Virus record (IMG/VR): IMGVR_UViG_3300027908_000040
Coordinates: 1 to 35,087 of that record
DNA: 35,087 nt
DNA from: a virus
Reading direction: 5' to 3' (one strand)
Shown: positions 1 to 35,087 of the stretch, piece after piece
Layout: each line of letters starts with the position of its first letter
Position numbering within the stretch: position 1 is the stretch's first letter
Made by a program: the position numbers and the translations under genes
Notes under the pieces: model-generated
The model's database searches: none
The model's input: only the letters and a program-made list of their open reading frames with translations
What the model was told of the DNA's origin: nothing

Positions 1-106
1 CTTTGGGTGATAGCGAGAAGGAATCCTCGATGTCGAAGAGCGGGTCGTGGTAGGCTCGCTCGTGTCGGAATTTGACGCGAAGGCCGTCTGGTAGCTCGCT
101 AGGCAT
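1..106 (-). CDS. Hypothetical protein, 3' end outside the window
   Basis: An open frame runs leftward off the window edge from an ATG at 106 and gives 35 codons (MPSELPDGLRVKF...). Its ATG overlaps the last codons and TAG stop of the gene to its right by 8 bases, the same tight coupling seen throughout this region. No family is recognised. The C-terminus is missing, so size and function are unknown. Confidence 0.5.
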   Translation of the reverse strand, partial: MPSELPDGLRVKFRHERAYHDPLFDIEDSFSLSPK

Positions 107-545
107 GAGACGGCTCTTGCTCTTGCGTTGGGATCGCGTCGAGCCGTTTTGTGATGTTTGCGGCGCGGATCTCGGCGATCTCGTTGATTAGCTCGGGATA
201 GGCGCCTTGGTCGAACTTAGTGACGAACCCTCGGACATTGAGAGGATATGGAATAAGCGTATCGCCAATCTTTACCGAGGAATTCGACCCTGCGGCGTTT
301 ACGCTGATGGGCGTCCCGTTCGTGAGGTCCCGAAGTCCGTTATGGATGGGGCAGCCCCGATGATTTCCAGGCTTTCCGGGTGGTAGCGCGTCGAGCGCGT
401 TGCCGCCGAGCGTTGCTCGAAGCCCGTTGACGAACTCCAACGCGGCAGCCTTGTGGATTGCGTTCTTGACGGGATCGCCTGGGTCTGGCGGTGGTTTCGT
501 TCTTGTGGTGGTTGAAGCTGGTGTTTTCGATGCTTTCCTGAACAT
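99..545 (-). CDS. Hypothetical protein
   Basis: A 148-residue protein of unrecognised family, rich in Pro/Lys near its N-terminus (SKTPASTTTRTKPPPDPGDP). The start at 545 is chosen because a GAAGGAG ribosome site lies 5 nt upstream; an adjacent in-frame ATG at 548 sits only 2 nt from it. The C-terminal half (VRGFVTKFDQGAYPELINEI) reads like a small globular domain. It overlaps the next leftward gene by 8 nt and is divergent from the gene at 688. Confidence 0.6.
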   Translation of the reverse strand: MFRKASKTPASTTTRTKPPPDPGDPVKNAIHKAAALEFVNGLRATLGGNALDALPPGKPGNHRGCPIHNGLRDLTNGTPISVNAAGSNSSVKIGDTLIPYPLNVRGFVTKFDQGAYPELINEIAEIRAANITKRLDAIPTQEQEPSHA

Positions 546-623
546 CATCGCTCCTTCGAATCGGTTTTCGCGAAGCCTACCACGCCAGCCCGCAGGATGC
601 AAGCATTCTCGCAAATTGCGAAC

Positions 624-663
624 TTTTCTGGCTTGAAAGCTCTTTTTCTGGCTTGAAAGCTCT
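624..663. repeat. Perfect 20-bp tandem duplication
   Basis: The unit TTTTCTGGCTTGAAAGCTCT occurs twice with no gap (624-643 and 644-663). Each copy contains TTGAAA, a good -35 hexamer, and the second is spaced correctly for the -10 at 676. It lies between the divergent genes at 545 and 688. Confidence 0.95.
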
Positions 664-681
664 CGTTGCCTGTGCTATTCT
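653..681 (+). promoter_or_regulatory. Sigma-70-type promoter, leaderless
   Basis: TTGAAA (653-658), a 17-bp spacer and TATTCT (676-681) are followed after 6 nt by the ATG at 688. There is no ribosome-binding site and no room for a leader, so the transcript probably begins at or next to the start codon. Confidence 0.65.
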
Positions 682-687
682 GCTCCC

Positions 688-1064
688 ATGACTACGATCG
701 ACGTTCTCAAAAAGGCTCGCGCCACACTCGCCGAGCCAGGAGTTTGGACCAAAGGCTGGGGTCAAGGCACGAAGGCGGACGGGAATCTCGAAACCTGCGC
801 CATTGGTGCGATTCGCGATGTTTCGGGGATGTACTGCCACCCGACCAGGGGGGGAGTATAACGGACGGCAAGCGCGAAATTGACGACGCCATCGTGGCGG
901 TAATGAGCGTTCTCGAGCCAGAGATAGCTGCCCGCTTTCCAAGTGGAGAGCGACTCGCCAACAACCTCATCGCCTACAACGACAATGCGTTCGACAACAC
1001 TTGCGTCCTAGCAGCCTTTGATGCAGCAATCGAGCGTTTGGAAGCCAGCGATGCAGCGGCTTGA
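688..1064 (+). pseudogene. DUF6197-like protein, -1 frameshifted at a G7 run
   Basis: The ATG frame from 688 starts MTTIDVLKKARATL and carries the family's TCAIGAI core, then stops at TAA 859-861. The -1 frame continues the same domain (LIAYNDNAFDNTCVLAAFDAAIE) to TGA at 1064. Joined, they make about 125 residues, the size of the intact paralog just downstream (105 aa, same motif order). The switch lies in seven G (848-854). The in-phase heptamer at 849-855, G GGG GGA, is a classic -1 slippery sequence, so the choices are programmed frameshifting, a true loss of one G, or a homopolymer sequencing error. Family assignment is from memory of the CAIGA...YND...A(x)FDxAIE pattern. Confidence 0.7.
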
Positions 1065-1368
1065 GCTTCTAAAGCAAGCTCGTGGGCTGATTTCTTCGCC
1101 CGAGAACTGGACGCAGGGGCGGTGGGAACGCAGGCTGGAAGGCCGCGTGAGCTATTGCGCGATTGGTGCGGTACAACACGCGCTAGGACATGATAACCAA
1201 CTCGACATACCTCATCCCATGGCAAGCGTGATTGTGGAGGAATGTCTCGCCCCGGTAATTGGGAAAGATTCTCGGGCTGCCGTTGCGAGCTACAACGATT
1301 CCCAGCCCCACGAGTGCGTCCTCGCAATGTTCGATGCCGCCATCGAGCGCGAGGAAGCCGCAGCATAA
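1051..1368 (+). CDS. DUF6197-like protein, intact paralog
   Basis: A 105-residue protein that aligns along its length with the frameshifted copy upstream: MQRLELLKQARGLI with MTTIDVLKKARATL, YCAIGAVQHAL with TCAIGAIRDV, and a C-terminal AMFDAAIEREEAAA. That alignment fixes the start at 1051 rather than the longer frame from 1018. It overlaps the upstream stop by 14 nt, and its TAA shares a base with the next ATG (TAATG). The pair is a tandem duplication. DUF6197 proteins are widespread in actinobacteria and their phages and have no known function. Confidence 0.75.
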   Translation: MQRLELLKQARGLISSPENWTQGRWERRLEGRVSYCAIGAVQHALGHDNQLDIPHPMASVIVEECLAPVIGKDSRAAVASYNDSQPHECVLAMFDAAIEREEAAA

Positions 1369-1775
1369 TGTCGATCTACGGCACGTGGTTCACGATAGAC
1401 GCTGACCATCACGATCTCCCCAACTGCGATCTCTGCCACGAAGCTTCTCCCGATTGCTGGGATTTCACGGACAAGCCGTGCTCTTGCGATGCGATCAAAA
1501 AAGCGCCCACAGTTTATCGTGGCTCGCACGTTCTGCCGTCTAAGGATGATCGCCATGGTGGTCATCTCGAAGTCGCGAGCATCCCGAACCACATAACTCG
1601 CGAGGGTCGCCCCGAAGGATTGCACGACTGGTTGCGTCTCTGGGTTTCTTGCGAAGCGGTCACGAAGGACGAAGGCAGCGAGCACGAGGCCGGTGATGCG
1701 GTCGTGCTGTTGGATCGTCCGCAGGTCGAGAACTTGCGCGACGTACTCACGGCATGGCTCAATCGGTCCGCGTAA
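1368..1775 (+). CDS. Conserved hypothetical phage/actinobacterial protein
   Basis: A 135-residue protein starting at the TAATG overlap. It shows a YGTWFTIDADHHD N-terminus, a Cys/His-rich stretch (NCDLCHE, then PCSCD) that could bind a metal, a YRGSHVLPSKDD motif, WLRLWVSCE, and a C-terminal VVLLDRPQVENLRDVLTAWL. I recognise this motif order as a conserved hypothetical family of actinobacteria and their phages, without known function. The next gene again starts at a TAATG overlap. Confidence 0.75.
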   Translation: MSIYGTWFTIDADHHDLPNCDLCHEASPDCWDFTDKPCSCDAIKKAPTVYRGSHVLPSKDDRHGGHLEVASIPNHITREGRPEGLHDWLRLWVSCEAVTKDEGSEHEAGDAVVLLDRPQVENLRDVLTAWLNRSA

Positions 1776-2401
1776 TGCCGGGTTCTCCAACTTTCGAGCG
1801 CTTCACTGAACGCGCAAGGCAAGTTTGCGTCCTCGCAGCCTCAGAGGCACGCGGACTGCGCCATAATTACGTGGGAGCAGAGCACATTCTCCTCGGGCTC
1901 ATCGCGGAGAATGAGGGCATCGCCGCCAGAGTTCTTGAGGACTTCGATGTCGTGTTGAGCAACACTCGCGAAGAAGTGGAACGAATCGTCGGCAGGGGCG
2001 AGCAAGTTACCGACGGCGCGATTCCCTACACACCGCGCGGCAAGAAGATTCTTGAGCTAGCGCTGCGTGAGGCGCTGAGCCTGGGCCACAACTACATCGG
2101 CACCGAGCACATCCTGCTCGGCCTGGTCCGTGAGGGCGATTCCGTAGCAATGGCGATCCTTATCGAGTTCCTTGGCGAGGACGCATCCAATAAAATCCGC
2201 AACGAGGTGATCCGAGCACTGTCTGGGCCTGGGAGCCGTCGTAAAGAGGCGGCTCCGGAGCCCGATCAAGAACCTTCGAAGCTCGATCCTCACGCTGAGC
2301 TTTCCAAGGCGCTAAGAGGGCTGGGACGCGCCATCGAGGCAACGCCCGAGTTTCGCTCGCTGGTGCGTATCGCGAAGTGGTTTGACGAGAAAATCACGTG
2401 A
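1775..2401 (+). CDS. Stand-alone ClpC/ClpA N-terminal domain protein
   Basis: A 208-residue protein made of two Clp-N repeats (about residues 5-75 and 80-150). Both carry the signature HNYVGAEHILLGL / HNYIGTEHILLGL preceded by an LA.(S)EA(R)..L helix. In ClpC this domain binds adaptors and phospho-arginine substrates and feeds the AAA+ ring. Here no AAA+ module follows; the C-terminus is a charged linker and a short helical tail (LSKALRGLGRAIEATPEFRSL). The start at 1775 uses TAATG coupling; an ATG at 1754 would overlap more. A role in redirecting or blocking host Clp proteolysis is inference. The Clp-N assignment is confident. Confidence 0.9.
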   Translation: MPGSPTFERFTERARQVCVLAASEARGLRHNYVGAEHILLGLIAENEGIAARVLEDFDVVLSNTREEVERIVGRGEQVTDGAIPYTPRGKKILELALREALSLGHNYIGTEHILLGLVREGDSVAMAILIEFLGEDASNKIRNEVIRALSGPGSRRKEAAPEPDQEPSKLDPHAELSKALRGLGRAIEATPEFRSLVRIAKWFDEKIT

Positions 2402-2493
2402 TTCGACGCCACATCGCCGACATGCTCTACGCGCTAGCCCACCGAGTTGATCCCAGCCTTCGATTGCGCAAGCTTTACACGAGGCGCAAATGA
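2398..2493 (+). CDS. Small basic protein (31 aa)
   Basis: GTG-initiated 31-residue frame with GTGA overlap to the ClpN gene and ATGA overlap to the next gene. The sequence begins MIRRHIADMLYALAHRVDP, a pattern that recurs in short actinobacterial phage and plasmid proteins. It is basic and probably a single amphipathic helix. No function is known. The double overlap is the main support. Confidence 0.6.
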   Translation: MIRRHIADMLYALAHRVDPSLRLRKLYTRRK

Positions 2494-2678
2494 CCCCTCG
2501 TTTCAAAGTCGGCGATCTCGTCAGGCGTAACGACAAAACCTACAAAATTACCGCCGTAGGTCCACGCAAGCGACTTCCCGATGAGCAACCGTGGTATTCT
2601 CTGCGCGGCGAGGAGGGCGAAGGATTCCACATTCGTCGCTTCATGGACGCCCAGGATCGCGACTTGGAGCCCGCGTGA
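2490..2678 (+). CDS. Hypothetical small protein, KOW/SH3-like start
   Basis: A 62-residue protein. The N-terminus FKVGDLVRRNDKTYKITAVG has the short beta-barrel pattern of KOW/SH3-like folds (F.VGD.V....), followed by WYSLRGEEGEGFHIRRF. Coupled by ATGA to the gene upstream. Function unknown; the fold guess is weak. Confidence 0.65.
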   Translation: MTPRFKVGDLVRRNDKTYKITAVGPRKRLPDEQPWYSLRGEEGEGFHIRRFMDAQDRDLEPA

Positions 2679-2699
2679 TCGAGCAAGTCACGAACCGCA

Positions 2700-3032
2700 G
2701 TGAGCGTTGAACTTTTCCCACAGTGGTCTGTGCATAGCTGGGAGCGCGTAAACGCCAACATGCACGGTGCGCTTTCGTGGCATCGAACGTGGGTCGGAGC
2801 GCGTTGGGCTACGCGAGGCGACGAGGATTTGGTAATCTTCGGCCCTTACTGGCCCGACTGGCAGAAGCGCGCGATTTGTCGCATTTGGAAGCATCGTGTT
2901 TATCGCTGGACTGCATCTTGGTGTAAGGAACGCAGTATGCCCCCAACCCGCTATTACTGCGCGCGCTGTGGCGTGGAGCTGGGTCGTAGTCATGAGACGT
3001 TTGGGAAAATCGTGCGCTATGGCGACGAATGA
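2700..3032 (+). CDS. Hypothetical protein with C-terminal CxxC
   Basis: A 110-residue, Trp-rich protein from a GTG start (WERVNANMHGALSWHRTW, then GPYWPDWQKRAICRIWKHRVYRW). A C-terminal YYCARCGVELG could be half of a zinc knuckle. The stop overlaps the next ATG (ATGA at 3029). No family recognised. Confidence 0.6.
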   Translation: MSVELFPQWSVHSWERVNANMHGALSWHRTWVGARWATRGDEDLVIFGPYWPDWQKRAICRIWKHRVYRWTASWCKERSMPPTRYYCARCGVELGRSHETFGKIVRYGDE

Positions 3033-3433
3033 GCCTCATCGCCATCTCTGGCCCGACCGACCCAGCGAATTCTGCGATAATCCAAGCTGACTTCAATCGT
3101 CACGTAACGCAAGGCGACACAATCTACAGCGGAGGCGCTCACGGAGTAGACACGATCGGCGCTGTAGTGGCGAAGGCCCAAGGCGCGAAGCTGGTCCTCG
3201 TGGTCCCGATGGGTAAGTGGTACAACGAGGCACTGCGCGAGTTCGCCGACGAGATCGTTGAGGTCGAGGGCGGCTACATGGCCCGCAACGACAAGCTGGC
3301 CGAGCTTGCTGATTCCCTCGTCGCCTATCCGCCGAGTGCGACCGAAGAACTTCGATCTGGAACCTGGGCCACCGTGAGGCGATTCCGAAAGCGCGGTAAG
3401 GACGTGACAATTCGCGCTGCAACGGGAGGGTGA
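3029..3433 (+). CDS. SLOG/DprA-like Rossmann-fold protein
   Basis: A 134-residue protein with the features of SLOG-superfamily nucleotide-binding proteins (DprA, LOG, YspA relatives): an N-terminal strand LIAISGPTD, the glycine motif YSGGAHGVDT at about residues 33-42, a strand LVLVVPMGKW, and YMARNDKLAELADSLVAYP near the middle, which in the family contacts the ligand. It is a single-domain form lacking DNA-binding extensions. Phage SLOG proteins are generally unassigned; sensing or cleaving nucleotide derivatives is a family-level possibility. Coupled by ATGA to the gene before it. Confidence 0.75.
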   Translation: MSLIAISGPTDPANSAIIQADFNRHVTQGDTIYSGGAHGVDTIGAVVAKAQGAKLVLVVPMGKWYNEALREFADEIVEVEGGYMARNDKLAELADSLVAYPPSATEELRSGTWATVRRFRKRGKDVTIRAATGG

Positions 3434-3618
3434 CCATCCCTTGTACGCGGTCCATTTGGAAACCATTTCTGAGCGCTGATTCTGCTGAGCGGAATGCGAA
3501 AAAACAGAGCTTGGCCCTCCCCCGTACAGCTACATTTTGATCCCGGGATGAAAAGTCCAGTCACTTTTTTGGGGCAGCGAAAAAACACCAGAACATCCGT
3601 TCGTCCGCACAAACCTGC

Positions 3619-3624
3619 TACAAT
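3619..3624 (+). promoter_or_regulatory. -10 element (TACAAT) of a leaderless promoter
   Basis: TACAAT lies 7 nt before the ATG at 3632 with no Shine-Dalgarno between. No good -35 is seen at 16-18 bp. It sits at the end of a 198-nt non-coding stretch (3434-3631) in which I see nothing else but weak hairpins. Confidence 0.45.
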
Positions 3625-3631
3625 CTCCAGC

Positions 3632-3928
3632 ATGAACGCCGAGCAATGGGAGCGCATCCAGGGCGCACCGAAGGAGCCCTGCAAGTACCCGCTACCGGAC
3701 GGCAGGCGTTGCGCTGAGTGCGTGACGTGCCAGCCGACGCCGGAGGAGATGCTTGCGGCCGTCGAACGACGAGAGGCGCGTCTCGACCTCCTCACTGACT
3801 TCGATGGTGCACTGCGTCGCAGGGGTCTCGGCGCACAGGCGGACGGCTACGCCGCCAAGCAACGCGCTGTCGCTGCTAAGGCGCATCGTACGCCGCCACG
3901 TTCCCTGCGAGACATGCGCCTCCGATGA
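3632..3928 (+). CDS. Hypothetical protein
   Basis: A 98-residue protein, MNAEQWERIQGAPKEPCKYP..., with a Cys-rich N-terminal part (CKYPLPDGRRCAECVTC) that looks like a small metal site, followed by an Arg-rich helix. The start at 3632 is chosen because a TACAAT -10 lies just upstream; the frame is open to 3494 but the upstream part does not look coding. Ends in an ATGA overlap with the next gene. Confidence 0.6.
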   Translation: MNAEQWERIQGAPKEPCKYPLPDGRRCAECVTCQPTPEEMLAAVERREARLDLLTDFDGALRRRGLGAQADGYAAKQRAVAAKAHRTPPRSLRDMRLR

Positions 3929-4146
3929 GCACCTCTAAGACGCGCGGCATAAGCCTCAGCTACCGCAAAACGCTCGACGTGCTCACCGTGGCCTATCTTG
4001 GCCAGTTCTCGACCACACACGGCCCTAGAAAGTCGCGTGAGCTTGCTCGGGAAGTAGCGGAGGAATTGCTACGCCCGGCACTCTCGGAGAAGGCGCGTAA
4101 GGAGCTTGACGCAATCGAAGCCAAACGCCGGACAGGCAGGCCGTGA
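3925..4146 (+). CDS. Hypothetical helical protein
   Basis: A 73-residue, mostly helical, basic protein (SRELAREVAEELLRPALSEKARKEL) that starts in an ATGA overlap and ends in a GTGA overlap. No family recognised. Confidence 0.6.
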   Translation: MSTSKTRGISLSYRKTLDVLTVAYLGQFSTTHGPRKSRELAREVAEELLRPALSEKARKELDAIEAKRRTGRP

Positions 4147-4400
4147 GTGAGATTTGGGTCCCGATTGATTTCAACGAGCTTCGCCGCGCCGCAACGTTGC
4201 GGAAGTTTTGGCCGGAAGGCTCGACACCGCACGTTGGCCTCAAGGTGCTGGTCTATGAACCCGGCGAAGGGATGAGCATTGAGGCGACGGTGCGAGAGAT
4301 CAAGGACAACGGCTTGATTTACTTCGATCTTGACGACGCCACGTTCCAACACGGCGATGAGCGCGTGCCCGATGCCGAAGACGGGGCGGTAATCGAGTGA
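4143..4400 (+). CDS. Hypothetical protein
   Basis: An 85-residue acidic protein from a GTG in a GTGA overlap. The middle (LKVLVYEPGEGMSIEATVREI...GLIYFDLDD) has a small beta-barrel look. It is the last gene of the first rightward run and converges on the leftward gene ending at 4423; only 22 nt separate them. Confidence 0.6.
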   Translation: MSEIWVPIDFNELRRAATLRKFWPEGSTPHVGLKVLVYEPGEGMSIEATVREIKDNGLIYFDLDDATFQHGDERVPDAEDGAVIE

Positions 4401-4422
4401 GCAGCCGCGTCTCATGCTGGCT

Positions 4423-4626
4423 TCACGGCGGTTGCGGTGCGTGTGTCTTCCGATGCTTGAGCCAGTGTAGCGCGTGTCGTGCTGCCATACCACCCGCTCC
4501 TAGGTCCGCCGCAATGCCGATCTGCTCAGTGGGCAGGAAGTCCGGCACGATGCCCAGGGCGCCACACGCGGCTACCGCAGTGGCCGTGAAAATGCACGTT
4601 GCGTCGATGTAGGTTGAAGTGCTCAC
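4423..4626 (-). CDS. Small membrane-associated protein
   Basis: A 67-residue protein from a GTG in a GTGA overlap with the gene to its right. A hydrophobic Ala/Cys/Gly segment follows a short N-terminus (CIFTATAVAACGALGIVPDF), and the C-terminus is basic (LHWLKHRKTH). With its neighbour it could be part of a lysis or membrane unit, but there is no diagnostic motif. A rightward frame overlapping it (4397-4612) is judged to be its shadow. Confidence 0.5.
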   Translation of the reverse strand: MSTSTYIDATCIFTATAVAACGALGIVPDFLPTEQIGIAADLGAGGMAARHALHWLKHRKTHAPQPP

Positions 4627-4808
4627 AGAATCTTCGCCCCCAAAAACAACGCAACGATTGCGCAAAGCTGCCAAACTAGGGACCACCAGCGGTCGCAAAT
4701 CTTCACAGCTTTATTGTCTACGCCAGTGATTCGCCGGGCGACGACGGCCCCGAAGGGCAGATCACCCAAAATTGCGGCGACGAGCGCAAATATGTACCAG
4801 CCGCTCAT
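4623..4808 (-). CDS. Small two-helix membrane protein
   Basis: A 61-residue protein with two hydrophobic helices (WYIFALVAAILGDLPFGAVV and LVWQLCAIVALFLGAKIL) separated by a short polar, basic loop. Size and topology resemble phage holins or small superinfection proteins, but no holin family is recognised. ATGA overlap upstream and GTGA overlap downstream place it in a leftward operon. Confidence 0.6.
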   Translation of the reverse strand: MSGWYIFALVAAILGDLPFGAVVARRITGVDNKAVKICDRWWSLVWQLCAIVALFLGAKIL

Positions 4809-5200
4809 ACTATCACCTCCAGCCACGGAAAGTTAGCGTGCCGAAAGAAACCGCCTGCTCGCGCCTTCTGAGTCTGTCGGTAGAAGTCTTCGACACCATG
4901 GTATGTTGAGATAATGGCATCTGGGTCGATCTCAAACAGCTTCGCCATCCATTCGCCGTGCTCGTCATAGGTTGCGGTTATCGAGCCCACAAGTGCCGAA
5001 TTCAAACCGCCAGCGGTACCGGGCGTATTCGGGCGCCGAATGCGGCCATCGCCTTTAACTCTCTCGCCTAGGTACTCAAGATAAACCGTGAACGCATGAG
5101 CACGCTTGCGCGAGCCGCGTGTCGTTACATTTGCGTAAACGTGATCCGGTGTATTTCCCTCTATGTCGGAGGAGGTAAGCACGTCGCTGTAAATCTTCAT
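4805..5200 (-). CDS. Hypothetical protein
   Basis: A 131-residue protein. The start MKIYSDVLTSSDI at 5200 has GGAG 7 nt upstream; the frame extends to 5236 but the extension overlaps the small gene upstream. It contains mixed alpha/beta sequence (HAFTVYLEYLGERVKGDGR, ...DAIISTYHGVEDFYRQ). This pattern is familiar from hypothetical proteins of phages that modify leftward accessory genes; no function known. Confidence 0.65.
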   Translation of the reverse strand: MKIYSDVLTSSDIEGNTPDHVYANVTTRGSRKRAHAFTVYLEYLGERVKGDGRIRRPNTPGTAGGLNSALVGSITATYDEHGEWMAKLFEIDPDAIISTYHGVEDFYRQTQKARAGGFFRHANFPWLEVIV

Positions 5201-5210
5201 TGTGTGCTCC

Positions 5211-5348
5211 TTATCGATTGTCGGTTTTCTCAGCATCAGCCCAGCTTGCCATAACGCACAACGCTAGGACGAAACAAGCCACGATACCGAGCACTGCGAT
5301 TGCTAGCCCGATCCAAAGTGCTAGTGGGGATTGAAGGAAAGTGCTCAT
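5211..5348 (-). CDS. Small single-span membrane protein (45 aa)
   Basis: A 45-residue frame with one long transmembrane segment (LALWIGLAIAVLGIVACFVL) and a short acidic C-terminal tail. GGAG stands only 2 nt before the ATG, a poor spacing, so expression is less sure than for its neighbours. It ends 10 nt before the next gene. Confidence 0.5.
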   Translation of the reverse strand: MSTFLQSPLALWIGLAIAVLGIVACFVLALCVMASWADAEKTDNR

Positions 5349-5386
5349 TGCTCCAACGCTGATTCGGTATCGAGAACTATCGAGCA

Positions 5387-5620
5387 TTACGCGGCTTTCC
5401 TAGCGATACTACGGCCCTTCGGTGTCAGCGAGTAGCGAAAGGCCGGTCGTCCTTTGCCGCCAGTCCTGATGGTGCCCTTCAACGGCCGGATAATGCCAAC
5501 CGTCGTCGCCCGGCGAATCACTGGGTAGGTCCCCAGTTCCGAAGCGCGAAAGCCCGATCCAAGCCTTGATGCCTTTACTGCGATCTCCGTTACGTTGTGC
5601 TTTGTGTATGTGCGTGCCAT
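5387..5620 (-). CDS. Winged-helix-like DNA-binding protein
   Basis: A 77-residue basic protein preceded by GGAG at good spacing. The pattern FRASELGTYPVIRRATTVGII followed by a basic beta-wing (GGKGRPAFRYSLTPKGR) is that of a small winged helix: helix, recognition helix, wing, then SLTPKGR as seen in PadR/MarR-type domains. Probably a local regulator; targets unknown. Confidence 0.6.
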   Translation of the reverse strand: MARTYTKHNVTEIAVKASRLGSGFRASELGTYPVIRRATTVGIIRPLKGTIRTGGKGRPAFRYSLTPKGRSIARKAA

Positions 5621-5650
5621 TGTTTTCTGGTCTCCTTTGGTTTTGATTGA

Positions 5651-5842
5651 TTACTGCGTTGGTTCTACCTTGACGACAAGGTCGAGAAGTACGTGGTCGC
5701 GTGGTCCTGTCAGTGGATTGATGACATATTGATCTGGATTACCCAGCAGGTGCGGGAATGATCGTCGCTTGGCGTCCTCACGGTTTCCCGCACTACAAAG
5801 TACCTTGATGTCCGTTTTGTCGGATACTAGGAAAATCTGCAC
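5651..5842 (-). CDS. Hypothetical protein
   Basis: A 63-residue protein from a GTG that directly abuts the TGA of the upstream gene. Begins MQIFLVSDKTDIKVLC and ends with a beta-rich segment (HVLLDLVVKVEPTQ). No family recognised. Confidence 0.5.
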   Translation of the reverse strand: MQIFLVSDKTDIKVLCSAGNREDAKRRSFPHLLGNPDQYVINPLTGPRDHVLLDLVVKVEPTQ

Positions 5843-5953
5843 TCAAATCACCGACGCAATCACGAACGCCAGAATCACCAGCACAAAACCCCAGAACACA
5901 ACGCCGATAATCGCGCGTCCCAACATTTCTAGATTCTTGCCGAATTGATACAT
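5843..5953 (-). CDS. Small single-span membrane protein (36 aa)
   Basis: A 36-residue frame, too short for most gene callers. A polar N-terminus (MYQFGKNLEML) precedes one transmembrane helix (AIIGVVFWGFVLVILAFVIA). GGAG lies 6 nt before this ATG; a second in-frame ATG 3 nt upstream would be too close. Flanked tightly by coding genes on the same strand. Confidence 0.55.
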   Translation of the reverse strand: MYQFGKNLEMLGRAIIGVVFWGFVLVILAFVIASVI

Positions 5954-5964
5954 CATGGTCTCCT

Positions 5965-6348
5965 TTAGTTGTCGCCGCGCACAATACACGACTCCCGTTG
6001 TGCTGCAAACTCTCGCCACAATTCTGCTTCAATGACCTTGCAGTAAGGATCGCCAGTGTTGCAGTCCTTGACGTCGATACCGCCAAGTGACCCCACAACG
6101 TTTTCACCGTAGAAAAGCGTGGCAATCAACGTCGGACGCTCCGGCTCGCTTGGGTCCTCCCAATCGTGCGATGTGATGTCCGGGTCGATTTCCCACGAAA
6201 CGTAAGCGTCTGTCGAGACAGCGTAAAGCTCTGAATATGCGGCTGCTAGCTCGACTGCATTGCGTTCGCACCCTTGCTCTGGGGTCTCTCGTGCAGGAAT
6301 GTAGCTAAATCCCGTGTGATCGTGGAAAAACTGCTCTATCGTTGTCAT
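5965..6348 (-). CDS. Hypothetical phage protein
   Basis: A 127-residue acidic protein (MTTIEQFFHDHTGFSYIPAR...) with ATGA overlap to the gene on its right. Both this gene and its neighbour have the acidic, Trp/Tyr-rich composition of small DNA-mimic-like or regulatory phage proteins. No known function. Confidence 0.6.
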   Translation of the reverse strand: MTTIEQFFHDHTGFSYIPARETPEQGCERNAVELAAAYSELYAVSTDAYVSWEIDPDITSHDWEDPSEPERPTLIATLFYGENVVGSLGGIDVKDCNTGDPYCKVIEAELWREFAAQRESCIVRGDN

Positions 6349-6740
6349 TGCATCTCCAATCCGCTTGTCTCTGGAAAAACGTTCACTTCTCCGTACTTTC
6401 GCGCTGCGTCTGCCAGATTCTCACCAGCTTGTCCCGCTTCACGATCCCAGAATCCCGTGCCGTGGCCATTGCGAGTCAGCCAGAAATCGTGGCCAGCCAT
6501 CGATTCAGCCGTCCAATCGCCTACAGCGATTGACTGAAAATACCACGTCAAATCAATCTCATTCGCCTGCCAAAACTCTGCACATTCGTATGCGGCACGT
6601 TCGCAAGCGTCTGACGTGAAATCCAGTACGTCGTACTCAGCATCTAGCGGCGCTTCCGTGTCTGGATCACTTGAACTCCACAAAGCGCATTCCACGTAGC
6701 CGCTGACAAACTCGCGGATCTCGTCATTGGAAATCGTCAT
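6345..6740 (-). CDS. Conserved phage protein with HGTGFWDR motif
   Basis: A 131-residue acidic protein containing DFWLTRNGHGTGFWDR, a motif I recognise from a conserved family of small phage proteins (D-F-W-L-T-R-N-G-H-G-x-G-F-W-D-R). The function of the family is unknown to me. It has a GGAG-type site upstream and overlaps the next gene by ATGA. Confidence 0.7.
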   Translation of the reverse strand: MTISNDEIREFVSGYVECALWSSSDPDTEAPLDAEYDVLDFTSDACERAAYECAEFWQANEIDLTWYFQSIAVGDWTAESMAGHDFWLTRNGHGTGFWDREAGQAGENLADAARKYGEVNVFPETSGLEMQ

Positions 6741-6817
6741 TGCTCATAGCTCCTTTATAGCCACGCTTGAGAGACCGCGTAGCCGTCGTCGTGTCGTACA
6801 GGAAGTGTGTAGCGGTC

Positions 6818-7429
6818 TTATCCCGTCGTGTATGGCTCCCCAGCGGCGGCACGGAAGTGCTCCGGGACCTCCAGACCGTAGGCGTTGAGGCTGAGCACGC
6901 GGAACGACTCGAATTCCTTTATGTGGTCGTTAGCGACTGCGCGCTCACGTGCGGTTGCCGCGTCGATGGCGTACAGCACACCAACGTCGATCGTGGTTTG
7001 GTTGCCCGTGTGGATTACCTGCTGTATGAGGAACGGGATCTCGTCTGTCTCGGAGAAACTGACGACACCAAATCCGGCGATCTCGTCTCTCGGCCATAGC
7101 TGCTGGAATCCACCGTCATCCTCGACGCTCACAACGTAGTCGTCAGCGGTCGCGGTTTTGTCCACGGTCGCTTCAGTGCCGTCTATGTGCCTCAGTCGTG
7201 CTCCGGGGATGTACTCGATATTGCTCATGCTTGATCGACTCCTTGAGTGTTTGGTCTCGTTGCGAGGATTGATCGAGCGTAGCTCCTCAAGTCGGCGCCC
7301 GGCCGCGTCGAAGATTTCCTGCTCTTCGGTACTCATCGCGCGGTGTGCAACACGTGCTCGACGCTGAAGCGCCGCCTGTACGCGTAGGCACTGCTCGGCA
7401 TCAGCATTCTGCAGGTTCAAAGCGGACAT
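6818..7429 (-). CDS. Hypothetical protein, possibly two fused units
   Basis: A 203-residue frame with two good starts. The one at 7429 has GGAG at 7 nt (MSALNLQNADAEQCL...). An internal ATG at 7228 (MSNIEYIPGARLRH) has its own GGAG about 10 nt upstream. The N-terminal 67 residues are helical and charged; the C-terminal 136 form an independent alpha/beta unit. Either one protein or two products from one frame may be made. First gene downstream of the promoter near 7480. Confidence 0.65.
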   Translation of the reverse strand: MSALNLQNADAEQCLRVQAALQRRARVAHRAMSTEEQEIFDAAGRRLEELRSINPRNETKHSRSRSSMSNIEYIPGARLRHIDGTEATVDKTATADDYVVSVEDDGGFQQLWPRDEIAGFGVVSFSETDEIPFLIQQVIHTGNQTTIDVGVLYAIDAATARERAVANDHIKEFESFRVLSLNAYGLEVPEHFRAAAGEPYTTG

Positions 7430-7470
7430 CTTTGTACTCCTTCTTAGCGTGGTCTCGCTTCACAAACAAC

Positions 7471-7499
7471 ATCTAATCAGCTTTCGCAACATCTGTCAA
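7471..7499 (-). promoter_or_regulatory. Sigma-70-type promoter of the leftward operon
   Basis: On the minus strand, consensus TTGACA (7499-7494), 17 bp, then TTAGAT (7476-7471). It lies 42 nt upstream of the ATG at 7429, leaving room for a normal leader with GGAG. It probably drives genes from 7429 down to 4423. Confidence 0.6.
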
Positions 7500-7515
7500 G
7501 CACATTTGCGAATCT

Positions 7516-7731
7516 TTATATTCGCACATCCGGATCAACCGCAGAAACGCGCTCTGCATCCCATTCGCAACGGTGCTCCCCGATTAGGTCCTCGACCTGC
7601 AAAATCCTTATCGCCTCATCTAGTTCTGCAATCAACTCGACTAGATCTGCACACGGCCTGAAGTAACTCCTTAGTGATTTCATAACTCCAGTATCGGCTA
7701 ACAGGCCACCGAGCTTGAATGCACTGGACAT
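7516..7731 (-). CDS. Hypothetical protein
   Basis: A 71-residue protein (MSSAFKLGGLLADTGVM...) with a helical C-terminal half (CADLVELIAELDEAIRIL). No ribosome site is seen at 7731; a GTG at 7755 is an alternative start. It ends just upstream of the promoter that serves the rest of the leftward genes. Confidence 0.45.
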   Translation of the reverse strand: MSSAFKLGGLLADTGVMKSLRSYFRPCADLVELIAELDEAIRILQVEDLIGEHRCEWDAERVSAVDPDVRI

Positions 7732-7740
7732 TCGTACTAC

Positions 7741-7760
7741 GTCACCGAGCGTCACCGAGC
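7741..7760. repeat. 10-bp tandem repeat
   Basis: GTCACCGAGC is present twice head to tail at 7741-7760. It lies in the 258-nt non-coding gap (7732-7989) upstream of the packaging genes. That gap also holds a 7-bp inverted repeat, ACCATCC (7782-7788) with GGATGGT (7806-7812), and a run of seven C near 7890. Confidence 0.85.
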
Positions 7761-7989
7761 GTCCCCGTCGGCCTGAACTAAACCATCCTCTGACTACCCC
7801 CCAGGGGATGGTGTGGAGGCTCCAAGTGAGGGTTAGTACAAGGGCTGAGGGGTGAGAATGTGCCCATTTGCAGGGAGTTTACCCGCGCCCCCCCGAAATG
7901 TCTGCAGTAGCGCGCAGCGACCCGCATGTGGTGCAAAAACCAGCCGTACGGGTTCCGCCTTTTTGCCGCCTGCAAATGCGGAGTTTTTC

Positions 7990-8304
7990 GTGAAACGTCC
8001 ATGTCTCGATTGCGGCGTCGTCATCAAAACGGGCTCTTTTTGCGTAGCCTGCAAAAAAAAGCGCGAGCAAAAGCGCGGCTCGTCGGCCAAGCGCGGCTAT
8101 GATTCTGCGTGGGCGCGAAAATCAAAAAACCTGACGCGAAAAGTCGGCTTCTGCGAAAATTGTGGCGACGCCCCTACGCCAGAGAATCCCCTCACGCTCG
8201 ACCACGTGACGCCGAAAAGTCTCGGTGGCTCAAATGATGACGAGAATCTCGCGGTGCTCTGTCGCCGCTGCAACTCGAAAAAGCACACGAAAAGGAATCT
8301 GTGA
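7990..8304 (+). CDS. HNH endonuclease next to terminase
   Basis: A 104-residue protein from a GTG at 7990. Two CxxC pairs (CLDC, CVAC) precede a basic linker, then an HNH nuclease core: FCENCGD, LDHVTPKSLGG (His72), DENLAVLC (Asn86), RRCNSKKH (His99). The frame is open upstream to 7852, but the sequence before 7990 does not look coding. Small HNH proteins next to terminase are common in HK97-like phages and are needed with TerL for cos cleavage in studied cases. TGA overlaps the terminase ATG (TGATG). Confidence 0.85.
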   Translation: MKRPCLDCGVVIKTGSFCVACKKKREQKRGSSAKRGYDSAWARKSKNLTRKVGFCENCGDAPTPENPLTLDHVTPKSLGGSNDDENLAVLCRRCNSKKHTKRNL

Positions 8305-8717
8305 TGCCTGGTCCAATCCCGAAGCGCCCAGAGGAACGACGCAGGCGTAATAAGGACTCCCAGCCCGAAATTGCGACGGTCACGTCGATCGTCGCCGACG
8401 CACCAAGCTCCGACGAGAACTGGCACCCGCGCGCAAGGGCGCTCTACGAGTCGCTGGCGAAATCAGGCCAAGCGCAGTTCTACGAGCCGAGCGATTGGGA
8501 GATGGCGGCCGTGGCCTGCGAGATGCTCTCGCGTCAGCTAAACGGCGAGAAGCTCAACGCCAACGCTGTCGCAGTCATCATGAGCATCATGTCCTCGTTG
8601 CTCGCGACGGAGGGCGATAGGCGCCGAGCACGCCTCATCCTTGAGCACGAGGAGAACACCGAGGCCCCTCCGGCTGTGGCGTTAATGGCGAAATATCGTA
8701 AAGCTGCTGGGGGGTGA
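8304..8717 (+). CDS. terS: Terminase small subunit
   Basis: A 137-residue protein of the actinophage small-terminase type: basic N-terminus MPGPIPKRPEERRRRN, then W(H)PRARALYESLAKSGQ, the helical YEPSDWEMAAVACEML, and SSLLATEGDRRRARL near the C-terminus. It recognises phage DNA and loads the large subunit. The ATG at 8304 (TGATG overlap with the HNH gene) is preferred over GTG at 8301. The large subunit follows directly. Confidence 0.85.
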   Translation: MPGPIPKRPEERRRRNKDSQPEIATVTSIVADAPSSDENWHPRARALYESLAKSGQAQFYEPSDWEMAAVACEMLSRQLNGEKLNANAVAVIMSIMSSLLATEGDRRRARLILEHEENTEAPPAVALMAKYRKAAGG

Positions 8718-8754
8718 TCTAAAAATCCCAACCCCCACTGAGGCGATTCGGTCA

Positions 8755-9015
8755 TTGCCGGACATCGCCCCTGAGGAAAATAGAACCATCGGCTGGTCCG
8801 TACTTGAGTGGACTGCCTCTTGGCTCAATCAGCCAGACGGGCCGGAAGCTGGTGAGCCCTGGACCTTCACCGATGAGCAAGCACGCATCGTGCTGCGCTG
8901 GTTCGAGATCGATGCCGATGGGCGCTTCATTGCGCGCAGAGGTGTACTCAGGAGAATGAAGGGTTGGGGTTTATCGAAGACAAGGACCCATTCCTTGCTT
9001 CTCTCGCTGCCGTAG
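8755..9015 (+). CDS. terL: Terminase large subunit, N-terminal frame
   Basis: First part of TerL (TIGWSVLEWTASWLNQPDGP, GEPWTFTDEQARIVLRWF, RRGVLRRMKGWG), the segment that leads into the ATPase P-loop. The correct reading ends at about 8970, after which this frame runs out of homology and stops at 9015. No ATG is present; TTG 8755 is the first usual start and the frame is open back to 8686, where IPTPTEAIRSLPD already looks coding. The continuation is in the -1 frame. See the downstream entry and the frameshift element. Confidence 0.8.
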   Translation: MPDIAPEENRTIGWSVLEWTASWLNQPDGPEAGEPWTFTDEQARIVLRWFEIDADGRFIARRGVLRRMKGWGLSKTRTHSLLLSLP

Positions 9016-10310
9016 AGCTTTGCGGCCCGTGTCGATTCGGTGGTTGGAATCAAGACGGCACGCCGATCGCAATCCAACACCCCGCACCGTGGGTGCAAAT
9101 CGCTGCAGTGAACCTGGTTCAGACGCGCAACACGATGCTGCTCTTCCCGAGCCTTTTTAGTGAGGCGGCGATCAAAGAGTACAAGATCGACATCGGCAAG
9201 GAGATCATTTACGCGCGTGGTACGGCGCAAATCCAGGCCGTAACCTCCTCGCCGAAGGCGCTTGAGGGTAACAGGGCCACGCTTATCGTCGCGAATGAGC
9301 CGCATTTGTGGCTTGCGAATAACTCTGGGCTTGAGATGGCGCAGGTTATCAAGCGGAACCTCGCGAAGGCGCGCGATGGGGCTGGGCGCGTTATGGAAAT
9401 CACCAACGCACACCTCCCTGGCGAGGAATCTGCCGCCGAGGAAACCTACGAGGCGTGGCGTGCGGGGAAGTTGACGGGAGTTTACTACGATTCGGTCGAG
9501 GCGCCCCCGATTGCTGACATCACAGACCACGAGGCGGTAAGAGCGGGTCTAGTTGCTGCGCGAGGCGACTCAACGTGGCTCGATGTGGATCGTTTGATGG
9601 AGGAGATCGCCGACCCAACGACGCCAGAGTGGCTTTCGAGGCGCTATTACCTCAATCAGGTCGTCGCAGCCGGTGCTGAGCGCTGGATTCCTGCCGAATT
9701 CTGGAAAAAATGCACCGACGAACGCGAAATTCCCGACCATGCGGACGTAACGCTCGGATTTGACGGCTCTTTCAACTTCGACGCGACTGCTCTGGTCGTG
9801 GTGCAAATTGGCGAGGTGCCCCACCTCGATGTTGTGAAGCTTTGGGAACGAAAAGATACCGATCCGCCCGATTGGGAGGTCCCGATCGAGGAAGTCGAGG
9901 ATGAAATCCGCCGTGCATGTAAAAAATGGCGCGTAAAGTCGATCGCGTGCGATTCGTATCGTTGGGCTCGGAGCCTGCAGATCCTCGAGAAAGAGCGCTT
10001 GCCCGTCGAGGACTACCCACAGACCGCGATGCGCATGATTCCGGCCACAACCCGCTTCCACGAGGCTGTAATGAACGGCCAGATGACGCACTCGGGTAAT
10101 CCAGACCTCGCAAGGCACGTCGAGAACGCGGTGCTGAAGGTGGATTCGCGCGGGGGGAGGCTTTCGAAGGATTCGAAGCATTCTCCGAGACGCATCGACC
10201 TCGCGGTAGCGGCGGTGATGGCCTTCGATCGTGCGGCTTCGCACAAGCGTCGAAACCCCCGCGTCATAAATCTCGCGGACGCCCTGTCAAACTCCCTCGT
10301 AGCGGGGTGA
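8964..10310 (+). CDS. terL: Terminase large subunit, main part
   Basis: A 448-residue frame holding most of TerL: KDPFLASLAAVELCGPCRF, the ATPase segment (PWVQIAAVNLVQTRNTM, ALEGNRATLIVANEPHLW with Walker B-like VANEPH, ITNAHLPGEES) and the nuclease domain (LGFDGSFNFDATALVVV, IACDSYRWA, DSKHSPRRIDLAVAAVMAFDRA). TerL pumps DNA through the portal and cuts it. In relatives I know, GWG is followed directly by KDP; here 11 nt (8971-8981) separate the two codons, shifting the frame. A TTG at 8964 with AGGAG 9-10 nt upstream could start this part separately, but the protein would lack the P-loop. Confidence 0.85.
   Translation: MGFIEDKDPFLASLAAVELCGPCRFGGWNQDGTPIAIQHPAPWVQIAAVNLVQTRNTMLLFPSLFSEAAIKEYKIDIGKEIIYARGTAQIQAVTSSPKALEGNRATLIVANEPHLWLANNSGLEMAQVIKRNLAKARDGAGRVMEITNAHLPGEESAAEETYEAWRAGKLTGVYYDSVEAPPIADITDHEAVRAGLVAARGDSTWLDVDRLMEEIADPTTPEWLSRRYYLNQVVAAGAERWIPAEFWKKCTDEREIPDHADVTLGFDGSFNFDATALVVVQIGEVPHLDVVKLWERKDTDPPDWEVPIEEVEDEIRRACKKWRVKSIACDSYRWARSLQILEKERLPVEDYPQTAMRMIPATTRFHEAVMNGQMTHSGNPDLARHVENAVLKVDSRGGRLSKDSKHSPRRIDLAVAAVMAFDRAASHKRRNPRVINLADALSNSLVAG
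8967..8997 (+). promoter_or_regulatory. Candidate -1 frameshift site in terL
   Basis: The heptamer G GGT TTA (8967-8973) is in phase with the upstream frame and has the X XXY YYZ form of -1 slippery sites. Seven nt later begins a perfect 6-bp hairpin, CAAGGA (8981-8986) with TCCTTG (8992-8997), loop CCCAT; a further 4 bp (GAAG 8976-8979 with CTTC 8998-9001) can pair past a one-base bulge. Geometry fits programmed frameshifting, but the P-loop would gain four residues. Confidence 0.45.
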
Positions 10311-10313
10311 AGA

Positions 10314-10595
10314 ATGGACGAAACGACCACTAGCGCAGAATCGCTCGGCAATGAGACGCTCTGCTTCCTGGAGCACTTGAAGGAACGCTACGGCGAGGAC
10401 TTCGAGGTTGGCGAGACGATGCTTCTGGCGGAGGTTATCGTTGATCGGGATGGTGAGGAATTCTCGTGCTTGGAGTTCTGCGCGAGCATGGAGGCCCGGT
10501 GGCAGCAGGTGGGATTTCTGACGGCGGCGCTGAGGGGCGCCGAGAGAATGCTCGATTCTGACGAGATGCCACGGGAGGATGACGAAGCGGCCTGA
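10314..10595 (+). CDS. Hypothetical acidic protein
   Basis: A 93-residue acidic protein starting 4 nt after terL (MDETTTSAESLGNETL...). The middle (VGETMLLAEVIVDRDGEEFSC) reads as beta strands and the rest as helices. No family recognised. It is the first of a set of small genes between terL and the release-factor-like gene. Confidence 0.6.
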   Translation: MDETTTSAESLGNETLCFLEHLKERYGEDFEVGETMLLAEVIVDRDGEEFSCLEFCASMEARWQQVGFLTAALRGAERMLDSDEMPREDDEAA

Positions 10596-10608
10596 GTTGT
10601 GCTATGCT
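10579..10608 (+). promoter_or_regulatory. Probable leaderless promoter
   Basis: ATGACG (10579-10584, five of six bases as TTGACG), 18 bp, then TATGCT (10603-10608), and the ATG at 10615 six nt later, with no ribosome site. The wording GTGCTATNCT matches the promoter at 676. Confidence 0.45.
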
Positions 10609-10614
10609 AGCGTA

Positions 10615-10821
10615 ATGAAACTGGGGAAGCGCACGAAGAGCCTCGTTCGCGAGGCAATGGTCGTAGGATTTGCTGAGGGCGCTCGGTTTGGCGGCTTCGT
10701 GCTCACGGACCCCGACGAGTACCCGCGTGACAGCGACGTTGAGGATCGGGCTTATAGCACGGCACGGTCCTACGATGACCTCTATCCGCTGCTCTCGAAA
10801 GTTGAGCGCGATGAAGATTGA
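10615..10821 (+). CDS. Hypothetical protein
   Basis: A 68-residue protein (MKLGKRTKSLVREAMVVGFAEGARFGGF...). The shared wording GFAEGA also occurs in the next gene (LGFAEGALEEF), hinting at a distant duplication. The start at 10615 is chosen because it follows a -10 box by 6 nt; ATG 10579 is an alternative with a poor ribosome site. Confidence 0.5.
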   Translation: MKLGKRTKSLVREAMVVGFAEGARFGGFVLTDPDEYPRDSDVEDRAYSTARSYDDLYPLLSKVERDED

Positions 10822-11101
10822 GGCCCACCATCTCCACGCCGCCGCCGATATGGTCGGCAACGCCACGGGCTCCACGGAGCTGGGCTTCGCTGAGGGCGCG
10901 CTTGAGGAGTTCATCGAGAGCACAACGTGGCACGATGAACGCCCCGACGGGCCGCTTCGTAGTCTCGACGCCCTCTCGCTTGCCCTGGGCGTAAGCATCG
11001 GCGTCCTCGCGGGCAAGCAGCTCGTCGTACACGAACGCGACCACATCCCAACGGGCGTGAATGATCCTTCGCGGGGTCTTGTCGATGGCTGGGACTTTTG
11101 A
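10811..11101 (+). CDS. Hypothetical protein
   Basis: A 96-residue mostly helical protein (MKIEAHHLHAAADMVGNATG..., then SLDALSLALGVSIGVLAGKQL). It overlaps the previous gene by 11 nt and the next by TGATG. Function unknown. Confidence 0.55.
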   Translation: MKIEAHHLHAAADMVGNATGSTELGFAEGALEEFIESTTWHDERPDGPLRSLDALSLALGVSIGVLAGKQLVVHERDHIPTGVNDPSRGLVDGWDF

Positions 11102-11370
11102 TGAGCGACAAAACGGTCCACGAGCAGCTCGAAGACATCATCAGCCAGATGGCTTGCTACAAATGCAACAAGTTCACGGACCGCTTCATTCGCTTCGCGA
11201 CGCTAGGCGGAATAATCGAGGACTTCGAGTGTTTTGACTGCCGCCAGGAGCGCGTTCAAGCTCAGGTTGACGCGGGACTACGCCCCGCGAGCGACTTGCT
11301 GCCGGAGAATCTCCCCGAGATTCGCGTCAGCAGCCCTTTCGCCGCGAAAATCAGGAAGACAGCGGAATGA
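11101..11370 (+). CDS. Hypothetical zinc-knuckle protein
   Basis: An 89-residue protein with two CxxC pairs, CYKC near residue 18 and CFDC near residue 43, spaced as in small treble-clef or zinc-ribbon proteins. TGATG start overlap and ATGA end overlap place it in a transcription unit with the HD hydrolase. Function unknown. Confidence 0.6.
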   Translation: MSDKTVHEQLEDIISQMACYKCNKFTDRFIRFATLGGIIEDFECFDCRQERVQAQVDAGLRPASDLLPENLPEIRVSSPFAAKIRKTAE

Positions 11371-11846
11371 GCGATCTCGCCGCTGCACTGCAAGTCGCGA
11401 TTCGCACGCACGCGGATCAACGCGACAAACAGGGCGCTCCGTATCTGCTCCACGTTCTTCGCGTAGTCGAAGCGGTGAGCGACGAGGCGAAGGTCGTCGC
11501 GGCGCTGCACGACGTGCTGGAGGACGGCGACGTTGATGTGGCGGCGACGATCGTGGCCTGCGAACTGCGGACCGCCGAGAGCGGAGCACTCGCACTGCTC
11601 ACTCGCGTCTCGAAGGAGACCTACGCCGAGTATATCGCGAAGATCGCCAGACCTCTCGCCGATTCCGCTTCAGGGCGGCTCGCCCGCGAGATCAAGCTAG
11701 CCGACCTTCGTGACAACCTCGGCCGGATTCCGCCGCGTCCTTGCGGCCCCGAGCCTGACGATGAAGTACGCGCAAAAGGCTGGGACGAAACGTGGCCTTC
11801 GCTCAAAGCCCGCTACGAAAAAGCGATCGAGATTCTCGAAGCATGA
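11367..11846 (+). CDS. HD-domain phosphohydrolase, (p)ppGpp hydrolase-like
   Basis: A 159-residue single-domain HD protein. The pattern matches the RelA/SpoT/MESH1 hydrolase fold: YLLHVLRV (His29), VVAALHDVLED (His48, Asp49, then Glu52-Asp53), and a C-terminal EIKLADLRDN (Asp113). MESH1-type enzymes remove the 3'-diphosphate of (p)ppGpp using Mn2+. No synthetase domain is present, so a hydrolase that lowers alarmone during infection is a reasonable inference. Coupled by ATGA on both sides. Confidence 0.75.
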   Translation: MSDLAAALQVAIRTHADQRDKQGAPYLLHVLRVVEAVSDEAKVVAALHDVLEDGDVDVAATIVACELRTAESGALALLTRVSKETYAEYIAKIARPLADSASGRLAREIKLADLRDNLGRIPPRPCGPEPDDEVRAKGWDETWPSLKARYEKAIEILEA

Positions 11847-12193
11847 ACGTCCGCGCCGAACGCGAAGCCGCAGGAATCTCCCAAGCCGAGGTCGCGCAGC
11901 GCACCGGCATCAACCAATCGAAGCTTTCCAAAATCGAGAACGGCCACGTCGAGCCCACGACCGGCGAGGAAGCGCTGATCCACACGGCTCTCGGAACGAT
12001 CGGCTTCGAGGTCGAGGAAGCCACCGAGGACGATTCGCACTTCGCTCCCCATTGCCTGCCGTACCCCGCTGCCCCAAAAACCGTCACCGAGCGCCACGCA
12101 TGGATGACGCAGCGCAACCGCAACTTCCAAACCCGAGGCGTCCCAGCCCCCGAGTCGGGCACGTACGGCGGCGTGAAAAAAACGCGGTCGTAA
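11843..12193 (+). CDS. XRE-family helix-turn-helix regulator
   Basis: A 116-residue protein. Residues 1-60 form a Cro/CI-type HTH: VRAEREAAGISQAEVAQRTG, then INQSKLSKIENGHVEPT. A proline-rich, basic C-terminal tail of about 50 residues follows. The ATG at 11843 lies in an ATGA overlap with the HD gene. Probably a regulator of this operon or an antitoxin-like partner of an adjacent gene; no operator is obvious. Confidence 0.75.
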   Translation: MNVRAEREAAGISQAEVAQRTGINQSKLSKIENGHVEPTTGEEALIHTALGTIGFEVEEATEDDSHFAPHCLPYPAAPKTVTERHAWMTQRNRNFQTRGVPAPESGTYGGVKKTRS

Positions 12194-12194
12194 G

Positions 12195-12329
12195 ATGTTT
12201 CGCGAATACGACATAGACTCGCAGGGGAATCTAGTTCTCGTGGCGCAGTTCGGTCATGAGTGTCGCTATGTTTTGAAGGGCAAATGGTGGTGGAGGCGCC
12301 ACGAATGCTGGTGCGGGTGCCGTCGATGA
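12195..12329 (+). CDS. Small Trp/Cys-rich protein (44 aa)
   Basis: A 44-residue protein (MFREYDIDSQGNLVLVAQFG...) whose C-terminus is dense in Trp, Arg and Cys (KWWWRRHECWCGCRR). The cysteines may bind metal. ATGA overlap couples it to the release-factor-like gene. Function unknown. Confidence 0.5.
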   Translation: MFREYDIDSQGNLVLVAQFGHECRYVLKGKWWWRRHECWCGCRR

Positions 12330-12781
12330 ACCGCGAGAAGATCCTCACCGTCACGATCAAGGACTGCGACGTCCAAACCTTTCGCGTGAGCGGAGCCGGA
12401 GGCCAGCACCGCGACAAGACCTCCGCTGGTGTGCGCGTCGTCCATCCACCTTCGGGCGCGAGTGGTCGCGGGACCGAGAACCGCTCTCAAGCCCAGAACA
12501 AGCGCGACGCCTTCCGCCGTATGGCCGAGAGTCCCGAATTCCAGCGATGGTGTCGGATGAAGGCGCTGCCCGAGTCCGTTGTTGCTGAGAACGAGCAGGC
12601 CCGAAAAGGCGCGAACGTCGGATTCGGCGGGAAGGTTCGCCGCACTTACGTCCTCGACGGCGAAAAGATGGTCATCGACCCCACCACGCGCCACCGAACC
12701 AGCGACGTGCAGCGAGTGCTCGACGGCGACCTCGACGATTTCCACCGCGCGAGCTTTCGCCACGAGGCTAGCGCTTCGTAA
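12326..12781 (+). CDS. Class I release factor catalytic-domain protein
   Basis: A 151-residue protein with the peptidyl-tRNA hydrolysis domain of RF1/RF2: SGAGGQHRDKTSAGVRVVHP, GGQ at residues 25-27, then GRGTENRSQAQNKRDAF. Its C-terminal half keeps the RF2-like tail KVRRTYVL...HRTSDVQRVLDGDLDDF. The codon-recognition domains are absent, and there is no ArfB-type basic tail. It could rescue stalled ribosomes or interfere with host termination. GGQ-only proteins are known from phages. The last 14 nt overlap the end of the convergent methyltransferase fragment. Confidence 0.85.
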   Translation: MNREKILTVTIKDCDVQTFRVSGAGGQHRDKTSAGVRVVHPPSGASGRGTENRSQAQNKRDAFRRMAESPEFQRWCRMKALPESVVAENEQARKGANVGFGGKVRRTYVLDGEKMVIDPTTRHRTSDVQRVLDGDLDDFHRASFRHEASAS

Positions 12782-13074
12782 TCCGATCGTAGATCAGGAT
12801 CGAGCCTGCGGTTGCGACGTTCAAGCAGAGGGACGAAGGAATCGTAACGAGGCCGCCGCTAGCGTGACAGCGCCCTACGGTCGTCTCGCTGAGCCCATGA
12901 TCCTCGGCGCCAAGCAAGTAAAGCGCGCGCTCGGGATGAGCAAAAACCGAAAGCTCGAACGAGCGGTAGCCGAACGGATCGCGGGTCTCAACTCCCACGA
13001 GCTTGCAGCCTGCGGGAATGTGCGCCTCGAAATCCTCGAAGTCGGCGTAGTGGAATAGCGGGACGTGCTTCGCA
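12768..13074 (-). pseudogene. TrmH/SpoU RNA methyltransferase, 3' part
   Basis: C-terminal two thirds of a SPOUT-class 2'-O-ribose methyltransferase: HVPLFHYADFEDFEAHIP, CKLVGVETRD, YLLGAEDHGLSETTVGRC (AdoMet-knot motif 2) and LNVATAGSILIYDRITKR (motif 3). It lacks its start because the transposon at 13075 separates it from the first part (17944-18098). Removing the transposon and one copy of TTCGCA joins CAAK to HVPLF in frame and gives a 151-residue protein of normal family size. An internal GTG at 12998 gives only a 76-residue fragment. Confidence 0.85.
13069..13074. repeat. Target site duplication, left copy (TTCGCA)
   Basis: TTCGCA directly abuts the left terminal inverted repeat; the same six bases abut the right one at 17944-17949. 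They fall in the methyltransferase codons for Ala-Lys. Six bp is shorter than the 8 bp I know for IS1595-family elements. Confidence 0.8.
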
Positions 13075-13098
13075 GGGTCCTGATATACCTATCTCACC
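13075..13098 (+). repeat. Left terminal inverted repeat
   Basis: Begins GGGTCCTGATATACC and ends TCTCACC. The first 13 bases and the last 7 are identical to the inverted right end; three mismatches lie between. Confidence 0.85.
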
Positions 13099-13113
13099 TG
13101 GAGGTTGGCGATT

Positions 13114-13308
13114 ATGCACTCAAGCCTAGTAGTGGTAGGCGACGAATCGGATTACGACGCGGCGATGGTGCTTGTCAGCAGCTCAGGAAGAAGTGCGGTC
13201 ATCAAGCTCACGAGCGATCCTACGAATCGCCTCGCGGAGAGCCTCGACGCCCGCATCCGTTATCTCAAGAGCCTCCAGAATGGCGTCGTCGGAGTTGTCG
13301 CTGACTAG
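13114..13308 (+). CDS. Doubtful small protein, antisense to 13183-13434
   Basis: A 64-residue frame (MHSSLVVVGDESDYDAAMVL...) with GGAGG 9 nt upstream in the sequence CTCACCTGGAGGTT, which recurs before 13486. It overlaps a leftward frame by 126 nt, so probably only one of the two is a real gene. The ribosome site favours this one, codon texture the other. Confidence 0.35.
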   Translation: MHSSLVVVGDESDYDAAMVLVSSSGRSAVIKLTSDPTNRLAESLDARIRYLKSLQNGVVGVVAD

Positions 13309-13434
13309 ATCCTCGCGGACTGGTCTTGACCTACCGGCCTTGAAGGCGTTCTGCATCGCGGGGATCTTCGACATCTCGAACGTCATGATCTCGTTGATCT
13401 CTCGCTCGAATGGACCCACCTCATGTTCGGCCAT
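13183..13434 (-). CDS. Hypothetical helical protein in the transposon
   Basis: An 83-residue, charged, helical protein (MAEHEVGPFEREINEIMTFE..., ending in EALREAIRRIARELDDR). On the minus strand TAGAAT stands exactly 6 nt before its ATG, the leaderless arrangement seen elsewhere in the window. It lies divergent to the VapD gene and could be a partner or antitoxin, but this is inference from position only. Confidence 0.5.
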   Translation of the reverse strand: MAEHEVGPFEREINEIMTFEMSKIPAMQNAFKAGRSRPVREDLVSDNSDDAILEALEITDAGVEALREAIRRIARELDDRTSS

Positions 13435-13440
13435 GCTCAG

Positions 13441-13446
13441 ATTCTA
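13441..13446 (-). promoter_or_regulatory. -10 element (TAGAAT), leaderless
   Basis: TAGAAT on the minus strand, 6 nt before the ATG at 13434. No clear -35 at 17 bp. Confidence 0.4.
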
Positions 13447-13545
13447 TAGGTTGGATTCTCCGACCTCACCTGGAGGTTAGTAGCGATGAATACAAGCGCG
13501 TCTGTGCTGCGATTGCGGACCAGCGAGAGGGTCCCAACGGCCAGC

Positions 13546-13551
13546 TATCCT
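13546..13551 (+). promoter_or_regulatory. -10 element (TATCCT) before vapD
   Basis: TATCCT, then 6 nt, then the ATG of vapD at 13558. No consensus -35 at the usual distance, so support is modest. Confidence 0.35.
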
Positions 13552-13557
13552 AGGCGT

Positions 13558-13869
13558 ATGTACGCAATCGCATTCGATATGGACACCGCCGTGATGGAGC
13601 GCGAGTACGGCAGCTCCAACTGGCGTAAGGGCTATCCCGAAGTCGGGGATATCCTCCTAGCACATGGGTTCGGACATCAACAAGGCTCCGTTTACTTCGG
13701 CAACGAGTCGGTCACGGCCGTCTCGTGTGTTCTTGCCGCTCAGGATGTAGCTCGCCAGCTACCGTGGTTTGCTGCTGCTGTGCGCGACATACGGATGCTG
13801 AGGATCGAGGAGAACAACGATCTCAGCGTGGCGCTGGAGGCCCCCGTGCGGCTTTCCAGCGCGGCGTAG
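13558..13869 (+). CDS. vapD: VapD-family endoribonuclease
   Basis: A 103-residue protein that reads almost entirely as VapD: MYAIAFDMDTAVMEREYG, HGFGHQQGSVYFG, and WFAAAVRDIRMLRIEENND. VapD has a ferredoxin-like fold close to Cas2 and cleaves RNA; it acts as a toxin in some bacteria. The start at 13558 follows TATCCT by 6 nt and matches the family start. A longer form from 13486 (24 extra residues) has GGAGG 9 nt upstream and is possible. It is cargo of the transposon; no classical VapX antitoxin is seen. Confidence 0.85.
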   Translation: MYAIAFDMDTAVMEREYGSSNWRKGYPEVGDILLAHGFGHQQGSVYFGNESVTAVSCVLAAQDVARQLPWFAAAVRDIRMLRIEENNDLSVALEAPVRLSSAA

Positions 13870-13870
13870 T

Positions 13871-14512
13871 TCAGCATTCGGGCTTGATCTTTTCGATGCC
13901 TGGGTAGCCTTCAGTTACGAGAGCGCCGTCAACACTTGACGGGTTGAAGGGCTGTTCTTCGTCGTTTTCGTCGTGGCCCGTTTCTAGCTCGATCTGAGCC
14001 ACAGGGACCGTTGCGGGATTTCCCCGCTCGCCTAGGGCTCGTGCCAAGGTGGGGCTCCTGATCAGCATCAGCTCGCACTTGGGCAGCGTTTCGTCATCGA
14101 AGATCGTTGCGTCGTGGGGGAACTGTTCGGCGAGGATCGCTCGCTTAGCTTCGCTGGCCGACTCACCTTCGAAGTGGTATTCGTAGCCCGTGACGCGGTT
14201 GTCGGCGTGTTTTACGTCGCCGTATTCGTCTTGGCCCTCACCTTCGGGTAGCGATGAGTTTTGGTTGTACGCGGCTTCGTGTTCGTAGTTCGTGTCTTCG
14301 GTATGCGCCCCGTTCCACGCTTCGTCAGTGGCGCCGAAGCCAGTGATGCTTGGTTCAGGTGGATCGGGCGTAGTAGCGGCTGCTTCCGCGCGTTCGGTTT
14401 CGGCGATATGAGCAGCACTTGGCGTGGATACAGATTCTTCGTGCCTTTCGGTAGCCGCCGCGCAGCCTGTGAGTGCTACAGCGATCAGCATCAGCCCCGC
14501 GAGACGCCTCAT
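13871..14512 (-). CDS. Lipoprotein of unknown function
   Basis: A 213-residue protein with a clear lipoprotein signal: MRRLAGLMLIAVALTGC with the lipobox Leu-Thr-Gly-Cys17. The mature protein is acidic, with a Thr/Pro/Glu-rich linker (residues 25-55) and a C-terminal globular part containing YEYHFEGESASEAKRAILAE. No family recognised. Its ATG overlaps the stop of the secreted-protein gene (ATGA), and its stop is 1 nt from that of vapD on the other strand. Confidence 0.7.
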   Translation of the reverse strand: MRRLAGLMLIAVALTGCAAATERHEESVSTPSAAHIAETERAEAAATTPDPPEPSITGFGATDEAWNGAHTEDTNYEHEAAYNQNSSLPEGEGQDEYGDVKHADNRVTGYEYHFEGESASEAKRAILAEQFPHDATIFDDETLPKCELMLIRSPTLARALGERGNPATVPVAQIELETGHDENDEEQPFNPSSVDGALVTEGYPGIEKIKPEC

Positions 14513-15369
14513 ATCTTGAGCGCGCTACAGACGGGCTTCGGTATGTGTGCGCCCGGTCCACAGACCGATGAGCCCCACGTAACGACTCGCCAAGCTCCGC
14601 GTGCGTACTGGAAGACGATCGTCTCGGGCTGGGCGTTGTGGGGGAAGATTGACCAGCTTGCGGCGGCCCAGCCGGTGCTTGTGGTTCGGTCCGAGAGGAA
14701 ATGGTGCTGCTGGCGATCAAAGCCACCCGAGCGACGCAGGCTGGCGCTCGCTTCCATTGCTCGGACCTGAGTCCGCGTTGCCCGTGAGACGCGCATAGCC
14801 GGTGCTGTGGTCAGCGGCGGATACCCGCTGAGTGAGAACGGTTCGCTACCACTGAGCGCTCCGCACCGTAGTTCTAGGCCAACGAGATGTGGATTCGCAT
14901 AGGTGATCGTGAACGTTCGGCCGTCGAAGGGACCAACTGCTTCAAGGCTCCCGGCGAAGCCTTCTAGGCTGAGGGTGCCGCGCGTGATTTCAGAGGCCGC
15001 GTGGTCGAGTTCGTCGTATTCCTGAACGCCGTGGAATTCGCCTCGAACAAGACCATCGCCAGATTCTTCAACTTCGCTGCACTTGGGTGCCAGCCGGAAG
15101 CCTTCCCGTTCTAGCTTCGATTCCCAATGACTCGGATCATAGTTTTCGGCCGTGATCGTGATTGACCCGGCTTCGTCGTCGTAGGAGATCGCAACTTCGT
15201 GCAGATACTCGCGGGTTTCGATCGCCGGAGGACGAGGTTCGAGACTTGGGCCGTCCTGGGGTTGTTCGAAGATCACTCGACCCGTGTGGATCGTCCCGAA
15301 TGCGACGGCTGGAACGATAAGTCCGAGGATCGAAATTACTAGCGCGAAAGCGCTAGTCTTGCGTGGCAT
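14509..15369 (-). CDS. Secreted or membrane-anchored protein of unknown function
   Basis: A 286-residue protein. The start at 15369 has GGAG 5 nt upstream; the frame extends further to 15423 without a ribosome site. An N-terminal hydrophobic segment (FALVISILGLIVPAVAFG) is a signal peptide or anchor, followed by an extracellular beta-rich region (EVAISYDDEAGSITITAENY, TFTITYANPHLVG). Cotranscribed with the lipoprotein. Both look like chromosomal envelope genes from an actinobacterium picked up by the transposon; that origin is inference. Confidence 0.65.
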   Translation of the reverse strand: MPRKTSAFALVISILGLIVPAVAFGTIHTGRVIFEQPQDGPSLEPRPPAIETREYLHEVAISYDDEAGSITITAENYDPSHWESKLEREGFRLAPKCSEVEESGDGLVRGEFHGVQEYDELDHAASEITRGTLSLEGFAGSLEAVGPFDGRTFTITYANPHLVGLELRCGALSGSEPFSLSGYPPLTTAPAMRVSRATRTQVRAMEASASLRRSGGFDRQQHHFLSDRTTSTGWAAASWSIFPHNAQPETIVFQYARGAWRVVTWGSSVCGPGAHIPKPVCSALKI

Positions 15370-15392
15370 CGAAGCTCCTAACTTCGGTGTCA

Positions 15393-15421
15393 GCCCCCGG
15401 AGTGCTTGCGCTGCCGGGGGC
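15393..15421. promoter_or_regulatory. Strong hairpin in the leader of the secreted-protein gene
   Basis: GCCCCCGG (15393-15400) pairs with CCGGGGGC (15414-15421), and the interior AGTG/CGCT can extend the stem with a CTTG loop and one bulged G. It lies 24 nt upstream of the leftward ATG at 15369. No T-run follows on either strand, so it is not a typical terminator. Confidence 0.5.
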
Positions 15422-15440
15422 ACTGTTCTGCTGTTAGGTA

Positions 15441-15462
15441 GTCAAGATACAGGAATCTTGAC
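15441..15462. promoter_or_regulatory. Dyad operator between divergent genes
   Basis: GTCAAGAT-N6-ATCTTGAC is a perfect 8+8 inverted repeat (15441-15448 and 15455-15462). It lies between the leftward envelope genes and the rightward XRE regulator, as expected for autoregulation. Each arm also contains TTGAC, a -35-like core pointing outward, though neither -10 is convincing. Confidence 0.6.
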
Positions 15463-15509
15463 GGTCTGTCTCTTGGCTTTCGAGGTCTGGCCGTTGAAGC
15501 TCAGCGGTC

Positions 15510-15722
15510 GTGAGCCACCTTGAGCGCTTCGCCGCCAACATGAAGGAGCTGCGAGCCGAACGTGGCTGGTCCCAAGAGGATCTATCGCGCTACTCGGGCC
15601 TGCACTACACGGCGATATCGAAGATCGAGCGCGCTGCACGGGCGCCAGCATTTCCGACGGTGGTTACGCTCGCTAAAGCGTTCGAGATTCCAGCGGGACG
15701 GCTATTCGACGGAATCCCGTAG
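15510..15722 (+). CDS. XRE-family regulator of the transposon
   Basis: A 70-residue single-domain Cro/CI-type protein from a GTG: FAANMKELRAERGWSQEDLS, then HYTAISKIERAARAPAFPTV and LAKAFEIPAGRLFDGI. This is a complete HTH_3 domain with little else. The dyad at 15441-15462 just upstream is its likely operator, controlling itself and the divergent lipoprotein/secreted-protein pair. Confidence 0.8.
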   Translation: MSHLERFAANMKELRAERGWSQEDLSRYSGLHYTAISKIERAARAPAFPTVVTLAKAFEIPAGRLFDGIP

Positions 15723-15738
15723 GGCAAGTCGGTTAGCA

Positions 15739-15864
15739 TACGGCGGGTGGGGCTCGAACCCACACGGCCAGTCAGGAGAGCCTTTCGATTTGGGGTCTCG
15801 GGCTCTTGACTTAGTGGCCACCGGCATGAAAAACCGGCGCGTCTACCAATTTCGCCACCGCCGC
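15739..15864 (-). tRNA. Class II tRNA, Leu-type body with UUC anticodon
   Basis: On the minus strand the cloverleaf is complete: acceptor GCGGCGG with CCGCCGT (one G-U), T8-G9, D arm GCG AAATTGGTAGA CGC as in tRNA-Leu, anticodon stem CCGGT/GCCGG, seven-base loop TTTTCAT, T arm GTGGG-TTCGAGC-CCCAC, and discriminator A73; CCA is not encoded. The loop puts the anticodon at 15830-15828 as UUC, which reads Glu codons. The variable region is about 57 nt: a normal Leu-like GGCC/GGCC stem whose loop holds an extra hairpin (AGTCA-AGAGCC with GGCTCT-CC-TGACT). It lies 44 nt past the transposase companion frame on the same strand. Confidence 0.75.
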
Positions 15865-15908
15865 GAGCCCGACCGCTTCATGTCGGGCTCAACGCCAGTG
15901 TAGGAAGG

Positions 15909-16064
15909 CTAGTCTCGGGACTTCGGGGCGATCTTGTGCTGCTTGAGCTTCTCGGCCAGCTCGACCTTGGGGACCTTGAAAAGCTTGCGGGCGAGATCCT
16001 CGAAGCTCTCGTACTCGGCTCCATCTTCGCCGCCGGGCTTTTCGTTCGGGCGATCATCTTCCAC
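15909..16064 (-). CDS. Small companion protein of the IS1595 transposase
   Basis: A 51-residue frame from GTG 16064 that overlaps the end of the transposase gene by 11 nt. The sequence has an acidic Gly/Pro N-terminus, then YESFEDLARKLFKVPKVEL. Short frames with an F.(D/E).(A)RKL..VPK(A/V)E pattern commonly follow ISXO2-type transposases in actinobacteria. Function is unknown. Confidence 0.7.
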   Translation of the reverse strand: MEDDRPNEKPGGEDGAEYESFEDLARKLFKVPKVELAEKLKQHKIAPKSRD

Positions 16065-16995
16065 CCTCTGAGGGTAGCGCGCCGATCAGACCCGCATACG
16101 TCAATCGCCTTCCGCTGACAGCGCCAAGAATCGCCTCGAAGCGCGCGTAGTCGCTATCCCGGCGCTGGTTGAAGGCGAATACGCGCTCGTCGATGTAGCG
16201 GAACAAGTGGAAGGGCTCCACGGAGATATAAGTTCCCGAAAGCGACCGCTTCAACAACGACCAGAAGGACTCGATGGTGTTCGTGTGGACTTTGCCGTCC
16301 ACGTAGCGTTCCGCGTGGTCGATCGTTTTGTGCGTGAAGCGCACCCCAAGGCCGTTGTAGGACGGCAGCGCGTCTGAATAGACGGTGGAGCCGTTGGCGA
16401 CAGAGGCTTTGATGATCGGCCTGAGCGTCTTGCCACGTACGTCTGGCACCACCTGCGCCTTGACCTTCCCGCCACGTTCGATCATCCCGAAAACGGGCGT
16501 CTTACCGGAGCCCTTACCGCCCCGCTTGACGGCTTTCCGCTTGCGATCGGCCGCGTGCATGTTGCGCGCCTTACCGCCGATGAACGTCTCATCGACCTCG
16601 ATCTCCCCGGAGAGCCGTACAAAGCTTTCCGTCTGCATGGCGAGTCGAATCCGATGCAGCATGAACCACGCCGTCTTTTGCGTGATCCCCAAGGCACGTC
16701 CAAGCTCGTGCGAGCTAATGCCGTTCTTGGAGTTCGCGATCAGCCAGACCGCCGGTAGCCACTTACTCAACGGTAGCGGCGAGTTCTCAAAGATCGTGCC
16801 CACCTTGACCGAATACTGCTTCTTGCACGCCTTGCACTTCCAAACCCGACGAGTGCTCAGGTAGCTGTATTCCGTGCAGGCACACGCGGGGCAAAACGGA
16901 CCGTCAGGCCAGATGATCTGCGCAACGAATGCCGTGCAGGTATCGGGGTCTGAGAAGTACCGAATGGCCTCCAACAGCGTCTTAGGCTTGCTCAT
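16054..16995 (-). CDS. tnpA: IS1595-family (ISXO2-like) transposase
   Basis: A 313-residue transposase with an N-terminal zinc ribbon (CPAC at 35-38, CKAC at 54-57), a helical DNA-binding segment (ISSHELGRALGITQKTAWFMLHR, quoted in part) and a DDE-type core: VDETFIGGK (Asp135), VYSDALPSY (Asp208), HTNTIESFWSLLK (Glu242), followed by SGTY and a C-terminal RRDSDYARFE segment. Length fits the family and no frameshift is seen. It moves the element by cut-and-paste. The start ATG at 16995 is in family register. Confidence 0.95.
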   Translation of the reverse strand: MSKPKTLLEAIRYFSDPDTCTAFVAQIIWPDGPFCPACACTEYSYLSTRRVWKCKACKKQYSVKVGTIFENSPLPLSKWLPAVWLIANSKNGISSHELGRALGITQKTAWFMLHRIRLAMQTESFVRLSGEIEVDETFIGGKARNMHAADRKRKAVKRGGKGSGKTPVFGMIERGGKVKAQVVPDVRGKTLRPIIKASVANGSTVYSDALPSYNGLGVRFTHKTIDHAERYVDGKVHTNTIESFWSLLKRSLSGTYISVEPFHLFRYIDERVFAFNQRRDSDYARFEAILGAVSGRRLTYAGLIGALPSEGGR

Positions 16996-17330
16996 GCGGT
17001 GAGCTTACGACGTCGTTCGGACGGAACAATGTCGCACCCGCTGCGACGCGGGCCACAGAGGACCCGCGCTCGCAACGCTGAACTGTGCCCCTGGCACCTA
17101 CGACTGGAGCGCCAGAGGCACGGCTACATCAACGCGGAGGAATCCACCACGGGCACCACCTCCTCTCGTTTCGGTGATCCTGCTCGCGCCGCGCTACTAC
17201 GCGGTGACGAGTAGGAGCCGTCGATCTGACGGCAACCGATTAGCGTAGGCTGCGATGAGGACGAAATTCCACGAACGTCTGTTCGGTTGGAGTCGTCGCG
17301 CCCGAGCGTGTAGCGTTCTACGGGCCACTC
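16996..17330. other. Non-coding stretch in the transposon
   Basis: 335 nt upstream of the transposase with no convincing gene. It holds short inverted repeats, such as GCGGG/CCCGC around 17047-17066 and GTGCC/GGCAC near 17088-17098. A 71-residue rightward frame at 16999-17214 has no ribosome site and low-complexity Arg-rich sequence, so it is not called. Confidence 0.5.
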
Positions 17331-17555
17331 ATGCCGATCGACAGAACCAATGTGACCCGTCTGGTCGAACAACTTCTCGATGCTGCTGAGCGCGAGCATC
17401 CGAACGCAGAGATAACCGACGTAGTGCTAGTAGCCCAGATCTCAGAAGATGGTCTGTCGGAACTGCGGATGCGCTACGGCGGGAGCGACCCATCTAAGAC
17501 CGTCGCCGTCCTCCAGGGAGCCATTGCGACCTACGTTTCCCAGCGGGGGACCTGA
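17331..17555 (+). CDS. Hypothetical protein in the transposon
   Basis: A 74-residue protein (MPIDRTNVTRLVEQLLDAAE...), with helix then beta-rich sequence (ITDVVLVAQISEDGLSELRM). No family recognised. Its 3' end overlaps the convergent membrane-protein gene by 62 nt, so one of the two may be mis-called, though both read as plausible proteins. Confidence 0.5.
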   Translation: MPIDRTNVTRLVEQLLDAAEREHPNAEITDVVLVAQISEDGLSELRMRYGGSDPSKTVAVLQGAIATYVSQRGT

Positions 17556-17868
17556 ACTTACGCACGATTTCTTCCTCGATCTCGCCGCCCGGCCCCGTGC
17601 TTTGCGGCGATGCGATGGAACTCTCGCTCGTTGCTTCGACTTCGACGTCTTTCATCTCTCGGACGAAAGCCACGATAGACGTAATGGTTAGCGCAATCCC
17701 AACGCCAACAACAAAGACGCCAACCAGCCACCAGAAGTGATGCCAGCGATGGACGTGTTCCCCAAACCCAGTCTGCTCAACCGCGAGCAAACCAAAACCG
17801 GCCACAAAGGCTATGCCAGCTAGCGCAAGCAAGTAGGCCGTTGGATCGTGAGTTCGCACGCGCCGCAT
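17494..17868 (-). CDS. Two-helix membrane protein in the transposon
   Basis: A 124-residue protein with two transmembrane helices (AYLLALAGIAFVAGFGLLAV and FWWLVGVFVVGVGIALTITS) joined by a His/Trp-rich loop, and a charged cytoplasmic tail of about 50 residues. No family recognised. It starts 51 nt inside the right terminal repeat. Confidence 0.6.
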   Translation of the reverse strand: MRRVRTHDPTAYLLALAGIAFVAGFGLLAVEQTGFGEHVHRWHHFWWLVGVFVVGVGIALTITSIVAFVREMKDVEVEATSESSIASPQSTGPGGEIEEEIVRKFRSPAGKRRSQWLPGGRRRS

Positions 17869-17919
17869 GGCGCGGAGCCTACTTGCGGCTCGCTAAATGC
17901 ATGTCCGAACGCCCGTTCG

Positions 17920-17943
17920 GGTGAGACGGCTATATCAGGACCC
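17920..17943 (-). repeat. Right terminal inverted repeat
   Basis: Read inward it begins GGGTCCTGATATAGCC and ends TCTCACC, matching the left end at 21 of 24 positions. A perfect CCGAAC-GCCC-GTTCGG hairpin (17905-17920) abuts it on the inside. Confidence 0.85.
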
Positions 17944-17949
17944 TTCGCA
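17944..17949. repeat. Target site duplication, right copy (TTCGCA)
   Basis: Direct repeat of 13069-13074, immediately outside the right inverted repeat. Confidence 0.8.
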
Positions 17950-18098
17950 GCACAGGTGGTATCGGTTGGTTGGCGTGGCGGTCGGAAGCCGATCGTGAAA
18001 ATCATCGAGGCTCCAAAAGCATGTGCGGATCGCCACAATCCGCCCACGTTCTGCGTGCTCTTGCCATCCACGATTCCGATGCCGAAGTAGCCTCGCAT
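17944..18098 (-). pseudogene. TrmH/SpoU RNA methyltransferase, 5' part
   Basis: N-terminal third of the methyltransferase split by the transposon: MRGYFGIGIVDGKSTQNVGG, LWRSAHAFGASMIFTIG, RQPTDTTCAAK. The QNVGGLWRSAHAFGA segment is SPOUT motif 1 (NxGxxxRxA). The frame runs into the transposon and stops at 17820, giving a 92-residue hybrid without the AdoMet-binding knot. Its ATG is in a TAATG overlap with the upstream gene, so the intact gene was the last of the leftward operon. Family members methylate tRNA or rRNA ribose. Confidence 0.85.
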
Positions 18099-18574
18099 TA
18101 GCTCATCCCGAGTAGGCTCCTGGCCGTACCGAATCGCCACTGCGGCAGTTTCCGCCGACCACGAGGACGCGGAGGACCAGCGACCCACGCAAGCGCGTAG
18201 CCACTCCGTGTTCGGAGAATTTTGCAAACTTTGATTTCTCCCTCGGTCTCGATGTCTGGCAGCGGGTAATCCGACGGCAACGGCTTCCTCCAGCCGTAAC
18301 CATCCACGGGGAGCCTGATGATGCCGAATTTTCGAGCGTTGTGCTGGGCGACGGACTCCCAAAGTTCGTATTGCTTCTTGGGGCGAAAAACCCGAGCGCG
18401 CCAGCATTTTATGCGCCACGCGAGTGGCGCGTCCTTCCAATTCGGAATCACCCACGCGCAGAAAAATGCGATCTCCGAGGGCCAGAGCAGCCAAGCTCCG
18501 CGAAGTCCCGCAAGCGCGAGGAGCAATTGAGCACAATAAAGCGCCGCGAGACTCCAGGACCAGCGATGCCTCAT
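18098..18574 (-). CDS. Hypothetical membrane-anchored protein
   Basis: A 158-residue protein with an N-terminal hydrophobic region of about 45 residues (LAALYCAQLLLALAGLRGAW, then IAFFCAWVI) and a basic, Pro/Trp-rich C-terminal part. ATGA overlap upstream, TAATG overlap with the methyltransferase fragment downstream. No family recognised. Confidence 0.6.
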   Translation of the reverse strand: MRHRWSWSLAALYCAQLLLALAGLRGAWLLWPSEIAFFCAWVIPNWKDAPLAWRIKCWRARVFRPKKQYELWESVAQHNARKFGIIRLPVDGYGWRKPLPSDYPLPDIETEGEIKVCKILRTRSGYALAWVAGPPRPRGRRKLPQWRFGTARSLLGMS

Positions 18575-19044
18575 CGCATCGCCGCACGTATCGGATCAAT
18601 CATGCGCCCCGAAGGATCGGCTCCACCCCAGTCCCACTCGCCTAGCACGGGCGGCTGCTCTCCGTCCCGCAGAATCTTCGCGCTCCAAGCCTCAACGCGC
18701 TCGGCGTCGAAAACGTTGACGACAACCTGCTTCACGCCGTTCGGGTGTTTGCTCGGAGAAGGCGCGTCGTCATCTGCCATGTAGGCATCGTACTCCTCAG
18801 AGCTTGTGAATTCAAGGCCCCACGAGGAAGTAATGAGCGCAACCTTCGTCGCTTTCGTTTTCTTTACGATCGCGCTGACGACTTCGGGCCAGTGTGCCTT
18901 GTCAAGCACGAGGCCAACAAGCGCGATTCCTTCGTCGCCCTTAATCAGAGCAACGGGCTCCCAATCGTCCTCGGGGTCCTTGAAGCTCTCGCCGATCTTT
19001 CTGACGAAATCCTTCGCGTATTCGACGAACTCGCGATAGGTCAC
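18571..19044 (-). CDS. Hypothetical protein
   Basis: A 157-residue soluble protein. GTG 19044 is taken as the start because it lies in a GTGA overlap and the longer frame upstream is the shadow of another gene. The sequence alternates helix and strand (VTYREFVEYAKDFVRKIG, PVALIKGDEGIALVGLVLDK, TKVALITSSWGLEFTS). The family is not recognised. Confidence 0.6.
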   Translation of the reverse strand: MTYREFVEYAKDFVRKIGESFKDPEDDWEPVALIKGDEGIALVGLVLDKAHWPEVVSAIVKKTKATKVALITSSWGLEFTSSEEYDAYMADDDAPSPSKHPNGVKQVVVNVFDAERVEAWSAKILRDGEQPPVLGEWDWGGADPSGRMIDPIRAAMR

Positions 19045-19514
19045 GGATTCCACCGATCGGATTTCGGGTAGCTGAAATGAATTGCCTCGCTTTCCTGGCA
19101 AGCGACAATTTCTCCTTCTGGGCTTCGTGTGATTTCGGGCTTCCCCCCCGATTCGCAGAGAAGGTCGCCGAGTGCTCCATAGCCCCGTGTCACGAGGAAG
19201 GTTTCGTTTGGTCCGACGCGAACATGCGCAGGAAGTTTTGGCGGAGGTCCTTCCGCCATGATTGCGCTTCCGCCCTCGTAGAGCCCGAAGATTAGCCCGA
19301 AGATTAGCCCAAGAGCAACCAGCGCGATGAAGCACAACCGCAGCCCAGCGAGGACATTTTTCCCTGCAGTCGCTCGTCTCTTTTGCCAGACTTGCGCTCG
19401 TTTTCTGCGCTCAACTTCCCGCTCCGGCATAACGGACGGCGGCAACGTAAACCCGAGATCCCGCTCAATCGCCTCGATGCGCTCCCAGTCGATGCGTGGT
19501 CGTTTCGGCCTCAC
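19041..19514 (-). CDS. Hypothetical single-span membrane protein
   Basis: A 157-residue protein from a GTG. A basic cytoplasmic N-terminus (about 50 residues) precedes one transmembrane helix containing an internal 12-bp duplication (GLIFGLIFG). A periplasmic or external domain of about 75 residues with paired Cys (LLCESGG, IVACQES) follows. GTGA overlaps on both ends. Confidence 0.6.
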   Translation of the reverse strand: MRPKRPRIDWERIEAIERDLGFTLPPSVMPEREVERRKRAQVWQKRRATAGKNVLAGLRLCFIALVALGLIFGLIFGLYEGGSAIMAEGPPPKLPAHVRVGPNETFLVTRGYGALGDLLCESGGKPEITRSPEGEIVACQESEAIHFSYPKSDRWNP

Positions 19515-19663
19515 GGCATTCCTTCGTATCTGCGAAGCACTTGGATCGCCTTCATTTTCGAATCTGGTCCAGGCTTCGTGACAACATCGCGAAGGACCGT
19601 CACAAGCTCGCCGATGTCACTCTCGTCTTCGTTGGCGATCTGCTGAATTGTTATAGCAAGCAT
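19511..19663 (-). CDS. Small helical protein (50 aa)
   Basis: A 50-residue frame (MLAITIQQIANEDESDIGEL..., ending in KAIQVLRRYEGMP) between the HTH gene and the membrane protein; its TGA overlaps the next GTG. No ribosome site is seen before the ATG, so translation may depend on coupling. Confidence 0.5.
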   Translation of the reverse strand: MLAITIQQIANEDESDIGELVTVLRDVVTKPGPDSKMKAIQVLRRYEGMP

Positions 19664-19684
19664 CGGAGATTCGGTCAGTTCGCG

Positions 19685-19897
19685 TCACAATTCTCCCTTC
19701 GCAATCTGCCCCACCCGAGAGCGCGTCAAGCCAGCGGCTTCTGCGACGGAAGTCTGCGTCAGGCCCGCGTCAACCGCCTCGCGGATTGCCTCGTCGCGAA
19801 ATTTGCGGTATTCGACGAGCATTTCCTCCAGCGCTTTTCGCGTGATCTCGATGGCTTGAAGTCGCTTCTCATAGTAGGTTTGGATTTCGGAGTTCAC
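19685..19897 (-). CDS. Helix-turn-helix protein
   Basis: A 70-residue protein from a GTG in a GTGA overlap. Residues 1-40 are a long charged helix (probable coiled coil). Residues 42-70 form a HTH: REAVDAGLTQTSVAEAAGLT followed by RSRVGQIAKGEL. Small fusion of helix and sigma-70 region 4-like HTH is common in actinobacterial mobile elements. Targets unknown. Confidence 0.7.
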   Translation of the reverse strand: MNSEIQTYYEKRLQAIEITRKALEEMLVEYRKFRDEAIREAVDAGLTQTSVAEAAGLTRSRVGQIAKGEL

Positions 19898-20226
19898 AGG
19901 CCAGCCTCGTGCTCTAGTTCCTTAATGCGGGCGGCCATCTGCCTGCGCTCGGCCTCTCGCTCTGCGCCAATCTTGACGGGAACGCGCGTAAAAGCCAGCG
20001 CTGCTGGCCAAACCACCGCGATAACGAGAGCCACGCAGAAGGCTCCCCCCCACTGCCCCTCGTCTGGTGTCTCGGTTCCGGCGATCGGGAAGTTGGCGTA
20101 ACTCCCGAGCCTTTCATGCTCTGCTTTCTGAATGGCCCAATGCCAAGCGAAGTGGCCCGTCAACAAGCGACACGTTATCAACGCGACAAGCGCGTAAACG
20201 ATGGTCGGTATCAGCCAGAGCAGCAT
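19894..20226 (-). CDS. Hypothetical membrane protein
   Basis: A 110-residue protein with an N-terminal transmembrane helix (LLWLIPTIVYALVALITC), a second around residues 62-80 (FCVALVIAVVWPAALAF), and a C-terminal charged helix (EREAERRQMAARIKELEHE). ATG preceded by AAGGA. Confidence 0.6.
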   Translation of the reverse strand: MLLWLIPTIVYALVALITCRLLTGHFAWHWAIQKAEHERLGSYANFPIAGTETPDEGQWGGAFCVALVIAVVWPAALAFTRVPVKIGAEREAERRQMAARIKELEHEAGL

Positions 20227-20227
20227 C

Positions 20228-20281
20228 TTATTTCCTTCTCAATGCGCGGATGCCGTACCCAGCTCCAAAAGCGGCGAACAT
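20228..20281 (-). CDS. Possible micropeptide (17 aa)
   Basis: A 17-residue frame, MFAAFGAGYGIRALRRK, starts in a TAAATG junction right after the ATPase stop and ends 1 nt before the next ATG. A Gly-rich hydrophobic stretch and a basic end look like a tiny membrane peptide. Support is positional only. Confidence 0.3.
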   Translation of the reverse strand: MFAAFGAGYGIRALRRK

Positions 20282-21772
20282 TTACTCGTCTTCCTTCAAC
20301 GAGAGCTTCATGCCGTACTCGTCGATTTTGTCGCCATCGTAATCGAGGATCTTGCCGCCGTCGAGCGCGGTGCGCACAAGGCGCTCCATGCTGCCCTCAA
20401 GTGACGAGCGCATAACGTCCTCTTTCGCGCCAGCCATAAACTCAAGCTGGGGTGCAAGCGACCTCGCTGCCGTGATGAGGTCTGCTGTGTTGAGAACGAA
20501 GTCCACCGAGCCATCATTGCGTGAAAGCGCTACCGACGCGGCCCGAGTCACGACCTCGCGCACGAACGCGGGCGTGAAGCCCTCCATCTCCTCGGCGATT
20601 GCCATGAAATCGAGGGTTCCGAGGCGCTCGCTGTCAACCGCTTTGGCGATAATGCGCGCTATCCCCCCCTGGTCGAGTGCGGAAAGCTCCACGAGCGCGT
20701 CGAGGCGTCCTGGCCTCAGCATGCCCTTGTGAATCCGCTCGATGTGGTTCGTGGTCATGACGACGACGATTTCCTTGTCCTTTGCGGTGATGCCATCGAA
20801 AACGTCGAGCAGCCTCGAAACCTCGTCGCCATCATCGTCGGGTTCGGTTTCGGTGTCAACGTCCTCATAAAACACCACAGCGGGCGTGTAGAGCCGCGCC
20901 ATTTCAAGCGCACCGCTCAATTCGTCCTCACCGGCACGGGCGGAAATGAACGTCCAGCCGTTTTCCACCGCGATACGCGCTGTGCGCTGGCCCGTGAGGC
21001 TCTTTCCGGTGCCGTAAGGCCCGTGTAGCAGCACCGCGCGCTTCAGGGGCAGCCCGATCTCCCGCATCGCGTCTGTGTGGCGCAGAACGGACCAGAGCGT
21101 GCCGTCGAGAAGCTCCTGCACCTCGTCGGAGTAAACCACGGCGTCGAGGTCGATCTTCTCGGCGTCGAGGAACGAAGGATCCCGGATTCCAACGGTCGCT
21201 TTCCCGTGGTAGATCGAGTGCTCCTTCAAAAACGCCTCGATCGCCCCGAAGAACGCTTCAACTTTCTCGCGGTGCTTGCGTCGCGCTTTGATTGCGAGGC
21301 GAAGCTTTCCGCCGTGAGCACTTGTCATCAACTCGGCACGGTCCAGTGAGGGAATCTCAAGCTTGCCCCACGGAACCTGCACCGTTTCGTCCACGCCAAC
21401 ATCGATGTCGATCATGCGCGGTGGTTCTTCGCCGAACATTGTCTCGATTCCGCGTCCAAGCGAAACGCCGAAAAACTCGTCGATAACACGCATCGTGGCG
21501 TAAGCGCCGTCTCGCCAGGAGTAATCGAAGATGCGGTTGAACTCGGTCTCTGTGTCGCCGTCCTCGCCGCCAAAAGCGATCTGCCGAGCGAAGCGCTCGA
21601 TTTGCTGGCGCGTGGGGTCGTCAAGCTCCTCGGCCTCGCGTGAGGTGCTGTAAAGGTCGGCGATCGGATCGGCGGGAGGCTTCGAGTTGTTCTCGATCGT
21701 GAGCGTCATCGTGCCTGAAGGCAGCTTCAAAGTGGGAATTGCGATTCCTGCGGTGAGTCCTGCGTCGGGCAT
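20282..21772 (-). CDS. AAA+ family ATPase
   Basis: A 496-residue AAA+ protein. Walker A GPYGTGKS at 251-258, Walker B AVVFYEDVD around 298-306, sensor-1 TTN at 340-342, and the RPGR arginine-finger segment at 353-356 make it a classic AAA of the FtsH/CDC48/Bcs1 type. The N-terminal 240 residues are a substrate or scaffold domain I do not recognise. The start at 21772 has GAGGAG upstream. It heads the leftward operon that ended in the TrmH-like gene. It probably remodels or unfolds a partner; the target is unknown. Confidence 0.85.
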   Translation of the reverse strand: MPDAGLTAGIAIPTLKLPSGTMTLTIENNSKPPADPIADLYSTSREAEELDDPTRQQIERFARQIAFGGEDGDTETEFNRIFDYSWRDGAYATMRVIDEFFGVSLGRGIETMFGEEPPRMIDIDVGVDETVQVPWGKLEIPSLDRAELMTSAHGGKLRLAIKARRKHREKVEAFFGAIEAFLKEHSIYHGKATVGIRDPSFLDAEKIDLDAVVYSDEVQELLDGTLWSVLRHTDAMREIGLPLKRAVLLHGPYGTGKSLTGQRTARIAVENGWTFISARAGEDELSGALEMARLYTPAVVFYEDVDTETEPDDDGDEVSRLLDVFDGITAKDKEIVVVMTTNHIERIHKGMLRPGRLDALVELSALDQGGIARIIAKAVDSERLGTLDFMAIAEEMEGFTPAFVREVVTRAASVALSRNDGSVDFVLNTADLITAARSLAPQLEFMAGAKEDVMRSSLEGSMERLVRTALDGGKILDYDGDKIDEYGMKLSLKEDE

Positions 21773-21801
21773 TTCGGTCTCCTCGGTCGGTTGGTGCAAG
21801 C

Positions 21802-21830
21802 ACCCTAGCAGGCCAGCACTCGCCGTGCAA
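21802..21830 (-). promoter_or_regulatory. Promoter of the AAA+ ATPase operon
   Basis: Minus strand: TTGCAC (21830-21825), 17 bp, TAGGGT (21807-21802), 29 nt before the ATG at 21772, which has its own ribosome site. Confidence 0.5.
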
Positions 21831-21896
21831 CATCGGTTGCCGAATCTTTAGGAAGCGCGAACTGACGTTCGTAACAAAAGCCACAAAGGGGGCAGC

Positions 21897-22346
21897 GTGC
21901 AATTCGAAGAATACGGGAGCAGATTCTTCCCGAAAAACATGATGGGCACGACGTCGGTGCACCTCGATGGCCGCGAGATTGCCAAATCCATGATCAGCAG
22001 CACGAAACCCACCTACCTCCGCACTGACATGATGCTCGTCACACTCAAATACGGCGATGACGCGCTCGTTTTCGAGAAAGCCGAGGGCGGCGGCAAGAAC
22101 GAAGCGCTCACACTCCACCGCCTTCGTCGCAGTGACGATGCGCCGAGCATTCTGCACTTGCTGGAGTTCGAGGGGCCTGTCGAGGTCGTCTGCCAGCCGC
22201 TTCAGGCGCGCGCAAAGCCGGTCGGAAGCGCCATGATCTACCAGGGCACGCCAACGGTCGTCTGCTTCGACATTCTCGACAGCAACCTCGCTGAGTGTGC
22301 TTTCCTCACGGTCGTACTCGACGAGTGGAATGTACGTTGCCAGTAG
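21897..22346 (+). CDS. Hypothetical protein
   Basis: A 149-residue protein from a GTG with GGGGG about 4 nt upstream. It is beta-rich with a repeated strand-turn pattern (MMLVTLKYGDDALVFEKAEG, GPVEVVCQPLQARAKPVGSA). First gene of the second rightward run, divergent from the AAA+ gene. No family recognised. Confidence 0.6.
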   Translation: MQFEEYGSRFFPKNMMGTTSVHLDGREIAKSMISSTKPTYLRTDMMLVTLKYGDDALVFEKAEGGGKNEALTLHRLRRSDDAPSILHLLEFEGPVEVVCQPLQARAKPVGSAMIYQGTPTVVCFDILDSNLAECAFLTVVLDEWNVRCQ

Positions 22347-22585
22347 CCGAGGAATTCAGCGACAGATGGCCCAAGTTCAACGCTCTCTGCGAAACCTGCC
22401 GAAACTACGGTCGCTACGTAGAACTCCACGTAGGTGGCCTAAAAAAGGACGCAGGCGGCAATACCTACCGCGAACTCACGACGTTGACGATCGGCACCAA
22501 GGATCACCCGCTTCTGTCGCAGCGGATTCCGAAAGGCAATCTGGACCGAGCGGCTGAGCTAATCCAAAAGCAACTGGGGGAGTGA
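22337..22585 (+). CDS. Hypothetical protein
   Basis: An 82-residue protein; start TTG 22337 overlaps the upstream TAG (GTG 22325 is an alternative). It contains a possible metal pair (LCETCRNYGRY) and ends in TGATG overlap with the next gene. Confidence 0.5.
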   Translation: MPVAEEFSDRWPKFNALCETCRNYGRYVELHVGGLKKDAGGNTYRELTTLTIGTKDHPLLSQRIPKGNLDRAAELIQKQLGE

Positions 22586-22758
22586 TGGCGTCGAGAATGC
22601 TCCATTACACGCTTCATCTCGCCGAGCGCCCACAGTTTGAACGCCTCGTCGATTTTGTGCGGGAAGTCGAGAGCTACGCGGATCGTGAAGTTTTCCTTGA
22701 TCTCAAAGAAATCGTGGATCAATTGCGCGAGGATTTAATCGCACCAAAGGGGGAGTGA
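22585..22758 (+). CDS. Small hypothetical protein (57 aa)
   Basis: A 57-residue charged helical protein (MASRMLHYTLHLAERPQFER...). TGATG overlap at its start and TGAATG spacing at its end support it. Too short for many gene callers. Confidence 0.55.
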   Translation: MASRMLHYTLHLAERPQFERLVDFVREVESYADREVFLDLKEIVDQLREDLIAPKGE

Positions 22759-22836
22759 ATGAGGCGCAAACTACGAATGAAGCTTGCTGCACTACTTCGA
22801 GCTTGGGGCTTTCGTGGTGGAAGGCTTGCGCCATGA
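22759..22836 (+). CDS. Possible small basic peptide (25 aa)
   Basis: A 25-residue frame, MRRKLRMKLAALLRAWGFRG then GRLAP, lies between TGA 22758 and the ATG at 22833 (ATGA overlap). Strongly basic amphipathic helix. A GTG frame from 22755 covers the same bases and is the competing reading. Confidence 0.35.
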   Translation: MRRKLRMKLAALLRAWGFRGGRLAP

Positions 22837-23012
22837 CTCATAAAAACGTTGCACTAAAGGAGATCATTGTGTTGAATGGCGTGGCGAGTGACGCAATGTT
22901 GCGGCAGCTTGCTGCCGAAACGGGGCGAACCGTCGTCTCTCTTACCGATGGTCAGGCGCTTGAGTCGCTTGATGAAGCCCAGATGCGCGCGGCAGGTTGG
23001 GTGCGAGCATGA
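22833..23012 (+). CDS. Hypothetical protein
   Basis: A 59-residue protein (MTHKNVALKEIIVLNGVASD...) with mixed alpha/beta character. The frame could start earlier at GTG 22755 (85 residues). ATGA overlap with the following gene. Confidence 0.5.
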   Translation: MTHKNVALKEIIVLNGVASDAMLRQLAAETGRTVVSLTDGQALESLDEAQMRAAGWVRA

Positions 23013-23182
23013 ATGTCACGATAACGATGTCTCGAACGGCTTGGGAATTAGTTGCTAAGTCCAACCCCAGCTCCTCCGAGAACTACACTCCCGAGGGAAT
23101 CGAAATTTTCAATGCATGGCAACCTATTCTCCAGGCTGCGGCCGGAGAGAAGCCCGATGCGCTCGACAGGGCAGCGCAGTGA
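23009..23182 (+). CDS. Small hypothetical protein (57 aa)
   Basis: A 57-residue protein (MNVTITMSRTAWELVAKSNP...) coupled by ATGA upstream and GTGA downstream. No family recognised. Confidence 0.5.
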   Translation: MNVTITMSRTAWELVAKSNPSSSENYTPEGIEIFNAWQPILQAAAGEKPDALDRAAQ

Positions 23183-23520
23183 GCCTCACCACAGACCCCA
23201 CCGACCCGCGCCTCGGCCACGGTAGCGACTCCGAGCCCCGAGACCAACACGAGGTTTATTTGGTCCTTAGCGAGGACGAGCGGGCCAAGGATTTCGTGCG
23301 GCCACTACGACGCTCCTATACCCACGTCGGCGTCAACGGCACGGAGCAGAACCGCACGGGCCAAGCTTGTGGCGCAGAAACGCGGATGGGACTCGTGCTC
23401 TGTGAAACGTACGCTCGCGACCCTTCATTTTACGGCTCGACCTTTTGCGTAGGATGCAGGAAGCATCTTCCAGTAGGCGAGTTTGTGTGGGACGAGGACA
23501 GCGCGGTGGTCGGTTCATGA
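23179..23520 (+). CDS. Conserved phage protein with C-terminal Cys motif
   Basis: A 113-residue protein of a family I know from many phages: HEVYLVLSEDERAKDFVRPL, RRSYTHVG, a conserved ACGAETRMGLVLCETYARDP and YGSTFCVGCRKHLPVGEFVW. The Cys residues probably bind a metal. Family function is unknown. Start GTG 23179 in a GTGA overlap. Confidence 0.7.
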   Translation: MSLTTDPTDPRLGHGSDSEPRDQHEVYLVLSEDERAKDFVRPLRRSYTHVGVNGTEQNRTGQACGAETRMGLVLCETYARDPSFYGSTFCVGCRKHLPVGEFVWDEDSAVVGS

Positions 23521-23744
23521 TCTCCAACTTCTTCGAGCTGGGAAGCTTCGCATTCGCGATCCTCACCGCTTACGAACTCTCGGGGCGAGTGGCCGCTTTC
23601 GCAGTTATCGCCTTCGTCCTGCTCATCATCGGCCTAGCACTGGACGGCGTGAAGGTCAAGATTCCACGCCTCAAGAAACCCGAGCCACCGAAGCGCAAGC
23701 TGAGCGCCGAGCCGCTCACGAACGCAAAGCTAGACCAGCAGTAA
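23517..23744 (+). CDS. Small membrane protein, holin-like topology
   Basis: A 75-residue protein with two closely spaced hydrophobic segments (LGSFAFAILTAYELSGRVAA and FAVIAFVLLIIGLALDGV) and a basic cytoplasmic tail (KIPRLKKPEPPKRK). Located just before the portal gene. A holin or head-vertex membrane role is only a guess from topology. Confidence 0.6.
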   Translation: MISNFFELGSFAFAILTAYELSGRVAAFAVIAFVLLIIGLALDGVKVKIPRLKKPEPPKRKLSAEPLTNAKLDQQ

Positions 23745-23760
23745 GAAAGCGAGGCCGTGA

Positions 23761-25083
23761 ATGTCGCTAATACGGCGCGCTTTGAACGCGGCATCGGAGC
23801 AAAGAGGCGCCTCTGGATACCTACCTTGGGGTGACTCCACGCCGCCCTCCAACGGCATGCTAGGTGGAAGTTCGGCGGGGGTGACGGTTTCGGAAAAGAC
23901 GGCTCTCCAGGTCGCCGCAGTCTACGGCTCTGTCGGCGTTCTCGCTGATGCGGTTTCCACGCTACCGATTCACGTCGTTAACAACCCCGAAAGCCCCACG
24001 CGCAAAAAGCTACCGCCTCCGCGCTTGATAACGGAACCCTACGCCGAGATTTCCCTAACGGACTGGTGGGTCCAGTACACGATCAGCATGGCGCTTCGTG
24101 GAAACTTCTTCGGCCAGATCATCGAACGCGACTCCGAACTTTACGCGACGCAGATCAAGCCGATCCACCCCGATCAAACAAACGTGCGCAGGCTGCCAAA
24201 CGGCGAAATCCAGTATCGCTTTCTCGGTAAGATCGTGCCGAATAAAGACGTCTTCCACGTCAAGTATCTGAGCGTTCCGGGTGCTCTGCTTGGGCTGAAT
24301 CCCGTCGAATACTTGCGGAACTCGCTCGGCCTTGCGCGAGCCCAGGATCTCTACGGCGCGGCGTGGTTCCAGAACTCCGCGATGCCCTCGGGCGTCATCC
24401 AGGTTGCTGACGACTTGGATGAGGACGAGATCATCAAACTTGCGCGGCAGTGGATGTCAACCCACCAGGGGATCGGTCAATCCTCGCTGCCTGCCGTTCT
24501 GACCGGAGGCTCGGAGTTCAAGGCAATCTCGATGAACCCCGAGGATTCTCAGTTCATCGAGTCGCGAGGTTTCTCGCAGGGTGAAATTTCTGGTATGCTG
24601 TTCAGAGTGCCACCCCACATGATCGGGATCGTGGATAGATCAACAAGCTGGGGTCGCGGGATCGAGCAACAAGAGACTGGATTTGTGCGAAACACGCTGT
24701 CTTCTTATCTCACCCGTGGCGAGCGCGCCCTAACGGCCCTTCTGCGGCCGAAGGAATTCGTGGAATTCGACATCGGCATGCGCATGCGCGGAGATCGCCT
24801 AGAGCGCTACCAAGGCTACTCGCTGGGCATGCTCGGAGGCTGGGAAACCGCCGACGAGATCAGGGCCGAAGAGGGCAAACCCCCGCTGCCGAACGGAGTG
24901 GGCAAAGTCAGCCTCGCACCGATCAACACCGAACCGATCGAAGCGATGCTGGAGCGCATTAAACGCGAAAAGGAAGAGGCAGAATCCGGCGAAAAGAAGG
25001 AAGCCGAAGATTTCGACGAAGAAGACAAAGAAAAGCAGAAGCAAGAAGAAGCGAAAAAGGCTACGAAGAAGACTGGAAAATAA
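23761..25083 (+). CDS. HK97-family portal protein
   Basis: A 440-residue portal protein. Family features in order: TVSEKTALQVAAVYGSVGVL near the N-terminus, LRGNFFGQI, FHVKYLSVPGALLGLNPVEY, RGFSQGEISGMLFRVPPHMIG, and a C-terminal WETADEIRAEEGKPPL. The Lys/Glu-rich tail of about 45 residues is normal. Twelve subunits form the DNA entry vertex and dock terminase. GAGG lies upstream of ATG 23761. Confidence 0.95.
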   Translation: MSLIRRALNAASEQRGASGYLPWGDSTPPSNGMLGGSSAGVTVSEKTALQVAAVYGSVGVLADAVSTLPIHVVNNPESPTRKKLPPPRLITEPYAEISLTDWWVQYTISMALRGNFFGQIIERDSELYATQIKPIHPDQTNVRRLPNGEIQYRFLGKIVPNKDVFHVKYLSVPGALLGLNPVEYLRNSLGLARAQDLYGAAWFQNSAMPSGVIQVADDLDEDEIIKLARQWMSTHQGIGQSSLPAVLTGGSEFKAISMNPEDSQFIESRGFSQGEISGMLFRVPPHMIGIVDRSTSWGRGIEQQETGFVRNTLSSYLTRGERALTALLRPKEFVEFDIGMRMRGDRLERYQGYSLGMLGGWETADEIRAEEGKPPLPNGVGKVSLAPINTEPIEAMLERIKREKEEAESGEKKEAEDFDEEDKEKQKQEEAKKATKKTGK

Positions 25084-25088
25084 ACTTC

Positions 25089-25462
25089 ACGTGGCTTGGC
25101 TCGGCTCGGCCCGACGCGGCGAGACTCGGTGAGGCATGGCTCGGCTCGGCAGGACGTGGCTCGGCCGGACGCGGGGTAAGTTTTAGAAGATTCACAAGGC
25201 ATGGCGCGGCAGGGCTCGGCACGGCAGGGCAGGGCTCGGCTAGTCTCGACATGAGGCAAGTTGGGAAAACGAAGCACGTGGCAAGGCGCGACCTGGCTTG
25301 GCACGACCTGGCTCGGCCTGGCACGACCTGGGACAAGATTCAAATACTTCACATGGCAAGGCACGGCCCGGCAAGACGCGGCTCGGCGTGGCTTGGCGTG
25401 GAGCAAGATTGCGATAAAACACACGACGTGGCACGGCTGGGCCGGCAACGCCGGGCATGGGA
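25089..25462. repeat. Degenerate GGCNN pentamer tract in about four higher-order units
   Basis: About 375 nt after the portal stop consist mostly of five-base words GGCTC, GGCAC, GGCAG, GGCTT, GGCGT and relatives (CGACC, GGCAA) in tandem. The pentamer runs are broken by AT-rich spacers that resemble each other: TAAGTTTTAGAAGATTCACA, then GGCAAGTTGGGAAAACGAAG, then ACAAGATTCAAATACTTCAC, then GCAAGATTGCGATAAAACAC, spaced roughly 75-105 bp. Frames on either strand give only low-complexity peptides, so it is treated as non-coding; it fills the whole gap between 25084 and 25484. Confidence 0.85.
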
Positions 25463-25484
25463 TAAGGGGCCTAGTCCTCCTTGA

Positions 25485-25922
25485 TCACCTTCCCGCGCGG
25501 CTTATTTTCCTGCTTGAATGATCGGCCGCACGTACGAGGAAGTCAGTTCGAGTGAGCATTTCCGCCGCCTCTTGCTGCTCGGCGCCCGTCATCTCTCGTG
25601 TGTCGATCGTTGAGGCTCGATGACCGGCGCGCCGCGCCTTCTTCTGGGCTCCCCTCAAATCGCGACGAGCTAGGGCTGTCTGATCGACCCCTGCAACGAT
25701 CTTGTAGCCCTCGCCACGAATTGAGGCGAGAGTACGCCTCTGCTCTTTCTCCATGCGCCGGGCGATGTGTTTAACTACTTGATAGTGATCGGTGATTGCG
25801 AAATCCAACCTTGGATCGTTGTGTGCGATGATTGAATTGGTTGGCAGATCGCGAACCAACTCCCAAAACATGTCTGGGTAGGATTTCTCGTTCTTCGATG
25901 TAAACGGCGAGAGAGTGTTCAT
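25485..25922 (-). CDS. Hypothetical winged-helix-like protein
   Basis: A 145-residue basic protein. The central segment VVKHIARRMEKEQRRTLASI followed by RGEGYKIV resembles the recognition helix and C-terminal hairpin of OmpR-type winged helices (the T-L-R-G-x-G-Y pattern). The rest is helical and charged. ATGA overlap with its upstream neighbour; both lie leftward amid rightward structural genes. Confidence 0.6.
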   Translation of the reverse strand: MNTLSPFTSKNEKSYPDMFWELVRDLPTNSIIAHNDPRLDFAITDHYQVVKHIARRMEKEQRRTLASIRGEGYKIVAGVDQTALARRDLRGAQKKARRAGHRASTIDTREMTGAEQQEAAEMLTRTDFLVRAADHSSRKISRAGR

Positions 25923-26554
25923 CCCTCAATCTCCATGTCGAAGCGGCCGAACTCGGGACGAAAATCGCCAAGAGCACCGACGCGATGAATTCGGGTCAGC
26001 ACCGGCTCAAGCTTCTTGCGTGAGCACTCCTGGGCGTCTACTCGCAGAAGAAAGTCAGGAAGCTCCCATTCCTTAAAGCAGGGTCGCGTTCGCATCACGC
26101 GAGACTGTCCTTGCTTGAGGCTTTGTTTGAAATACAAACCAGCCTCCCACATCTCCTGAAAATCATCTCGTGGTCCATCGTAGAGCAGAGGGAGGCGATT
26201 ATTGCCATCCATTGCTTCAACCTGAAGCCCGGTTCGTAAGGTCTTCTTGAGCTTGAACTTTGCTGCGCTTTCGAGAATCGCGTTCTGAATGTTGCGGCAC
26301 GGAATATAGGGACCAATGTCCCCGTCGTAATACAGACCAGCCTCCCACTCTAGGCGGGCAATCTCCATGTGGTCTGTCAGATCCTTTTTTTGCTGGTGCG
26401 TAAGAGCGGCAATTTCCTGCGTGTATTCGTCAGTGGGGTCTGCCTTTCGTGCGTTATTCATGAGTAGCCCCGGTGAGGGGCTGTGCGCTTTGATGCTAAG
26501 GACCAGCTCATAGAAGCCGGTCGAGGTAGTTGATGGTGCTACGGAAACGGCCAT
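25919..26554 (-). CDS. Conserved phage protein (LLMNN... / SRVMRTRP family)
   Basis: A 211-residue protein. I recognise the motif order from a conserved hypothetical family of phages: GLLMNNARKADPTDEYTQEI, IARLEWEAGLYYDGDIGPYI, an ILESAAKF helix, LLYDGPRD, QSRVMRTRPCFKEWE, and a C-terminal LGDFRPEFGRF. Function is unknown. GGAG precedes the ATG, and a promoter lies at about 26620. First of two leftward genes inserted between portal and protease. Confidence 0.75.
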   Translation of the reverse strand: MAVSVAPSTTSTGFYELVLSIKAHSPSPGLLMNNARKADPTDEYTQEIAALTHQQKKDLTDHMEIARLEWEAGLYYDGDIGPYIPCRNIQNAILESAAKFKLKKTLRTGLQVEAMDGNNRLPLLYDGPRDDFQEMWEAGLYFKQSLKQGQSRVMRTRPCFKEWELPDFLLRVDAQECSRKKLEPVLTRIHRVGALGDFRPEFGRFDMEIEG

Positions 26555-26606
26555 GTAGGTCTCCTTCGTGGCATGGATGCACGGCGGATTTGTCCCGCCG
26601 CTACAT

Positions 26607-26634
26607 AAGTTAGCAGACTCCAGAACTTTTGCAA
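26607..26634 (-). promoter_or_regulatory. Promoter of the two-gene leftward cassette
   Basis: Minus strand: TTGCAA (26634-26629), 16 bp, TAACTT (26612-26607). A GGCGG/CCGCC hairpin lies in the leader before GGAG and the ATG at 26554. The remaining gap to 26861 holds another hairpin (GCTGCC/GGCAGC near 26725), a 29-bp repeat copy and a 10-bp inverted repeat TTTTTGCGAT/ATCGCAAAAA. Confidence 0.45.
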
Positions 26635-26739
26635 GCCCAAGAATGCTCGAAAGAGGCCAAAAGTACGCAAATTGCGGGGTTTTTCGGCCAAATCAGACCT
26701 CCAGAGCATGGAGTATGAAGATGCTGCCGTGGGGGCAGC

Positions 26740-26768
26740 AAAACCTCGAAGGTCCACGTCGTTTGGAT
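26740..26768 (+). repeat. 29-bp dispersed repeat, copy A
   Basis: Starts AAAAC and ends in the exact 18-mer GGTCCACGTCGTTTGGAT (26751-26768). Matches copy B at 33966-33994 at 26 of 29 positions. Located 93 nt upstream of the prohead protease ATG. Confidence 0.85.
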
Positions 26769-26861
26769 TCGGTTTTTGCGATCCGAGTCCGCCAAAAATC
26801 GCAAAAAACACGACCTCGCTGGGGAGCCGGGGCGGCAAAAACACGCCCTAGGAGGCGAAAT

Positions 26862-28229
26862 ATGCCCGCAGAGACGCCTCAGGGCGACGAAATCACCGAG
26901 AGCGAGCTGGAAGCCCGTGTGGCGCTTCAGGAAGCCCAACTCCGCGAATACGAGGCCCGCTACACAACGGCCGAAGTCGAGGCGCTCGGCAAAAAGGGCC
27001 AAGCCTTCAAAAACCCCGATGGCCACTTCTCGTTTCCGATTGCGAACGCCGCCGATCTTTCCAACGCGGTCCAGGCCCTCGGACGCGCCCCCGACGCGGT
27101 GAGAGACGCCGTCAAGGCTTACATCAAGAAACGCGCCTCTGCTCTCGGTGCTACGGACAAGCTGCCCGAAAGCTGGCGCTCCGCTGAGGACGAGGCAACC
27201 GAGACGCGCGCCGACATGGAAAGCTGCCCCACCTGCAACGGCTCGGGCAAAATCAACGAAGGCTCAATCGACTGCCCTGACTGCAACGGCACTGGTGAAA
27301 TCCCTGCTAAAGAGGAAAAGGCAACCGACGAGCAGTTCGAGTGGCGCAAGGCTAAGGCCGAGCAGCTTACGAGCGCTCGCACGCCAGAGCGTCGTGCCTT
27401 CGAGGCGGAGAAACTCGAAATTCGCGAAGCACAAGACGGCGGCTGGACGCTGACTGGCTACGCCTCGGTGACAGAAGTGCCCTACGAGGTCGGCTTCTAC
27501 ACGGAGAAGATTGCTAGGGGTGCCTTCAAGCGAACTTTGAAAAATGAACCCGACGTAACGTTGCTCCTGAATCATGGCGACGGCGGATCTGGTCTTCCAC
27601 TTGCGCGTACGAAACCGGGAACTCTCACGCTCGAAGAGGATCGCAACGGGCTCTACATTGAAGCGAACCTTGATCCTCTTGATCCCGACGCTCAGCTTCT
27701 TCAGCGCAAGATGAAGCGCGGAGATTTGGACGGGCAAATGAGCTTCTGCTTCCAGGCGATCGATCAGGATTGGAGTGACGATTTCGGAGAAAGGACCCTA
27801 CGTTCCGTGGAGATTAATCGCGGAGACGTATCGATCGTTACGCAGGGTGCCTCACCTACCACATCCTCGATGATCCGCTCATTCGACGGTGCAATCAATG
27901 AATTCGTGACAATGGAGCAGCGTGCGGGGCGGGTTCTCTCGTCGCAGAACGTTGATGCGCTGAAAGAGGTCCTCTCTCGCGTGGCGAGTGCCGATGAGAA
28001 CTTGGACGAGGTTCAGCCAATGCTCGCTCGTTTGCTGGGGGTCGCTAATCCCGACAAACCGGCTGAAGGCGATTCTGGCGCCAATTCGAAACCAGACGGC
28101 TCCACGGCTGCCCCGATTGTTTCCGCAGCCACGGACGGCCGCTCTGCGCTAGATGACGGCAACTTTACGTTCCGTGCCCGTCAGAAACTCGAAGCGCTCG
28201 AAATGCGCGAGCAGCGCAAACGCAAATAA
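26862..28229 (+). CDS. HK97-type prohead protease with DnaJ-like zinc finger
   Basis: A 455-residue protein from ATG 26862 with AGGAGG 6 nt upstream. Residues about 45-105 hold a phage domain with FSFPIANAADLSNAVQALGR and KKRASALGATDKLPESW. Residues 122-145 carry two CxxCxGxG motifs (CPTCNGSG, CPDCNGTG), as in DnaJ. Residues about 190-350 are the U35 protease: LTGYASVTEVPYEVGFYTEK, LLLNHGDGGSGLPLART, MSFCFQAIDQ, LRSVEINRGDVSIVTQGASP (catalytic His in NH, Ser in MSF). A helical tail follows. It matures the capsid. Confidence 0.9.
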   Translation: MPAETPQGDEITESELEARVALQEAQLREYEARYTTAEVEALGKKGQAFKNPDGHFSFPIANAADLSNAVQALGRAPDAVRDAVKAYIKKRASALGATDKLPESWRSAEDEATETRADMESCPTCNGSGKINEGSIDCPDCNGTGEIPAKEEKATDEQFEWRKAKAEQLTSARTPERRAFEAEKLEIREAQDGGWTLTGYASVTEVPYEVGFYTEKIARGAFKRTLKNEPDVTLLLNHGDGGSGLPLARTKPGTLTLEEDRNGLYIEANLDPLDPDAQLLQRKMKRGDLDGQMSFCFQAIDQDWSDDFGERTLRSVEINRGDVSIVTQGASPTTSSMIRSFDGAINEFVTMEQRAGRVLSSQNVDALKEVLSRVASADENLDEVQPMLARLLGVANPDKPAEGDSGANSKPDGSTAAPIVSAATDGRSALDDGNFTFRARQKLEALEMREQRKRK

Positions 28230-28256
28230 TCCGGCTACGGCCGAAAAGGAGTAGCC

Positions 28257-29603
28257 ATGGCTACCAACAACGAAAAGCTCGCCGAACACGCACGCCACCA
28301 GCGCGACTTCCACGCGGATCGTGCCGCCAAGGCGATCCCCGAGGGGCGCTTGCCAGACGATGGCGAGGTCGTCGAAATCGAGCGGGCTCTGGGGGAACGC
28401 GATAAGTGGAGCGCACGCTACGAGACTTTCAAGTCTCCGAGAATCGAAGTCAAGCGCGAGCCGCTCACTTACCAGTACCGCTACTCGAAACACAGCTACT
28501 TCAAAGATCGCGCGATGGTCGAGATCAATAATGACGCCGCTGCCGAAGAACGACTCCAGCGTCACGGCAGGGAGATGGAAGTCGAGGTTCCTAGGCTCGA
28601 AAAGCGTCTCGCGGGTGAACCCGAGGGCATGGAGCGTCGCGTAAACCCGAGCCGAACGGATGGCCAAGGTGGCTACTTCAGCCCGCCGCTTTGGGCGATC
28701 GAGTATTTCGCGACTGGCCGTCGTCCGAAGCGCGTTCTCTCTGCGATGGTTGAGAACTTCCTGCTTGAGCCTGGGGTTTCCGAAATCAAGCTCCCCGCAA
28801 TTCATCCTACAACGAAGGCCGAAGAGGACATCGACGACACGGCAGTCGTTGACAAGGATCTCCAAGACAATTTGGTCGAATGCTGGGTCACGACAACAGA
28901 CGGCATGCAGGACGTTTCGATGCAACTTTTGGAACAATCCGCTGCACCAGGCTTCGACTTTGCGGTGCTGAAGGACCTCCACGAGTCCTACGACCAGCGC
29001 ATCGAGGAACGAATGATAATTGGTAAGGGCAACGAATATCAGGAGATCCTCGGCCTCACGAATTTGCCGACGACGGGGAATCTCGCGACGACGAAGCTCG
29101 AATACAACTCAGCTTCACCGCGCGGGACGACAATGTTCCGCGAACTCGGGAAGCTTGCTGCGAAGGTGGGGGACGAACGTAAACTACAGCCCGAGGTGTG
29201 GTTGATGCGGACTGCTCGCTGGGCGTGGTTGGGCACTGCTCAAGACCTCTCAGAATTGCCACTGGCGGTTCCAGGGCATCAGCCCGTGCCGCTCTATCCG
29301 CACCTGATGGACGACGAAGTTCCTACCTCCGTGCCCCCGATGCTGGGCTGGCCGATTTACTGCGATGATGCGATCCCAGCGGAACTCGGCGAAGCAAAAA
29401 ACCAGGATCTCGTCGTTTGTATGCGCCCATCGGATCAGATGATCTTCGAGGGCGTGGAGAAAACGCGCGTAATGACGGACGTAACGTCGGGAACCCTGCA
29501 GGCTCGAATCCAGTTGTGGCGCTACGGCGCGATGCTCTGGCGGTACCCGAGCGGCGTCGCGTATTTGACAGGAACCGGACTCGCAGTGGAATCGGGGTAC
29601 TGA
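28257..29603 (+). CDS. Major capsid protein A, HK97 fold
   Basis: A 448-residue protein with AGGAG 5 nt before ATG. The first 125 residues are helical and charged, and the capsid domain begins near RRVNPSRTDGQGGYFSPPLW, shared with capsid protein B. Later family features: VSEIKLPAI, VTTTDGMQDVSMQLLEQSAA, DLHESYDQRIEERMIIGKG, and WLMRTARWAWLG. The N-terminal part probably acts as the delta scaffold removed by the protease. The equivalent of the intron site in capsid B (GGY) is uninterrupted here. Confidence 0.88.
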   Translation: MATNNEKLAEHARHQRDFHADRAAKAIPEGRLPDDGEVVEIERALGERDKWSARYETFKSPRIEVKREPLTYQYRYSKHSYFKDRAMVEINNDAAAEERLQRHGREMEVEVPRLEKRLAGEPEGMERRVNPSRTDGQGGYFSPPLWAIEYFATGRRPKRVLSAMVENFLLEPGVSEIKLPAIHPTTKAEEDIDDTAVVDKDLQDNLVECWVTTTDGMQDVSMQLLEQSAAPGFDFAVLKDLHESYDQRIEERMIIGKGNEYQEILGLTNLPTTGNLATTKLEYNSASPRGTTMFRELGKLAAKVGDERKLQPEVWLMRTARWAWLGTAQDLSELPLAVPGHQPVPLYPHLMDDEVPTSVPPMLGWPIYCDDAIPAELGEAKNQDLVVCMRPSDQMIFEGVEKTRVMTDVTSGTLQARIQLWRYGAMLWRYPSGVAYLTGTGLAVESGY

Positions 29604-29900
29604 ATGTCGATCGTAGGCAACAAAGTCAACGAAGCCTTGGCGAGTGCGAAAGTCAAAGTCAAAACGACGAGTACCGAAATCGTCAAAGAAAACGCCGCTC
29701 GCAGTGGGCTGGAAATCGTGAACGAGGGCGCGAACTCAATCTACTTGAACCTTGGCAAAGCAGCCGTGGCAGAAGAAGGAATCTTCCTCGGGGCTTCGGG
29801 TGGTAGTTGGAACGGGATGGTCGGACCGATGGTCTGGGTCGGCAGCGTCTTCGGTATCGCGGCATCCGCTGAAACGAACGTAACAGTGGCGGAAGTCTGA
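29604..29900 (+). CDS. Small virion protein, decoration or fibre-like
   Basis: A 98-residue protein starting right after MCP-A (TGAATG). The middle ARSGLEIVNEGANSIYLNLG and the end GSVFGIAASAETNVTVAEV follow a pattern common in small head or tail-surface proteins of phages (R..L.I.N.G....Y..LG...A). Exact role unknown. Confidence 0.65.
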   Translation: MSIVGNKVNEALASAKVKVKTTSTEIVKENAARSGLEIVNEGANSIYLNLGKAAVAEEGIFLGASGGSWNGMVGPMVWVGSVFGIAASAETNVTVAEV

Positions 29901-30286
29901 TGGTCCGCAATCCCGGCTCCACATCGCTCGGTGCTGAATCCGTCGAAACGACAAGCATCAAAAAAGAAGCAGTGACACCACCGAAGGTGCTCCCCGCGAC
30001 AACGCCGACTGGAAGCGCGACGGAAAACACGGTGGTTCTGGGAACTGCTGGCGTCGCGCGTAAGTTCGTCGGAGCCATCACGGGCGCGGGTGTTGGGACT
30101 ACCGCCTTCAAAATCAAACACGGCCTCGAAACGCGCACTTTCGTGGCAACGATTCTTACCGAAACGTTCGAAGATCCGGTGACGATGCTCGCGAAAGTCG
30201 TCTCGATCAGTCTCTCCGAAGTCGAAGTGACCTACACGACTGGTCCTGCTGCTAAAGCGATCAATTACGTTGTAATCGTAGGTTGA
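29900..30286 (+). CDS. Small virion protein, decoration or fibre-like
   Basis: A 128-residue protein in a TGATG overlap with the gene before it. Thr/Ala/Gly-rich N-terminal half, then FKIKHGLETRTFVATILTET, a beta-strand pattern seen in phage head-fibre and decoration proteins. Probably virion-associated; not proven by sequence. Confidence 0.6.
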   Translation: MVRNPGSTSLGAESVETTSIKKEAVTPPKVLPATTPTGSATENTVVLGTAGVARKFVGAITGAGVGTTAFKIKHGLETRTFVATILTETFEDPVTMLAKVVSISLSEVEVTYTTGPAAKAINYVVIVG

Positions 30287-30475
30287 ACGCCTCGTAGCTC
30301 AAGGCAGATGCGGACTCGAAATCCGCCGAGGCACTTGTAGCATCCCGTTGTGCGTTCTCCCCATCGCCAGTTGTAAGCCTTCGAACCGCTTACTGCCCGC
30401 GATGAGACCGGAATAGCACCCGGAGGAAAGAGGTCAATCCGCGCCCAACGGGGCGCTATATCGAAGGAGGGCATA
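30285..30475 (+). promoter_or_regulatory. Structured leader of capsid gene B, partly tRNA-like
   Basis: This 189-nt gap is dense with complementary segments. GCCTCG (30289-30294) pairs with CGAGGC (30327-30332) and encloses a 15-nt side segment and GCGGA-CTCGAAA-TCCGC, which looks like a tRNA-Ser(CGA) anticodon arm; no T arm follows. GTAAGC/GCTTAC forms another hairpin near 30385. CCCGTTG (30344-30350) can pair with CAACGGG (30446-30452), which competes with a local hairpin GCGCCC/GGGCGC (30441-30456) just before the GGAGG of the capsid gene. That is a switch-like layout. No known RNA family is recognised. Confidence 0.45.
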
Positions 30476-31225
30476 ATGCCCGATCCTACCCTATTGGATC
30501 AGTTGCGCGAGAAACGTACTGCGCTTCTCGACGAGATTGCGCCCAGCATCGAAGGGCGCGAGCAGGAGCGTGAGGATTTCTCCAAGCGCGAGAAAGAGCT
30601 TGTTGCTGACGCTACCAGCGCAATGGCGCGCGTAGCCGAAACCGAGTTCAAGGACAAGGACAACGGCCAGACAGCCGAAGAGCAGCGTAAAGCCGCCGTA
30701 GCGGAGATTGACAAGCCGCTGGTGGAGGCTCGTGCTGCGTTCAGGTCCGCTGAAGCGGCTTTTGAAGCTAGCTTCACCGAGCGTGACGCTGAGATCAAAA
30801 AGCTGGAGCAGCGGATTTCAGAGCAGGAAGTGCTGGAGTTCCGCAAGGAAAACGCAGCTCGGGCCAGTGCTGCTTCACCCAGCCTGAGCATCGGGAACGA
30901 GGAAAAAACCTACCGCCGCCTCGAAGGTAGCGACAAAGGCGTCTCCTATTTCCGTGATCTCGCCCACGCGGATTCACGCATTCAGGGCAGTGGGCTCGTT
31001 AGCGGCGATCGAACCGAAGCCGAGGCTCGTCTCCGGCGTCACACCGAAGAGCTGGACGTGGAGCTTCCGAAGCGTGCCGAGGAGCGCCAGCGTCGTGCAG
31101 CCTCGCAGATTGACGGTGCGGAGCGTGAGTTCCGTGGCTCGGTTGCTGGGCTTAGGCGCGGTGGGCTTGAAGCTAATCCCTTCGAGCAGAGGGTCAATCC
31201 TAACCGAACCGATGGCCAAGGCGGT
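30476..31225 (+). CDS. Major capsid protein B, exon 1
   Basis: First 250 codons of a split capsid gene (GGAGG upstream). Residues about 1-140 are a long Glu/Lys/Arg-rich coiled coil that probably serves as the scaffold (delta) domain. Exon 1 ends at RVNPNRTDGQGG, matching RVNPSRTDGQGG in capsid A. Unspliced, the frame runs 8 residues into the intron and stops at 31249. Spliced to 32113 the protein is 588 residues. The 5' splice site lies after GGCGGT (31225). Confidence 0.85.
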
Positions 31226-31481
31226 TTCCTCCAAGTAGCCGCCGCTTAAGGGCGACCTTAAGCTAGAAAACCTCACCATATCGGTGGAACTCCCCCAAGA
31301 AGCATTACGGGACAATACCGAGGAAACCCACGCATGGGGCTCCGTACAGACTAAACGTGAGGCTCTGCCGTAAGCTTTTCAAGAGTGCGTATCTTGTGAA
31401 TGTTGGCAGATGAAGTTATAGTCGGGTCTGCACTCAATGGTAAAGGTGCAGAGTCGGGCAGAAATGACCCGACCTTAGTTA

Positions 31482-32042
31482 CTAGATGGATTTTTTCTTG
31501 TAGGGACCACGGCCGTTGGGCTTGCGACGACGAGCGTTGATTGGATCGCGATTACGCTTAGCCCAAGCAAGTTTACATTTGCGGCAGTGTCGATGACCAG
31601 AAACGGGATGAATGTAAGTATTCTCGGCAACGTACTCATGTCCTTGTGGACAATGGGTTCGTGCCTTGTGCGTTCCTCCGGTTCCGGGGCGTGTGTCGTA
31701 GTGACTGAGGGCTTTTCTAGCCTTCTTTCCGCGTCGCTCACCAAGGTAGGGAAGTATTGCTTCGAGAAATGGACGCACGTCATCCTCATGTCGATGATTC
31801 CAGCCGTATTGTGGCTTGGGTTGTTTGTAATGGGGCTGCGCTGGTTTGGGATGTACGGTGCTGATTTTTTTGCAGGGCACCATCTTGTGTACTCGTTCGA
31901 TGATGTCACGATCTGTCATCTTGATCGTAATTGATACCGAGCCTTTTTTCTCGAAATAAATGCAGCCCTCACCCTCGAAAAGTCCCGCAAGCCAAGCAAT
32001 ATCGGTTGCCGCAAGGCGGCTGATTCGTTCTTGAGTATCCAT
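31482..32042 (-). CDS. LAGLIDADG-type homing endonuclease, antisense in the intron
   Basis: A 186-residue protein on the strand opposite the host gene. LAGLFEGEG at about residues 18-26 is a single LAGLIDADG motif, followed by the beta strands ITIKMTDRDIIERVHKMV. The C-terminal part has HCPQGHEYV and HRHCRKCKLAW, a zinc site common in phage homing enzymes. One motif implies a dimer. It has its own promoter and lies fully inside the intron, so it is independent of capsid transcription. It probably cuts intron-less capsid alleles. Confidence 0.85.
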   Translation of the reverse strand: MDTQERISRLAATDIAWLAGLFEGEGCIYFEKKGSVSITIKMTDRDIIERVHKMVPCKKISTVHPKPAQPHYKQPKPQYGWNHRHEDDVRPFLEAILPYLGERRGKKARKALSHYDTRPGTGGTHKARTHCPQGHEYVAENTYIHPVSGHRHCRKCKLAWAKRNRDPINARRRKPNGRGPYKKKSI

Positions 32043-32048
32043 CCTTCC

Positions 32049-32077
32049 AGTCTAGCAGTTCGCGACGCTCCTGTCAA
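32049..32077 (-). promoter_or_regulatory. Strong leaderless promoter of the homing endonuclease
   Basis: Minus strand: consensus TTGACA (32077-32072), 17 bp, TAGACT (32054-32049), then GGAAGG and the ATG at 32042, six nt from the -10. Confidence 0.7.
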
Positions 32078-32112
32078 GTGCTGCTATTCTTTCGTAACTT
32101 CGTAACAAATCG

Positions 32113-33129
32113 TACTTCGTGCCCCCACTTTGGCTCGTGGACGAGTACCTTCCCTATCTAAGGGCTGGTCGTCCGACGGCAAATCTCTGTCGCCAGATGG
32201 ATCTCCCGCCGGGTACGGACTCGATCAACGTCCCCCGCTTGAAGGCTCCGACAAAGGTAGCCCCGCAGACTGCGGATTCTGCTGCTGTGGAATCGAAAGA
32301 CTTCACAGACGAAGCCGTGCAGGCCAATGTGAAGACGCTGGCTGGTCAGGAGGACGTCGCGATTCAGCTCTTGGAGCAGTCTCCAGGACAGATCGTGGAT
32401 CGGGTGATCATGGAGGATCTGCTTGCCGACTACAACCGGCTCGTAGACCGTCAGGTTCTTTACTCGCCTGGCACGGCAACGACCTCCCTGAACGCTGGGG
32501 AAATCGTGGGTCTCTTCCCGAAAACGAACTGGGGCGTCGGTTCGCCCTACGAAGCGAACCAGATCAAATTTGAAGCAACCGCTGGTAAAATCCCGGCGAT
32601 TGGCTTCTATCAGACGCTCGGTGCTATGGCATCTAAAGTGTCGTATAACCGTTATGATCTGGAAAACCTCCACTTCGTGATGCACCCACGTCGCTGGTTC
32701 TGGTTTGCCACGATCGGTGATGGTAAAGAAGGGCTCGAAGGTCGTCCGTTGGTGAACAACGACGGCTACGGGCCTTATAACATCGCGGCTGATGTCATCA
32801 ATCCAACTCCTTTCGAGGGACTGGCTGGTTCGGTTCCGTTTGGTCCGAAAGTGTTCATTGACGGCAATGTCCCGGTTGAAGCAACCGAAGCTGGAGCCGT
32901 TACTGGAGGTACCGAAGACTTTGCTCTCGCGGGCAAGTTTGACGACTTCTGGTTGTTCGAGGGCGATCTGCGGACTCGGGTTCTCCCTGAGATTTTGTCG
33001 GGTACGCTTGAGATCCGGTTCCAGATTTTCAATTACGTCGCTTTCCTTGTTCGGTACCCGCAGAGCATCTGCTTTGGCTTGGGTACGGGCATGAAAGCAC
33101 CAGAAGGTGCCTACAAACAGGCATTCTAA
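32113..33129 (+). CDS. Major capsid protein B, exon 2
   Basis: The main HK97-fold capsid domain, 338 residues, beginning in frame at TAC-TTC-GTG (YFVPPLWLVDEYL). Features: DLPPGTDSINVPRLK, FTDEAVQANVKTLAGQEDVA, IQLLEQSPGQIVDRVIMEDL, LHFVMHPRRWFWFA, LPEILSGTLEIRFQIFNYVA. Without splicing the first start would be GTG 32119, but the alignment with capsid A shows that exon 1 is needed. This copy is the better candidate for the main shell because it retains a long scaffold domain and a canonical capsid core. Confidence 0.9.
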   Translation, partial: YFVPPLWLVDEYLPYLRAGRPTANLCRQMDLPPGTDSINVPRLKAPTKVAPQTADSAAVESKDFTDEAVQANVKTLAGQEDVAIQLLEQSPGQIVDRVIMEDLLADYNRLVDRQVLYSPGTATTSLNAGEIVGLFPKTNWGVGSPYEANQIKFEATAGKIPAIGFYQTLGAMASKVSYNRYDLENLHFVMHPRRWFWFATIGDGKEGLEGRPLVNNDGYGPYNIAADVINPTPFEGLAGSVPFGPKVFIDGNVPVEATEAGAVTGGTEDFALAGKFDDFWLFEGDLRTRVLPEILSGTLEIRFQIFNYVAFLVRYPQSICFGLGTGMKAPEGAYKQAF

Positions 33130-33154
33130 GTCGCGAAAAGCGCCGATTGAGGGC

Positions 33155-33183
33155 TTGATTTTCTAGCCGTTGCCGTGTAGAAT
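33155..33183 (+). promoter_or_regulatory. Leaderless promoter of the HNH endonuclease gene
   Basis: TTGATT (33155-33160), 17 bp, TAGAAT (33178-33183), six nt, ATG at 33190. No Shine-Dalgarno sequence. Confidence 0.65.
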
Positions 33184-33189
33184 GTTGCT

Positions 33190-33966
33190 ATGCAATGTTC
33201 TCACTGCGACAAGAAGGCGCTGTATGCGGATGGGCTGTGCCGGAGCCACCACGAAAAATGGCTCCGGCATGGCGATCCGCTAGTTCGCCAGCGTGCTGAG
33301 TGGAATCAGCCCTGTGGTGTGGAGGATGACGACGGCGAGCCATGCCCCGAGCCCGCAAAGGCTCGGGGGCTCTGTCACAAGCACTACATGCGACTCAAAA
33401 CGCATGGGACGGTCGCTAAGAAAGTCCCACCCGTAAAGCCTATTGTTCGTGGTTTCGTTTGTGCTGTTTGTGGGTGTTCGTTCCAGCGAAAAACTAAGCC
33501 CGGACGACCTCCGACCGTCTGTTCCGATGATTGCAAAGCCGAACGTTCTCGTCGCCAGGCCAAGGAGTGGCGTAAGGAGAACCCGCAGCGTTTCTCCGAG
33601 CAACCATCGCGACAACCCGATGCCAAGAAGGAATATTTTAGAACTTGGTACGAAGCAAATAAAGAGCAAACCATCAAGCGTTCTATCGAGTACCAGCGTA
33701 GGAACGCGAAAGATAAGGCAGCCCGCGACTCTAAGTATCGCGCCCTGAAGCGAGGCTCGGTCGGCGCAGAAAAATTCACTCTCGACGAGATTTTTGAGCG
33801 TGACAATCAAACTTGCTATCTCTGTGGCAAAGCAGTCACTCGCAGAGACGCCACAATGGACCACGTTATTCCCATAACCAAGGGCGGTCCACATACTCGC
33901 GCGAACGTAAAACTGGCCCATCGAGGCTGCAACGCGCGTAAGTCGGATCGTATTCTCCTCGACTGA
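33190..33966 (+). CDS. HNH homing-type endonuclease
   Basis: A 258-residue protein. The N-terminal 80 residues have Cys/His clusters (CSHCDKKALY, LCRSHHEKW, LCHKHYMRLKTHG) typical of DNA-binding modules in phage homing enzymes, followed by CAVCGCSF...VCSDDCK. The C-terminal nuclease is CYLCGKAVTRRDATMDHVIP, ITKGGPHTRANVKLAHRGCN, a standard HNH core. It stands alone between capsid B and the next virion gene, a typical intron-less homing insertion. Confidence 0.88.
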   Translation: MQCSHCDKKALYADGLCRSHHEKWLRHGDPLVRQRAEWNQPCGVEDDDGEPCPEPAKARGLCHKHYMRLKTHGTVAKKVPPVKPIVRGFVCAVCGCSFQRKTKPGRPPTVCSDDCKAERSRRQAKEWRKENPQRFSEQPSRQPDAKKEYFRTWYEANKEQTIKRSIEYQRRNAKDKAARDSKYRALKRGSVGAEKFTLDEIFERDNQTCYLCGKAVTRRDATMDHVIPITKGGPHTRANVKLAHRGCNARKSDRILLD

Positions 33967-33994
33967 AAACTTCCGAGGTCCACGTCGTTTGGAT
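33966..33994 (+). repeat. 29-bp dispersed repeat, copy B
   Basis: Begins at the last base of the HNH stop codon and includes the exact 18-mer GGTCCACGTCGTTTGGAT (33977-33994), as in copy A. A CGCGAC-GCTT-GTCGCG hairpin follows. The remaining gap to 34156 has no gene. Confidence 0.85.
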
Positions 33995-34156
33995 CTCGAA
34001 ACCGCGACGCTTGTCGCGCAATCTTCAAAGCAAAAAAACCAACGAAGCGCCCAGTTCGCGCATCAAGTCGCGACGGTGGTGCTAGGGCGGCCCTCGGACG
34101 TAAGGGCTCATAAATTCGATCCCAATTGCGGGGTCGCCTCAAACTAGGAGCATCAC

Positions 34157-34777
34157 ATGGCTGATCTTGTAGGGGGCCGTTGGCCCCAGTATAACCCAAT
34201 TGATCGCATGCTCGATCTTTCCAACGCGACGCAGGGGAATATCCCCGCGCGCTCGAACGTTTACTACAGTGGTATCAACGTTCTGACGGACTCCGCTACG
34301 GCGGCGACGAAAAAAGGCATCTTTGCTGCGATTCCCGTCGAATACGGCGACGTAATCAAGAACGTTTCCGTACTCGTGGGGGCTACGGAAGGTAAAACGG
34401 GCGTGAAGTCCTTCGTGGCGCTTTATGGCGGTGCTACCGCTCCGAAAGGCAAGGGCAAACTGCTTGCCCAGAGCAAAGTGGCGGAAGTTGCGCTTAAACC
34501 GTCGAAAGGACTCACAACCGAACTCGAAAAATCGGTCCTGATTACCAGCGCGAATGCACCCTTCGGTTACGTTTACGCGGGAATCACAGTGGAAGCTACG
34601 ACTATTCAAACGCTCGTGAGCTTCACGGCGGCAACCGGCACTCAGTACGAATGGTTCCCCGGCGCTCCCGAAGCGCTTGCAGTGGAAGCTGCGCAGAAAG
34701 GTGCCGGAGAAGCCGAAACGGAACTTACGATCGAAGGTAAAGCCTTCGCGACGGTTCCGCTCGTTTTCCTGACCTAA
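34157..34777 (+). CDS. Probable virion protein
   Basis: A 206-residue protein with GGAG 6 nt before ATG. Begins MADLVGGRWPQYNPIDRMLD and continues with Ala/Gly/Thr-rich beta-strand sequence (SGINVLTDSATAATKKGIFA, ALYGGATAPKGKGKLLAQSK) typical of phage surface fibres or decoration proteins. Located among head genes. Exact role unknown. Confidence 0.65.
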   Translation: MADLVGGRWPQYNPIDRMLDLSNATQGNIPARSNVYYSGINVLTDSATAATKKGIFAAIPVEYGDVIKNVSVLVGATEGKTGVKSFVALYGGATAPKGKGKLLAQSKVAEVALKPSKGLTTELEKSVLITSANAPFGYVYAGITVEATTIQTLVSFTAATGTQYEWFPGAPEALAVEAAQKGAGEAETELTIEGKAFATVPLVFLT

Positions 34778-34798
34778 GAAACTCAACCGAGGAGAAGC

Positions 34799-35050
34799 AT
34801 GAACAAGCTGCGTAATTTTCTGGAGATTCGCGAAAATGCTCGTCGTATGGGCGATTCTGGTCTACAAAGGGCCATGGATCAAGAGATGCGAAGAATGGGC
34901 TACGCGGCCCCAGAGACTACGCAAGCGCCCGTCATGGAGATGGCGATCCCGGAGAAGCCACGCCGGGGTCGCCCTCCGAAGGCGCGTTGCGAGCACGACA
35001 TGCTCCTAGAGCGCTGCCCTGATTGCGCAGAAGAAGGCACGGTGGAATAA
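34799..35050 (+). CDS. Small protein with AT-hook and Cys motif
   Basis: An 83-residue protein with AGGAG upstream. N-terminal basic helix (MNKLRNFLEIRENARRMGDS), an AT-hook-like KPRRGRPPK, and CEHDMLLERCPDCAEEG, which could bind zinc. It may be a head-completion or DNA-binding protein; no family recognised. Confidence 0.6.
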   Translation: MNKLRNFLEIRENARRMGDSGLQRAMDQEMRRMGYAAPETTQAPVMEMAIPEKPRRGRPPKARCEHDMLLERCPDCAEEGTVE

Positions 35051-35087
35051 TGGCAGGCTCATTCACCTGGAGTGGCCTATCGGCGGG
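35050..35087 (+). CDS. Start of a gene cut by the window edge
   Basis: ATG in a TAATG overlap with the preceding gene; 12 complete codons (MAGSFTWSGLSA) before the window ends. Cannot be assigned. Confidence 0.45.
   Translation, partial: MAGSFTWSGLSA

Follow-up and report, generated by a model that had tools for sequence, protein, structure and literature searches.

Bacterial LeuRS requires the discriminator base A73 and the tertiary core of its tRNA and does not read the anticodon, and the identity set of Escherichia coli GluRS includes the D-stem pair U11-A24. Transposons of the IS1595 family (ISXO2-like) that carry cargo genes share their transposase family, inverted repeats of the GG...ATATA type and an 8-bp target duplication. 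Natural class II tRNAs of unusual architecture have been described from metagenomes as allo-tRNAs, with an unusual acceptor branch (9/3 in the described ones) and features of the Ser/Sec type (Mukai et al.; review PMC7609411). Changes to the anticodon and to the variable arm both have precedents in active tRNAs: E. coli leuW, leuX and leuZ, once given the anticodon UGA, read TCA as leucine (PMC12269064), and engineered class II tRNAs can remain active in translation with a hairpin at the tip of the variable arm (PMC7590224). On the side of the invader, phage tRNAs counter retron-Eco7 and PrrC (PMC11555353), and have been proposed to confer resistance to host tRNases (PMC10264068). Here we describe a tRNA gene that joins a leucine-type body to a glutamate anticodon and a giant variable arm and is carried by an IS1595-family transposon in a phage genome.

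The window, that is, the whole stretch of 35,087 nt analysed here, is a tailed-phage contig (an IMG/VR virus record) with terminase, portal, protease and head-protein genes, and its closest named-phage terminases are those of Streptomyces and Gordonia phages (39-44% identity). cmscan returned a match to the Rfam tRNA model RF00005 at 15864-15739 (48.6 bits, gathering threshold 29, E 1.4e-7), which covers model positions 1-71 of 71, is not truncated, reproduces exactly the coordinates proposed by a previous sequence-only reading and places the gene on the minus strand. ARAGORN, which that reading had suggested as a check, called no tRNA over the whole window and missed the gene. Complete pairing of the cloverleaf, T loop included, had also been claimed, and all 20 pairs are indeed intact, with zero mismatches: an acceptor stem of seven pairs (GCGGCGG/CCGCCGU, including G1:U72), followed by UG and a D arm of three pairs (GCG/CGC) with G26 next; an anticodon stem of five pairs (CCGGU/GCCGG); and a T arm of five pairs (GUGGG-UUCGAGC-CCCAC). 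A73 is present and CCA is not encoded; U8, A14, G18 and G19 are present as well, together with a standard T loop. The anticodon UUC in a seven-base loop stands, with U33 in place, and the shifted registers UCA and CAU were rejected, as only the UUC register leaves the stem paired at 5/5 positions.

The variable region is as large as had been proposed (57 nt), but the single 11-bp hairpin described for it resolves into two helices separated by a bulge. Its base has the usual form (U, GGCC/GGCC, GU); a 4-nt bulge separates it from AGUCA/UGACU and a 2-nt bulge separates this in turn from AGAGCC/GGCUCU, which closes an 18-nt loop, so that the extra hairpin consists of 5+6 pairs on top of an ordinary arm. 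The minimum free energy of the tRNA is -55.5 kcal/mol, compared with -43.9 for shuffled sequences (z -3.0; 2/200 shuffles equally stable). A further hairpin lies one base short of the mature 5′ end (Table 1); it is complementary to the variable arm (GAGCCCGA), over segments so short that chance may explain the match.

Table 1. Features of the window and of comparison loci (positions outside the window are those of the contig named)
Feature	Locus	Position	Strand	Basis
Class II Leu-type tRNA gene, anticodon UUC, 126 nt, A73	window	15739-15864	-	cmscan RF00005, fold
Anticodon loop UUUUCAU (U33, U34 U35 C36, A37); anticodon UUC at 15828-15830	window	15826-15832	-	sequence; 5/5 paired stem
Leu-type D arm UGGCGAAAUUGGUAGACGC (U8 to C25)	window	15839-15857	-	comparison with 12 ordinary Leu tRNAs
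Variable region, 57 nt	window	15764-15820	-	sequence and fold
Hairpin AGCCCGAC-ATGAAGCG-GTCGGGCT, 24 nt	window	15866-15889	-	fold of 15730-15905, position
IS1595-family cargo transposon, about 4.87 kb	window	13076-17942		inverted repeats GGTCCTGATATA; absent from L129
8-bp target duplication CTTCGCAG, left copy	window	13068-13075		comparison with L129
8-bp target duplication CTTCGCAG, right copy	window	17943-17950		comparison with L129
IS1595-family transposase (ISXO2-like DDE domain and zinc ribbon)	window	16054-16995	-	PF12762 142.6 bits, PF12760 48.9 bits, NF033547 204.4 bits
51-aa ORF after transposase	window	15909-16064	-	weak match beside L170 transposase, 43% over 47 aa
Cro/C1-type HTH protein, 70 aa, cargo, convergent with tRNA	window	15510-15722	+	PF01381 52.0 bits
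VapD-like (Cas2-fold type) protein, cargo	window	13558-13869	+	NF041506 55.7 bits, E 4.8e-15; weak Cas2 matches
Predicted cargo ORF, 213 aa	window	13871-14512	-	without Pfam match
Predicted cargo ORF, 304 aa	window	14509-15423	-	without Pfam or plasmid match
tRNA-Asn in IS1595-family transposon	L217	11324-11397	-	63.7 bits; hairpin just 5′ of tRNA too
tRNA in IS1595-family transposon, CGC anticodon	L215	2904-2977	+	55.7 bits, Arg-like body by eye
Viral RNA family member	L050	~3439-3548	-	Leu-type D arm, full anticodon arm GUU, G73, encoded CCA
Viral RNA family member	L122	~3305-3420	+	Leu-type D arm, full anticodon arm GUU, G73, encoded CCA
Example shell	L033	2404-2511		pattern match
Example shell	L043	11905-12008		pattern match
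Example shell	L058	252-349		pattern match

The body of the tRNA is of the leucine type. Among the loci examined, 16 tRNAs combine a Leu-type D arm with a complete anticodon arm, and the 12 ordinary ones all carry leucine anticodons (12/12), the others being the oddities discussed here. The D arm of the window tRNA is of the same type as that of all 12, which, together with A73 and the RF00005 match, bears out the assignment to class II leucine tRNAs made in the sequence-only reading. The T loop, the 7/5 acceptor branch and the base of the variable arm (U-stem ... stem-GU) are likewise those of bacterial tRNA-Leu. The window tRNA differs from these in its anticodon, which is not one for a leucine codon, in its variable region, which compares with 6-18 nt in the 12 ordinary tRNAs examined, and in G1:U72; its loop departs at three or more positions from what we take to be the usual leucine loops. 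It is not a glutamate tRNA in structure, since tRNA-Glu has a class I body with a short variable loop, and the D stem here has C11-G24. Nor does it belong with the allo-tRNAs, as its acceptor stem of 7 bp, T stem of 5 bp and Leu-type D arm differ from a 9/3-type branch with Ser/Sec-type identity.

An IS1595-family transposon carries the tRNA, as had been suspected from the neighbouring transposase gene. The element is bounded by inverted repeats and an 8-bp target duplication, as in other members of this family, and a relative of the phage (L129), ~96% identical around the terminase, lacks 13076-17942 and contains CTTCGCAG once, representing the empty site. The transposase scores 204.4 bits against a curated NF033547 cut-off of 75. 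It lies upstream of the tRNA on the same strand, in agreement with the earlier description, with the 51-aa ORF in between. The VapD neighbour named in that description is a cargo gene which scored 55.7 bits, below the VapD equivalog cut-off of 100 bits (NCBIfam NF041506), and is hence referred to here as VapD-like only. The 304-aa cargo protein had no match in plasmids or in related loci. A promoter and terminator scan of 15400-17300 found no sigma-70-like promoter and no terminator-like site, a scan that actinobacterial promoters need not fit.

tRNA cargo recurs in IS1595 elements. Among 80 related transposase loci from viral contigs, inverted repeats and 8-bp duplications defined the ends of 45 elements (1.2-7.0 kb), two of which (L217 and L215) contain a tRNA gene. 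At least one of the three tRNAs now known from such elements looks damaged, with two mismatched pairs in the anticodon stem of the L215 tRNA. Searching the 80 loci for the window tRNA gave no second carrier. The window element thus resembles its relatives in transposase, termini, target duplication and the presence of cargo, and differs in bearing the odd tRNA and the VapD-like gene, with tRNAs in only two other delimited relatives.

Relatives of the tRNA were sought with patterns combining a Leu-type D arm with a UUC loop in 2.9 million viral contigs and 84,980 genomes; these patterns demand near-exact D arms, so that diverged copies could escape, and they detected no other complete class II UUC tRNA. 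A pattern for the 5′ half added nothing in viral contigs, and BLAST searches against phages and plasmids gave only short matches covering a quarter of the query or less. The candidates were rejected for various reasons: L003 pairs at 5/7 acceptor and 3/5 anticodon-stem positions; L002, L004, L005 and L163-L167 match D arm and UUC, with no tRNA called at the matched place; and L168 3128-3203 (-), from a Pseudanabaena MAG, has a Leu-type D arm and UUC, yet a variable loop of 5 nt. The sequence-only reading had named the absence of homologs with conserved loop and arm as evidence against its proposal, and none was found in these pattern scans. Conservation is therefore unusable as evidence of function, and a tRNA with mismatched body and anticodon as transposon cargo is so far a single case. 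Two class II Leu-type tRNAs in a Mucilaginibacter MAG (L169 6976-7063 and 7102-7189) have an odd anticodon loop, possibly of 6 nt; they stand in tandem with an ordinary tRNA-Leu(UAA), and ARAGORN gives both the two-base anticodon 'tc'. ROOL RNA (319.8 bits) was observed near tRNA arrays in the same viral region at L164 3627-4233 (-) and L166 12352-12958 (+).

Among the matches of a looser pattern, described below, L050 and L122 belong to a marine family of viral RNAs, to which L250 and L251 were added, with a variable arm of 41-44 nt. Its four members are fully paired, and their three distinct sequences include two compensated pairs; as 59/500 shuffles equal that, covariation support is modest. 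ARAGORN made no call on any of them. The family is like the window tRNA in its Leu-type D arm, its full anticodon arm with a non-leucine anticodon, its giant variable arm and its escape from ARAGORN, and unlike it in GUU, G73, the encoded CCA, the shorter variable region and the virus groups concerned. No sequence in common was found beyond the D arm, as acceptor, anticodon, variable arm and discriminator all differ. Two overlapping Rfam matches were also noted on L050, at 156-458 and 112-501 (-), to permuted tmRNA (85.2 bits) and alphaproteobacterial tmRNA (81.9 bits).

A looser pattern, consisting of a Leu-type D arm, a long gap and a T arm, matched at least 120 viral contigs (L009-L128). 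The acceptor stem, which the pattern leaves unconstrained, pairs 7/7 in 97 of the 120 matches listed; 94 of these 97 also pair at the three free T-stem positions, and these 94 show 52 different acceptor sequences. At the canonical place of the anticodon stem, four or more pairs form in only 4 of the 120 matches listed. About 90 of the matches listed are tRNA-Leu shells, whose hypervariable middle measures 60-90 nt (limits imposed by the search) and which lack a canonical anticodon arm. Several shells run against Rfam gave no match, and a single query against a phage collection found none. An intron reading of the shells as a set was rejected, since split anticodon stems (15 seen against 10.9 expected from shuffles) are barely commoner than chance. 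A few of the matches listed, L012 ~2870-3005 (+) and L079 3275-3403 (-), resemble tRNA-Leu(UAA) genes whose anticodon loop holds an insert of ~45-52 nt, less than a group I intron requires.

The sequence-only reading had also raised recoding of GAA, which in the sense of reassignment is contradicted by codon use. At conserved positions of transposase, terminase and portal (those where at least half of the homologs agree), GAA aligns with Glu in 5/10 cases and with Leu in 1/10, and GAG with Glu in 22/28. GAA is also freely used, at 61/1292 codons in the predicted ORFs of the transposon and 102/2769 in eight phage ORFs. Reassignment of GAA to leucine was rejected because Glu is its most frequent aligned residue, and the proposed role in stress-time recoding is not supported. 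Misreading is another matter. If expressed, the tRNA would plausibly accept leucine and could then misread GAA/GAG, a prediction made because A73, U8, A14, G18, G19 and the T loop suit LeuRS and because the altered E. coli leucine tRNAs and the engineered class II tRNAs cited above provide precedents.

We tentatively favor the explanation that the gene is a captured bacterial tRNA-Leu gene with altered loop and arm, whose product, if transcribed, may be leucylated and give low-level Glu-to-Leu misreading. An IS1595-family transposon would have captured the bacterial gene as cargo and would later have inserted into the phage genome; before or after capture, the anticodon loop would have become UUUUCAU (UUC) and a hairpin would have been added at the tip of the variable arm. 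The tRNA may be transcribed with the transposase message, after which both ends would be trimmed and CCA added by the host. Leucine charging followed by reading of GAA/GAG would then amount to occasional errors and not to reassignment. Several points weigh against this explanation: Glu-to-Leu errors at a common codon would be costly, and no benefit to the element is evident; ordinary class II tRNAs have much smaller variable arms; and no homolog was found in the pattern scans, nor any promoter-like site in 15400-17300. The next most likely reading, though a somewhat doubtful one, is a dead or dying passenger, in which a tRNA-Leu was picked up with adjoining DNA, lost selection, drifted in its loop, gained a small inverted repeat in the variable arm and makes no product. 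It is consistent with the single copy, the lack of relatives and the absence of a promoter-like site from the scanned region; the mismatched stem of the L215 tRNA indicates that cargo tRNAs can decay, and the Mucilaginibacter MAG offers tandem Leu-type tRNAs with altered anticodon loops. Random drift should strike stems also, however, and long neutral decay is argued against because every stem is paired while the loop differs at at least three positions from leucine loops as we presume them to be. U33 and the T loop are also intact, and the inserted hairpin is well paired.

Two other explanations dispense with misreading. As a counter-defense decoy, the Glu-type loop on a leucine body would absorb an anticodon nuclease directed at tRNA-Glu and spare genuine tRNA-Glu when a phage infects or the transposon enters. 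In Acinetobacter, RloC cuts both tRNA-Glu and tRNA-Gln, and its Geobacillus counterpart accepts an isolated synthetic Glu anticodon stem-loop as substrate (PMC3874168); the window loop shares U34 U35 C36 A37 with glutamate tRNAs, and the defense-countering phage tRNAs mentioned at the outset are likewise borne by an invading element and involve anticodon-loop changes. Those tRNAs, however, are matching replacements of the tRNA under attack, while body and anticodon disagree here and a Leu-type body should not stand in for tRNA-Glu; loop bases 32 and 38 also depart from the usual CUUUCAC. We consider the decoy unlikely. A scaffold RNA, in which the tRNA shell would give stability and end processing, the variable-arm hairpin would be the active part bound by protein or RNA, and decoding would be irrelevant, appears improbable. 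The viral shells with long hypervariable middles, no canonical anticodon arm and varied but paired acceptors speak for it, as does the existence of the viral family with Leu-type D arm and extended variable arm. On the other hand, a scaffold has no need of a full anticodon arm with U33, yet the window RNA retains one; any kinship with the shells beyond the D-arm type would be putative, and no conserved hairpin sequence is known. A broader claim, quite unlikely in our estimation, would be that the tRNA-Leu shell (acceptor, D and T arms) has been adopted time and again by mobile elements and viruses as a stable, processed carrier of other RNA payloads. The payload would be the variable-arm hairpin in the window RNA, the giant variable arm in the L050 family and the hypervariable middle that replaces the anticodon arm in the ~90 shells, and all three would belong to an unrecognized kind of RNA invisible to standard tRNA finders.

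Should the tRNA be leucine-charged, as the favored explanation predicts, a natural missense tRNA would be travelling with a transposon and by way of a phage; a decoy or scaffold would instead represent uses of tRNA bodies on mobile elements unseen by standard finders. That viral genomes hold more tRNA-like genes with giant variable arms than are reported is firm, ARAGORN having missed both the window tRNA and the whole L050 family.

Some features of the phage genome outside the transposon were also noted. A phage gene at 12260-12781 (+) encodes a 173-aa release-factor domain protein with a GGQ motif, nearest to prfB (TIGR00020, 93 bits) and missing the N-terminal domains; it lies outside the L129 alignment. 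Two ORFs, at 28257-29603 and 32119-33129 (+), both show matches to the C-terminal portion of a single major head protein family, phrog_2263, and ORFs between and after them resemble homing or HNH endonucleases, as judged by eye. A repetitive stretch 3′ of the portal gene (about 24816-25448) has reverse-strand ORFs that translate as PSQVVPSQVAPCHV-like repeats.
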